DNA of 49,061 nucleotides, taken from the NCBI GenBank assembly GCA_027078415.1, contig JALWYX010000048.1, forward strand, positions 1 through 49,061, in the 5' to 3' direction. The notes beneath the pieces are model-generated. The model was given only the letters and a program-made list of their open reading frames with translations. It did not search any database and was not told where the DNA came from. Within the stretch, counting starts at the first letter, position 1, and each line of letters starts with the position of its first letter. Both the position numbers and the translations under genes were made by a program. Source of the stretch: Thermoanaerobaculia bacterium. GTDB taxonomy: Bacteria; Acidobacteriota; Thermoanaerobaculia; JALWYX01. Positions 1 to 49,061 of this stretch are shown here, in pieces.

Positions 1-80
1 GATTGTGTTGTTAATATTCCGGGGATCGTTTTGTGTGGTTTTATAAATGTTTGATTTGCAGAAGATGGTTTAATAAATAA

Positions 81-109
81 TTGAAAAAAAAATAGCGTTC
101 TCTTAAAAT
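81..109 (+). promoter_or_regulatory. Putative sigma-70-type promoter of the first secreted-protein gene
   Basis: TTGAAA at 81-86 and TAAAAT at 104-109 are separated by exactly 17 bp. A second -10-like TATAAT lies at 121-126 without a good -35. The gene that follows starts at 164 behind a strong Shine-Dalgarno, GGAGGTGAG at 152-160. The match is by eye in AT-rich DNA, so it is only suggestive. Confidence 0.45.
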
Positions 110-163
110 TATAACAAAAGTATAATAATAATAAAGGAACTTTTCCAGTGGGGAGGTGAGGTA

Positions 164-664
164 ATGAAATTGAAACCAATTTCGGTAGTAGGTGTAAGTT
201 TTTTGACTGTTGTTTTAGCTTTTTCAGGGGTTTTGAATGCTACTACGTATTTAGAAGAGATAAATTATCCTGTTCGTATTGTAAACGTTGATTCTATTCC
301 TGTTGTTGTTGAAGAAGCAAAGCTTATGAAAAATATGGATACAGGTGATATTTTTGTTTACGTATCCTTAGAAAATAAAGACAAGAAGGTAGCTCTTAAG
401 AACGTTACATTTTCTGTAACAGAGATCGACGCTTCTAGAAAAAACGTTTTGCAGTCTCTTCTTTTGCAAATACCGTATAGTGGTAATAAGGCGGTGATAG
501 AAAAATTTAATCTTGCTGATAGTGGAAATTCTGAAATTGTTGTTGTAGTTGAGGGTTATGAAAATAAAAATTGCAATAGTTTTCGACTAAGTAACAAGCA
601 TGTTATTAAATTGATACGTGGTTTAGATGTTTCTGAGAAAAGCAATTTGACAAACCGCCGTTGA
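164..664 (+). CDS. Secreted protein of unknown function, paralog of 972-1457
   Basis: The 166-residue protein begins with a clear signal peptide: a basic start, a hydrophobic core at about residues 8-22, then a small-residue site near LNA at 24-26. The mature part is soluble and matches no family I recognise. It shares most of its length with the protein at 972-1457, including PVRIVNV versus PVRVINV, AKLMK, IPY-G-K and a GSEIVV-like segment, so the two are a tandem duplication. The ATG follows an almost perfect Shine-Dalgarno (152-160), which suggests high expression. The mature domain reads as alternating beta strands, so a small periplasmic beta-sandwich is possible; that is inference. The TGA stop is followed in the same frame by a Cys-rich open stretch (see 692-802). 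Confidence 0.8.
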   Translation: MKLKPISVVGVSFLTVVLAFSGVLNATTYLEEINYPVRIVNVDSIPVVVEEAKLMKNMDTGDIFVYVSLENKDKKVALKNVTFSVTEIDASRKNVLQSLLLQIPYSGNKAVIEKFNLADSGNSEIVVVVEGYENKNCNSFRLSNKHVIKLIRGLDVSEKSNLTNRR

Positions 665-971
665 TTTACTACATGCGAAACTTGGTATAAGATGTGTCAG
701 GATTTTGCAGATGAGAAGTGTCCCTGTGGAATAGAGAAGTTTGAATGTTCGTGTAATGGCCAAAGAGGATGCAAATATAAATGTTTCAAGTGTTCTGTGT
801 AACAATCTGTGTGACAAAACGTTTTTTGCTTGAACAAGATGTAGAGGGAACCCAAAAGCGTGTAGAAAATCCGGTAAGTGAAACATTTGTAACGTGTGAT
901 TATGATCTTTTCATAAGATGAGATGAAGATAATTGGGTTATGTAAATGGGTAAGTAAGAGGAGGATTAGGA
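665..971 (+). other. Gap between the tandem paralogs
   Basis: This 307-bp stretch holds the Cys-rich frame at 692-802. It also holds a second short open frame at 781-921, shifted relative to the first, encoding 46 residues with four Cys and an acidic middle. No homology to either flanking paralog is visible. The two overlapping short frames would fit one older gene interrupted by a stop and a frameshift, or be chance. A good Shine-Dalgarno for the downstream gene (GAGGAGG, about 959-965) closes the gap. No clear terminator hairpin is seen. Confidence 0.4.
692..802 (+). CDS. Candidate cysteine-rich micropeptide (36 aa, 8 Cys)
   Basis: An ATG at 692 opens 36 codons ending in TAA at 800-802. 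Eight residues are Cys, at positions 2, 10, 12, 19, 21, 27, 31 and 34, giving KCPCG, ECSCN, GC-X3-C and CFKC patterns that resemble small metal-binding peptides. The frame is the same as that of the gene at 164-664, whose TGA stop lies at 662-664. Between that stop and the ATG it stays open and contains one more Cys and a Trp. There is no good Shine-Dalgarno. It could be an independent micropeptide, a readthrough extension of the upstream protein, or a remnant of a decayed gene. No family is recognised; the call rests on Cys density alone. Confidence 0.35.
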   Translation: MCQDFADEKCPCGIEKFECSCNGQRGCKYKCFKCSV

Positions 972-1457
972 GTGAGAATAGGAAAGGTTCTTAATTCAGT
1001 TGTAGTTAGTCTGTTTGTTGCTGTGAGTTTTTCATGGTCCTCGAGCGCTTTTACAGGTTTTGATGAGCTTAGTTCACCTCCTGTACGTGTTATAAACGTT
1101 AAAGATGTTCCTGTGGGTGTTAAGAAAGCAAAGCTTATGAAAAGTAGAGAAGGAGACAAAACATTTGTTTTTATGTCGTTAGCTAATAGTGATGAGGAAA
1201 AGGAACTTAAAAGTGTTACGCTTCTTGTAATAGAAATTGATAGTAGAGCAAAGAAATTATTGAATATGATGAGCTTCAAAATACCGTATACAGGAGATAA
1301 AACTATAATGAAGCAATTTAACCTCAGTGGTAGCGAAGGTTCGGAAATAGTTGTTATGACCAGAGGTTATCAGGAGAAGGATGGAAGTGGTTTTGAACTA
1401 AGCATTAACGAGATTAGCAAATTGGTAGGTTTTAAAGAGAAGAGCAAAAAAGAATAG
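972..1457 (+). CDS. Secreted protein of unknown function, paralog of 164-664
   Basis: This 161-residue protein starts at GTG 972, placed by a GAGGAGG Shine-Dalgarno just upstream. An N-terminal signal peptide runs to about residue 26 (hydrophobic core, then a serine-rich stretch and SAF). The mature domain aligns end to end with that of the protein at 164-664, sharing AKLMK, the IPY-G-K segment, FNLS and GSEIVV, with many conservative changes between. The divergence is substantial, so the duplication is not recent. Unlike its sister it has no Cys and no open frame after its stop. The function is unknown; a periplasmic location is inferred from the signal peptide. Confidence 0.8.
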   Translation: MRIGKVLNSVVVSLFVAVSFSWSSSAFTGFDELSSPPVRVINVKDVPVGVKKAKLMKSREGDKTFVFMSLANSDEEKELKSVTLLVIEIDSRAKKLLNMMSFKIPYTGDKTIMKQFNLSGSEGSEIVVMTRGYQEKDGSGFELSINEISKLVGFKEKSKKE

Positions 1458-1654
1458 TTCCTTATTTTCGTACAATTCGTTGCTGGAAAAGCATGATAAG
1501 TAGTGGTTTGGTAAGAGCTAGTTTCTAGTATAAAAGGTGTAAATTTTTGCATTTCAAGAGAAAGCTACTCTCAGCTTGGGATTAAAATTTTCATCACGTT
1601 TTTGTATTCACGCTTTTTTGGTTCTGTAGAGCATTATTAATTTTTTCGTGGATG

Positions 1655-2881
1655 TTATAGATGGTTTTTGTTTGTGTTAGAAATTATCTCAAGTAATGTG
1701 TTGGATAGAGTAGGGTTTATTTTGACTTTTATTATCTTTTTTACCCTTTCTAACGAATCTTTTTCTGTTTCAAAAACTTTTTCAAAAAACATTATCCCAC
1801 TTGAAAAGTAAGAGCGTAATATATTTTCGACGGTTAGTATGTTAGGAGGTTTTGCAAGTAGATACGATACTAAGTTTGCGTTTTCTATCTCTTTTAAAGT
1901 GTTGTCTTCTATAAGTGGTGACAGGTCTCTTCTTAGTTCTGGAAACGGTGTTCCTAATATCTCTGAGAGTTCTTCTTCCGATACTACGGGGTTACCTTCC
2001 AAACTCCTTTTAGCTAGGATTATACAAGTTACAACTCCTACTATAGGTGCCAAAGTTTCTTTTCTGTGAGGTACAAATTTTGTTAGAACGTTTATCCTTT
2101 GAAATATAAACGATATTTCGCATCCTATTATTATCGCCATCCAAAGCAGGTATATCGCAACTAGGAAAAATATAGCTATAGCGAAGCTTCCGTAGAGTAT
2201 ACGTGAAAACTCTCCCATAGTAGCCAGGGTGGTTGTAAAGCCTATACGTATAAGTTCTATAAGTGACGTGGCTACCAAAGCTCCGTAAAAAGCGTTTGCT
2301 GCTTTTACCTGGGTCATTGGTACTTGCCAATAGAGCATAGTTAAGCCACCTAATGTTATGAGAAAAGATAGAAAGATGTTTATCAGTTGGTTTTCAAAGT
2401 ATATGTGGGTTGTAGGGTGATTTTTGAAATAGTATAGAATAGAGAATCCAAGCCCCATTATTATAGGACCCCAGAAAAACAGCATGGTAAAAGAGGCAAG
2501 TTTTGCTTTTATATTAGTTCTATGTTTTACTTCCCATATTTCATTTATCATGTTGTCGATAGCTATAAACAGAAATAAGCTTGAGGTTATAAATATAAAT
2601 ATGGCTGTCTTAGAAAGGCTTTGTGCTTGTTCTATAAATATATCTAGGTAGTTTATTATCTTTTCCTCTGAATAGGGGAGTATTATCTTAAAAATTTCAA
2701 GGAGTTTTTTTCGGTATTCGTCAAAGAATTGAGCACCGAAAATGGCCATTGATGCTAAAAATGGGACTAAGCAAAATATAGTTGTAAAAGATAGGACAGA
2801 TACCTTGTCAAATAAGTAATCTCTATTGCTTTTCCAAAGAAGAATCTTGAAAAAAAGAATTACGCGTTTTGCTACATTCAT
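1655..2881 (-). CDS. YihY/UPF0761-family inner-membrane protein
   Basis: This 408-residue protein has an N-terminal membrane domain of about six hydrophobic helices (residues 30-260) and a hydrophilic C-terminal part of about 150 residues. The layout, and sequences such as FTTIFCLVPFLA near residue 32, the WEVKHRTN loop and FYGALVAT, are those of the YihY/BrkB family. That family was once called RNase BN but is now regarded as membrane proteins of uncertain function. Its ATG overlaps the purA stop in an ATGA arrangement at 2878-2881, so it is probably translationally coupled to purA. It is the last gene of the minus-strand group and converges with the paralog ending at 1457. The C-terminal domain may be a winged-helix-like module, which is inference. 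Confidence 0.85.
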   Translation of the reverse strand: MNVAKRVILFFKILLWKSNRDYLFDKVSVLSFTTIFCLVPFLASMAIFGAQFFDEYRKKLLEIFKIILPYSEEKIINYLDIFIEQAQSLSKTAIFIFITSSLFLFIAIDNMINEIWEVKHRTNIKAKLASFTMLFFWGPIIMGLGFSILYYFKNHPTTHIYFENQLINIFLSFLITLGGLTMLYWQVPMTQVKAANAFYGALVATSLIELIRIGFTTTLATMGEFSRILYGSFAIAIFFLVAIYLLWMAIIIGCEISFIFQRINVLTKFVPHRKETLAPIVGVVTCIILAKRSLEGNPVVSEEELSEILGTPFPELRRDLSPLIEDNTLKEIENANLVSYLLAKPPNILTVENILRSYFSSGIMFFEKVFETEKDSLERVKKIIKVKINPTLSNTLLEIISNTNKNHL

Positions 2882-4131
2882 TTTTCTATAGTATCGGCAC
2901 GGTTTTCCCCTGTTGAGATGAAAGCTATTTTTGTTTGAAGGAAATCTTCTATAAACTCTAAGTATCTAATCGCGTTTTTTGGTAAATTCCCTATCTTTGA
3001 AATGCCGTGCGTTTTATCCCAACCCTCTAAAGTTTCGTAAACCGGTTCTATTGCTTCTAACATCCAACTGGATGATGGGAAAAAATCTATCTCTTCTCCA
3101 TTCAAAAGATACTTTGTACATACTTTGATTTTCTCCATGGAGTCTAGAACGTCTATTTTTGTAATAACTAGTTTATTTGCACAGGTGATTTTTAAAGCGT
3201 ATTTAACAGCTACTAGGTCTAACCAACCGCATCTTCTAGCTCTGTTGGTGGTAGTACCATATTCTTTACCTTTCTCTGCTAGCCATTTGCCTACTTGGCC
3301 TCTATCTTCTGTGGGGAAAGGTCCTTCGCCTACCCTAGTCGTATAAGCTTTCATAACTCCAAAAACTGTTTCTATATCTTTAAAAGGTATCCCTGTTCCT
3401 ACTATTGCACCCCCTGGGCTAGGATTAGAACTTGTTACGTATGGATATGTTCCCCAATCTAAATCCAACAATAGGCCTTGAGCTCCTTCTAACAATATTC
3501 TACCTCTTTCTCTAAATCGATGAATCATCTGCAGACTATCAGTTACATATGGTTCTAATATTTTCCTCCAAGAAATTAGTAAGCTATAGATAGATTCTAG
3601 CTCTATATTTTTACCTAATTCGTGTATTGCTCTTTTTACAACAATCTCTACACGCTCTTTTAAATTAGGATCCCATAGATCACCTACTCGTATACCGACT
3701 CTAGCTGCTTTCGCTTCGTAAGCTGGTCCTATCCCTCTAGATGTAGTGCCTATACGTTTATCTCTGGCTCTCTTCTCTCTTTCTTGATCCAATTCTCTAT
3801 AAAATGGAAAGATTATATGAGCCCTATCAGATATAAAAACTCTCCCTCTGGTATTGATGCCGTTCGCTTCTAACAAATCGAGTTCCTTTTGTAAGGCTGG
3901 TGGATATACAACCATACCAGATCCAAGAAGAACTTTGGATCTTCGATTTATTATTCCTGAGGGAATAAGGTGTAAAGCAAATCTTTTACCCTCGACGTAT
4001 ACAGTATGACCTGCGTTGTGTCCACCTTGATACCTTACAACTAGGTCAAAATTTTTGGATAAAAAGTCCACAATCTTACCTTTGCCCTCGTCTCCCCATT
4101 GAAGTCCTACAACTAAAACGTTACCTTTCAT
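2878..4131 (-). CDS. purA: Adenylosuccinate synthetase
   Basis: PurA condenses IMP and aspartate using GTP to give adenylosuccinate, the first step from IMP to AMP, in the cytosol. Hallmarks are present in order: GLQWGDEGKGKIVD near the N-terminus (P-loop and catalytic Asp), GGHNAGHT, TTSRGIGPAYE, LLEGAQG, the TTNRARRCGWLD arginine loop and a C-terminal STGENRADTI guanine-binding segment. The length of 417 residues is normal for a bacterial enzyme. It overlaps the permease gene upstream by 11 bp and the YihY gene downstream by 4 bp, so the three are co-transcribed. No other purine gene is nearby. Confidence 0.97.
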   Translation of the reverse strand: MKGNVLVVGLQWGDEGKGKIVDFLSKNFDLVVRYQGGHNAGHTVYVEGKRFALHLIPSGIINRRSKVLLGSGMVVYPPALQKELDLLEANGINTRGRVFISDRAHIIFPFYRELDQEREKRARDKRIGTTSRGIGPAYEAKAARVGIRVGDLWDPNLKERVEIVVKRAIHELGKNIELESIYSLLISWRKILEPYVTDSLQMIHRFRERGRILLEGAQGLLLDLDWGTYPYVTSSNPSPGGAIVGTGIPFKDIETVFGVMKAYTTRVGEGPFPTEDRGQVGKWLAEKGKEYGTTTNRARRCGWLDLVAVKYALKITCANKLVITKIDVLDSMEKIKVCTKYLLNGEEIDFFPSSSWMLEAIEPVYETLEGWDKTHGISKIGNLPKNAIRYLEFIEDFLQTKIAFISTGENRADTIEK

Positions 4132-5563
4132 TGTCCCCTCTATCTTTTATAAAAGGTAAAAAAGGAATCATTATCATGTTAGGTATAGTTATAAGAAAAG
4201 TGAGTCCGAAATAGTTGGCAAATCCTATTCTGCTCGCTATAAATCCTGAAATAACACCTGCTAATGTACTACCTACGTTCATTATTCCTGTACCTATTGC
4301 AAAATGTGAAGCTTTAAACTCTTTCATCGTTGTTCTAAACAGAAAAACGGTAAAGGCTGCACTTCCCAATCCAGAGCCAAATGCATCTACTACTATAAGT
4401 GCGGTTACTAAAGGAAAGTTTGCTTTTCCTGCATAAGGGTTTTCCAAGATGTAGGAGTATTTTAAAGCCATAATCATATAAAGGACGTTGAGCGAGTTCT
4501 GAGCTAGAACAAATGGCCATATAGTTTTAGATAACCCGTATTTTGCTATAAGGTTCCCTCCTACTATAGCACCTAAGAGACTTGCTATGATTCCAAAAGT
4601 ATTGTGCGCTATACCGTATTGAGTGGGAGTTATGCCTATATCTCTTAAGAAAGGATAAGCCATGTTTTGCAAAAGGGCTTCACCCAATCTATAAGTTGTT
4701 ACAAAAATAAGAACTAACCAAATTTTTTCCCTATCCAAATAAGATACAAACGCTCGAGCATACAGAGATTTAGACGTGTAAAGTCTATTCTTTATAAATG
4801 GAAGAGATATCGTTAAACCGAAAACAAATATAAAAAGAGACGTTACTATAACCCTTGTCCACTTTACTTCGTCTACAAATATAAAAAGCGCTTGCACTAA
4901 TAAAGTATCTTTATACTCTGTAAGTAGATAGGACAGTAAAAGCAGTGAAAATAGAAGAGATGGTAATATAATCGTTATCAATTTTTTAGCATTTTTTTGC
5001 ACCTTTGACTGCGGAAGAAACACTGCATGTAACAGGAGCAGTATAAGTAGTATTGCTGCAGCTATTGAGTATCCGGTCAGCCACCCTAAATGATCGCACG
5101 CAGCCAATATTGCTCCACTGCTTACTATTAAAGCTATTCTATAGGACGCCGATTGAATACCTACAAATTTTGCTTGTTCCTGTCTAGTTAGTTTTTCTAG
5201 GTAGTAACCATCTATCGATATGTCGTGAGTAGCTGCTATAAAAGCTAGCAGAAAAAAAAGTATACTTGCCCAAAATATAGGTCTGTTGGATAACGAAGCT
5301 ACTCCTATTGCGATAAAACCTAAGATAAGAATTATTTCTATAGATACTATCCATCTTTTCTTTGAAGAAAAGATATCAACAACAGGAGCCCAGATAAACT
5401 TTAGTACCCATGGTATACCAAATAGAGAAGTTAATCCTATTGCTTCTAAACTAGCTTTGTGCTCTTTAAAAAAAGGTGTTGATAATAACCTTATTAGTCC
5501 GTAAGGAAAACCTTCTGCATAATAAAGCGTTGCTATCCACCACTTTACCTTATTTATAGACAT
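4121..5563 (-). CDS. AmpG-like major facilitator permease
   Basis: This 480-residue protein has about twelve hydrophobic segments. The N-terminal signature YYAEGFPYGL, followed by FGIPWVLKFIWAP, is typical of the AmpG/acetyl-CoA-transporter branch of the major facilitator superfamily. DISIDGYYLEKL in the fourth helix region also fits. AmpG proteins import anhydro-muropeptides for cell-wall recycling. That role would suit an organism with a PgeF-like protein two genes upstream on the same strand, but the substrate is inferred. There is no clear Shine-Dalgarno before the ATG. The gap to the upstream gene is 19 bp and the 3' end overlaps purA by 11 bp, so it is operonic. Confidence 0.8.
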   Translation of the reverse strand: MSINKVKWWIATLYYAEGFPYGLIRLLSTPFFKEHKASLEAIGLTSLFGIPWVLKFIWAPVVDIFSSKKRWIVSIEIILILGFIAIGVASLSNRPIFWASILFFLLAFIAATHDISIDGYYLEKLTRQEQAKFVGIQSASYRIALIVSSGAILAACDHLGWLTGYSIAAAILLILLLLHAVFLPQSKVQKNAKKLITIILPSLLFSLLLLSYLLTEYKDTLLVQALFIFVDEVKWTRVIVTSLFIFVFGLTISLPFIKNRLYTSKSLYARAFVSYLDREKIWLVLIFVTTYRLGEALLQNMAYPFLRDIGITPTQYGIAHNTFGIIASLLGAIVGGNLIAKYGLSKTIWPFVLAQNSLNVLYMIMALKYSYILENPYAGKANFPLVTALIVVDAFGSGLGSAAFTVFLFRTTMKEFKASHFAIGTGIMNVGSTLAGVISGFIASRIGFANYFGLTFLITIPNMIMIPFLPFIKDRGDNER

Positions 5564-5582
5564 TTAAACAACGATTTTATAC

Positions 5583-7340
5583 TTAGTCCGTTTTGCTCCC
5601 TAATTTACCTGACATTATACGCCAAGAGATCAATTTCTCGTCTATTTCCCTTAGCCTCTTTGCTATAATGTTGCATAAAATTTTAAGAAATTTAGTCCCG
5701 CTTTCCGGATTGTTACTAATCACGTTGTTTATAGTCTCTTTTTTTATTGCTATAACGGTAGCAGGTCCATCGTGAGCTTTAGCGTCTGCATTTCTCGGCT
5801 TGTTGTCTATAACCGACATTTCACCAAAGAGATGACCTCTATCTACTATAGCTAGAGCTTCCTCTCCCACTTCTTCTATAGTTCTACTTATAAGCACTTT
5901 TCCACTAGCTACTATGTACATCTCTTCTCCTACGTCACCTTCCCTAAAAATGTATGAACCTTCGGGATATATACGCTCTTCTGCAAATTTAGCTATCAAT
6001 TTGAGCTCTTTTATATTCAATCCTTGTTCTTTAAATATATCCTGCGCTTTAGATAAATCTAGTACTGACTGCTTAAATACACTCTTTTCTTGTGAAAAAG
6101 GTGAATCCTGTGAAAGTTTCTCTTTTACGTCAAAAAATGTCTTTAGTTGATCAGTACTTCGACGCAACCGAGATGAGAGAAAATTCCATATAGTTTTGTA
6201 AAACTTTAAAGACAACGAAGAACGACTTTCAAGAAGAGAAATCAATTTGTTGTAAGGGAAACGAATAAGTTCACAATCTTTTTCCGCTGCTACATCTGCA
6301 CTCCTTTTCCCACCTTGGATAAAATTAACCTCTCCTACAAATTCACTTTGCTTTATCTTGGCTAAAGCTATCTTTCCATACGGTGAGTCGACTTGTACTA
6401 CTAATTCTCCAGATAACAACAAGTAAAGGTCCCGTGAGTCACTATTTTTGTTTATTAAAACTTCACCTTCGGAGACCCTTAATACCTCCGCAATCTTAGA
6501 TAGTTCTACTATTTCATCATCCGTCAACTTAGAAAATATAGGATTTTCACGTAAAGTGTTGGCTATGCTCAATAGCAAATTTTCGTTAAATGTTCCTTTA
6601 TCTCCCTCTCTCTTTGTAGATTTCGCTTCTCTATTCTTACTAAAGATGTCTTTATGCCAATTAACCCTTTCAAACTCGAACGATAGTTCATCTGCACATT
6701 TGTGAAGCAATTTGCTTAGATCGTTACCAGTTAGATCTAGCTCTGTTTTTAAATCATTTACAATCTCTCGTAACTGATAAAAGTTCTTATCCTTTATACC
6801 ACTTTGAAGCATAACTATATACGCAATAAGATAGTGTTCTAAAGCAGAATAGTTATTTTTTAAAGATCGATAACAATCCCCTAAAAGTTTAGGTATTTCA
6901 GGATCGAAAGGATGATATACCCTTGCTTTTTGCAAATACAAAATGGCATTTTCATTGTCACCAACCTTCATCTGCATCTTTCCAAGTAGTAGATATACTT
7001 CAGCTAACGGGAGATCGTTTTCTATTATAGGCTGCAAATAATCGTTAACCTTCTCAAACTCACCCCTGGTAAAGAAAAAATGCGCCAAACTGCACATATT
7101 TTGAGCATCTATAATCTCTCGTTTTATCTCTTTTTTCAGCGTTTCGGTAAGCGAAGATCTCTCCTTTAAATATTGGTTCTTTCGCCTTTTTGTATCTGCT
7201 ATAGCTAATTGAATACTGATCTCTTCCGGCGCTAGTTTAGATGCAAGTTCAAAAACTTCTAACGCTTCGTCGAACATCTTTTTATCAGCAAAAGATTTGC
7301 CTAGACTGACAAGAGTTTGAATTTCTGGATAATTCTCCAT
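5583..7340 (-). CDS. TPR protein with two cyclic-nucleotide-binding (Crp-type) domains
   Basis: I place the start at ATG 7340 (585 residues). An in-frame TTG at 7367 would add nine residues but has no properly spaced ribosome site. The N-terminal 200 residues are helical TPR-like repeats (LGKSFADKKMFDEALEVFELA is cut here to the core KMFDEALEVFELA; also LLLGKMQMKVGDNENAILYL). Two cNMP-binding folds follow, at about residues 263-390 and 430-575. The second has a near-canonical phosphate-binding cassette, FGEMSVIDNKPRNADA; the first has FVGEVNFIQGGKRSADVA. No helix-turn-helix, kinase or cyclase output is visible and there is no signal peptide. It is probably a cytosolic nucleotide-responsive scaffold. 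The ligand (cAMP, cGMP or none) cannot be told from sequence. Confidence 0.8.
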   Translation of the reverse strand: MENYPEIQTLVSLGKSFADKKMFDEALEVFELASKLAPEEISIQLAIADTKRRKNQYLKERSSLTETLKKEIKREIIDAQNMCSLAHFFFTRGEFEKVNDYLQPIIENDLPLAEVYLLLGKMQMKVGDNENAILYLQKARVYHPFDPEIPKLLGDCYRSLKNNYSALEHYLIAYIVMLQSGIKDKNFYQLREIVNDLKTELDLTGNDLSKLLHKCADELSFEFERVNWHKDIFSKNREAKSTKREGDKGTFNENLLLSIANTLRENPIFSKLTDDEIVELSKIAEVLRVSEGEVLINKNSDSRDLYLLLSGELVVQVDSPYGKIALAKIKQSEFVGEVNFIQGGKRSADVAAEKDCELIRFPYNKLISLLESRSSLSLKFYKTIWNFLSSRLRRSTDQLKTFFDVKEKLSQDSPFSQEKSVFKQSVLDLSKAQDIFKEQGLNIKELKLIAKFAEERIYPEGSYIFREGDVGEEMYIVASGKVLISRTIEEVGEEALAIVDRGHLFGEMSVIDNKPRNADAKAHDGPATVIAIKKETINNVISNNPESGTKFLKILCNIIAKRLREIDEKLISWRIMSGKLGSKTD

Positions 7341-7539
7341 CTTTCTAAATAATACCAGATTATGCAACCTTTATAGTCAATTTATTGTTGTAACCTTTAT
7401 CAATTTTAGTGTAAGTTAGCAATTCAACTTTTATTTCCAAATGTTTGGCTGAAATCTGGCAAACTTTTTTAAAAAAACTAACTAAATTACACACAATTAC
7501 CCCCACACCCTTGAATCCCTACTTAAAATAACTTTTCTG

Positions 7540-8262
7540 TTAAGCTAGTATGGCAGCTATTACTGCAAATCTTCCTTCCTTTTCCTTTCTCCTTAACGAA
7601 CGCACATGAGAGAAAAAACGACTATCCTCTGCCACATTACTGTCTGATAAAAAAATCCTCTCCTCTCCTATCCCTAACTCCTTTATCTGTTCCACCACTC
7701 TGCCTCTTAGGTCTATGGCCACCTTATTGTTTTCTAAATACCGAACAAATTTTTGCCAACCTTTGGATGAAAACTTGCCAGGAGGAGAATATATGTAAGA
7801 GTCTTGAGTTATTCCTGGAGATACCAACGCTATCGTACTTTGCGGCAATACCGAATACAACTCCTGCATAACTAAGAACGTTTTTTTTATTATCTCTAGT
7901 TCGGCTCCTTTTGATCCTACATGTATCATAGAGAGAGTTTTGCTTAAAAAGTCGTATAAAGTTACTACGTAACAATCTGCTACTATGACTGATATATATA
8001 CATTACGTAAAGATGTTACAACAGCATCGGCAGTTGGCCAGCTACTAACTTTGTAAACAGAGTACTCTTTCGGCAAGCGATTTAGATGGTACACTCTATC
8101 CTTTCCTTCAAGACGAAGAGATAATATGCGATTAGGATTGATACGCAAGATAGTAGCTAATTTTTCGTACCTTTCTTTTACTATACACTCTTTGTCGAAT
8201 CTGTAAGACAGGTTTCCTAATACTCTTGTGGTAACTAGGTAAAATAATTTATCGTGTATCAT
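7540..8262 (-). CDS. PgeF/YfiH-like (laccase-domain) protein with degenerate metal site
   Basis: The 240-residue protein follows the YfiH/PgeF (polyphenol oxidase, Pfam Cu-oxidase_4) layout: TTR near the start, TADAVVTS, VADCYVVTLYD, IHVGSKGAELE, VSPGI, DLRGRVVEQIKELGI, FFSHVRS and a final GRFAVIAAI. Known members bind zinc through one Cys and two His and edit peptidoglycan precursors or act on purine nucleosides. Here the ADC Cys and the IH His remain, but the usual QxHG motif reads RLEG and HAGWRG reads HVGSKG, so one ligand appears lost. The C-terminal Cys motif is also absent. A divergent substrate or a non-enzymatic role is likely. It is transcribed toward the TPR/cNMP gene after a 199-bp gap. 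Confidence 0.7.
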   Translation of the reverse strand: MIHDKLFYLVTTRVLGNLSYRFDKECIVKERYEKLATILRINPNRILSLRLEGKDRVYHLNRLPKEYSVYKVSSWPTADAVVTSLRNVYISVIVADCYVVTLYDFLSKTLSMIHVGSKGAELEIIKKTFLVMQELYSVLPQSTIALVSPGITQDSYIYSPPGKFSSKGWQKFVRYLENNKVAIDLRGRVVEQIKELGIGEERIFLSDSNVAEDSRFFSHVRSLRRKEKEGRFAVIAAILA

Positions 8263-8292
8263 CGTGCCAACAATGTACCTAATACAGTTGAG

Positions 8293-8321
8293 ATTCTATT
8301 GTAACTGTTATCTGGTTTGAA
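8293..8321 (-). promoter_or_regulatory. Putative promoter of the PgeF-like gene
   Basis: On the minus strand, TTCAAA (8321-8316) and TAGAAT (8298-8293) are 17 bp apart. They would place the transcription start about 25 bases before the ATG at 8262. This is a by-eye consensus match only. Confidence 0.35.
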
Positions 8322-8482
8322 GCAGAAATATACCGATATTAGGAAGGGTATACTTTGATGTTACTTTTAACTATATTTACTATACAAAGAGTTGGGTTGG
8401 AATCTCTATAGTATGTGCGTTATGAAGCCAATATCTATTTATAGGTAAGTAAATCAAAGTTAATATGCACAAAGAAAGATAA

Positions 8483-8512
8483 TTGAATTAAAATAGGGTA
8501 CGTATTTCTAAT
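8483..8512 (+). promoter_or_regulatory. Putative promoter at the head of the 20-kb plus-strand block
   Basis: TTGAAT at 8483-8488 and TCTAAT at 8507-8512 are 18 bp apart, giving a leader of about 35 bases before the ATG at 8555. A TAGGAG ribosome site lies about nine bases before that ATG. The rest of the 292-bp divergent gap 8263-8554 shows nothing else I can support. Confidence 0.35.
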
Positions 8513-8554
8513 AAACTTGAGTTTATCCTACTTGGTAGAATAGGAGTTAAAGAG

Positions 8555-9295
8555 ATGAAAATTAGAACTGTTGTGAAATCGATACTGTTTGTAGAAGTAT
8601 TTATGATTTGTTTTAATTTTTTGTATGCGTCAGATAATCCCACAAAGGTGATAGAAAAGTTTTTAAATAAAGCAGCAAGTGGTAAAGAGAATATACAATA
8701 TATGGTATCTTTACACTTTTCTGGCAGTTTTACCACATTCAGAGCTGGTGCTGCAAGTGATAGTATTCCTTTTGCCGTGTGGATGCAAGTACCAGCCTTC
8801 TACCGAGTGGAATACACAATGCCTAAAGTGGGTAGAGTTATATCGGTTATAACCCCAGATAAGGGGTATGTCAACTCCACTAAGGGGTTGGTATTTGTAG
8901 AGGGAGAAGAGTTAAAAAGTAAAATAGCTTCTCTGAGGAAAAAGTACTTTTTTATCTTACACAGGTTGTTCGACGGTTCTGAGAAACTGGTGCTTACATC
9001 TATAACAGAAGATTTCTATGAATTTACTTTGGGTGTTTATCACGATAAGGTTATATTAAGAATAGATAGGAAAAACGAATTGATTAGCCGTGTTTCCTAC
9101 GAAGAAGAAGGAAGGATAGTAGAGGTTATTCTGGAAAATTACAAAAGATTCGGTAAACTCCTTTATCCCACATACGCTAAGAAGGTAGTAGATGGTATTA
9201 CTGTAGATGTCGTTAAAGTTGATAAGTTAGAGGTTTACAATACGTTGTTTAAGAATAAGTTCGGTATTCCGGGAGAAAAAAGAGATGAAAAGTAA
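8555..9295 (+). CDS. Exported LolA-fold / lipoprotein-sorting-like protein
   Basis: The 246-residue protein has a signal peptide (core about residues 9-22, cleavage near YAS-DN at 25-27). The mature part has the strand pattern of LolA/LolB-like proteins: an early helix (PTKVIEKFLNKAAS), then strands containing FSGSFTTF, YRVEYTMP and VISVITPDKGYVNS, where the last matches the region in which such proteins describe a carrier surface. LolA carries lipoproteins from inner to outer membrane. This distant relative might do that or move another amphiphile; the exact role is inference. It is the first gene of the long plus-strand block and overlaps apgM by 11 bp. Confidence 0.6.
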   Translation: MKIRTVVKSILFVEVFMICFNFLYASDNPTKVIEKFLNKAASGKENIQYMVSLHFSGSFTTFRAGAASDSIPFAVWMQVPAFYRVEYTMPKVGRVISVITPDKGYVNSTKGLVFVEGEELKSKIASLRKKYFFILHRLFDGSEKLVLTSITEDFYEFTLGVYHDKVILRIDRKNELISRVSYEEEGRIVEVILENYKRFGKLLYPTYAKKVVDGITVDVVKVDKLEVYNTLFKNKFGIPGEKRDEK

Positions 9296-10505
9296 ATTGA
9301 CTCGTCAAGAGGTGCTCTCTAATTTATCTGTAAAAACAGATAGTAAGATTGTACTAGCAGTACTGGATGGAGCTGCAGATATACGAAGCGGAGAGTTGCG
9401 CGCTACCCCCTACGAAGTTGCTAAGATTCCCAATTTGGATCGTTTGGCCCTTGAAGGGTCGTGCGGGACTTTGATTCCTGTGGAATACGGTGTTACCCCT
9501 GGTAGTGGTCCTGCCCATTTCAGCTTGTTTGGTTACGATCCTCTTGAGAGTAACATAATGGTAGGTAGAGGTGTACTGGAAGCTCTTGGATTAGGAATAG
9601 ACTTACAACCAGGTGATGTTAGTGCTAGAGGTAATTTTGCTACTGTGGATGATAATAAAGTGCTGATAGATAGAAGAGCAGGTAGAATATCAACCGACTA
9701 TAATAAAAAGTTGTGTGAAAAACTCAATACTGGCATAGGAAATATAAACGGCTTGAGTTTTACCTTTTTCCCCGGAGAGGAACATAGATTTGTCCTTAGA
9801 ATAAGAGGCGGGGCATCCGCTTCTATAGAGGACACAGATCCACAAAAAATAGGAGTGAGACCTTTAATACCTAAAGCCACTTCTAATGATGCTAAGGAAA
9901 CTGCAGAGATACTGTTAAAAGTTATAGAAAAAAGCTATCAAATTCTTAAAAGTGAACAAGCTAATGCTATACTGCTTCGAGGTTTCTCGACGGTTCCCGT
10001 TATTACAACTCTTAAAGATCTTTACAAACTCACACCTTTAGCTATAGCTACCCATCCTCTTTATCTAGGTGTAGCTAAAGCAGTAGGTATGGAGATAAGA
10101 AAGATAGACTCTTTTGAACTCTATATACCTACGTTAAAAAAACATTGGCACAAATTCGATTTCTTTTTCCTACATTTTAAAGAAACCGATATAGCGGGAG
10201 AAGATGGAGATTTTGATAGAAAAGTAGCTTCTATAGAAAAATTTGATTCTATCGTTCCTAACATTCTCCAACTAGGTCCAGATGTGTTTGTCGTAACTTC
10301 AGATCATGCAACTCCTGCCTCCTATAAAAGTCACGGTTTTACCCCGGTACCTTTCGTTATATGGGGAAATAAAGTTTTTGTAGATGACGTTGAAAGGTTC
10401 TGTGAAATAGAAGCTTTCAAAGGGTTGTGGGGACAGATATATTCGAAACATCTAATAGGTTTGATGCTGGCACACTCCGGTAAATTGAAAAAATTTGGAG
10501 CTTAA
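9285..10505 (+). CDS. apgM: 2,3-bisphosphoglycerate-independent phosphoglycerate mutase, archaeal type
   Basis: ApgM interconverts 3- and 2-phosphoglycerate in glycolysis and gluconeogenesis. The 406-residue protein has the alkaline-phosphatase-superfamily pattern: VLAVLDGAAD (metal Asp) near residue 25, PNLDRLALEGSCG, the catalytic-Ser region TPGSGPAHFSLFGYDP, GRGVLEALGLGI, and VVTSDHATPASYKSHGFTPVP near residues 340-358 supplying metal ligands. This is the short archaeal-type form, also found in some deep-branching bacteria, not the 500-residue GpmI. It overlaps the upstream LolA-like gene and the next gene starts directly after its TAA. Its place at the head of a glycan cluster may simply reflect shared transcription. 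Confidence 0.93.
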   Translation: MKSKLTRQEVLSNLSVKTDSKIVLAVLDGAADIRSGELRATPYEVAKIPNLDRLALEGSCGTLIPVEYGVTPGSGPAHFSLFGYDPLESNIMVGRGVLEALGLGIDLQPGDVSARGNFATVDDNKVLIDRRAGRISTDYNKKLCEKLNTGIGNINGLSFTFFPGEEHRFVLRIRGGASASIEDTDPQKIGVRPLIPKATSNDAKETAEILLKVIEKSYQILKSEQANAILLRGFSTVPVITTLKDLYKLTPLAIATHPLYLGVAKAVGMEIRKIDSFELYIPTLKKHWHKFDFFFLHFKETDIAGEDGDFDRKVASIEKFDSIVPNILQLGPDVFVVTSDHATPASYKSHGFTPVPFVIWGNKVFVDDVERFCEIEAFKGLWGQIYSKHLIGLMLAHSGKLKKFGA

Positions 10506-10757
10506 ATGAAGACAAAAAAAGTTCCTCTCGATCGTATAGACGAAGATCTGCAAGAAAAAATTAGAACCCTAGCCCAGTTGGCTCTCTTGCCAGAACCTAA
10601 ACCTCCTAAAAATATCCTCTATCCAATTAGAATCTTTGTTTACAAAGCGTTTTTGAAATGGTATTTTAGACCCATAATAGCAAGACAGGAAAAGTTTAAT
10701 AAAGTTGTTGTTTCAACGTTGAACGATCTAGTTAAAAAATTATCCAGTGAAACCTAG
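10506..10757 (+). CDS. Small hypothetical protein at start of glycan cluster
   Basis: This is an 83-residue basic protein with no recognised domain. It has an acidic/basic N-terminal helix, a proline-rich hinge (PEPKPPK at about 30-36), an amphipathic aromatic stretch (YPIRIFVYKAFLKWYF at about 41-56) that could sit on a membrane surface, and a C-terminal helix. There is no signal peptide. The ATG abuts the apgM stop and the 3' end overlaps the glycosyltransferase gene by 11 bp, which argues that it is a real, co-translated gene. It might help anchor a glycosyltransferase complex at the membrane, but that is a guess from position and shape. Confidence 0.7.
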   Translation: MKTKKVPLDRIDEDLQEKIRTLAQLALLPEPKPPKNILYPIRIFVYKAFLKWYFRPIIARQEKFNKVVVSTLNDLVKKLSSET

Positions 10758-11796
10758 AGTACTCCTACTTAACTCTAAAGTCCCTTTTGCTTACGGGGGA
10801 GCCGAACTTCTGGTAAGTAGACTCTCTAAAGAATTGAAAAATAGAGGCTTAGAAGTAGATCTCCTGGAAATTCCCTGGAACTATAAGACGAGGACAGATA
10901 TACTTCTAAACATTATACATTGGAGAACTATTTTTATAGAGGAAGTAGCTGACCGAAAAGTGGACGTAGTTATACCTACAAGGTTTCCCTCTTACATCGC
11001 TAGACATCCTAACAAAGTGGTGTGGCTAATACACCAACTAAGACAAGCTTACGATCTTAAAGGAACAGACTATTCCGATATAGGTTCTCTAAAAGAAGAT
11101 AAAAAATTGCTGGAAATAATAAGAACAGCAGATTACAAGGCTTTGTCAGAAGCTAGAGAACTGTTTGCTATCTCGAGAAACGTTGCAAACAGACTTGAGA
11201 AGTTCAATAATTTAAAAGCTAAAGTGTTAATTCCTCCTCCCCCACTTGAGGGGGAATACTTTAACTCTCCTTCAAAAGGGTACATTTTGTCTGTAGGCCG
11301 CCTAAATAAGCTAAAAAGATTCGATCTACTTATAAAAGCTATGGCAAAAGTTAAAACGAAAGTGAAATGTATTATAGCTGGAGAAGGTGAAGAGAAGGAA
11401 AATCTGTTACGCTTAATAGATAAGTATCAATTAAAAGATAAGGTTTTTCTAGCAGGATTTGTTTCTCAGGAGGAGCTGTTGAAGTTATATGCTGAATCAC
11501 TAGCTGTTTTTTACGCTCCTTTCGACGAAGATCTAGGTTTTGTAGCGATAGAGGCCTTCAAATCTGCAAAACCTGTAATAACTACACAAGATTCTGGAGG
11601 AGTCCTAGAGTTCGTAAAAGAAGGTATCAACGGTTTTGTAGTGAAATCTACACCTCTTTCTATAGCAAAAGCTATAGATAAAGTAGCTGAAGATGAAGAG
11701 TTAGCAGTTGTATTGGGTAGAGAAGGAAATAAGAAAGTAAAAAATATAAATTGGGATAACGTTATATCAGAACTTCTCAGTAGTGGATTAGGATGA
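10747..11796 (+). CDS. Glycosyltransferase, GT4-like (GT-B fold)
   Basis: The 349-residue protein starts at GTG 10747 inside the end of the preceding gene. PFAYGGAELLVSRLSKEL at residues 14-31 is the acceptor-side glycine-rich loop of GT4 enzymes. YILSVGRLNKLKRFDLLIKA near 178 is the start of the nucleotide-sugar domain, and FDEDLGFVAIEAFKSAKPVI near 260 holds the EX7E-type donor-binding motif. It is therefore a cytosolic retaining glycosyltransferase building a surface glycan; donor and acceptor are unknown. The stop overlaps the next glycosyltransferase in an ATGA at 11793-11796. Confidence 0.9.
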   Translation: MKPRVLLLNSKVPFAYGGAELLVSRLSKELKNRGLEVDLLEIPWNYKTRTDILLNIIHWRTIFIEEVADRKVDVVIPTRFPSYIARHPNKVVWLIHQLRQAYDLKGTDYSDIGSLKEDKKLLEIIRTADYKALSEARELFAISRNVANRLEKFNNLKAKVLIPPPPLEGEYFNSPSKGYILSVGRLNKLKRFDLLIKAMAKVKTKVKCIIAGEGEEKENLLRLIDKYQLKDKVFLAGFVSQEELLKLYAESLAVFYAPFDEDLGFVAIEAFKSAKPVITTQDSGGVLEFVKEGINGFVVKSTPLSIAKAIDKVAEDEELAVVLGREGNKKVKNINWDNVISELLSSGLG

Positions 11797-13070
11797 AAAT
11801 AGGATGGGCTTCATGTTTCCTACCAGTTAGAAGTGGTTTGGCTTATTACTCAAGTAAGTTTGCCTCGTTTCTGAACGAATTGGGTACAGTTTTAAATATA
11901 GATACTCAATCTGTAACTTTTAGTAAAGCAATAGCTGTAGCTGAAAAATGCGATATTGTTTTCTATAACGTTGGAAATGACCCCCAAACAAATGCAAATA
12001 CCTATAAACTTGCGTTAAAAATACCAGGAATACCTATACTACACGAGTTTGTTTTGACCGATTTGGTTCTTTCTATGTGTACAAATTACAACGATACGGT
12101 TGCTAGTTTGTGGTATTCAGCTGGCGAACTTGGTAAAAGAGTGGCTCGTGAATATCTAGAAACAGGAACGATAGATAAATTTATATTTCCTCTATTCGAA
12201 AGGGTAGTCGATAGCAATCTCGCTACCGTAGTACACTCTGAGTACGCTAAAAAAAGAATTTTACTAAGTAGACCCAATTGCAAAGTGGCAGTCGTTCCTC
12301 ACCCGGTACTTAAGACCTGCCCAACCAAAAGCGAGGAAAATTTGATAGGTATTTTCGGTTGGATCTCACCTTATAAGAAGGTAGAACTGGCACTAGAAGC
12401 TTTTCAACAAGTAAAAGATAAGATAGGAGCAAAACTTATCCTAGCAGGAGAAATAGTATCTAAAAGTTGGTTTTTGTCTTTAAAAGAGAAAGGGCTTTTG
12501 AAAGATGTAACGATCACAGGATGGATCGATGATGATACTTTTAACAAATTGTTGTCTAAGGTCAAAGTCGGAATAGTATTACGGCACCCCACAGGTGGAG
12601 AAGCCTCAGGAATAACTCTAGAACTTATGAGTAGAGGAAAAGTAGTAATAGTTAACGATAGTGGATGGTTTTCAGAACTACCTAGAGACGTTGTAGTGCA
12701 TATAGATCCAGGGGAAGGAGAACTGGAAAGACTTAAAGGAGCTATCTGCACTCTTTTATCAAACAGGAAACTCATTTGCTCTATAGGGACTAACGCGTTA
12801 GATTACGTAAGGGAGTTCCATTCGGTATCGAAGTGGGTTAAAGGAATTGAAAAGGCTATCTCTCTCGCTATAGAGAAAAGAACTCCTTTTACACCTACTC
12901 CTCCTCTTGTACATTTTACTGAAGATGATCTTTTACCAAAACTTGCCAGAGAATTGGGAAAAAGCGTAGTAGATTTGGGGATAGGGAACGACAGCGAGGT
13001 AATAGACGCTTTAGTTGAAACGGTAAACTGGTTTAATGGTTCTGTAGAAAATAGTAACCCTGGATTTTAG
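11793..13070 (+). CDS. Glycosyltransferase, GT4-like (GT-B fold)
   Basis: The 425-residue protein opens with WASCFLPVRSGLAYYSSKF, a GT-B N-terminal motif. It continues with LIGIFGWISPYKKVELALEAF near 180 (shown by GIFGWISPYKKVELALEAF) and a donor-site segment PTGGEASGITLELMSRGKV near 268, in which Glu in SGITLE fits the EX7E position. The last 60 residues form an unusual tail after a proline hinge (TPFTPTPP) containing SVVDLGIGNDSEVIDALVE, which resembles a truncated Rossmann strand. It is coupled to the upstream transferase by a 4-bp overlap and followed 16 bp later by a membrane-anchored protein. The sugar specificity is unknown. Confidence 0.85.
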   Translation: MKIGWASCFLPVRSGLAYYSSKFASFLNELGTVLNIDTQSVTFSKAIAVAEKCDIVFYNVGNDPQTNANTYKLALKIPGIPILHEFVLTDLVLSMCTNYNDTVASLWYSAGELGKRVAREYLETGTIDKFIFPLFERVVDSNLATVVHSEYAKKRILLSRPNCKVAVVPHPVLKTCPTKSEENLIGIFGWISPYKKVELALEAFQQVKDKIGAKLILAGEIVSKSWFLSLKEKGLLKDVTITGWIDDDTFNKLLSKVKVGIVLRHPTGGEASGITLELMSRGKVVIVNDSGWFSELPRDVVVHIDPGEGELERLKGAICTLLSNRKLICSIGTNALDYVREFHSVSKWVKGIEKAISLAIEKRTPFTPTPPLVHFTEDDLLPKLARELGKSVVDLGIGNDSEVIDALVETVNWFNGSVENSNPGF

Positions 13071-13086
13071 AAAGCTGCAGAAGGCT

Positions 13087-14010
13087 ATGAAAAAAATAGT
13101 ATTAAATAACAAGCTTATCTTTTTGTTTACATTAGTATCTGTTTCCTTGTTGATAGGAGGCCACTATATTTTCTGGTATCATCCTAGGTGGCATAAGGGA
13201 GTAGTTGAAATAGTTACCGATAAAGAGATTTTTGTGCTGATTAACTATCCACACCAGAACTTAAGGATGTTAGAACGTTTTATAGATATAGAAAGGTTGC
13301 TTTCGGTAATATCCACTCTATCGTTCAATAGAGATGTGGTGGTAGTCAAATATCCCACATCTGCCGCTGCTGAATGGGTAGCCTTCTATTATGAAGGTAG
13401 CGAAAAAGGAATAGTTCTTAAATTTTTCCCTGTAATAGCGTTGATATTGAGAGCAGCTGGCTTCTTGAGTGATTCAGAAATTCTTTCTAAAGGTTGGCAA
13501 GGATTTAGATGGGATTACAAGATAGATAATGGCCCATCGATTCACGGTAGAAATAGAACTGTAAAAATAAAATCGTTTTTTCCCGTTATAGGAATAGCTA
13601 AATTGGGAGAAAATAGTTATTTGGTAGATAAACGGGGAAAAGAACTTGTATTTGTTCCTATAGGTAAAGAGATTGAAGAGAGAAATATTAGGAAATTGTG
13701 CGGCTTTGTGGAACTCGATGGTAAGGTGGAGGTTGCTATAGGAAATGACGGAAAGGTTTCGGTGAAAATAAATACGGAAGAGCAGATAACAGATTTGCGA
13801 AATATGTTTGCAAATAACGATTACTTTTCTATTTTCGTTGCACCGCCGCTATGTAAAAGATTTACCTTTAAAAAAGATTCTAAAGCGACCGATTGGTACC
13901 TGGTTCTTTTAGAAGACGTTTTCCTATCTCTCAAAGGTGTCGATTATTTCTTCCTTTATAAGCGTGGAAACTTGTGGTACAGTAGGATCGGGTTGAGGGA
14001 TGAAGAATAA
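13087..14010 (+). CDS. Membrane-anchored protein of unknown function in glycan cluster
   Basis: This 307-residue protein has one hydrophobic N-terminal segment (about residues 8-27, FLFTLVSVSLLIGGHYIFWY), best read as a signal anchor, followed by a soluble domain that would face the periplasm. The soluble part is rich in alternating hydrophobic strands and Tyr/Phe, ending YFFLYKRGNLWYSRIGLR. I recognise no catalytic motif. It overlaps the methyltransferase-like gene by 11 bp and sits among glycosyltransferases. A role in export or periplasmic handling of the glycan is reasonable but unproven. Confidence 0.75.
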   Translation: MKKIVLNNKLIFLFTLVSVSLLIGGHYIFWYHPRWHKGVVEIVTDKEIFVLINYPHQNLRMLERFIDIERLLSVISTLSFNRDVVVVKYPTSAAAEWVAFYYEGSEKGIVLKFFPVIALILRAAGFLSDSEILSKGWQGFRWDYKIDNGPSIHGRNRTVKIKSFFPVIGIAKLGENSYLVDKRGKELVFVPIGKEIEERNIRKLCGFVELDGKVEVAIGNDGKVSVKINTEEQITDLRNMFANNDYFSIFVAPPLCKRFTFKKDSKATDWYLVLLEDVFLSLKGVDYFFLYKRGNLWYSRIGLRDEE

Positions 14011-14950
14011 ACGAGGGATACCTTGGAGTAAATGGTGGATAGAAAAATATTTAGAGGATAAAACTATTCCTCGATTTCAAGAGTATTCGCTTGAAGGAAA
14101 CAACTTTATGGGATGGCTCGATCATCCAGTTGTAGTCAATGAATATCTACCTTCTCAAATAGCGTGGGAGAAGGGGTGGGAAATTCTTGAATTTCCCCAT
14201 TATTCTCGTAATATAACCTCGAGGTACCCTTTCCCCTATAACGGCAAGTGGCTTATATGTGTAAATGACGGTTTTACTGAGTTTGCAGCACAAGATTTTG
14301 CTAGGGCTGGATCTGTAACTGCTGTGAATTCAAACATGTGGTTGCTCAGCTATTCTAAACGTAAGGTTAAGCTTGATAAAAGACGAGACATTTTCAACTT
14401 TGTCGCTATAAAACAAGAGGATCTGTTCCTTCTAGAGGGAAGATATGACGTTATTTTTCTTAAAATGGTCCTTAATAGGATAGCAAAGTTGGAACATATA
14501 GTAGAACTTATTAAGAAACGCCTTAATAAGGGTGGATATCTTATAGTTGACGATTATATAGGTCCTTCACGTTTTCAATATACCGATAAGGCTATGGCGT
14601 TGGTAGATAAATTGCTCCTATATTTGCCAGAAAGGTTGAAAAAGTTGAGAGATGGAACTCTAAAGGAGTGTTATTTACGTTATTCTCCAGAAGTGTTTGC
14701 TAGGATAGCACCAAATATTGCCGTTAGATCGGATGAAATTGAAAAGATATTGACTTCAAATTTTAAGTTAGTTGACAAATTTCCTTATGGAGGAACTTTG
14801 TTAGATCCTCTGTTGGCTAATATAGTGCATAACTTTGTAACTGCTGATGATTTGATGCTGCTGCGTATGTTATGTAACTTTGAAAAGACTCTTATAGATG
14901 AAGGTGTGATAGAGTCAAACTTTGCCGTTTTTGTTTTAATTAATGAGTAG
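14000..14950 (+). CDS. Class I methyltransferase-like protein with altered SAM motif
   Basis: The 316-residue protein keeps the order of a Rossmann SAM-dependent methyltransferase. A strand-loop-helix LICVNDGFTEFAAQDFARAG near 90-109 stands where motif I lies, followed by SVTAVNSN (motif II), FNFVAIKQEDLFLLEGRYDV (motif III) and YDVIFLKMVLNRIAKLEHIV, then LNKGGYLIVDDYIG (motif post-III). The usual GxGxG of motif I is missing; the loop reads VNDGFTE. It may bind SAM weakly or have lost activity. It overlaps both neighbours (11 bp and 8 bp) and lies within the glycan cluster, where methyltransferases usually cap or decorate sugar chains. Confidence 0.7.
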   Translation: MKNKRGIPWSKWWIEKYLEDKTIPRFQEYSLEGNNFMGWLDHPVVVNEYLPSQIAWEKGWEILEFPHYSRNITSRYPFPYNGKWLICVNDGFTEFAAQDFARAGSVTAVNSNMWLLSYSKRKVKLDKRRDIFNFVAIKQEDLFLLEGRYDVIFLKMVLNRIAKLEHIVELIKKRLNKGGYLIVDDYIGPSRFQYTDKAMALVDKLLLYLPERLKKLRDGTLKECYLRYSPEVFARIAPNIAVRSDEIEKILTSNFKLVDKFPYGGTLLDPLLANIVHNFVTADDLMLLRMLCNFEKTLIDEGVIESNFAVFVLINE

Positions 14951-16982
14951 ATTTCCTGTGACAGTTATAGTCCCTATAGGTGGAACACATCGAGTATTGG
15001 AAAGTGCTATATACTCATTGAGAAAACATACAAAAATTCCCCCTAATAGAATTATTTTTCTTTTAGATGGTATAAGTTGCTTCGACGTTTACTCCACTAT
15101 AAAGAACTTTTTTGGTAACAGCTGTGATGTTTTCTTCTTTGCAGAGAAAAAAGGTTATCTTAAAGTAGTAAACGATGCTTTTAGATGCGTTGATTCAGAT
15201 CTTGTTCTTTTAAACTCCGATTGTGTGGTTACCGAAGGTTGGCTAGATAAACTTCAGGAAACCGCTTATTCTTCCTCTTCTGTAGCTACTGTTACCCCTC
15301 TCTCCAACAATGCTACTCTGGCTTCTGTTCCTGTAAGTTTTGCTAATAACTTCATACCTAGAGGCTACGATCTGGATAGTTTTGCTGCGTTGATTAACTC
15401 TTTGGGAGGTTGTCCAGTTGAAGTTCCAACGGGAGTTGGAATGTGCATCTACATAAGAAAAGATAAGTTCCTGTTAATAGGCGGTTTTGACGAAATATTC
15501 TCACCTGGATATGGCGAAGAGGACGACTTTTGCCAAGCTGCAAGAAAGCTGGGTTTTGTAAACCTACTTGATACTAGAACTTTTGTTTGGCATGAAGGTG
15601 GAGCTACTTTCAAACACTGGATCAAGACTCTTCTTTTAAAGAGAAATAGACTGATTTTCCAAATACGTTATCCCTATTACTATAAGGAGATAGCTGAACT
15701 AAAAAAAAACGATTGTATAAGTGATATAAGAAAAAGTATTATACGTTCTTTGGGAGTATTAAAAAGTAAAAGAGATAAAAAGGTGCTTTTTGTTGTCCAT
15801 GGATGGCCTCCATTTAACTATGGAGGGACAGAATACGTAGCTAGTGAGTTAGCTTATAAAATTCGCAATGAATACGAGACAACTGTAGTAGCAAGGATCA
15901 CTAGAGAAGAAAAACCTTACTGCGAAAGATTTGAATATTACGATAAAGGTGTAAGAGTAATTCTCTTAGTAAACAATTTTTTAAATAGAAACCCTTTAAC
16001 TAGAAATTCTATCTATTCTGCCAAGTTGTCTTACACTTTAACCGATATCATTAACAGTAAGCCTGATATAGTCCACGTTCATCATATTATGGGGTTAGCG
16101 TTTAACTTTCTAATAGATTTAAAAAAGAGAGGTAGTAAATTGGTATTGCAGTTGAACGACTGGTTTTTGCTGTGTCAAAGATCCAATATGTGGGATCCTC
16201 TAAGGGGAATATGTGATGGGCCTGGATTGATCAAATGTTCCAAATGCTTCCCATTCTCAAAATTTAAACTTTTGCCTCCTTTGTTGGTGTATATTAAATT
16301 GTTCTATGCTAGAAAAATTCTCAAGTTGTCTGACCGTATAGTTTCCAACTCTTATTTCCTAGTTGATAGCTTTAGAAAATTCGGTTTGCTGGATGAAGAT
16401 CTTGAGCGTAAGATTGATGTTTTACCCTTGGGTGTAAAAAGCTGCAGAAAGGTTTCAAGAAATAAGGTGAGATTACCTTTACATGTAGGGGTAATAGCTA
16501 GTAATTTTCCCCATAAGGGCTTAGGAATAGCACTTAAAGCTGCAGATTTTTTCACTTCCGATCAGTTGATTTTACATATTTGGGGTTCCAGGGGTGAAAA
16601 TAGAAAAAATGTAATATGGCATGGTAGTTTCCACGAGAAGGATAAAGATAAAGTGTTTTCATCTATAGATATACTCGTGGTACCTTCTCTAGGATATGAA
16701 TCTTTCGGAATTGTAGTATCGGAAGCTTTCTCTTATGGTATTCCCGTTATTGCCTCACGAAGAGGAGCGTTAGTTGAAAGGTTTAAGGAAGGTGAAGGGG
16801 GACTTTTCTTTACACCTGGGGATTTCAAAGAATTAGCAGCCATATTAGAGTCTTTTGTAAGAGAACCAACTATGTTGGAAAATCTTAAAAGATCAATAAA
16901 ACCACCCCGCAGTTTTAGCTCCTACACGGAAAGTATATTATCTCTATATGAATCTCTCACAAATTGCTCGGTTGATAGCTAG
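14943..16982 (+). CDS. Two-domain glycosyltransferase (GT2 fused to GT4)
   Basis: The 679-residue polypeptide carries two glycosyltransferases of different folds. Residues 1-230 are a GT2/GT-A domain: VTVIVPIGGTHRVLESAIYS at the start, LLNSDCVVTEGWLDKL near 88-103 (the NSD takes the DxD place), PTGVGMCIYIRKD and GYGEEDDFCQAARKLGF with the ED catalytic pair. From about residue 279, KVLFVVHGWPPFNYGGTEYV begins a GT4/GT-B domain ending with PSLGYESFGIVVSEAFSYG near 580. The enzyme could add two successive sugars. It has no membrane segment. The ATG at 14943 overlaps the preceding stop by 8 bp, and the next gene starts within its last 35 bp. Confidence 0.9.
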   Translation: MSRFPVTVIVPIGGTHRVLESAIYSLRKHTKIPPNRIIFLLDGISCFDVYSTIKNFFGNSCDVFFFAEKKGYLKVVNDAFRCVDSDLVLLNSDCVVTEGWLDKLQETAYSSSSVATVTPLSNNATLASVPVSFANNFIPRGYDLDSFAALINSLGGCPVEVPTGVGMCIYIRKDKFLLIGGFDEIFSPGYGEEDDFCQAARKLGFVNLLDTRTFVWHEGGATFKHWIKTLLLKRNRLIFQIRYPYYYKEIAELKKNDCISDIRKSIIRSLGVLKSKRDKKVLFVVHGWPPFNYGGTEYVASELAYKIRNEYETTVVARITREEKPYCERFEYYDKGVRVILLVNNFLNRNPLTRNSIYSAKLSYTLTDIINSKPDIVHVHHIMGLAFNFLIDLKKRGSKLVLQLNDWFLLCQRSNMWDPLRGICDGPGLIKCSKCFPFSKFKLLPPLLVYIKLFYARKILKLSDRIVSNSYFLVDSFRKFGLLDEDLERKIDVLPLGVKSCRKVSRNKVRLPLHVGVIASNFPHKGLGIALKAADFFTSDQLILHIWGSRGENRKNVIWHGSFHEKDKDKVFSSIDILVVPSLGYESFGIVVSEAFSYGIPVIASRRGALVERFKEGEGGLFFTPGDFKELAAILESFVREPTMLENLKRSIKPPRSFSSYTESILSLYESLTNCSVDS

Positions 16983-18186
16983 AGAAGGTATACCTGCTAC
17001 TTTTAGATTGCTCACCTACAGAATTCTCCTATTATACCGATGGCGTTTTGTACCTTTTAACGTTGATAAAGTAAAGATTTTAAATGTGTCATCTCTGCCT
17101 CCTCTTGGTTGGGCAGGTGGTAGTGCTTTACAAATGCTTTGGAGACTGCAGGAAGAAAGTAAAATAAGAGAGGTGTTTCTACTTTTTCCTTATAAAAGTG
17201 TATGGTACCTAGCAAAAGTTAAAGGAAGTATATTGTACCTAAAAAAAGTAGGCGAGTATGAAATAAAATATTTTGTAGACGGTTTTTCTTCTATTATCAA
17301 AAAGTTATCTCCGGAGATTGTCCATTTTGAAAATCTGGCACTTTTCGATTACAACGAAATTTTTGATATAACAAACACTACCTGCAAGGTTTTTTTATCT
17401 CTTCTAGATTTTGCATTTTTTTGTCCTAGGTATAATCTTTTGCCTAAAGGCAGTCTCTTTTTTTGTAACTATGAGAAGCGATATGAAGTTTGTTCTAAAT
17501 GTTTAGATGGCGATTTTAACTCTTTGGATATAGCTATATACCGAGATGTTATGAAAAAGTTATTGGCTAAGGTTGAGGGTGTTATTGTACCTTCACATTT
17601 TCTTTTAAACAAAATTAAAGAGTTGGGATATGAAGGTAAGTTTTTTATAATTGAACTTCCAACGTATTGTTACAAAACTCCCATCTCTTCTAGTTCATTT
17701 CCCCCTCGAAAAATTGCACTACTAGGAGGTGGATTGAGAAGTAAAGGAGGTATTGTAGCAAAAGAAATAGTTGAAAGGTTACCTCAATACGAATGGTATA
17801 TATTTGGTGGATACGGTAATTACGATTTTGGTAATAAAGTAAATTATATTGGATTCTATTCCCCAGGTTCTCTTAGTAAGCTTCTTATTAAGTACAGGAT
17901 AGATGTATCTGTTATTCCGTCTACCTGGCCAGAGACCTATTCACTTCTTTTGAGCGAATCTATCTTGGCTGGAGTTCCTGTAATAACGTTTGATATAGGA
18001 GCATTTAGAGAACGAGTTAGATATCCCTGGGGAATCAAAGTTGACCTTAGAAAGGGTGTTGGAGGTATTGTTGAGGCTCTGGAGAGTTGTAAGAGAAATT
18101 TTTTGTGGGTGCCAGATTACTTAAAAGAACGTATCAAAAATCCTACCGAGGTAGCTGATCGGATGGTTGATGTGTATTATATATGA
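16948..18186 (+). CDS. Glycosyltransferase, GT4-like
   Basis: The 412-residue protein has a GT-B layout: PPLGWAGGSALQMLWRLQ near 51-68 is the N-terminal glycine-rich loop, IALLGGGLRSKGGIVAKEIV near 260 begins the donor domain, and PSTWPETYSLLLSESILAG near 325 is the donor-site motif, with Glu residues at EX7E spacing. Two Cys pairs in the middle (FFCNYEKRYEVCSKC) echo similar Cys in the C-terminal half of the preceding protein (CSKC), so the two may be related subfamilies. The ATG at 16948 overlaps the preceding gene by 35 bp; a slightly later start is possible. The specificity is unknown. Confidence 0.85.
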   Translation: MNLSQIARLIAREGIPATFRLLTYRILLLYRWRFVPFNVDKVKILNVSSLPPLGWAGGSALQMLWRLQEESKIREVFLLFPYKSVWYLAKVKGSILYLKKVGEYEIKYFVDGFSSIIKKLSPEIVHFENLALFDYNEIFDITNTTCKVFLSLLDFAFFCPRYNLLPKGSLFFCNYEKRYEVCSKCLDGDFNSLDIAIYRDVMKKLLAKVEGVIVPSHFLLNKIKELGYEGKFFIIELPTYCYKTPISSSSFPPRKIALLGGGLRSKGGIVAKEIVERLPQYEWYIFGGYGNYDFGNKVNYIGFYSPGSLSKLLIKYRIDVSVIPSTWPETYSLLLSESILAGVPVITFDIGAFRERVRYPWGIKVDLRKGVGGIVEALESCKRNFLWVPDYLKERIKNPTEVADRMVDVYYI

Positions 18187-18200
18187 ATAAGGAGAAAGAA

Positions 18201-19430
18201 ATGCACGTGCATGTTATATTTGTCGCACCATATTTTATGGAGATAACATTACGTTTTTTAAGAGGCGTTTTACTTTTGAGAAATGTTGATGTATCTTTGA
18301 TAAGTTGCCAACATGTAGCGGATCTACCTGTGAGTTTTAGAGCCAAGTTGCGTGGTTGGGAAAGGATAAAAAATCCTCTCGCGTATCAAGAGATTCGTGA
18401 CGCTGTTGTGAGACTTGAAAAACATGTTGGGAAAAAATGTTATAGACTGTTAGGAATATTAGAGCATTTGCAAGAGCCTTTAGCAACAGTTAGAGATGAA
18501 CTTGGTATAGAAGGAATGAAAAGAGATGTTGCTCTTAACTTTAGACGTAAAGATATTATGAAAGAGAAACTCCGTAAAGCCGGATTGCCGTGCGCAAAAT
18601 TTCTATTGGCTACTTCGAAAAGCGAGGTTGTTGCTTTTAGTAAATCTGTAGGTTTTCCTATAGTTATAAAACCTCCAGCTGGTGTAGGTACTAGAGCTAC
18701 TTATAGAATTAACGACCATAAAGAGTTATTGGAAATTTGCCAACTTTTCCCTATAAGTAAGGATAAACCGTGGATGTTAGAAGAGTTCATAACAGGTGAC
18801 GAGTACTCTTTTGAAACCGTTACAATAAACGGCAAAAAAGTGTGGTATTCGTGGAGTAGATACTATCCAACACCTCTTGAGGCTATGGAAAAACCTTGGA
18901 TTCAATGGTGTATCTATATTCCTAAAGATATCGATACACAAGAAGTTGCTGATGTAAAAGATGTGGCGTTCAAAGCTTTGGATGTATTAGGTATGGATAC
19001 GGGACTATCTCATATGGAATGGTTTAGAAGGAAAAACGGCTCTGTTGCTATCTCCGAAATAGCTGCTCGTCCTCCAGGAGCTCAAATAACTACCCTTTTG
19101 TATCATGCACATGAATGGGACGTATACCATGAATGGGCTAAACTTATGGTCTTTAGGGAATTTTATATGCCTGAGAGAAAATTCGCAGCTGGAGCTGCAT
19201 TTCTTAGAGGACAAGGAAGAGGTAGAGTAGCGAGAATCCACGGACTCGATAAAGCACAAAGAATGGTTGGTGATCTAGTAGTGGAGGTCAGATTGCCGAA
19301 AATAGGTCAAATTAAATCTGCTAGTTATGAAGGGGAAGGTTACGTAGTTGTTAAACACCCAGATCTTAAAGTGGTAAAAAAGGCACTTTCTATACTAATA
19401 CAAACTCTTAGAGTGGAGATGAGAGAATAA
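18201..19430 (+). CDS. ATP-grasp ligase-like enzyme
   Basis: I choose ATG 18201 (409 residues) over the in-frame ATG 18183 because AAGGAG at 18189-18194 is spaced six bases from 18201. An ATP-grasp fold is clear from about residue 110: FRRKDIMKEKLRKAGLPCAK, then FPIVIKPPAGVGTRATYRI (ATP-binding Lys and glycine loop), WMLEEFITGDEYSFETV, and VAISEIAARPPGAQITT with the Glu and Asn-like metal position. The family joins a carboxylate to an amine or thiol through an acyl-phosphate. Known relatives decorate peptides or sugars, or make dipeptides. In this block it may amidate or aminoacylate a glycan, an inference from position. It is followed by a CDF gene sharing one base (TAATG). Confidence 0.85.
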   Translation: MHVHVIFVAPYFMEITLRFLRGVLLLRNVDVSLISCQHVADLPVSFRAKLRGWERIKNPLAYQEIRDAVVRLEKHVGKKCYRLLGILEHLQEPLATVRDELGIEGMKRDVALNFRRKDIMKEKLRKAGLPCAKFLLATSKSEVVAFSKSVGFPIVIKPPAGVGTRATYRINDHKELLEICQLFPISKDKPWMLEEFITGDEYSFETVTINGKKVWYSWSRYYPTPLEAMEKPWIQWCIYIPKDIDTQEVADVKDVAFKALDVLGMDTGLSHMEWFRRKNGSVAISEIAARPPGAQITTLLYHAHEWDVYHEWAKLMVFREFYMPERKFAAGAAFLRGQGRGRVARIHGLDKAQRMVGDLVVEVRLPKIGQIKSASYEGEGYVVVKHPDLKVVKKALSILIQTLRVEMRE

Positions 19431-20377
19431 TGTCTGGTGCGTGTGGATGCAATAACGTTGTAACTGGTGAAAAAGGTAAAAGAGCTTTGAATATAGCCAT
19501 TGCTATCGGATTAACTTACATGACAATAGAAGTGATCGGGGGTATTGTATCAGGCTCCTTATCTTTGCTTGCAGACGCTGGACATATGTTTTCCGACGTA
19601 GTAGGACTGCTGATGGCTAGAATAGCTATCTACCTTTCGCAGGAGGTAAAAACTGAAAATACTACCTTTGGTTTTAAGAGAATAGAAATAATAGCTGCGT
19701 TTACAAATGCAGTTATAGTGATTGTTGTGGCCTTTAATATATTGTTTAAAGCAGTTTTAAGGTGGATAGAACCTATTCCTATCAAAACAGATATTATGTT
19801 TAGCGTGGGATTGGGAGGGTTGATTGTAAATATCCTTATGATCTCGTTTTTGTGGAGTGTAAAAGATGAATCGCTTAATATAAAAGGGGCATGGCTACAC
19901 GTTTTGTCAGATCTTGTAGGAAGTATACAAGTTATGATAGCTGCAGTTGTATATTACCTATGGGGATTTGTAAAAGCAGATGCTATAGCAGCTGGATTAA
20001 TAGCTTTGCTACTGTTTCAAAGTTCTATAAGACTTATGATAAAAAGTGCAAGGATACTGCTAGAGTCCGCTCCTGCAGGCCTGCAAGTATCCAAAGTTAA
20101 ACGAGCTGTGGAAAATATGGAAGGTGTAGAAGAGGTACACGATCTTCACTTGTGGACAATCAAAGAGGGATTTGATTCTTTAACTGCACATGTTGTAGTT
20201 TCAGAACATTACAAGGGCTCTAGAGATACTCTTGTTGATAGTTTGCGTAAGATGTTGCTGGATAAATTTGGTCTAAGCCATGTTACTATTCAACTTGAAC
20301 CACCTAACGGTTTTGAAGACTGCGTAAAATGTGGTGAAAACTCTGAAACAATTCAAAAAAACAAAGATGAAGGTTAA
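19430..20377 (+). CDS. Cation diffusion facilitator (zinc/divalent metal exporter)
   Basis: The 315-residue protein has six hydrophobic segments and a soluble C-terminal domain of about 95 residues, the CDF layout. The paired metal-site motifs are present: LADAGHMFSD in the second helix (HxxxD) and HVLSDLVGS in the fifth (HxxxD). The His/Asp pairs point to a zinc-type member. A Cys-containing N-terminus (CGC at residues 4-6) and a C-terminal CVKC could add metal contacts. The C-terminal domain ends HVTIQLEP, typical of the ferredoxin-like CDF tail. It starts one base inside the stop of the ATP-grasp gene. It probably exports Zn2+ from the cytosol. Confidence 0.92.
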   Translation: MSGACGCNNVVTGEKGKRALNIAIAIGLTYMTIEVIGGIVSGSLSLLADAGHMFSDVVGLLMARIAIYLSQEVKTENTTFGFKRIEIIAAFTNAVIVIVVAFNILFKAVLRWIEPIPIKTDIMFSVGLGGLIVNILMISFLWSVKDESLNIKGAWLHVLSDLVGSIQVMIAAVVYYLWGFVKADAIAAGLIALLLFQSSIRLMIKSARILLESAPAGLQVSKVKRAVENMEGVEEVHDLHLWTIKEGFDSLTAHVVVSEHYKGSRDTLVDSLRKMLLDKFGLSHVTIQLEPPNGFEDCVKCGENSETIQKNKDEG

Positions 20378-21791
20378 TAGAAAAAAGAGAGTATCAAATG
20401 TAGATTGGTATAAAGTTTCTAAAGATACTGTCAGGGGATGGCTCTTTATTCTGGGTTTTCTAATCTTCGCATTGATGGTAGCCTACTTATACCATAAGTG
20501 GTCGCAGTTTAAACTAAAAAGAGATACTCTTACATTTTTAAATGAAGCAAGGGCGTTAGCTCAGCAGATAGATGTGGAAACACTAAATAGAGAACTTACA
20601 AGAAGATGGAATAAAGCTTGGAAAGAACTGGATTTTGCTAGTTTGGCATTTAATTCAGCCAATTTTGAACAAGCTTATAAGGCGGCACTCTCTAGCAAAA
20701 GACTTTTTATGTCTATACTGGATGAGTATAGAGGAAAAGTTGCTATAGCCTGGTTCTCTAACGTCGAAGGTAAAGTGGAGTATAAACGGGCAAAAGGAAC
20801 CAGTTACATTCCTGCCCGTACTAAAGTCTCTCTCTATCCTGGAGATGTGGTTAGAAGCGGACCTTTAGGATCTGCCGAGATAATGTTTAGGAACGGTACA
20901 CTTTACAAGTTGCGGCCAGGTACTGAATTTATTATAAAAGGTGCAGGTAAAGAGGAAGGAAGTAAAGTGGAATTGGCTTATGGATGGATAGACCTTAATT
21001 CTATAGAAGCAAGTACTAAAGTTAAGGTTCCCGGAATAGTAGCAAAAGTTGAAGAGAACTCCAGAGGCGCAGTTTCCTACAATAAAACAAAGAGAGAAAG
21101 TAGATTTGCAACCTACGAAGGAGAAATGGAGTTGGAATTTGAAAAAAGCGGACGTAAAGAGCGAGTTTCTGATCAACAGATGGTTTTGGTTAATAATGAG
21201 AAAGAAGTAAAAAAGATGGATCTGCCTTCCAGAGTAGAGCTCATGGTGCCACCTAATGGTGTGCTCGTTGATTTGGTACGGGAGAAAAATTTGGTTTTAG
21301 AATGGAAGAAGTTGAAAATGGTTGATCACTACTACGTTCAGATAGCAGATAATTCTCTTTTTGTAGGAACTGTCCTTGAAGATAAAAACAGAAAGAAAAG
21401 TACAGCTAAACTTGCCCTTGAAGGAGAAGGTGACTTCTACTGGAGAGTTGCTGCTGTTAAGGATGGCGTTATGGGTGAGTGGAGTATGCCTTTTCTTTTT
21501 CGTGTAATAGATAGCTCAGTGAGATTTGGTAAAGAGGCTGTAGATAATAAGCCTCCTGAACTTAAGATAGCAAGTATAGAGGCTCACGGAAACATATATA
21601 TAATAAGAGGTATTACTGAACCTGGAGCATCTGTTATGGTAAATAACGAAAATGCAGTTGTAGAAGCTGATGGTAGTTTTGTTAAAACTTTAACGTTACT
21701 TCATCCAGGCAGACAGGATATTGTAATCGTAGCTGTAGATAGTAGTGGAAACCATACTGTGAAAAAGATACCTGTAGTTGCCGATTTTTAG
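20367..21791 (+). CDS. Membrane-anchored FecR-domain protein with Ig-like C-terminus
   Basis: An ATG at 20367 gives 474 residues; an in-frame ATG at 20331 would add 12 and overlap the CDF gene more. A basic N-terminus and one transmembrane helix (about 24-45, GWLFILGFLIFALMVAYLY) are followed by a helical region. Next comes a FecR-type beta domain (YPGDVVRSGPLGSAEIMF and LRPGTEFIIKG near 155-190), a fibronectin-like module around LVLEWKKLKMVDHYYVQIAD, and a last Ig-like module with GITEPGASVMVNNENAVVEA. The bulk lies outside the inner membrane. It sits directly before mreB, so it may be a periplasmic partner of wall synthesis; that link is positional only. Confidence 0.8.
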   Translation: MKVNRKKRVSNVDWYKVSKDTVRGWLFILGFLIFALMVAYLYHKWSQFKLKRDTLTFLNEARALAQQIDVETLNRELTRRWNKAWKELDFASLAFNSANFEQAYKAALSSKRLFMSILDEYRGKVAIAWFSNVEGKVEYKRAKGTSYIPARTKVSLYPGDVVRSGPLGSAEIMFRNGTLYKLRPGTEFIIKGAGKEEGSKVELAYGWIDLNSIEASTKVKVPGIVAKVEENSRGAVSYNKTKRESRFATYEGEMELEFEKSGRKERVSDQQMVLVNNEKEVKKMDLPSRVELMVPPNGVLVDLVREKNLVLEWKKLKMVDHYYVQIADNSLFVGTVLEDKNRKKSTAKLALEGEGDFYWRVAAVKDGVMGEWSMPFLFRVIDSSVRFGKEAVDNKPPELKIASIEAHGNIYIIRGITEPGASVMVNNENAVVEADGSFVKTLTLLHPGRQDIVIVAVDSSGNHTVKKIPVVADF

Positions 21792-21828
21792 TCTTTATAG
21801 AGAATGTGGAGAATGAAATCAAATATAG

Positions 21829-22869
<1,041 letters not shown>

Positions 22870-22883
22870 ATGTAGTTCTAATT

Positions 22884-23717
22884 TTGAAAAAGATAAATAT
22901 TAAAATACATCTGATAATTGCCTTGCTGTTGATGACAACACTTCTTGTTTTAATAAATAAAGAAATAAGAAGTCCCATATTGACACCTGCAATAAGCGAT
23001 ATGTTTCTTCCTGTTTTGGCTGGGGTTGCTAGTATTGATGATGGAATTAAGAATACTTTCCTACACGCTAAGAACTATCTTCGCACAAACAAAGAATTGA
23101 GAAAAAAAATAGAACTATTGGAAGACAAAATATCCCATATAGAACAAGAAGTGATAACGTTACGAGAGGATGCATTCAAATGGCGTGTATTTAAACAAGA
23201 GATAAACCTTTTTCAAAACGCAGAACCACTTGCACTCAAAGGCGAAGTGGTTATGGTGGACCTTAGCTCCTACAACCATTTTGTAATAGTTGCTACACAA
23301 AATAAAGAAATAAAAAAAGGGTTTGTAGTAGTAACTCCTCAAGGATTGGTAGGTACTGTAGATAACAAAGTTGGAAGTTACGCTAAAGTAAAATTACTTA
23401 CAAGTTCCCACTTCTCAGCTACCGTTGTTGTAAAAGAAATTGGTAGACACGGGGTGGTAAAAGGCGTTGGGAAAAACCTTCTAAAATTAGAGTATATACC
23501 AGATTACGTGTCTATAAGTGAAGGTATGCACCTGTTTACCTCTGGTATAGATGGTCTGTTTACCGCAGGTATCCCAGTAGGAGAAATAGTTGAAATAGAA
23601 AAAAAACCAGGAGAAATCTTCCTCTCTATAACAGTTAGACCTTTCATAGACTTCTTAAAACTAAGAATAGTTTATTTACTAGAACCCCCCATAGATATAG
23701 AAGCGTTAGGAATGTGA
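22884..23717 (+). CDS. mreC: Rod-shape-determining protein MreC
   Basis: The 277-residue protein has an N-terminal membrane helix (about 6-24), a coiled coil (about 60-100, containing LRKKIELLEDKISHIEQEV) and then the two beta barrels typical of MreC, with VVTPQGLVGTVDNKVGSYAK and LLTSSHFSATVVV. It bridges MreB/MreD to the penicillin-binding protein in the periplasm. The start is TTG 22884, fourteen bases after mreB; there is no strong ribosome site, so low initiation or coupling is likely. The stop overlaps the mreD GTG in GTGA at 23714-23717. Confidence 0.93.
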   Translation: MKKINIKIHLIIALLLMTTLLVLINKEIRSPILTPAISDMFLPVLAGVASIDDGIKNTFLHAKNYLRTNKELRKKIELLEDKISHIEQEVITLREDAFKWRVFKQEINLFQNAEPLALKGEVVMVDLSSYNHFVIVATQNKEIKKGFVVVTPQGLVGTVDNKVGSYAKVKLLTSSHFSATVVVKEIGRHGVVKGVGKNLLKLEYIPDYVSISEGMHLFTSGIDGLFTAGIPVGEIVEIEKKPGEIFLSITVRPFIDFLKLRIVYLLEPPIDIEALGM

Positions 23718-24190
23718 TTACAACTTTAAAAATAATAGCTTACTTTTTAGCTTTCATATACGTTTACACTTTGCTGGCATCAAACGTTGTGTACGCGCGA
23801 GAAATATTTTTTATACTTGTTGTTACAGTGACTTTCAAAGAAGAGTGTAAGAACAATTGTAGCTATTTTATCGCTGTTTTAACTGGACTGTTGAGAGATT
23901 TTTTAGAAGGAACACCTGTTGGGATTTACGTTTTAACTTACTTTATAGCTATTAACGTTGTTCACTTGTTATCTTGGGTATTCACTGTTGAACATTTTCT
24001 TTCTACAGCTATAATCCTGTTTTTTGGATTTAATTTGGTATTTTTACTACCCTCTGTCATAGCATACATTTTAGATTATCAAATTGCTGTTTACTCTCCT
24101 TTAGAAATATTTCTTGCATCCCTTGCGTACTCTTTCCTGGGAGTGATTTTTTTTGCTATCGATCGAAGATGGAGAGATAGAAAATGCTGA
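23714..24190 (+). CDS. mreD: Rod-shape-determining protein MreD
   Basis: This is a small 158-residue integral membrane protein with about five hydrophobic segments. The GLLRDFLEGTPVGIYVLTYF motif in the middle (the DxxxG-x-P-x-G-I/L core) is the MreD signature. It works with MreC in the inner membrane as part of the elongation complex. It starts at GTG 23714 within the mreC stop and ends seven bases inside the PBP2 gene. A rare paired Cys (EECKNNC) occurs in a loop and has no known role. Confidence 0.9.
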   Translation: MITTLKIIAYFLAFIYVYTLLASNVVYAREIFFILVVTVTFKEECKNNCSYFIAVLTGLLRDFLEGTPVGIYVLTYFIAINVVHLLSWVFTVEHFLSTAIILFFGFNLVFLLPSVIAYILDYQIAVYSPLEIFLASLAYSFLGVIFFAIDRRWRDRKC

Positions 24191-25932
24191 TTTTTGCTAG
24201 AAACCAGGAAATGGTAGAGATATATAAAAAAAGATTACGCTACTTGCTCTACTTCTACCTCTTTTTAGTTGTCCTGGTTTTTTCATACTACTGGTTTTTA
24301 CAAGTAGTAAAAGGAGATTATTACCTCGATCTAGCGGAGAATAACAGGTTGCGTAGAATACCTACTATAGCTAAAAGGGGAGTGGTTTTTGATAGAGATA
24401 AAGAGATTTTAGCGGCAAATTATCCTAGTTTTTCTGTTGTTACAGCAAAATATGTGAAAGTAGAAGAGGTTGTTAAACTTTTACGATTAATAGGAAGAGA
24501 AAAGAGATTCGCTTCCAACTATCTTCCTACCGATACGATAATTGCTAAAGATTTAAATTTACGTGAATTGGGAAGAATAGAGTATTTTAAGCACAATTTT
24601 GATTGGCTTGACATAGAAGTTAAGCCTATTAGGCTTTATCGGGGAGGTGTAGTTTTAGCGCACTTGGTTGGATATTTGGGAGAGGTTACAGATGAGGAAG
24701 TTCGAGATAAAGGTTATCGCAAAGGTAGTTATATAGGAAGAGAAGGTGTGGAGTATTTTTATAACTCTTTGTTACAAGGTCAAGACGGAAGTAAAATAGT
24801 TGAGGTCGATAGTAGGGGAATGATAATCAGTGAAAAGGTGGAGCGGCAACCTAAAGGTGGTAAAGATTTGAACTTGACAGTTTCGGCCAGACTGCAACTA
24901 TTGGCTTTTAGGTTGTTTGAAAATAAAGTAGGATCCGTAGTTGCTATGGATCCAAACAGTGGAGAAATTTTATTGCTGTTTTCTTCCCCTTCCTTCGATC
25001 CAAATATTTTTGTTAGAGGAATTTCTTTAACTCAGTGGAATAGGATTGTGAATGACAAGCTTCATCCTTTACAAAACAGAGCTATAGCTGGACTCTATTC
25101 TCCCGGCTCTGTTTTTAAATTTGTTGTGGCATTTGCTGCAATGAAAGAGGGCATAATAACCCCTAATACCAAATTTTTTTGTAAAGGTTCAGGTAAATTC
25201 TACGGACGAGTTTTTCGCTGTTGGCGAGAAGGAGGTCATGGTTGGGTAAATGTGTCAGATGCACTCAAACATTCGTGTGATATATTCTTTTACAACGTTG
25301 GACAGAGGTTGGGAGTTGAAAAAATATCTAAATATGCCCGCTTATTCGGATTTGGAAAGAGAACAGGTATAGATTTGCCCAGAGAAAAAAGTGGGCTGGT
25401 ACCAGATAACCTATGGAGTCTAAAAGTAAGGGGACACCAATGGTACGCGGGTGAAACCATCTCCTATTCTATTGGTCAAGGTCCTCTGCTAGTTACACCT
25501 TTGCAAGTAACTGCGGCTTTAGCTTTGATAGCTAACCGTGGATATTGGGTAAGGCCCAAAGTAGCTTCTTTTAGAAAAGTTGAAAGGAAAGATATTTTAT
25601 CATCCGATAAAGATATTATAGAAACGATAGTAGAAGGATTATGGAGAGTAGTAAACGATAAAGGTACCGCTTGGAGAACTGCTTATCTGGATTGTTGCGA
25701 TGTTGCAGGGAAGACAGGTACCGTTCAGGTGGTTGCTCAAAAGGAACGTGTAAAATCTGAAGATCTACCGTGGCATTTAAGAGATCACGCGTGGTTTGCA
25801 GCTTTTGCTCCCAGTAGAAATCCTAGAATTGTTGTAGTAGTTATAGTAGAACACGGTGGATCTGGCTCTAAGGCTGCTGCCCCAATAGCTAGAGAAATTA
25901 TCTATGAGTATTTTAAACAACGTAGTAATTAA
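24184..25932 (+). CDS. mrdA: Penicillin-binding protein 2 (elongasome transpeptidase)
   Basis: This class B penicillin-binding protein cross-links peptidoglycan during elongation. The 582 residues comprise an N-terminal membrane helix (about 19-39), a PBP dimerisation/pedestal domain (ENNRLRRIPTIAKRGVVFDR, YLGEVTDEE, GREGVEYFYNSLLQG) and a transpeptidase domain. The three active-site motifs are YSPGSVFKF with the SxxK Ser near residue 310, SCD in KHSCDIFFYNVG (SxD, as is common for PBP2), and AGKTGTVQ near residue 510. It overlaps mreD by 7 bp and the following rodA by 29 bp, giving a complete mreBCD-mrdAB set. Confidence 0.96.
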   Translation: MLIFARNQEMVEIYKKRLRYLLYFYLFLVVLVFSYYWFLQVVKGDYYLDLAENNRLRRIPTIAKRGVVFDRDKEILAANYPSFSVVTAKYVKVEEVVKLLRLIGREKRFASNYLPTDTIIAKDLNLRELGRIEYFKHNFDWLDIEVKPIRLYRGGVVLAHLVGYLGEVTDEEVRDKGYRKGSYIGREGVEYFYNSLLQGQDGSKIVEVDSRGMIISEKVERQPKGGKDLNLTVSARLQLLAFRLFENKVGSVVAMDPNSGEILLLFSSPSFDPNIFVRGISLTQWNRIVNDKLHPLQNRAIAGLYSPGSVFKFVVAFAAMKEGIITPNTKFFCKGSGKFYGRVFRCWREGGHGWVNVSDALKHSCDIFFYNVGQRLGVEKISKYARLFGFGKRTGIDLPREKSGLVPDNLWSLKVRGHQWYAGETISYSIGQGPLLVTPLQVTAALALIANRGYWVRPKVASFRKVERKDILSSDKDIIETIVEGLWRVVNDKGTAWRTAYLDCCDVAGKTGTVQVVAQKERVKSEDLPWHLRDHAWFAAFAPSRNPRIVVVVIVEHGGSGSKAAAPIAREIIYEYFKQRSN

Positions 25933-27043
25933 CTCTCGAAGAAAAGTCGTAAATCTTTTTATACACGGTAAATTGAGCCCTTTGTTTATTTCTCTTGCGT
26001 TAACTTTAATAGGTTTAGTGGCTTTAAAGAGCGCGTCTGAAGGGATGGGAATAGATTTTTTCTCAAGACAATTGCTATTTTTAACTCTAGCAGTTCCGGC
26101 ATTCTTTATTGTAGTAATTGTAGGTTGTTCAACTATCTTGCGGTACGCAATTGTTTTTTACTGGGTAACTTTACTTGCATTGGTAGGAGTGTTGATTTTT
26201 GGATATGTAGCTGGAGGGGCTAAAAGTTGGTTCTATCTAGGGCCTATCCGTATTCAGCCGTCAGAATTTGCAAAGATAGCTATCATATGTACGCTAGCTA
26301 GATTTCTAGGCAGTAGAGGAGAAAAAAAAACCTTAACACTCAAAGATATTTTAGGTGCTGCGATTATCGTAGTTATACCCGCGGTGTTGGTAATTCTACA
26401 ACCAGACCTTGGAACAGCTATGATGATTTTATCGATTCTACCATCTTTCCTCCTTGTAGGTGGTGTCAGATGGTACCTTGTGGTTCTTTCCCTAATATTG
26501 TGTATAGTTCTGTCGTTTTTTATATGGGACTTTGTCCTTAAGGATTACCAAAAGGAGAGGATATATACTTTTTTTAATCCTGAAAAAGATCCTTTGGGAG
26601 CTGGTTATCAAATAAGACAAAGCAAAATTGCTATAGGATCAGGAAAGATTTTTGGAAGAGGATTTAAACAAGGTACCCAAAGTAGGTTACGCTTTTTACC
26701 TGCTAGACACACAGATTTTATATTTGCAGTTTTTGCCGAAGAATGGGGATTTTTGGGAGTTACAATCGCTATTTTTCTTTTTGGTTACCTTCTTAACTCT
26801 CTTATTACTCTGATGGAAAATATTTATAATACGGAAAACCTGTATATAGTTACTGGCGTTGCTGCGTTACTTTTTATTCATCTATTTTATAATATAGCTA
26901 TGGTTGTAGGTTTATTACCGGTTAGCGGAATTCCACTTCCATTTTTCTCCTACGGAGGAAGTTTCTTGTTAACGTGTTATATCCTTATAGGTTTGGTTGT
27001 AAGCGTATCTCTAGAAGAATATGGGTTCTCACCTCCCTACTGA
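25904..27043 (+). CDS. rodA: RodA, SEDS-family peptidoglycan glycosyltransferase
   Basis: RodA polymerises lipid II into glycan strands and pairs with PBP2. The 379-residue protein has about nine to ten membrane segments and SEDS motifs: GGAKSWFYLGPIRIQPSEFAK (shown by SWFYLGPIRIQPSEFAK), LQPDLGTAMMI, GRGFKQGTQSRLRFLPARHT and, near the end, GLLPVSGIPLPFFSYGG. The ARHTDFIFAVFAEEWGF stretch is the conserved extracellular loop carrying the catalytic acidic region. The ATG at 25904 lies inside the mrdA 3' end; the stop lies inside the RNase G gene by 23 bp. Confidence 0.96.
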   Translation: MSILNNVVINSRRKVVNLFIHGKLSPLFISLALTLIGLVALKSASEGMGIDFFSRQLLFLTLAVPAFFIVVIVGCSTILRYAIVFYWVTLLALVGVLIFGYVAGGAKSWFYLGPIRIQPSEFAKIAIICTLARFLGSRGEKKTLTLKDILGAAIIVVIPAVLVILQPDLGTAMMILSILPSFLLVGGVRWYLVVLSLILCIVLSFFIWDFVLKDYQKERIYTFFNPEKDPLGAGYQIRQSKIAIGSGKIFGRGFKQGTQSRLRFLPARHTDFIFAVFAEEWGFLGVTIAIFLFGYLLNSLITLMENIYNTENLYIVTGVAALLFIHLFYNIAMVVGLLPVSGIPLPFFSYGGSFLLTCYILIGLVVSVSLEEYGFSPPY

Positions 27044-28472
27044 TATAAAAATCGTCGTCACGCGTAATCCTTTCTATGACCGTATTGGAATAATTGAAGA
27101 CGGAGAAGTAGTTGAATATTTTGAAAACCAAACGTTAAAAACCCCTCTTTCTGAAGGATCTATAATAAAAGCCGCTGTAAAAAAAATACTTCCTTCTACA
27201 GATGCTGTTTTTGTCACTCTGAATGATACAGAGGAAGGTTTTTTACAAGTTAAGGATCTAATTGTAGAAGGTAATTCTGGAAAATCAGCTCTTCCTTACC
27301 TAAAAATAGGAACGCCTCTGCTGGTTCAAATAAAAAAAATAGCTTCTAAGACAAAATCAGCGCGTGTGAGTTGCAAAATAGCACTTCCTGGGAATCTTAC
27401 TGTTCTCTTCCCTTTTAACAAGGGGGTGTGCTTTTCAAAAAGAATAGAGGATGAAAGTGAAAAAACTCGTTTGACAGCTATTGTATCTTCTCTAAAGTTA
27501 CAAAAAGGGGTACTGTTTCGTACTGCAGCTGCTTATGTAAAAGACGAGATAGTTAAAAAAGAACTTGAAAAGCACCTCGATTTGTGGAAATCGATAGAAA
27601 GCAACTTTTCTAAAGCGGAAGTGGGTACAGTTCTACATAGCGATGCCAGTTTCGTTGTAAAAGTTCTACGCGATTGGCTTACTTACGGTGTTAGTCTGGA
27701 GGTTGATAACCTTTCTCAGTACGAAGAAATAAAAGATTTTCTTGAAGAAGTAAGACCAGACCTTACCGAGAATCTTTCTTTTTACAGAGGAAAGGTTAAA
27801 TTGTTCGATCTTTATAAGGTAGAAAGAGAAATAGAAAAAGCTTTGAGAAGCAGAGTTTGGCTTAAATCGGGAGGTAGTATAGTTATTGAAAATACAGAGG
27901 CGCTTGTTGCTATAGATGTTAACTCTTCTTTTTGTAGTACCAAAAGTTCCTTGGAAGAAACGGCATTTAAAGTAAATATAGAAGCAGCAGCTGAGATTGC
28001 TAAACAGATTAGATTACGTAATTTGGGAGGAATAGTAGTTGTGGATTTCCTCAGAATGGATAGTAAAAAGGAAGCTCAAGTTATGGAGTTTTTTAAAAAG
28101 AAATTGAAAAAAGATAGATTGATACAAGAAGTTGTGGGTTTTACCAGGTTTGGATTGGTGGAAATTATACGGAAACGCAAAGGATGCGAACTAAACGAAA
28201 TATTTTTTCAAAATTGCTCCTTTTGTAATGGTATAGGCAAACTATTTAAAGTGGATAAATTATTTTTTAAAACGGTTATTAATGCAATAGAAAACAGCTT
28301 TGGAAATAAGAAGATTTCGATAACGCTGAGTTCAAAGTTGTACGATTTTTATTTGAAAAATAGAGAAGTTATAGATAGATGTTTAACACATGAAGGTATG
28401 TACATAAAATTTCTTTGTGACAACTCTTTTAAATTGGACGACTTTTCTGTATCTATAGATGAGCGAGTATAA
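27021..28472 (+). CDS. rng: Ribonuclease E/G family endoribonuclease
   Basis: This 483-residue enzyme is RNase G-sized and lacks the long C-terminal scaffold of RNase E. The order is an S1-like segment with VFVTLNDTEEGFLQVKDL near 65, the DNase I-like catalytic part with VAIDVNSSF (first Mg-binding Asp) and GGIVVVDFLRMDSKKEAQ (second Asp), then the ITRKR-equivalent EIIRKRKGCEL and a zinc-link CSFCNG. It processes 16S rRNA 5' ends and decays mRNA. RNase G follows mreBCD in Escherichia coli too (with maf between), so the linkage to shape genes is an old one. It overlaps rodA by 23 bp and the kinase gene by 14 bp. Confidence 0.93.
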   Translation: MGSHLPTDIKIVVTRNPFYDRIGIIEDGEVVEYFENQTLKTPLSEGSIIKAAVKKILPSTDAVFVTLNDTEEGFLQVKDLIVEGNSGKSALPYLKIGTPLLVQIKKIASKTKSARVSCKIALPGNLTVLFPFNKGVCFSKRIEDESEKTRLTAIVSSLKLQKGVLFRTAAAYVKDEIVKKELEKHLDLWKSIESNFSKAEVGTVLHSDASFVVKVLRDWLTYGVSLEVDNLSQYEEIKDFLEEVRPDLTENLSFYRGKVKLFDLYKVEREIEKALRSRVWLKSGGSIVIENTEALVAIDVNSSFCSTKSSLEETAFKVNIEAAAEIAKQIRLRNLGGIVVVDFLRMDSKKEAQVMEFFKKKLKKDRLIQEVVGFTRFGLVEIIRKRKGCELNEIFFQNCSFCNGIGKLFKVDKLFFKTVINAIENSFGNKKISITLSSKLYDFYLKNREVIDRCLTHEGMYIKFLCDNSFKLDDFSVSIDERV

Positions 28473-29205
28473 GAGTATCAAGGGGACAAATTGTTTAGGA
28501 AAGATCCATCTTTCCCTAGATAAATACGTAGATGCTTTTTTAGATCCTGCTAATGGGGAAAAAATTTACAAAGGAAGAAACTTAGTTAGACTTCATACTT
28601 TAAATGGAGAGAAAGTAGTGTCTAAATACTACTATCCTTCGGTAAGCGTCAAGTATGGTTATTACTTGAAGAAAGTTAGAGGCAGTTTTGAAACAGCTTT
28701 ACTTATGCGATCTAAAGGGATAGCTACTCCTAAACCTCTTGGATGGTTGTCTTGTAAGAAACGAGGGTTTTGCTTTGTTTATAGGTATATACCGAATGTT
28801 GTAGAACTCAGGTATATTTTAGGTATGATTCACAATTATCTTCATATTCCGTGGAAAGAAACCCCTGAAGAGATAATATGGAGAGTTGCACGTTTTGTTA
28901 GAAATATGCACGACAAAGGTTTTTGGCATCGTGATTTGTCAGGAGGTAATATATTAATCAACAAGACCGAAATATATGTAGTAGATATCTCGAGAGTCAG
29001 AATTAAAAAAGTTTCAGACAACGATAGATTTAGGGATTTGAGTAGACTTCCTATATTTAATAGCTATTTCCAAAAGCTTCTATTGTTCTCTTATAGCTGT
29101 AACAACGGTATCTCTTCTGTATATTCTTATAAGTTCTTTCACTCTTTCTTCCACGGGCGACACGAGGCTAAAAATCTATTAAAGCGACTTAAAAAAGATA
29201 TTTAA
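28459..29205 (+). CDS. Lipopolysaccharide kinase-like protein (WaaP/KdkA type)
   Basis: The 248-residue protein has a small kinase fold: VVSKYYYPSVSVKYGYYLKK supplies the ATP-binding Lys region, RSKGIATPKPLGWLSCKKRG fits the helix-C/strand-4 area of the lipopolysaccharide kinase family, NMHDKGFWHRDLSGGNIL near 149-166 is the catalytic loop (HxDxxxxN, here HRDLSGGN) and VVDISRV is the metal-binding Asp. Relatives phosphorylate LPS core heptose or Kdo. It would act on the inner face of the membrane. It is the last gene of the 20-kb block; its 3' end overlaps the convergent gene by 17 bp. Presence of kdsB nearby supports an LPS substrate. Confidence 0.8.
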   Translation: MSEYKSIKGTNCLGKIHLSLDKYVDAFLDPANGEKIYKGRNLVRLHTLNGEKVVSKYYYPSVSVKYGYYLKKVRGSFETALLMRSKGIATPKPLGWLSCKKRGFCFVYRYIPNVVELRYILGMIHNYLHIPWKETPEEIIWRVARFVRNMHDKGFWHRDLSGGNILINKTEIYVVDISRVRIKKVSDNDRFRDLSRLPIFNSYFQKLLLFSYSCNNGISSVYSYKFFHSFFHGRHEAKNLLKRLKKDI

Positions 29206-30040
29206 ATTTTCTTTTTAGGAATTCTAGAGAAAGAGGTTCATTTTTCCTGCTTATCTTTATTAAGTAAGGTACTACTCTGTCACTATTTTCTTTGTCTACT
29301 ATTCTTTTAGCCATGCGATATAGCCTTGGCTGCCATTCGAGTCTATCCTTCGGGTTTACAGTTGCAGGCATAAGTGTCAAAGGCTTGCTTGTAGATCCGT
29401 AACCTCTTTCCAACATCGAGTAAAAGGTATCTGTCTCTTTTAATTCTTCGCGAAAATCTTTACCTATCTCTTGGTTGACAGCTATATAAACTATATGTCC
29501 GAGCAGATCTACTATCCACGACTCTGCAATTAAAACCCCCATATCTGGTACAACACTGCGCGCTATCTCGAACTTAGAATATATGTCAGATGCTACAATT
29601 CCTCTGCTAGCTTCTCCTCCTCCTTGAATAGATTCTCTTATCCTCAGCTGAGGTAACCAGCCAGCTAGTAATATTTTCCATATTTCTCCAACTATAATAT
29701 GAGGCCTTGCGGGGGATATAACCCATCCTGGAAGAATAGATACAGGAAGACCGTAAGGTAGCGTGGTAACCTCTGTCCAATGGACCGGATCGAGCAATAC
29801 AACCCCAGTTTTTATAATTGTCTTGTTGTAATTCCACTTAGATACCTGACGAGCAAAGGGATCTAACCAGTTAAGCCATATAGAAGCTCTGTTAAGCGTT
29901 CCAGGTTCATACCTGACATTCGCGTAAGTTCCTCTTAAACTTAATAACTGGTCTCTGATCTCATTAATATTACCTTCTTGGGCTCGACTACCTGAGACAA
30001 CAAAAACGATCGTAAGTAAAAATATTAGGTGTTTTTGCAT
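29189..30040 (-). CDS. Secreted protein of unknown function
   Basis: The 283-residue protein has a classical signal peptide (core about 5-17, cleavage near SRA-QE at 18-21). A good Shine-Dalgarno (AAGGGGGA on the minus strand, about 30046-30053) precedes the ATG. The mature part is Trp-rich (ASIWLNWLDPF, VHWTEV, GWVISPARP, ILLAGWLP), a style I associate with some conserved periplasmic or outer-membrane-associated proteins, but I recognise no domain. No Cys is present. It lies alone on its strand between the kinase gene (convergent, 17-bp overlap) and kdsB (divergent, 40 bp away). Confidence 0.8.
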   Translation of the reverse strand: MQKHLIFLLTIVFVVSGSRAQEGNINEIRDQLLSLRGTYANVRYEPGTLNRASIWLNWLDPFARQVSKWNYNKTIIKTGVVLLDPVHWTEVTTLPYGLPVSILPGWVISPARPHIIVGEIWKILLAGWLPQLRIRESIQGGGEASRGIVASDIYSKFEIARSVVPDMGVLIAESWIVDLLGHIVYIAVNQEIGKDFREELKETDTFYSMLERGYGSTSKPLTLMPATVNPKDRLEWQPRLYRMAKRIVDKENSDRVVPYLIKISRKNEPLSLEFLKRKFKYLF

Positions 30041-30070
30041 TTGATATCCCCCTTAAGCAAAAAGTATATA
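30041..30070 (+). promoter_or_regulatory. Putative promoter of kdsB, near-leaderless
   Basis: TTGATA at 30041-30046 and TATATA at 30065-30070 are 18 bp apart. This would start transcription only a few bases before the kdsB ATG at 30081, and there is no Shine-Dalgarno there, so leaderless translation is possible. The same 40 bp carries the ribosome site of the divergent gene. Confidence 0.35.
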
Positions 30071-30080
30071 ATCAAAATGT

Positions 30081-30800
30081 ATGATTTTGGGAGCTATTCC
30101 TGCTAGGTATAATTCTAAAAGACTACCTGCTAAACCTTTAATTAAAATCGATGGTAAGCCCATGGTAATACACGTTTTAGAAAGAGCCTTAGAGTGTAAA
30201 GCTCTTGATGAAGTGATCGTTTTAACGGATCATCTTGAAATAAAGAAAACGGTCGAAGATACAGGAGGAAAAGCGTTCCTTACACCTGCAAATCTCCCTT
30301 CAGGAACAGATAGGGTTGCCTGGTTTGTAAAAAAACATCCACAATATGAAGTAATAGTTAATATTCAAGGGGATGAACCTTTAATAGATCCTCTACTTAT
30401 AGAAAAAGTAGCACTAAAGAGTAAAGATTCCAGTGCTATTGTAACCGCAGCTAGAGAAGTATACTACGACCAAGGGGATGATAGAGTGAAAGTAGTGGTA
30501 GATAAAAAGTGGAGAGCACTCTATTTTAGCAGAGCAGCTATACCTTATAGTAAAGCGAAAAAAAAAGTTAGATATCTGGAGCATATAGGAATATATGGAT
30601 TTAAAAGAGATCTATTGCTAAAATTTGTTTCATTTCCACAAAGCTTCTTGGAAAAAACTGAAAAGTTGGAACAATTACGGGCTCTGGAAAATGGAATACC
30701 TATAGAGATTGTTCTTACTTCCTATAAGTCCATTCCTGTGGATAAAAAAGAGGATATAGAGAAAGTCGTTAAAATTTTGCATGAAAGAAGAAAAATTTGA
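30081..30800 (+). CDS. kdsB: 3-deoxy-manno-octulosonate cytidylyltransferase
   Basis: KdsB makes CMP-Kdo from CTP and Kdo, the activated donor for the inner core of LPS. The 239-residue protein has the nucleotidyltransferase start AIPARYNSKRLPAKPL, the loop LPSGTDRVAW, the metal-binding NIQGDEPLI and the closing YFSRAAIPY and LEHIGIYGFKRDLLLKF segments. The length is close to the usual 245. It is strong evidence for a Gram-negative outer membrane. The ORF continues into the polyprenyl synthase gene with a 20-bp overlap. Confidence 0.96.
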   Translation: MILGAIPARYNSKRLPAKPLIKIDGKPMVIHVLERALECKALDEVIVLTDHLEIKKTVEDTGGKAFLTPANLPSGTDRVAWFVKKHPQYEVIVNIQGDEPLIDPLLIEKVALKSKDSSAIVTAAREVYYDQGDDRVKVVVDKKWRALYFSRAAIPYSKAKKKVRYLEHIGIYGFKRDLLLKFVSFPQSFLEKTEKLEQLRALENGIPIEIVLTSYKSIPVDKKEDIEKVVKILHERRKI

Positions 30801-31854
30801 ATATCTTTTAAGCAATTTTGGTAAAACTTTAAAACCGTTGATAAATAAAACTATCGACAAAATAGGTTGTGACAGCAGGTTGAAAAATGTTGTAGAGGAT
30901 TTTATATCTAAACCTGGTAAAATGATTCGTCCTGCTGTTTGCTATTACTCCTTTATAGGATCGGGAGGTAACAGAAATTCTACAGAGATTTTGGATCTAT
31001 CAATTGCTCTTGAACTTTTGCACTCTTTTTTACTTATTCACGACGATATAATGGATAACGCTTCTACTAGAAGAGGAAACAAAACGATTCATGAAGATTT
31101 TAAATATCTACATAGCAAACTTAAAATGGTAGGAGATTCTTCTCATTTCGGAGTTTCATCCGCTATTTTAGCTGGTGATTTAGTTTTTTCCTTATCTTGT
31201 GCAATATTCAACGATCTTTTACTTGTTACTACTCCAAAAGTAGCTAAACGTTTGAACGACACCTATCTAAAGACCATCTTTGAAGTGATAACTGGTCAAT
31301 ATTTGGAAATAGAACTGAGCTCTTTAAGATCTCTAAAAGAAGTTACCGAGGATGAAATATTGCGTATACTAGAGATGAAATCTGGTAATTATTCTTTAGA
31401 AAAACCTATGTTGTTAGGGGCAATTTTGGCAGGCAAGGAGGATGATTTCCTATATAACGTATCTCTTGCTGGCAAGTTTATGGGAATAGGTTTCCAGTTA
31501 GTCGATGATTTAATAGGACTATTTGGAGAACCGACAAAGACCGGAAAATCTAACCGAACAGATATCGAAGAAGGTAAAATAACTCTTCTTGTTTATAACA
31601 CAATAAATAGCACTCTACTATCTGCAGAAGAAAAGCAATTCATATTGGAATCTCTTGGTAAAAAGTTAAACGATGAAGAGTTTTTAAAGTTCAAAACTTT
31701 GGTAGAGCGTTCAGGTAGCAAGGAGAAAGTTGAATATGTAAAAAGTTCTTACTTGAATAAAGCTAAGAGCATTATCGCCGGTTTACATTTGCAGTCCCCA
31801 GCTGATAAATTTTTTGAAGGTCTTGTTGAATTTCTTGATAAGCGCGACAGATGA
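30781..31854 (+). CDS. Polyprenyl (geranylgeranyl/farnesyl-type) diphosphate synthase
   Basis: This trans-isoprenyl diphosphate synthase has 357 residues. The first Asp-rich motif DDIMD is at 88-92 (in LLIHDDIMDNASTRRGN), following KPGKMIRPAVCYYS; the second, DDLIG in FQLVDDLIGLFGEPTKTGKS, is near 241. Tyr/Ser-type residues just before the first motif (ELLHSFLLIH) suggest a medium chain, but the length cannot be fixed by eye. It acts in the cytosol on DMAPP/IPP. It overlaps kdsB by 20 bp and the squalene/phytoene synthase by 4 bp, so its product most likely feeds that enzyme. Confidence 0.93.
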   Translation: MKEEKFEYLLSNFGKTLKPLINKTIDKIGCDSRLKNVVEDFISKPGKMIRPAVCYYSFIGSGGNRNSTEILDLSIALELLHSFLLIHDDIMDNASTRRGNKTIHEDFKYLHSKLKMVGDSSHFGVSSAILAGDLVFSLSCAIFNDLLLVTTPKVAKRLNDTYLKTIFEVITGQYLEIELSSLRSLKEVTEDEILRILEMKSGNYSLEKPMLLGAILAGKEDDFLYNVSLAGKFMGIGFQLVDDLIGLFGEPTKTGKSNRTDIEEGKITLLVYNTINSTLLSAEEKQFILESLGKKLNDEEFLKFKTLVERSGSKEKVEYVKSSYLNKAKSIIAGLHLQSPADKFFEGLVEFLDKRDR

Positions 31855-32744
31855 AGGAAAACTATAAAGAAAAAATAGAATCTTTACTTGATAAAACAAG
31901 TAGAACTTTTGCTGTATCTATTCCTCTATTGGAAGATCCTCGTCAAACCGAGATAGGTATTGCTTATCTTCTTTTTAGAATAGTGGATACCGTTGAAGAC
32001 TCTTATAAAACGCCTATACATGTTAGAATATCGTATTTAGATAAAATCGTTACAGATCTTTTGTCTAATAGAAATGAGAGTATAAACTTTAATGACTTGG
32101 AAGTAGAAAATCCTTATTACTTGGAATTACTTAAAAAGTACACATTTATAAAAAGTGTTCTTTTTCAAATTGATATAAAGGTACGGGAGATTATAATAGA
32201 GCACATAATAAGAACAGCTCTTGGTATGAAAAGAATATTACTGCTGTCGAAGAATAATAGAATTGTAGTCTCTTCTATAGATGATTTGTTAGATTACTGT
32301 TATATAGTAGCTGGTATAGTAGGTGAAATGTTAACTAAGATTTTCTTACTAGATAAAAAAAGTAAAAATCGGGAGGAGCTACTTTCCCTTGCACCCCTTT
32401 TTGGTAGGGCCTTGCAATTAGTAAATATATTGAAAGATTCACTTGTAGATAAAGCTGAAGGAAGAGTGTTTCTTCCTGAAACTCTCCACGCAGGGGAAGT
32501 GATCAAAGTAACTAAGTCTGCTTTGCACGCGGCTGAGAGACACGTGTTTCTACTTTGGCAAGAGCGGTTTCCCCGAGACGTGATAAAATTCTGCGCTTTT
32601 CCTTTGAATTTGGCCTGGCTATCTCTTGAAAAAGTGATTTCAGATGGACCGGGGGCTAAAATTTCTAGAGAAGACGTTTTAAAAACTCGAGAATGGGTCA
32701 TCTCCAAAGTTTATAATGGAGAAATACCGCTTAAACAGTATTAA
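31851..32744 (+). CDS. Squalene/phytoene synthase family enzyme
   Basis: The 297-residue protein joins two C15 or C20 prenyl diphosphates head to head. The family motifs are present: SRTFAVSIPLL, the first Asp motif DTVED at 46-50, GEMLTKIF, and ALQLVNILKDSLVDKAEGR near 188-206 with the second Asp motif and the following FLPE. It could make squalene, phytoene or a diapophytoene. No desaturase, cyclase or hopanoid gene lies nearby to decide. Its partner prenyl synthase is directly upstream (ATGA overlap at 31851-31854). The stop shares the TTAA at 32741-32744 with the convergent ogt gene. Confidence 0.92.
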   Translation: MKENYKEKIESLLDKTSRTFAVSIPLLEDPRQTEIGIAYLLFRIVDTVEDSYKTPIHVRISYLDKIVTDLLSNRNESINFNDLEVENPYYLELLKKYTFIKSVLFQIDIKVREIIIEHIIRTALGMKRILLLSKNNRIVVSSIDDLLDYCYIVAGIVGEMLTKIFLLDKKSKNREELLSLAPLFGRALQLVNILKDSLVDKAEGRVFLPETLHAGEVIKVTKSALHAAERHVFLLWQERFPRDVIKFCAFPLNLAWLSLEKVISDGPGAKISREDVLKTREWVISKVYNGEIPLKQY

Positions 32745-33220
32745 AGGTTCAATTTTGCTTTCCTTTCAAGCTGTATAAGAAATTTTTTTACCCTTATACC
32801 TCCAAATGAATAGCCTCCAATAGATTTTTTACCTACCACTCTATGGCACGGTATGACAATAGGTAGAGGGTTTCTTTTACATGCTCTTGCTACAGCTCTA
32901 GCTGCTCTGATATTACCTAATTCTTCGGCTAATTCTCCATAGCTTACGGTATTACCATAGCTAATTCGAGATATCGCTTCCCAACATTTTATATCGAAAG
33001 AAGTACCTATAAGATGATAACTAAAAGTGAAAAATCTTCTTTCTCCACAAAAATATTCTTCCAGCTGCAAGGAAACTTCTTTTATATGTTTATAAAATTT
33101 GGTGTTTACCTCTAAAGAATTAGAGCTCGTGTTGTTAAGCTCAATCTTTGTCAAAAGCTCGTTATAAAAAGTAAGTTTGATTTCTCCTACAGGAGTTGAT
33201 AATAACGCTTCATGCTTCAT
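32741..33220 (-). CDS. ogt: Methylated-DNA-protein-cysteine methyltransferase
   Basis: This suicide DNA-repair protein takes methyl groups from O6-methylguanine onto its own Cys. The 159-residue protein has the active-site block CKRNPLPIVIPCHRVVG, with the acceptor Cys at 125, and the downstream SIGGYSFGGIRVKKFLI segment. ISYGNTVSYGELAEELG begins the winged-helix DNA-binding part. The N-terminal domain is short, and no Ada-type regulatory region is present. It stands alone on the minus strand after the isoprenoid genes, with which it shares only the stop bases. Confidence 0.95.
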   Translation of the reverse strand: MKHEALLSTPVGEIKLTFYNELLTKIELNNTSSNSLEVNTKFYKHIKEVSLQLEEYFCGERRFFTFSYHLIGTSFDIKCWEAISRISYGNTVSYGELAEELGNIRAARAVARACKRNPLPIVIPCHRVVGKKSIGGYSFGGIRVKKFLIQLERKAKLNL

Positions 33221-33497
33221 ATGGAGGTAAATTTAGTACTATTTTTGATCTCAGTCAAACGGTTGTAGCTGTTTAGAAATTACTGCTCAAAAGTTCATTT
33301 GTTCTCAGTTAGAAATATTGTTAGATTTTCAACTTGTAGCTAGGAGATAATCTTAATTGAGTAGCTTTAATAATTAGTTGGAAATAGATCTAAGTGTAAA
33401 TTATTTTTCTTGAGAAAATGGGACGAACTTCGGATAGAATGGAAAAAAGGAGAGATGTAATATTTATTTTTTTTATTTTATATATAGGAGGTTTACG

Positions 33498-34262
33498 GTG
33501 TTAGTTTTTAGAACGGTTTTGATGGTTTTATTTTTAGCTGTTCTCTTAGGGTGTGGTAAGGGTACCTCTGAGGGAGAAAACGTTTATACTGAGAAAAGTT
33601 CAGACGATCAACCAGTTGAGAGTGATGAGTCTGACGGAGATTCGAAGGGCGAAAAAGGGTTATTTGCAGGTTTGCAACAGTTAGGGGAGTCGATAAGTGC
33701 AGCAAAAAAGGGATTTGAAGCCACAGCTAAGGCTGTTAAAAAGATGGAAGAGACAGCGGAAAAACGCCCGGTTAAACCTGTGCATTTCCGTGAACTTTTG
33801 GAGGTTTTACCGAGTCCACCGGACGGATGGGAAATAGTAGAAGGAAGTAAAACAGGGGAGACTTCTAAATTTGGATCCCTTACTTTTTCGGTAGTTGCTC
33901 AAGGATATAAATCGCAGGACGGTACATTTGTAAAAATATCTGTCCAGGATACCGCTTTTATTCCTGTTTTGCAAAGTGCTTTACATTTTGCTTCAGTAAT
34001 AGAGCAAGAAACTATGGACGGATATAAAAGAGGTATAGAAGAGGAAGGTAAAGTTGGATTTGTGGAGTTTAGTTTCAAGGAGAAAAAAGGCACACTGGAT
34101 GTAATTTATAAAGATAGGTTTTTAATTTCTATCTCTCTTAGAGGTACCGATAACGATAAACTTCTGCAAGAATGGTTACAGAGAATAGATTTCTCAAAGT
34201 TGGATGAACTAGCCGATAAATACAATGAACCTGTTGAACAATTAGCAGAGACTGAAAATTGA
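33498..34262 (+). CDS. Lipoprotein of unknown function
   Basis: The 254-residue protein starts at GTG 33498 behind a consensus AGGAGG (33487-33492 area). It has a lipoprotein signal peptide: a hydrophobic core and lipobox LAVLLGC with Cys at 19. A low-complexity acidic/serine linker follows (about 22-53), then a helical Ala/Lys-rich stretch (LGESISAAKKGFEATAKAVK), which could be a coiled coil, and a globular beta domain from about residue 95 (VLPSPPDGWEI, TFVKISVQD, KGTLDVIYKDRFLISISL). The globular domain is not one I can name. It is probably held at the outer or inner membrane facing the periplasm. It is a lone gene. Confidence 0.85.
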   Translation: MLVFRTVLMVLFLAVLLGCGKGTSEGENVYTEKSSDDQPVESDESDGDSKGEKGLFAGLQQLGESISAAKKGFEATAKAVKKMEETAEKRPVKPVHFRELLEVLPSPPDGWEIVEGSKTGETSKFGSLTFSVVAQGYKSQDGTFVKISVQDTAFIPVLQSALHFASVIEQETMDGYKRGIEEEGKVGFVEFSFKEKKGTLDVIYKDRFLISISLRGTDNDKLLQEWLQRIDFSKLDELADKYNEPVEQLAETEN

Positions 34263-34370
34263 ACTAATGTATCGTTTTAAAACTGTTATCTTTTAATATT
34301 TTTAGTCTCGTGAGTTTGTAGTGTGTAAGTGTAGATTTATACTTTACGTTGTTTTGAGAGTTTTTGTTGC

Positions 34371-34505
34371 AATAGAAGAGGAGTGTTTTAAAATGTAGCG
34401 GTGATTTTTTAAAAATACCTTTTTGCACGTTTATCGGTGCTGACTATACTTTTGCTTTCTATAGTTGAAGAGAAGATTATCGCTTATTGCACCGCCTCTT
34501 TTATT
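34371..34505. other. Nested inverted repeats in convergent gap
   Basis: Between the stops at 34262 and 34527, an 11-base arm at 34371-34381 pairs with 34495-34505 (one G-U), and directly inside it CGGTGC at 34435-34440 pairs with GCACCG at 34489-34494. A third stem pairs ACTATA (34443-34448) with TATAGT (34460-34465). The three nest without conflict and could fold as a branched RNA. No uridine run follows, so it is not a classic terminator. Chance cannot be excluded in AT-rich DNA. Confidence 0.35.
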
Positions 34506-34526
34506 TCATACCTGTATTAAAACATT

Positions 34527-35720
34527 TTACTCAGGTGTGTAAACAAGTGTGTATGGGATTTGAACACCATCTAGATCCATTTGTATTAGAAGATTGATAA
34601 ATTCTTCATATTCACCTGGTGGTATAGTTTGACAACCAATGTTTTGAACATTACCTACGGGAATCCCATCTCTCGTAGTTGTATTTACTCTCCCACCCTT
34701 GTGGAAAAGTATTCCAGTACCTCGATAGGTTCGCCTAAGCTCATCTCCAGTGATTCTTCCATCCTGGTTTCTGTCGCGGTAAACAGGGAGTGCGTACTCT
34801 ACAGATTTTAAGTGTTTGTATGGATATTTGTTTGTTGGTTCAGCGATTGTGAACATATAGGTACCAGGTTGGAGTCGAGCTATCCCTGAAGCTGGTGCTT
34901 GGTCAGATTCTCCCTGTCCTGAATGGGTAGCAGCGTGGAATACACGAACGTGGCGTTTCCCCTCCTCATCGATCCACAGAACAGCTATAACATCGTCGTA
35001 GCGGCGAATTCTGCGATCCTCGTTTCTATGATATCTGAGCCCTACAATATTGGGACGATTCGGCTGATTCTGACGATGTTCCTGAGGAACAGTATCTATC
35101 AGACGATTATACATATTATCTTCTAATCTACTTAGTTCTTCTTTTGAACTATTTAGTTCCGCTTCTGAATTACTTAGATCTGCCTTTAATGTAGCTAGTT
35201 GATTTTTTAATCTGGCTAGTCTTTGAACTATCTCTTGATATTCAGGAGAATTGGCTGGGATGTTTCTTCTTTGTAAATCGCTAAGATTCCTCTCTAAAGT
35301 AGTAATCTCGTTTTCTAATTGGCTAATGTGCTCTCTTAGTACAGTAATCCTCTCTTTTAATTCACTGATTTTGCCTGTGAGCTCGTTATATTTATTCATA
35401 TACTCGTACATCTCTTGGCGCCTTGGGAGTTGAGTAGGTGTTGATGTCTGGGTCTGGGACACCTCCTGAGTTTGCTCTACAGTTGTTTGAGTTGAAGATT
35501 GCGGTTCTGATACTCGTGTTGTCGGCCTCTGATTTAGATGTTGGGCAAATATATTTGTTTGTTGCCTCTCAAATTGAATCAAAGGCTTGTTTTTTGTCTC
35601 TGGAAGAGTTGGTGACGAGGGGTTCTTTGTATCATCAACTTTTGCTTCAGTTTGTCTTTTATCTACCGATTTATTGGGATTTATTACCTTATTGTTAACC
35701 TTTGAAACCCGTCTAACCAT
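34527..35720 (-). CDS. Coiled-coil protein with EF-hand-like loop and L,D-transpeptidase-like C-terminus
   Basis: The 397-residue protein is modular. Residues 1-100 are polar and low in complexity (Gln/Thr/Pro-rich), with no signal peptide or membrane segment. Residues about 105-208 form a long coiled coil. The C-terminal 180 residues are globular and contain HAATHSGQG, a calcium-loop-like DRNQDGRITGDEL near 318-330, ILFHKGG and VQNIGCQTIPPGEYEEF. The His followed by GC-Q-T resembles the catalytic His/Cys arrangement of L,D-transpeptidase-like and related wall-active domains. If it acts on the wall, how it leaves the cytoplasm is unclear. AGAGGTC precedes the ATG. It is a single-gene unit. 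Confidence 0.65.
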   Translation of the reverse strand: MVRRVSKVNNKVINPNKSVDKRQTEAKVDDTKNPSSPTLPETKNKPLIQFERQQTNIFAQHLNQRPTTRVSEPQSSTQTTVEQTQEVSQTQTSTPTQLPRRQEMYEYMNKYNELTGKISELKERITVLREHISQLENEITTLERNLSDLQRRNIPANSPEYQEIVQRLARLKNQLATLKADLSNSEAELNSSKEELSRLEDNMYNRLIDTVPQEHRQNQPNRPNIVGLRYHRNEDRRIRRYDDVIAVLWIDEEGKRHVRVFHAATHSGQGESDQAPASGIARLQPGTYMFTIAEPTNKYPYKHLKSVEYALPVYRDRNQDGRITGDELRRTYRGTGILFHKGGRVNTTTRDGIPVGNVQNIGCQTIPPGEYEEFINLLIQMDLDGVQIPYTLVYTPE

Positions 35721-35964
35721 GGCTTTGACCTCTTTAAACTGTTTTTACTTATAATGGCGAAATAAAAACTCATACGGTGTTGATTAGTGTGTGATGTGTA
35801 CAATTTGCTTTCTCCAAATTGTAGATAAATATAATACATAGTTAATAAAACAGTAAAAACTTAAGAATGAAAGTAGATTTTTACTCTGATTTTTTAGTGT
35901 ATGAGCTTTAGTAATTTTAGAGATCTATATCTGTTTGATATTTAATATTAAAAGTTTTATAGTT

Positions 35965-36783
35965 TTATCTACCTTTCCATTCTTTCATGCTATCTGCTGC
36001 TCCTAGCATTTCGCTTATTGCATCACTTATCTTGGTAGGCATAGTAGCCATAAGGAATGGAGTAATCTTTACCAGCCATGGTTCTAAGACAAACAGACGG
36101 TTGTTTTTTACAGCTTCTAGAGTTTTTGCAGCGACCTCCTGTGGAGTTAAAAAGTCTGTAAAAAGTGGTGGTTTTGCTCCTTCAAACATGCCTGTGGCTA
36201 TATAGCTAGGAGCTACTATTGTGACTCCCACGTGATTGTTACCCCTTTTTTTTAACTCTTGCCTTATGGAGTGGGAAAACCCTATTACACCCCATTTTGT
36301 AGCTGCGTATACTGATCCAAAAGGGAGCCCTATAAAGCCAGCAGCACTAGCTACATTGACAAAATGTCCTCCCGGTGATGAGATTACATCCTTCCAGAAA
36401 ATCTTACTCATTATAACAACGCCTTCTAAATTGACCTTACAGGTAAGTAGGTCTTTCTCTATTTCTACCGCCTCAAACGGTCCACCAAATACAACACCAG
36501 CGTTATTTATCAAAATGTCTATAGTTCCATGTTCTTTTTCTATCTTATCTTTTAATTGTTTCACTTGTTCAACGTTAGTTACGTCTATACCATAGCCAAA
36601 TGCTCTGATATCTAAACCTTCTAGTCTTATAAGAGCACTCTCTAAAAGAGCTTCATTTTTATCTGTTGCTATTATCTCCGCTCCTTCTGTACCGAAAGCT
36701 TTTGCCATTTCGAAGCCTAAACCTCTAGCAGCTCCTGTAATAAGTACTCTTTTGAGCTTTACTACCTTTTTGTTGCCCCACAT
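35965..36783 (-). CDS. Short-chain dehydrogenase/reductase
   Basis: I place the start at ATG 36783 (272 residues) because AAGGAGA precedes it at proper spacing; a GTG at 36807 would add eight residues without a ribosome site. The fold is a classical SDR: VLITGAARGLGFEMAK (TGxxxGxG) near the start, Asp in ATDKNEA suggesting NAD preference, INNAGVVFGGP (NNAG), NVASAAGFIG with the catalytic Ser, and YAATKWGVIG with the YxxxK pair. The substrate is unknown. It is divergent from hutH, with a palindromic element between. The C-terminus ends in a Met/Ile helix without membrane character. Confidence 0.92.
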   Translation of the reverse strand: MWGNKKVVKLKRVLITGAARGLGFEMAKAFGTEGAEIIATDKNEALLESALIRLEGLDIRAFGYGIDVTNVEQVKQLKDKIEKEHGTIDILINNAGVVFGGPFEAVEIEKDLLTCKVNLEGVVIMSKIFWKDVISSPGGHFVNVASAAGFIGLPFGSVYAATKWGVIGFSHSIRQELKKRGNNHVGVTIVAPSYIATGMFEGAKPPLFTDFLTPQEVAAKTLEAVKNNRLFVLEPWLVKITPFLMATMPTKISDAISEMLGAADSMKEWKGR

Positions 36784-36812
36784 ATCTTTCTCCTTTTTTA
36801 GATACACAAAAT

Positions 36813-36826
36813 GATATCACGATATC
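36813..36826. promoter_or_regulatory. Candidate operator palindrome upstream of hutH
   Basis: Two GATATC palindromes at 36813-36818 and 36821-36826 are separated by AC, forming a 14-bp near-perfect palindrome just upstream of the putative hutH -35 and 30 bp from the divergent SDR start. It is a plausible repressor or activator site for both genes. Which regulator would bind is unknown. Confidence 0.35.
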
Positions 36827-36829
36827 TGG

Positions 36830-36857
36830 TTGGGAAAGAGTATTAATTGGGTAAAAT
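36830..36857 (+). promoter_or_regulatory. Putative promoter of hutH
   Basis: TTGGGA at 36830-36835 and TAAAAT at 36852-36857 are 16 bp apart, placing a start about 20 bases before the GGAGG ribosome site (about 36873-36877) and the ATG at 36885. Confidence 0.4.
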
Positions 36858-36884
36858 TTATAGGAACTCCCGTGGAGGTATTTT

Positions 36885-38363
36885 ATGGTTGAGATATCTG
36901 AAAGAATCAATTTAGACCTGTTTGCTAGAGTTGTAAAGTGTCAAGAGGAAGTGTTTATTAGTAAGAACACTGTGGAAAGAATGTTGCAAAGTAAGAGAGT
37001 TGTAGACAACTGTATACAGCGTGGGGAGGCTATATACGGTGTTAATACTGGTTTTGGAAAATTAGCTAGAGTACGTTTGGCAAACTCTCAACTTAGAGAG
37101 TTACAGCGTAATCTACTTATTAGTCATGCAGCAGGAGTAGGGCAGTTGTTGGATGAAGAGATAGTGAGAGGTATTATATACCTTAGAGCTCATATCCTAT
37201 CTATGGGATTCTCGGGGGTAAGACCTGTAATCGTGGAATATTTGTTGAAGTTTCTAGAAGAAGAGTTGTATCCTCTTGTACCCTCTTTAGGTTCTGTAGG
37301 TGCTAGTGGAGATTTAGCTCCTCTTGCCCATTTGGCTCTGTCTCTTATAGGGATAGGCAAAGTTAAGTTGAAGGGAGATTTGTTAGATGCCAAAAAAGCT
37401 TTGCAAAGTATAGGGTTAAAACCTCTAGAGCTTGAACCTAAAGAAGGTTTAGCTCTTGTAAACGGAACCCAAGTGATGACAGCGATATTTGCTATTTCTA
37501 TAATCGAGTTAGAATTTCTCTTTAAAGTTGCAAACACAGTTGCCGCTTTGTCTCTTATAGCGTTTGACGGTTCTTCAAAACCTTTAGATGTTAGAATTCA
37601 TGAGTTGAAACCTTACGTAGGTCAAATAGAGACAGCTAAATGTTTGAAAGATTATGTTGGGGAACTTAAAGGCTCTCGTGTACAAGATCCCTATTCTTTT
37701 CGTTGTATACCACAGGTTCACGGTGCTTTTAGAGAGTTTATGATTTTTGCAAAGAAAATTGTTGAAACTGAAATGAATTCGGTTAGCGATAATCCTATCG
37801 TTTTACCTCAAAGTGGAGAAATTTTAAACGGAGGTAATTTTCATGGAGAGATTATAGCTTTAGCTGCTGATTCGCTTAAAAACGCTACTATTTCTATGAT
37901 AGGTATATCGGAACGTAGAGTATCGAAATTGATCGATTCCTCGTTTTCAGGTCTTTCCCCATTTTTAGTAGAGGATAGTGGGGTTAAATCTGGATTTATG
38001 ATAGCTCATGTTACTTCCTCTGCTCTTCTTAACTTAGCTCGTAGTTTAGCCTTTCCTTCTTCTGTAGATTCGATATCAACCTCAGCAGATCAGGAAGACT
38101 ACGTTTCTATGGGCACCAATTCTACTTTACTTCTTAGAAGAGTGACTAATATACTCAAAGAGGTGCTGGCTATCGAATTGCTTGTAGCAATTCAAGGCAT
38201 CGATATGAGAAAAGATAGCGTGATATTACCTAAGGAGCTAGCAGAACTCAGATGCGAGTTTAGAAAAAGTGTACCATTTTGGGAAGAGAAGAACGATGTT
38301 ATGGCCGATTTAATTTCTAAATCTTTAAATTTTATAGATAATACTTTAAGAGGTATCCTATGA
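36885..38363 (+). CDS. hutH: Histidine ammonia-lyase
   Basis: HutH removes ammonia from histidine to give urocanate. The 492-residue protein has the MIO-prosthetic-group triad Ala-Ser-Gly at 140-142 in SVGASGDLAPLAH, NTGFGKL at 54-60, LLISHAAGVG (the Ser-His pair favours histidine over tyrosine), VQDPYSFRCIPQVHGA and ADQEDYVSMG with the Glu seen in histidine-specific enzymes. The length is close to the usual 500-510. No hutU, hutI or hutG is present in the window, so the rest of the pathway is elsewhere or absent. A beta-barrel-like gene follows after 16 bp. Confidence 0.94.
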   Translation: MVEISERINLDLFARVVKCQEEVFISKNTVERMLQSKRVVDNCIQRGEAIYGVNTGFGKLARVRLANSQLRELQRNLLISHAAGVGQLLDEEIVRGIIYLRAHILSMGFSGVRPVIVEYLLKFLEEELYPLVPSLGSVGASGDLAPLAHLALSLIGIGKVKLKGDLLDAKKALQSIGLKPLELEPKEGLALVNGTQVMTAIFAISIIELEFLFKVANTVAALSLIAFDGSSKPLDVRIHELKPYVGQIETAKCLKDYVGELKGSRVQDPYSFRCIPQVHGAFREFMIFAKKIVETEMNSVSDNPIVLPQSGEILNGGNFHGEIIALAADSLKNATISMIGISERRVSKLIDSSFSGLSPFLVEDSGVKSGFMIAHVTSSALLNLARSLAFPSSVDSISTSADQEDYVSMGTNSTLLLRRVTNILKEVLAIELLVAIQGIDMRKDSVILPKELAELRCEFRKSVPFWEEKNDVMADLISKSLNFIDNTLRGIL

Positions 38364-38379
38364 AAGTAGGAGGTTATAG

Positions 38380-38874
38380 ATGAAAAAAATAGTTAGTGTA
38401 CTCTCTTTATTTTTCGCTGCTACTCTTTTTGGCGATACTCATTCTTTCGGTTTTGGTTTATCTCTATGGCAGACAGTAAGCGAGTTACCTGCAGGTATAG
38501 ATACTGAAGGAGCAGCACCTTTTGTTACCTATCAATACCTTCCTGGAGGACTCTTAAAATTTGAAATAGATCTTAACTACTACGCTAATGGTTATGACGG
38601 AAGTACCAAACCTACAATTACCCCTATAGCTTTAGTACTCTTGGGTGGATCTGTATATGGAGGAGTAGGAGTTGGTACCTCTATATCAAATGGTTTTGTA
38701 GGTAACAAAGTCTCCTCTATATTCTACGTTGCTAGGTTAGGTATTCAATTCGAAATTCTTCCTAAAATATACTTAGATATACATGGCAACTACCGTAACG
38801 GGACTTTCTCTGAACTTGATAGGGCATCTGCTGATACCGTTACCATCGGTGTTGCTTTGAGGGGTAGGTTATGA
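38380..38874 (+). CDS. Small outer-membrane beta-barrel-like protein
   Basis: The 164-residue protein has a signal peptide (core about 4-16, cleavage near LFG-DT) and a mature part of about 145 residues made of alternating strands rich in Gly and aromatics (FGFGLSLWQ, LKFEIDLNYYANGY, VYGGVGVG, RLGIQFEI, LDIHGNYR). The last strand, VTIGVALRGRL, lacks a terminal Phe. It may be an eight-stranded barrel such as the OmpA/OmpX type, an inference from pattern. A clear AGGAGG lies about eight bases before the ATG. It overlaps the hydrolase gene by 4 bp. Confidence 0.7.
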   Translation: MKKIVSVLSLFFAATLFGDTHSFGFGLSLWQTVSELPAGIDTEGAAPFVTYQYLPGGLLKFEIDLNYYANGYDGSTKPTITPIALVLLGGSVYGGVGVGTSISNGFVGNKVSSIFYVARLGIQFEILPKIYLDIHGNYRNGTFSELDRASADTVTIGVALRGRL

Positions 38875-39518
38875 AGAGAGCAGTTTTTTGTCTACTGTTT
38901 GCTGTTTCGTTACCTCTTAAGGGTGAATTGATCGAAGTTAGTTTTGAGGCTGGTGATGGAGGATTTGTGGAAGCGGACTTCTACGATGCTGACTCGAAAG
39001 TAGCCGTTGTTTTGGCTCATGGGAAAGTTTTTGATAAAAATAGCTGGAAAAAGGTCGCAGATAGTTTGGAGCGCGCAAAAATCAGCGCTTTAGCTATCAA
39101 CTTTAGAGGTTACGGTTTGTCTGTAGGTATAAAAGAGGAACTGTACCACGATATTACAGGAGCTGTCGATTTTCTTAAAAGAAAAAATGTGGATTGTATA
39201 GCTGTTGTTGGAGCGAGTATGGGAGCGATTGCTCTGAAGGATTATCTTGCTTCTATACCAGGGAAAATAGATGCAGCCATATTTTTATCACCTCCCTTCT
39301 CGGAAGCTATAACCACTGAAATTCCAAAACTTATTGTATTTGGGAAAGATGAACCGATAGCAAGTAGAATAGAAAGTGTATACGAGAATAGTTCATCCCC
39401 TAAAGAGGTGTTGAAGTTGAACACGGACAAACACGCTCAGCATATATTTAAAACGTCTCAAGGAGATAATATCGTAAAGAGTATTATAAACTTCGTAAAA
39501 ACGATCTGTTCTCGATAA
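38871..39518 (+). CDS. Exported alpha/beta hydrolase
   Basis: The 215-residue protein has a short signal peptide (core about 4-15) and an alpha/beta-hydrolase fold: VVLAHGKVFDKNSW carries the oxyanion His-Gly, INFRGYGLS follows, the nucleophile elbow is VVGASMGAIAL (GxSxG), the acid lies in FGKDEPIAS, and the His in DKHAQHIF. This is the compact dienelactone-hydrolase-like size. The natural substrate is unknown, likely an ester or acyl compound in the periplasm. It is coupled to the barrel-like gene by a 4-bp overlap and its 3' end overlaps glgA by 35 bp on the opposite strand. Confidence 0.85.
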   Translation: MKRAVFCLLFAVSLPLKGELIEVSFEAGDGGFVEADFYDADSKVAVVLAHGKVFDKNSWKKVADSLERAKISALAINFRGYGLSVGIKEELYHDITGAVDFLKRKNVDCIAVVGASMGAIALKDYLASIPGKIDAAIFLSPPFSEAITTEIPKLIVFGKDEPIASRIESVYENSSSPKEVLKLNTDKHAQHIFKTSQGDNIVKSIINFVKTICSR

Positions 39519-40953
39519 TATCTCTATATAACTTGAGGTATTTCTCGCCTTGTTTATCCCAAGAAAAATCTTCTAGCATAGCTCTTTTAAGGGCAGATCT
39601 CCAGAGCTTTTTGTTTTTCCAATAATCCAACGCTAGGTTAAGGGCCCACGATAGCCCGTGAGGACTAAAGTGTTCAAAAACAAAGCCTGTGCCTGAGTCT
39701 GAGTTTGGGTCTATATGTTTTACAGAGTCCGCAAGCCCTCCCGTTTTACGTACTATCGGTAAAGTTCCGTAACGTAGAGAGTACATTTGGTTAAGTCCAC
39801 ACGGTTCAAAGAGAGATGGCATAATAAAAATATCGCTTCCAGCTTCTATAAGATGTGCTAAAAATTCACTATATCCCCCTATATATGCAACCTTTTCAGG
39901 GAAAGTGTGTGATAACCAGGAGAAAAATTGCTCATATTTTTTTTCACCTGTGCCTAGCACAACCATTCCCATCTCTCTGTTGCGAAGCAAAGGTGGGATA
40001 GAATCAAACATAAGATCGAAACCTTTTTGATAGGTAAGTCTTGATACTACACCAGCTAAAGGTATATCTAAAGAGATATTTAATTTTGTATTTTGGATAA
40101 GGAACTGTTTGTTCTTTTTTTTACCTGTTAGTTTTTTTATAGAGTATCTGTATGGTATATAAGGATCATTTACAGGATCCCATATAGAGTAATCTATACC
40201 GTTTAAAATTCCTACTAATTTTTCTTTTCTAGCTTTTAGTAGTTTATCTAAGCCGAATCCGTAAAAAGGTGTTTGTATCTCTTTAGCGTAAGTGGGACTT
40301 ACCGTAGATAAGTAGTCTGCATAGAGAATACCAGTTTTCATAAAGTTTACGAGTCCTTTCTGCAGGTCTTCTCTGTAGAGAAGGTTAGCTATATGGTCTA
40401 ATGCAAAATAAGGGAGCATTTTGCTCGAGAATATCCCTTGATATCCCAGATTGTGAAGAGTAAGAAGGGTCTTAGAGTTTGCAAACAGTTTGTCCCAGCT
40501 GTATATAGTCTTTAGATAGATTGGAATGAGGCTTGTATGCCAATCATGGATATGAAATATGTCTGGAGCCCAACCCATATATTGGCAAGCTTCTATTACG
40601 GCTCTTGAAAAAAAGGCGAATCTTATACCTTCATCCCAGTCTGATGTATAGATCGATTCTCTTCCGTATAGATGTGGGCAATGGATAAAATAAGTAGCCA
40701 GCCCATTGCTGTCGTGTACTGTGTACAGGGAAAATGAAAGGTTTAAGGGCCCCATTTTTATGGGAATATTTTGTGCAAATTCTACAGGTATCAGATTGTA
40801 TTCTCCGAGGTTTATATTTTTGTAAAGAGGCATAAAAGGTCTTACATCTACTCCTCTTTTGTGCAAAAATTTTGACAACGCTCCAGCGACATCAGCTAAT
40901 CCTCCTGTCTTTGTAAAAGGGACTATTTCTGAGCAAGCGAAAGCTATTTTCAT
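39484..40953 (-). CDS. glgA: Glycogen synthase (ADP-glucose-dependent)
   Basis: GlgA extends alpha-1,4-glucan from ADP-glucose. The 489-residue protein starts with CSEIVPFTKTGGLADVAGAL, the KTGGL donor-binding motif, and contains FHIHDWHTSLIPIYLK, LTLHNLGYQGIFS, GILNGIDYSIWDP and the C-terminal PSLFEPCGLNQMYSLRYG with the catalytic Glu and SLRYGT. It is the usual GT5 layout and length. It overlaps glgC by 4 bp upstream (40950-40953), and both probably sit on the transcript that starts at pncB. No branching enzyme is in the window. Confidence 0.97.
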   Translation of the reverse strand: MKIAFACSEIVPFTKTGGLADVAGALSKFLHKRGVDVRPFMPLYKNINLGEYNLIPVEFAQNIPIKMGPLNLSFSLYTVHDSNGLATYFIHCPHLYGRESIYTSDWDEGIRFAFFSRAVIEACQYMGWAPDIFHIHDWHTSLIPIYLKTIYSWDKLFANSKTLLTLHNLGYQGIFSSKMLPYFALDHIANLLYREDLQKGLVNFMKTGILYADYLSTVSPTYAKEIQTPFYGFGLDKLLKARKEKLVGILNGIDYSIWDPVNDPYIPYRYSIKKLTGKKKNKQFLIQNTKLNISLDIPLAGVVSRLTYQKGFDLMFDSIPPLLRNREMGMVVLGTGEKKYEQFFSWLSHTFPEKVAYIGGYSEFLAHLIEAGSDIFIMPSLFEPCGLNQMYSLRYGTLPIVRKTGGLADSVKHIDPNSDSGTGFVFEHFSPHGLSWALNLALDYWKNKKLWRSALKRAMLEDFSWDKQGEKYLKLYRDIIENRSFLRSL

Positions 40954-42218
40954 ATAACGGTTCCGTCTGGTATGGTGACTCCTTTGGGTATTACAACTAT
41001 TCCGCTTCTTATTGAATAAGTTTCAGATTCGTAGAACTCTATCCCTTTTGCATTTGTTATAGTAACGTCATTTCCTATTCTGACATCTAGATCTATTATT
41101 GAGTTTTTTATAACGCAATTTTTACCTATTCCTAGAGGAATATCATCGGTAACTCCATGCTCGTAAAATGTGGCACCCATAACTACACTGTTTTCTATCT
41201 CAGTTCCCTCCCTTATCATAGTTCTTATACCGATTATCGAATTTTTTACACTACTGCAAGTTAATATACTACCTTCACACAATATAGATTGTATTACTTC
41301 GCATCTGTTGATCTTTGCACCTGGAAGAAATCTTGGGTGCGTGTAAATAGGTTTGGTCGAACTATACAAGTTGAGCGGAGGTAGAGGAACTGTTAGCTCT
41401 AAGTTAGCTTTATGGAATGATTTGATCGTACCTATATCCTCCCAGTATCCAGTGTATATATAAACGTACACTTTGTATCTTTCTATAGCGAAGGGTATAA
41501 CTTCCTTGCCAAAATCTGTAAATGTGGTCTCGGTTAACACTTTTGTCAGAACGTCTGGCTTAAATACGTACATTCCCATGCTAGCGAGGAGAGTTTCCCT
41601 ATTTTCAGGAAAACCCAGTCTTCTTAATTGAGTTTCGGTAAGAAGCAGTTCTGTAACAACTTTTGGATCTGTAGGTTTCTCCACAAATGAGGTTATACGC
41701 CAATCGCTGTCAACCTGCATTATCCCAAATGAAGCTGCTTTGTCTGGTGTTACAGGGGTTACCGCTATTGTTATATCAGCACCACTGTCTCTATGTAAAA
41801 AAACGAATTCAGCTAAGTCCATCAAATAGAGTTGGTCCCCGGCTAAGATGAGGACCTCTGAAGGATCTGTAAATAGAATCCTCTGTAAATTTTGCCTAAC
41901 AGCATCTGCAGTTCCTTGATACCATTCTCTGCTTTCTATCGTTTGTTGTGCCGCTAATATGTTGACAAACCCGTTCCTGAAAACGTCGAACCTATATGTC
42001 CACGCTACATGTCTGTGTAAGCTTGCACTGTTAAATTGTGTCAAAAGGTATATTTTATCTATCCCAGCGTGTAACGAGTTGCTCAAGGGTATGTCTATAA
42101 GCCTGAATTTACCTCCTAAAGGTACAGCTGGTTTTGCCCTGTGTTTAGTTAAAGGCCAAAGCCTTGTTCCTTGCCCTCCACCAAGAACAGCTGTTACAAC
42201 TCTATCTATGTTTTTCAT
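40950..42218 (-). CDS. glgC: Glucose-1-phosphate adenylyltransferase
   Basis: GlgC makes ADP-glucose from ATP and glucose-1-phosphate and is the usual control point of glycogen synthesis. The 422-residue protein opens VLGGGQGTRLWPLTKHRAKP, with LIDIPLSNSLHAGI, the YQGTADAVRQN segment, ILAGDQLYLMDL, FVEKPTDP and a C-terminal left-handed beta-helix (hexapeptide-like repeats around IKNSIIDLDVRIGNDVTI). The N-terminal GGGQGTRL and KPAVP fit the bacterial/plant enzyme. It starts six bases after the dehydratase gene and overlaps glgA. Confidence 0.97.
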   Translation of the reverse strand: MKNIDRVVTAVLGGGQGTRLWPLTKHRAKPAVPLGGKFRLIDIPLSNSLHAGIDKIYLLTQFNSASLHRHVAWTYRFDVFRNGFVNILAAQQTIESREWYQGTADAVRQNLQRILFTDPSEVLILAGDQLYLMDLAEFVFLHRDSGADITIAVTPVTPDKAASFGIMQVDSDWRITSFVEKPTDPKVVTELLLTETQLRRLGFPENRETLLASMGMYVFKPDVLTKVLTETTFTDFGKEVIPFAIERYKVYVYIYTGYWEDIGTIKSFHKANLELTVPLPPLNLYSSTKPIYTHPRFLPGAKINRCEVIQSILCEGSILTCSSVKNSIIGIRTMIREGTEIENSVVMGATFYEHGVTDDIPLGIGKNCVIKNSIIDLDVRIGNDVTITNAKGIEFYESETYSIRSGIVVIPKGVTIPDGTVI

Positions 42219-42224
42219 TTATGG

Positions 42225-42506
42225 TTACCCATTAAATTCGACATTATCTATTAAAGATGCCAAAATAAAGTCTTTCTCAGTTAAAGATTTCTCTGAATGG
42301 GTAGTTAATTCCAACGTAACCTTGTTGTAATTTATCGTTATATCTGGGTGATGATCCTGTTTCTCAGCTAGTTCTGCTACAAAATTAACAAAAGCTATGG
42401 CACAACGAAAAGATGGAAATTTGTAGACCTTCTCTATTTTTTGTTCCCCTTTTAACTCCCACCCTTTTAAAGCTGTTAAATATTTTTGAATTCTATCAGC
42501 TCTCAT
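42225..42506 (-). CDS. Pterin-4a-carbinolamine dehydratase
   Basis: This small 93-residue protein has the PCD/DCoH signature: a GWEL start strand, FVNFVAELAEKQDHHPDITI with the catalytic His pair, and VTLELTTHSEKSLTEKDFILA. The enzyme recycles tetrahydropterin after aromatic amino-acid hydroxylation, but bacteria often keep it without a hydroxylase, and some homologs assist other proteins. No hydroxylase is visible here. It overlaps the ABC-class ATPase gene by 11 bp and lies six bases before glgC. Confidence 0.92.
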   Translation of the reverse strand: MRADRIQKYLTALKGWELKGEQKIEKVYKFPSFRCAIAFVNFVAELAEKQDHHPDITINYNKVTLELTTHSEKSLTEKDFILASLIDNVEFNG

Positions 42507-44145
42507 TTTGTTCTCCTCCTTGATAAATTAGATCACGTATTCTACTTATTGCAAAGTGAATATCTACTCCACGAGCTTTAGCAAGCTCAGGAACGTTCAA
42601 CTGGCTAATAATGTCTTTAAAGTGTAATTTAACGATGTTTTCCAATTTTCTTCCGGAAAATCTAATTTCATGTTTGGCAAGGAATCTAATAACTGCCGCT
42701 ATAAATCTGAGTTGATCTTCGTCCACTATTTGAGTTAAACCTTCTACGTTTACAGAGTGCTTTCCCATTCTAAAGCTCTTTTTTGATTTAACTTTTACTT
42801 TGTTATCAAGCTCTTTTCCTAACCTTAGAGTACGATCTTTAAATTTAATCTCAACGTTGTTTTCAATTTTCTTTACACCCAGTTGTTCTAATGTTTTATT
42901 AACGAGGTACGCTTTGTATTCCTCCATAAGTATTACGTTGTCTGCTACGGAGAAGTAGTCACCGTTACCTCCTATCACTATAATTGCTGATACGCCTTTT
43001 CTGGGTAAACCTCTTACAATATCTAGAAGGGGTGTTATCGTGTGACGTTTTATTATCTTTCTCACTAAATCGTCTTTTATAAGTAAATTTGTAGCTGCAG
43101 TATCTTCATCTATAAGAAGTAGATCAGATTTTGCTTCTAATGCTTCTATTATTGACGCTGCTAAGCTGGTTGATCCTGAAGCGTTGTTAGTCCAGAAAGA
43201 ATCGGTCTTTTTAAACGGTACCTTCGATATAAAAGCGGATATGTCTGTTCCGTTTATAGCTCTACCATCTTCGCTTCTTACCTCTATAGCTTGTGGAGTT
43301 GTTACTACCATTCTTCCATCTTCAGGAATGTGGGGATAGACACCTGTAGCTATCGCGTCCAGAAGTGTTGTTTTTCCATGAAAACCATCTCCAGTTATAA
43401 CAGTTATGCCTTTGGGAATTCCCATACCTTTTAATTTTAAGCCGTTAGGAAGATCTATAGTGACCTCTAATTCCTTTGGAGACTCAAACGGTATGGCGTT
43501 TTTTAAAGGCTTAGATGAAACTCCGCTTTCTCTTGGCAAGATTGAACCGTTGGCTATAAAACTAACAAGCCCCAATCTTTCTAAGGTTCTTTGTATGTAA
43601 AACCAGTTAGATACGTGATCTATAAAATTTCTGGCTTCCTTATTAGGAAACTTAGGAAATTTGAGGAAAGATACGCTTCTAGGTAAAATCTTAGTTATTA
43701 TCTGAACCAATGGTTGAGGATGAATTTTTCTACCCATTGCCGGAAGTCCTATGCGAAACCTGAGAGTAAGCTTTTGGTGGGATAGGTGAACGTTGTTTCT
43801 CCATAAAATTTCTTGAGTTGCACCAGCTATAATTATTTTCCCGGAGTTACCTGTCCCCTTACCGACAGATGGTGTAGTAACTTTCTTAAATAATCTATTT
43901 ATAAAATCTTCAAGTGCAAGCAGTTTCTCAGGTGAATCCCAAAGATCCAAAGGGTAGTTTAATAACGAATAATCTACTGTTATCTCTACTATACTAGCTG
44001 GTGCGAAAGGATCTGATTGTATATGATGGAAGTTTAGAGTAACCCCGTTGCTATAACTCCAACTCCCCTTAATTTTTATGTAGTTTTTGTATCCTTTCCC
44101 CTCTAGATATTTTACTTTTTCAACTAGGCTCTCTACACTTCGCAC
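42496..44145 (-). CDS. ABC-class ATPase, COG3044 type, function unknown
   Basis: The 549-residue protein matches the COG3044 (predicted ATPase of the ABC class) arrangement. An N-terminal domain of about 240 residues holds SDPFAPASIVEI, IIIAGATQEIL and RIGLPAMGRKI. It is followed by a Walker A-like VITGDGFHGKTTLLDAIATG near 250, SGSTSLAASIIEALE, a Walker B LLLIDEDTAATNLLIKD near 345, VIGGNGDYFSVAD and a C-terminal helical part. It has no membrane segments, so it is not a transporter pump. The role of this family is not established to my knowledge. It sits between pncA (26-bp overlap) and the dehydratase gene (11-bp overlap), so a link to NAD or cofactor metabolism is inferred. Confidence 0.85.
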   Translation of the reverse strand: MRSVESLVEKVKYLEGKGYKNYIKIKGSWSYSNGVTLNFHHIQSDPFAPASIVEITVDYSLLNYPLDLWDSPEKLLALEDFINRLFKKVTTPSVGKGTGNSGKIIIAGATQEILWRNNVHLSHQKLTLRFRIGLPAMGRKIHPQPLVQIITKILPRSVSFLKFPKFPNKEARNFIDHVSNWFYIQRTLERLGLVSFIANGSILPRESGVSSKPLKNAIPFESPKELEVTIDLPNGLKLKGMGIPKGITVITGDGFHGKTTLLDAIATGVYPHIPEDGRMVVTTPQAIEVRSEDGRAINGTDISAFISKVPFKKTDSFWTNNASGSTSLAASIIEALEAKSDLLLIDEDTAATNLLIKDDLVRKIIKRHTITPLLDIVRGLPRKGVSAIIVIGGNGDYFSVADNVILMEEYKAYLVNKTLEQLGVKKIENNVEIKFKDRTLRLGKELDNKVKVKSKKSFRMGKHSVNVEGLTQIVDEDQLRFIAAVIRFLAKHEIRFSGRKLENIVKLHFKDIISQLNVPELAKARGVDIHFAISRIRDLIYQGGEQNES

Positions 44146-44761
44146 TGTTTTTGATATCCTCTGAACTTACAAATATCGCTCCTTTTTCTTTCATCTCAGC
44201 TACAGCCTTTTCTATATCTCCAGGATTTAGATCTATACCTTTTATTCCATCACTTATTACGTACACGTTGTATCCTAGCTCAAGTCCATCTAGAACCGTG
44301 TATTTGACACAGTAATCTGTTGCTAAGCCTGCTACGTAGATTGTTTTTACACCTTTTTCTTTGAGGAAATCATCTAGGCCTGTAGCTCTTTTGCGCAAAT
44401 TATCAAAAAAGCCGCTGTAGCTGTCTATATTGGGATCGGTTCCTTTATAGATAATTTTATCTATCTTGTCACTTTTTAACTCTGGATGAAATTCTGCTCC
44501 AGGAGTACCCTGGACACAATGAACCGGCCAAAGTACCTGTTCTACACCGTCTATATATACTATCTCTCCCACTTTTTTATTAGGGTGATTGATTGCAAAA
44601 CTTTTATGATCTCTAGGATGCCAGTCTTTTGTTGCTACCTTTAGGTTGAAGCAATGTATTATTTCATTTACTATAGGTACTATCTTATCGCCTTCAGGTA
44701 CAGGTAAGGCACCTCCAGGACAAAAATCTATTTGAATATCTACAAGAACTAAAGCCTCCAT
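44120..44761 (-). CDS. pncA: Nicotinamidase
   Basis: PncA hydrolyses nicotinamide to nicotinate for NAD salvage. I place the start at ATG 44761 (213 residues), with GGAGG nine bases upstream; a TTG at 44797 would add twelve residues. The isochorismatase-fold triad fits: Asp8 in LVLVDIQIDFCPGG, Lys in IYKGTDPNIDSYSGF and Cys in VAGLATDYCVKYT. Metal-binding ATKDWHPRDHKSF is present. The ATG is one base after the nadE stop and the 3' end overlaps the ABC-class ATPase gene by 26 bp. Confidence 0.94.
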   Translation of the reverse strand: MEALVLVDIQIDFCPGGALPVPEGDKIVPIVNEIIHCFNLKVATKDWHPRDHKSFAINHPNKKVGEIVYIDGVEQVLWPVHCVQGTPGAEFHPELKSDKIDKIIYKGTDPNIDSYSGFFDNLRKRATGLDDFLKEKGVKTIYVAGLATDYCVKYTVLDGLELGYNVYVISDGIKGIDLNPGDIEKAVAEMKEKGAIFVSSEDIKNSAKCREPS

Positions 44762-44762
44762 T

Positions 44763-46691
44763 TTATTTATCCTCCATCTTGGATATAAAGTAGTCAAATC
44801 CTCCTGAAAGTATAGGAAATCTGAAAAAACTTCTGGGATCTACATTGTCCATTTCTATGTGAAAAGAAGGTGCTAATCTTTCTCTCTTCCACTGACTCTT
44901 AGACATTTTGGAGAAAAATTTTTCTATCCAACCTATTATTGTAGAATCATCATATTGCGGAAATCTCTCTTTTATTTCTCTAAATATTTCAGGGGGTGTC
45001 TCTTTGAAGCTTACTACTCTTAACATAATGAAATCCAATATTTCGTATGGCATAAGATCTTCTTCATCTGTCTGCTTTAGTTCTTTAGGTCGTAGTTCTG
45101 CTGAAGGGGTTAAAGAGTTTACCCATTTAAGCTCTGGAATTGGACCTATATCCTTCGGCCCTTTTTTTTCCATCCATCTTAACCATCTTAAAATAAAAGT
45201 TTTTCTCACACCGGCTATCGGAGCGATAGAACCTGAAGTATCTCCATCCATAGTAGCGTACCCTAATATAGATTCCGATTTGTTGCTCGTTGTTATAAGT
45301 AAACAGTTCTTGAGATTAGCTATAAGCCAAACAGAAGGTACTCTAGAACGAGCCTGCACGTTCTGTAAAGCTATATCCGCATTTTCCCACGATATCTTCT
45401 CCCCTATAGTTTGTTCTACAAGCTTTATGTAATCTTCTACTATATTGTCTATATCTAACAGATAAAAAGTAGCACCTATAGCGTTAGATATCTCCTTAGC
45501 AGCCTTTAGAGTCTCCGGCGAATTGTTACGAGTTCTTTGATACACACAAGTTAATAATTTTTTCATGGTCGATTTCTCATCTTCAGCTTCCAATCCTACT
45601 CTCTGGAGAAAACTATCCGCGGTAAGTTGCGCAAAACCGTAACGAACCATCGTATACACTAAAACGGCAGAGGTAGTGGAATCTGCTCCTCCACTTAGTG
45701 ATACAACGAACCCTTTACTTTTACTTTTAGTTAAATAATCAAAAAGTGCTAAAGAAGCACTTTGTACGAATTCTTCCTCTGGAGAATTGGACGGAGAATC
45801 TACAGATCTGCTAATAGCTTCTTTGCTATCGTTGAGGTGCGCTTTGAAAGAAAAGATTTTATGTTGAGATGGTAGGTAGCTGCCGGAGAAAGCTCTTTTA
45901 CTTTTTAATCTATCTATATCTATGGTAGAGGTAGCTATCTCAACCTCTTTGAAAGAGAAAGGTGGTATGTAGGAATAGATTTCACCACCTGCGGCTATTA
46001 AGGAATAGCCGTCATATATAGTTTTTCCGTTCTCGTTGCCTAGCAGATTGGAATGGAGAAATATAGCTTGTAATGCCCGTGATCCTTCCCTTATTATATT
46101 TTCTCTTGTTTTGTATTTTCCTATACTAAAATGGCTAGCAGCGGGTGCAAATACTATATCTACACCGCTACCTGCATAATTGCACGCTTTGCGCTTCGGA
46201 CTCCAACTGTCTTCACATATCTCACATCCTATACGTATATCTCCTATCTCGACTACTATATCTCCTATAGGTATACCTTTATAGTTACTTGATTCTCCGA
46301 CGTTCCAACTTTTAAACCACCGTTTTTCGTAATGTATACCATCGGAAGGCAAATATATTTTGGGAAAGATGGCAATTACTTTACCTCTGTGTAGTAAAGA
46401 ATAGCAATTAAACAAAGAACTGTTTAAAACAAGAGGATGCCCTATCCCTACTACAAGATTGTCGGAGTAACTAGCTATATCTTCTAATATTTCCCATGCA
46501 CTTTTAACCAACGATATCGATAAAAAATAATCTTCACATCCGTAGCTTGTTACAGTTAATTCTGGAAGAGCAAGAACACTTGCATCCTTATCTTTAGCCT
46601 TTTTTATAGCTGATAAAATTTTGCTTCTGTTCTCTTTTAACGCTAAGGGAGTTAGATTAAGAGAAGCAACTGCTACTTTTATTCTTCTCAT
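44763..46691 (-). CDS. nadE: Glutamine-dependent NAD+ synthetase
   Basis: NadE turns nicotinate adenine dinucleotide into NAD using glutamine-derived ammonia. The 642-residue protein has an N-terminal nitrilase-type glutaminase with the triad Glu44 (ALPELTVTSYG), Lys111 (FPKIYLPSDG) and Cys159 (CEICEDSW). A synthetase domain from about residue 300 follows, with the P-loop VSLSGGADSTTSAVL near 330, NVQARSRVPSVWLIAN and SNKSESILGYATMDGDTSG. The length fits the two-domain form. It overlaps pncB by 4 bp (ATGA, 46688-46691). Confidence 0.96.
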   Translation of the reverse strand: MRRIKVAVASLNLTPLALKENRSKILSAIKKAKDKDASVLALPELTVTSYGCEDYFLSISLVKSAWEILEDIASYSDNLVVGIGHPLVLNSSLFNCYSLLHRGKVIAIFPKIYLPSDGIHYEKRWFKSWNVGESSNYKGIPIGDIVVEIGDIRIGCEICEDSWSPKRKACNYAGSGVDIVFAPAASHFSIGKYKTRENIIREGSRALQAIFLHSNLLGNENGKTIYDGYSLIAAGGEIYSYIPPFSFKEVEIATSTIDIDRLKSKRAFSGSYLPSQHKIFSFKAHLNDSKEAISRSVDSPSNSPEEEFVQSASLALFDYLTKSKSKGFVVSLSGGADSTTSAVLVYTMVRYGFAQLTADSFLQRVGLEAEDEKSTMKKLLTCVYQRTRNNSPETLKAAKEISNAIGATFYLLDIDNIVEDYIKLVEQTIGEKISWENADIALQNVQARSRVPSVWLIANLKNCLLITTSNKSESILGYATMDGDTSGSIAPIAGVRKTFILRWLRWMEKKGPKDIGPIPELKWVNSLTPSAELRPKELKQTDEEDLMPYEILDFIMLRVVSFKETPPEIFREIKERFPQYDDSTIIGWIEKFFSKMSKSQWKRERLAPSFHIEMDNVDPRSFFRFPILSGGFDYFISKMEDK

Positions 46692-48142
46692 ATTTTATTA
46701 ATTAAGCTGGTTGTCTTAAGGAACAGATGTTTATCTAGCATAACAGGTATCTTGGAAGGGTTGCTTAATTTCTTACACTCATCAGGGATAGATTTAAGTG
46801 CGTTATTAACGTTCTCTTTTGCCCTTTCTATGTTTGATTCGGTAATTATTTTACCTTTTTCTACAACTTTGCTTAAAAGATAACGATAACTATCATATTC
46901 TAGCAAAATTTTATTACCTTCTAAGGTTACTATCTTTTCTTCCTCGTGATCAACGTCTACTATTACATCTCCTATCACTTGTCCTTTGTTGTAAAGTCTT
47001 TTTATGTTTTGTCTTCCAGGCAATGTTATTTTCTCAGGAGAATTGGATTTTTTTATTTTATCAACCCATCGTCCATCTTCTTTTATAGCTGATAGTTTGT
47101 AAACCATTTGTAAGGCACATTCTCCTCCACCTGTTAATAGTTTTGTTCCAACTCCGTAGGCGTCTATAGGAGCTTGTTGGGATTCTAACTCTTCTATTCT
47201 GTATTCATCTAAATCTCCAGAGACAAAAATCTTAACTTCTTCCAATCCAGCCTCATCCAAATGAGTCCTTGCATACCTAGAAAGGTGGAGGAGATCACCT
47301 GAGTCTAGTCTAATTCCTACAGTAGTAATACCTTCCCTTATAAGCTTTTTTGCGGTTTTTATAGCTTCTTTTACCCCCTGATAAGTATCGTACGTATCTA
47401 CTAGAAATATAGTATTGCCAGGCATAGCTTTAGCGAACTTATAGAACGCTTCTTCCTCGTTTCTAAAACTCATTACCCAACTGTGAGCTTGTGTTCCCTT
47501 TACTGGTATAGAAAGTAAGTAACCTGCCAAAGTATTGGAGGTTGCATCACACCCACCTATATACGCGGCTCTACTCGCAGTTACAGATCCATCTATTCCT
47601 TGTGCTCTTCGCATACCAAAATCTAAAACAGTTTTGCCTCTCGCTGCTAATTTTACACGCGTTGCTTTAGTGGCTATTAAAGAAGAGAAGGAGATGTAGT
47701 TTATTGCTATTGTTTCTAACATTTGCGCTATCGCAAGAGGAGCTTCTACTCTGAGAATAGGTTCTCCAGAGGTTGCTATGTTACCTTCTTCCAAAGAAAA
47801 AATATCTATTTCGTTTGGAGTTAACTCTTCTAAATAGTAAAGGAAACGCGAGGGGAAAAACTTTTTTCCTCTCGAGTCTTTAATGGAATCTAAATACTCC
47901 AACGACTTTGTACTGAAATGTAAGTTAGTAGCTACTTTTAGAAACGGTTCTATGCCACATACAACAAAGTAAGAATTACCAAAGGGAACTTTTCTGGCAA
48001 ATAGAGAAAAAGTAGCTCTCTTCTCACTTACCCCGTTAAACCAATAACCGTATGCCATTGCTATCTCATAAAAGTCTGTTACAATTCCCCAGTCTATATT
48101 GTAAACTAAGAGTGGATACAGGTCATGGATGATGTTCTGCAT
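46688..48142 (-). CDS. pncB: Nicotinate phosphoribosyltransferase
   Basis: The enzyme makes nicotinate mononucleotide from nicotinate and PRPP, the step after PncA. The 484-residue protein has VTDFYEIAMAYGYWFNG near the N-terminus, DFGMRRAQGIDGSVTASRAA, GTQAHSWVMSF with the catalytic His, FLVDTYDTYQGVKEAI, IRLDSGDLLHLSR, FVSGDLDEYRI and the phosphate loop VGTKLLTGGGECALQMVYKL. All fit the NAPRTase family. It leads the minus-strand cofactor/glycogen operon. Its ATG at 48142 lies inside the 5' coding end of the divergent kinase. Confidence 0.95.
   Translation of the reverse strand: MQNIIHDLYPLLVYNIDWGIVTDFYEIAMAYGYWFNGVSEKRATFSLFARKVPFGNSYFVVCGIEPFLKVATNLHFSTKSLEYLDSIKDSRGKKFFPSRFLYYLEELTPNEIDIFSLEEGNIATSGEPILRVEAPLAIAQMLETIAINYISFSSLIATKATRVKLAARGKTVLDFGMRRAQGIDGSVTASRAAYIGGCDATSNTLAGYLLSIPVKGTQAHSWVMSFRNEEEAFYKFAKAMPGNTIFLVDTYDTYQGVKEAIKTAKKLIREGITTVGIRLDSGDLLHLSRYARTHLDEAGLEEVKIFVSGDLDEYRIEELESQQAPIDAYGVGTKLLTGGGECALQMVYKLSAIKEDGRWVDKIKKSNSPEKITLPGRQNIKRLYNKGQVIGDVIVDVDHEEEKIVTLEGNKILLEYDSYRYLLSKVVEKGKIITESNIERAKENVNNALKSIPDECKKLSNPSKIPVMLDKHLFLKTTSLINKI
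48079..48107 (+). promoter_or_regulatory. Putative promoter of the histidine-kinase gene
   Basis: TTACAA at 48079-48084 and TAAACT at 48102-48107 are 17 bp apart and would start transcription a dozen bases before the ATG at 48125. The element lies within the pncB coding sequence. This is a weak consensus match. Confidence 0.25.
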
Positions 48143-49061
48143 GACTTAATAAATATTTTAAAGATTCCTGTTGTTGTATCAACAGTGGAAGGAAAAATTG
48201 TTCTTTATAATCGAGCTGCTTTTTTAGAAATGTTAGAAGAAGGTAGAATTTCCAATATTTTTGACTTGGAGAAAATATCTCTTAAATCTCTGGATTTTAA
48301 AACTTTTATAAATCAAGGGTATGAATATTTTGAAACTGGATATGCTCAAATGGTAGATGTAAAGCTGAATGAAAAACTAATACTGTGGATATTCTTTCCT
48401 CATAGGGAGTTTCCTCTTCAATCGTATTGGGGTAGGGAAGAGTATGAATCTTCTATCTCCTATGTTAGGCATGAAATAAGAAACGCTTTAAATAGTATCC
48501 AAACCTACGCTTTTCTTTTGCAATCTCGATCAAACGTTGTAAATGAGAAGATCGAAGATGTTGCATCTGCAATTTTAAGAAACTGTAAGAGAATGGGTTC
48601 CATATTAAAAGAGTTAAATTGTTTCTCTTCAAAAAATTATGAAGGTGAAGGTGGAGTTGTTCTTGTGAGTTTTGTAAAAGACCTGGTAGAAATGTTTAGG
48701 TTACAATATCCGTATGTAGCTATCCTCTTTGAGTGTGAAAAAATGGACAATTCGCGCTTTGTAAAAGTTGAAGGTGACGACGATACCATTTACCATATCC
48801 TCTATAACGTTATCTTAAACGCTGTAGAGGCTGTTTTAGAAAGAGAAAAACCTTTGGTGAAAGTTGTATGTCTTCCTAACGATGATAATAGTGTTAAGGT
48901 TGTAGTTGTAGATAACGGTCCTGGAATACCTGAAGATATTATCCCTAAGCTGGGGTATGCTAGGGTTTCTTCTAAGGGTAAAGATAGAGGAATGGGAATG
49001 AGAATAGTGAAACGTTATCTAGATAAAATAAATGGTTTTTTTGTAATTGATTCTGAGAGAG
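48125..49061 (+). CDS. Sensor histidine kinase (3' end cut by window)
   Basis: Translation from ATG 48125 stays open to the window end (312 codons). The first 90 residues resemble a PAS fold (LKIPVVVSTVEGKIVLYNRA at the start). A phospho-acceptor H box follows, YVRHEIRNALNSIQTYAFLL with His116, then the ATPase domain: N box YNVILNAVEAVLEREKP, G1 VVVDNGPGIPEDIIPK and G2 SKGKDRGMGMRIVKRYLDK. There is no membrane segment, so it is a cytosolic kinase, NtrB-like in layout. The start overlaps that of pncB by 18 bp on the opposite strand. The partner response regulator would lie beyond the window. Confidence 0.88.
   Translation, partial: MDDVLHDLINILKIPVVVSTVEGKIVLYNRAAFLEMLEEGRISNIFDLEKISLKSLDFKTFINQGYEYFETGYAQMVDVKLNEKLILWIFFPHREFPLQSYWGREEYESSISYVRHEIRNALNSIQTYAFLLQSRSNVVNEKIEDVASAILRNCKRMGSILKELNCFSSKNYEGEGGVVLVSFVKDLVEMFRLQYPYVAILFECEKMDNSRFVKVEGDDDTIYHILYNVILNAVEAVLEREKPLVKVVCLPNDDNSVKVVVVDNGPGIPEDIIPKLGYARVSSKGKDRGMGMRIVKRYLDKINGFFVIDSER
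48155..48182 (-). promoter_or_regulatory. Putative promoter of the pncB operon
   Basis: On the minus strand, TTGATA (48182-48177) and TAAAAT (48160-48155) are 16 bp apart. Transcription would begin a few bases before the pncB ATG at 48142, inside the kinase coding sequence. There is only a weak ribosome site, so near-leaderless initiation is possible. Confidence 0.4.

Follow-up and report, generated by a model that had tools for sequence, protein, structure and literature searches.

What does a gene block that combines several glycosyltransferases with an ATP-grasp ligase encode, one pathway or parts of two? The question is raised by positions 10506-19430 of the window, a stretch of 49,061 nucleotides from a member of the Thermoanaerobaculia, which represents contig C48 of a 1.96-Mb genome in 80 contigs. 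The original prediction took the block for a single system of uncharacterised glycan assembly, in which the ligase would yield an amidated or aminoacylated sugar. In our analysis, the block is probably the junction of two systems, where one half of a lipid-linked glycan locus adjoins the displaced ATP-grasp gene (graspB) of a separate multi-ligase system.

Gene content and the coupled run

The block comprises eight intact open reading frames on the + strand, all recovered at the coordinates given below and arranged in one coupled run. Reading frames, Pfam matches and alignment bear out the inventory first drawn up for it: four glycosyltransferase polypeptides with five domains, a small amphipathic protein, a membrane-anchored protein of an unnamed family, a methyltransferase-like protein and an ATP-grasp ligase.

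The GT4 domain PF00534 scored above its curated cut-off in all four transferase polypeptides, including GTa (10747..11796, E 7e-37), GTb (11793..13070, E 4e-13) and GTd (16948..18186, E 1e-6). GTc (14943..16982) carries in addition an N-terminal GT2-like domain, which was recognised slightly under the cut-off of its Pfam family (E 3e-4). GTa, GTc and GTd show an E-x7-E motif; GTb reads EASGITLE instead. The methyltransferase-like protein (14000..14950, 316 aa) gave weak Pfam matches. In an alignment with ten homologues, SAM motif I, which reads LGCG in the homologues, is replaced by ICVNDGFTEF. It had rightly been described as degenerate and, judged from its sequence, is probably inactive as a methyltransferase; the assignment as an active enzyme was rejected because motif I is lost.

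The coupled run extends far past the block, from 8555 to 29205. Its genes mostly overlap or lie no more than ~16 bp apart, with a largest gap of 52 bp, and graspB itself overlaps GTd by 4 bp. Besides the block, the run holds apgM, a CDF transporter, a gene for a FecR/Ig-domain protein and mreBCD-PBP2-rodA. Since it includes such unrelated genes, a place in this run says little on shared function, and operon membership was rejected as a sign of it: overlaps and short junctions are nearly universal between 8555 and 29205. A promoter scan returned fewer sites than were found in shuffled sequences, and the terminator-like matches fell inside genes.

A conserved glycosyltransferase module and its probable initiating half

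GTb was used to search 149 genomes of the class, and reading of the best-hit neighbourhoods recovered an ordered module of small protein, GTa and GTb in 11 loci (L056, L086, L087, L088, L090-L095 and L097); a further locus of the same type, L096, is cut off by a contig end and was counted besides these. The class genomes compared all lie outside the family and order of the window genome. In the module, GTa orthologues are 44-50% identical to the window protein, and the GTb orthologues adjoining them ~30%. The module begins with an 83-aa amphipathic protein (10506..10757), whose homologues lie directly upstream of GTa in the 11 loci. These small proteins share a KW...QQNxFN segment, which reads RQEKFN in the window copy, and are referred to here as the QxxFN family.

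The fourth module gene (13087..14010) encodes a membrane-anchored protein of 307 aa with an N-terminal hydrophobic segment and the conserved motifs GHYxxWYxPR and YPHQNL. Its homologues follow GTb in L056, L086, L088 and L096; in other loci the gene is found near glycosyltransferase or YceD-plsX-fab genes. The invariant columns of the family alignment include H26, P33-R34 and P55-H-Q-N-L59. The protein has no Pfam or NCBIfam match, and the family profile reached a best E of only 0.08 against solved structures. The single-sequence structure prediction (pLDDT 32) was left out of the evidence. Both the QxxFN and the YPHQNL families appear to be uncharacterised.

The enzyme that would initiate the pathway is encoded outside the block. 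In five of the loci (L056, L086, L087, L088 and L091), three glycosyltransferase genes and a phosphotransferase gene, in the order GT365-GT372-GT361-PGT, are linked to the module in divergent orientation. The window genome contains the orthologues in the same order on contig C78, with identities of 37-48%, and hence has three glycosyltransferases there in addition to the four of the block. PGT is a protein with Bac_transf and CoA_binding_3 domains, that is, an undecaprenyl-phosphate sugar phosphotransferase. Known phosphotransferases of the Bac_transf family act on undecaprenyl phosphate; by analogy with this chemistry, the module is most likely part of a pathway that begins with this lipid carrier. 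The set of small protein, GTa, GTb and YPHQNL protein, with its gene linkage to this second cluster, thus forms one half of a lineage-specific locus for a lipid-linked glycan, split in the window genome, and for this part the prediction of uncharacterised glycan assembly stands; it fails for the whole block as a single pathway. GTc, GTd and the methyltransferase-like gene had no conserved linkage to the module in the class genomes, and a homologue search with GTd returned distant relatives with no conserved tie to either the module or the methyltransferase-like gene. All three look like local additions.

As had been remarked, Wzx, Wzy and ABC exporter genes are absent from positions 10506-19430. 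The genome does encode a Wzx-type protein on C50 and, on C34, a Wzy_C protein together with an ABC-2 exporter pair, so a block that lacks such genes does not imply a pathway without an exporter. We propose that the phosphotransferase would transfer the initial sugar phosphate to undecaprenyl phosphate, and that the GT4 enzymes, i.e. the trio of C78 together with GTa and GTb, would extend the lipid-linked sugar, with GTc and GTd perhaps adding a local decoration. The QxxFN and YPHQNL proteins may keep the enzymes bound to the membrane or work on its outer face. Export would rely on genes outside the block, perhaps those for the ABC-2 pair or the Wzx-like protein, and the product would be a polyprenol-linked surface glycan. 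Alternatively, the product may be a membrane glycolipid or a part of LPS tied to phospholipid synthesis instead of an exported polysaccharide. The module or the YPHQNL gene does adjoin YceD-plsX-fab genes in several relatives, but this neighbourhood is a housekeeping locus that may be shared by chance, and the substrate of known Bac_transf enzymes also speaks against this reading, which we regard as unlikely.

The two halves taken together, with several GT4 enzymes and a Bac_transf/CoA_binding_3 phosphotransferase (in the relatives and on C78), resemble polyprenol-linked exopolysaccharide and O-antigen loci initiated by phosphotransferases of the WbaP/WcaJ type. In contrast to these, the block is devoid of Wzx, Wzy and ABC exporter genes, the locus is split over two contigs, and the QxxFN and YPHQNL families are present. 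The locus thereby defines two unnamed conserved families adjoining lipid-linked sugar transferases.

graspB and the multi-ligase system

The last gene of the block, graspB (18183..19430), encodes an ATP-grasp ligase (PF02222, E 9e-15). Orthologues were detected in 37 of the 148 other genomes of the class and in 11 genomes of the phylum that fall outside this class. They were also present on three named contigs that carry the label Planctomycetota or Deltaproteobacteria/Myxococcota, a distribution beyond the sampled phylum that is a lower bound because the protein scan reaches close relatives only. In a maximum-likelihood tree, the window protein was placed inside clade B (support 100/99), on a long branch and separate from clades C and A, which hold paralogues. 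It retains 70 of the 76 near-invariant positions of its family, which does not suggest a changed role after relocation.

Reading of 48 orthologous graspB loci revealed a paralogous ATP-grasp gene, graspC, in 42, usually adjoining, and a glycogen gene (GlgA, GlgC, glycogen phosphorylase or GH57) in 33. Genes of the block were found near graspB in none of the 48 (threshold E 1e-10). On this ground graspB was rejected as a conserved glycan enzyme. The 48 loci contradict the assignment of the ligase to a glycan pathway whose product is an amidated or aminoacylated sugar; the original prediction had itself named a lack of joint conservation as grounds for refutation, and graspB shows just this lack. 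In a first set of loci, glycogen genes accompanied graspB in 20 of 28 cases vs 0 of 35 controls, which were loci surrounding glycosyltransferase and methyltransferase genes in genomes of this class (Fisher 2e-10, a value that overstates the case because the genomes are related and do not count as independent samples). The same association was seen in the contigs labelled as other phyla.

The fullest clusters, L002 and L003, are contiguous and read GlgA-graspA-S51 peptidase-esterase-graspD-est2-GCS2-CBS-graspC-graspB. The window genome has the same parts, but scattered over C69, C26, C73, C36 and C48: graspA, the S51 peptidase, the esterase and graspD are located on C69, graspC on C26, GCS2-CBS on C73 next to GH57 and glycogen phosphorylase genes, and a weaker est2-like protein is encoded on C36. 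A second graspA-type gene is present on C62. The ATP-grasp reading frames on C69 and C26 are intact (406 and 405 aa), and the stops reported for them fall outside the genes.

Several observations bear on the chemistry of graspB. The L-amino-acid ligases RizA and BL00235 ranked first in both a profile search and Foldseek, with RizA (PDB: 4wd3) as the best profile match (E 1e-28). As the structure model is of moderate confidence (pLDDT 63) and the LAL_C2 domain, at 19.9 bits, stays under its curated cut-off of 29.4 bits, graspB is described as resembling L-amino-acid ligases and is not classed as one. Given that its sequence and modelled fold are nearest to these dipeptide ligases, a peptide is a likelier product than an amidated sugar. 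Best profile and fold matches are shared among RizA, BL00235 (PDB: 3vot) and BacD (PDB: 3wo1), although structural alignments give identities of only ~16-18% and, unlike these stand-alone enzymes, graspB is grouped with other ATP-grasps and GCS2.

Where ATP-grasp and COOH-NH2 ligases are linked, they often catalyze successive peptide ligations, with products that include cyanophycin, peptidoglycan and O-antigen (PMC4431377). Operons of linked peptide ligases, as summarised in PMC4431377 after Iyer et al. 2009, combine several ATP-grasps and GCS2 in one neighbourhood, as is the case here, and are expected to form successive peptide bonds; set against that summary, the S51 peptidase, the two esterases and the recurrent glycogen neighbours distinguish the present system. 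By analogy only, ATP-grasps near an S51-family peptidase and a possible reserve compound also recall the cyanophycin system of synthetase and S51 cyanophycinase; several separate small ligases and GCS2 here take the place of a single cyanophycin synthetase. Our literature search for the combination of ATP-grasp, GCS2 and glycogen genes, with Iyer et al. 2009 outside its coverage, returned nothing and no described product, and the multi-ligase system appears uncharacterised.

The paralogous ligases, graspB among them, would together with GCS2-CBS, the S51 peptidase and the esterases probably build a small peptide-like compound through stepwise carboxylate-amine ligation, in which ATP would be used to form an acyl phosphate and then an amide. 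More tentatively, the conserved set of at least four ATP-grasps, GCS2-CBS, S51 peptidase and E-set esterase may make a peptide, or a product decorated with one, that is connected with glycogen metabolism: a nitrogen reserve stored alongside glycogen would be one example, a peptide or ester bound to the polymer another. A reserve peptide or a glycogen modification of this kind would connect peptide ligation with carbon storage in a new way, in a system that recurs by glycogen genes in several classes of one phylum as well as in contigs labelled Myxococcota and Planctomycetota.

The proposed junction of the two systems

The presence of graspB behind GTd is most simply read as the result of a rearrangement that brought the gene into a long run of coupled genes. 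That the whole block is one pathway, with graspB coupling a sugar acid in the glycan to an amine or amino acid, is improbable. Such a reading could draw on the contiguity and gene overlap in the window genome and on the linked ligases known for O-antigen and teichuronopeptide products (PMC4431377). It could also draw on co-occurrence, as graspB is present in 8 of the 12 class genomes with the module vs 29 of the 136 others (p 0.002). In all eight of these co-occurring genomes, the module and graspB are located on different contigs, and their co-occurrence probably stems from shared ancestry, as the families involved suggest, though an indirect functional tie may also exist. Against a single pathway stand the 48 orthologous loci, where graspC and glycogen genes are the partners in place of block genes, the retained family residues of graspB and the unrelated genes in the run. 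A local recruitment, by which graspB would have kept its ancestral ligase chemistry and here also provide the glycan with an aminoacyl or peptide group, might account for the long branch and the separation from graspC, but is very improbable, with the near-invariant positions largely kept and every usual partner gene of graspB still in the genome.

The junction of a split glycan locus and a displaced ligase gene is therefore our preferred reading, and it replaces a tempting but unsupported call of one pathway with two testable ones. Gene neighbours can mislead in a compact genome whose conserved clusters are dispersed. Such scattering is not unique to the window genome: graspB also lies apart from graspC in three genomes of the class, and the pairing of the two genes is not absolute.

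Multi-ligase cluster and additional ATP-grasp genes

The multi-ligase cluster, located near glycogen genes that are its recurrent neighbours, comprises graspA, an S51 peptidase, an esterase, graspD, est2, GCS2-CBS, graspC and graspB. It is found at loci L002 (1303-11197) and L003 (1466-13646), with parts of it on contigs C69, C26 and C73 of the window genome. Tandem duplications of graspB occur in L003 (11215-13646), there taking in graspC as well, and in locus L160 (8096-10556). On contig C62 of the window genome (L021:5070-7903), a second graspA-type ATP-grasp gene overlaps by 4 bp with the molybdopterin-oxidoreductase-like gene directly 5' of it.

QxxFN and YPHQNL proteins

Contig C26 carries, besides graspC, a 98-aa paralogue (L023:5184-5480) of the QxxFN small protein of the window; the two genes are separated by those for a saccharopine-dehydrogenase-like protein (335 aa) and for pyruvate kinase. 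The membrane protein at 13087-14010 of the window, with the motifs GHYxxWYxPR and YPHQNL, belongs to an unnamed family, whose members in related genomes are encoded close to glycosyltransferase and YceD-plsX-fab genes.

Genes around mre

Just upstream of mreB, the window encodes a FecR/Ig-like protein (20331-21791) that combines a FecR domain with a membrane segment and carries Glucodextran_B and Big_6 Ig-like domains at its C terminus. Close to the mre genes, a Kdo/WaaP-type kinase-like gene and a KdsB-like cytidylyltransferase (together at 28459-30800) suggest that the LPS of this organism contains Kdo.
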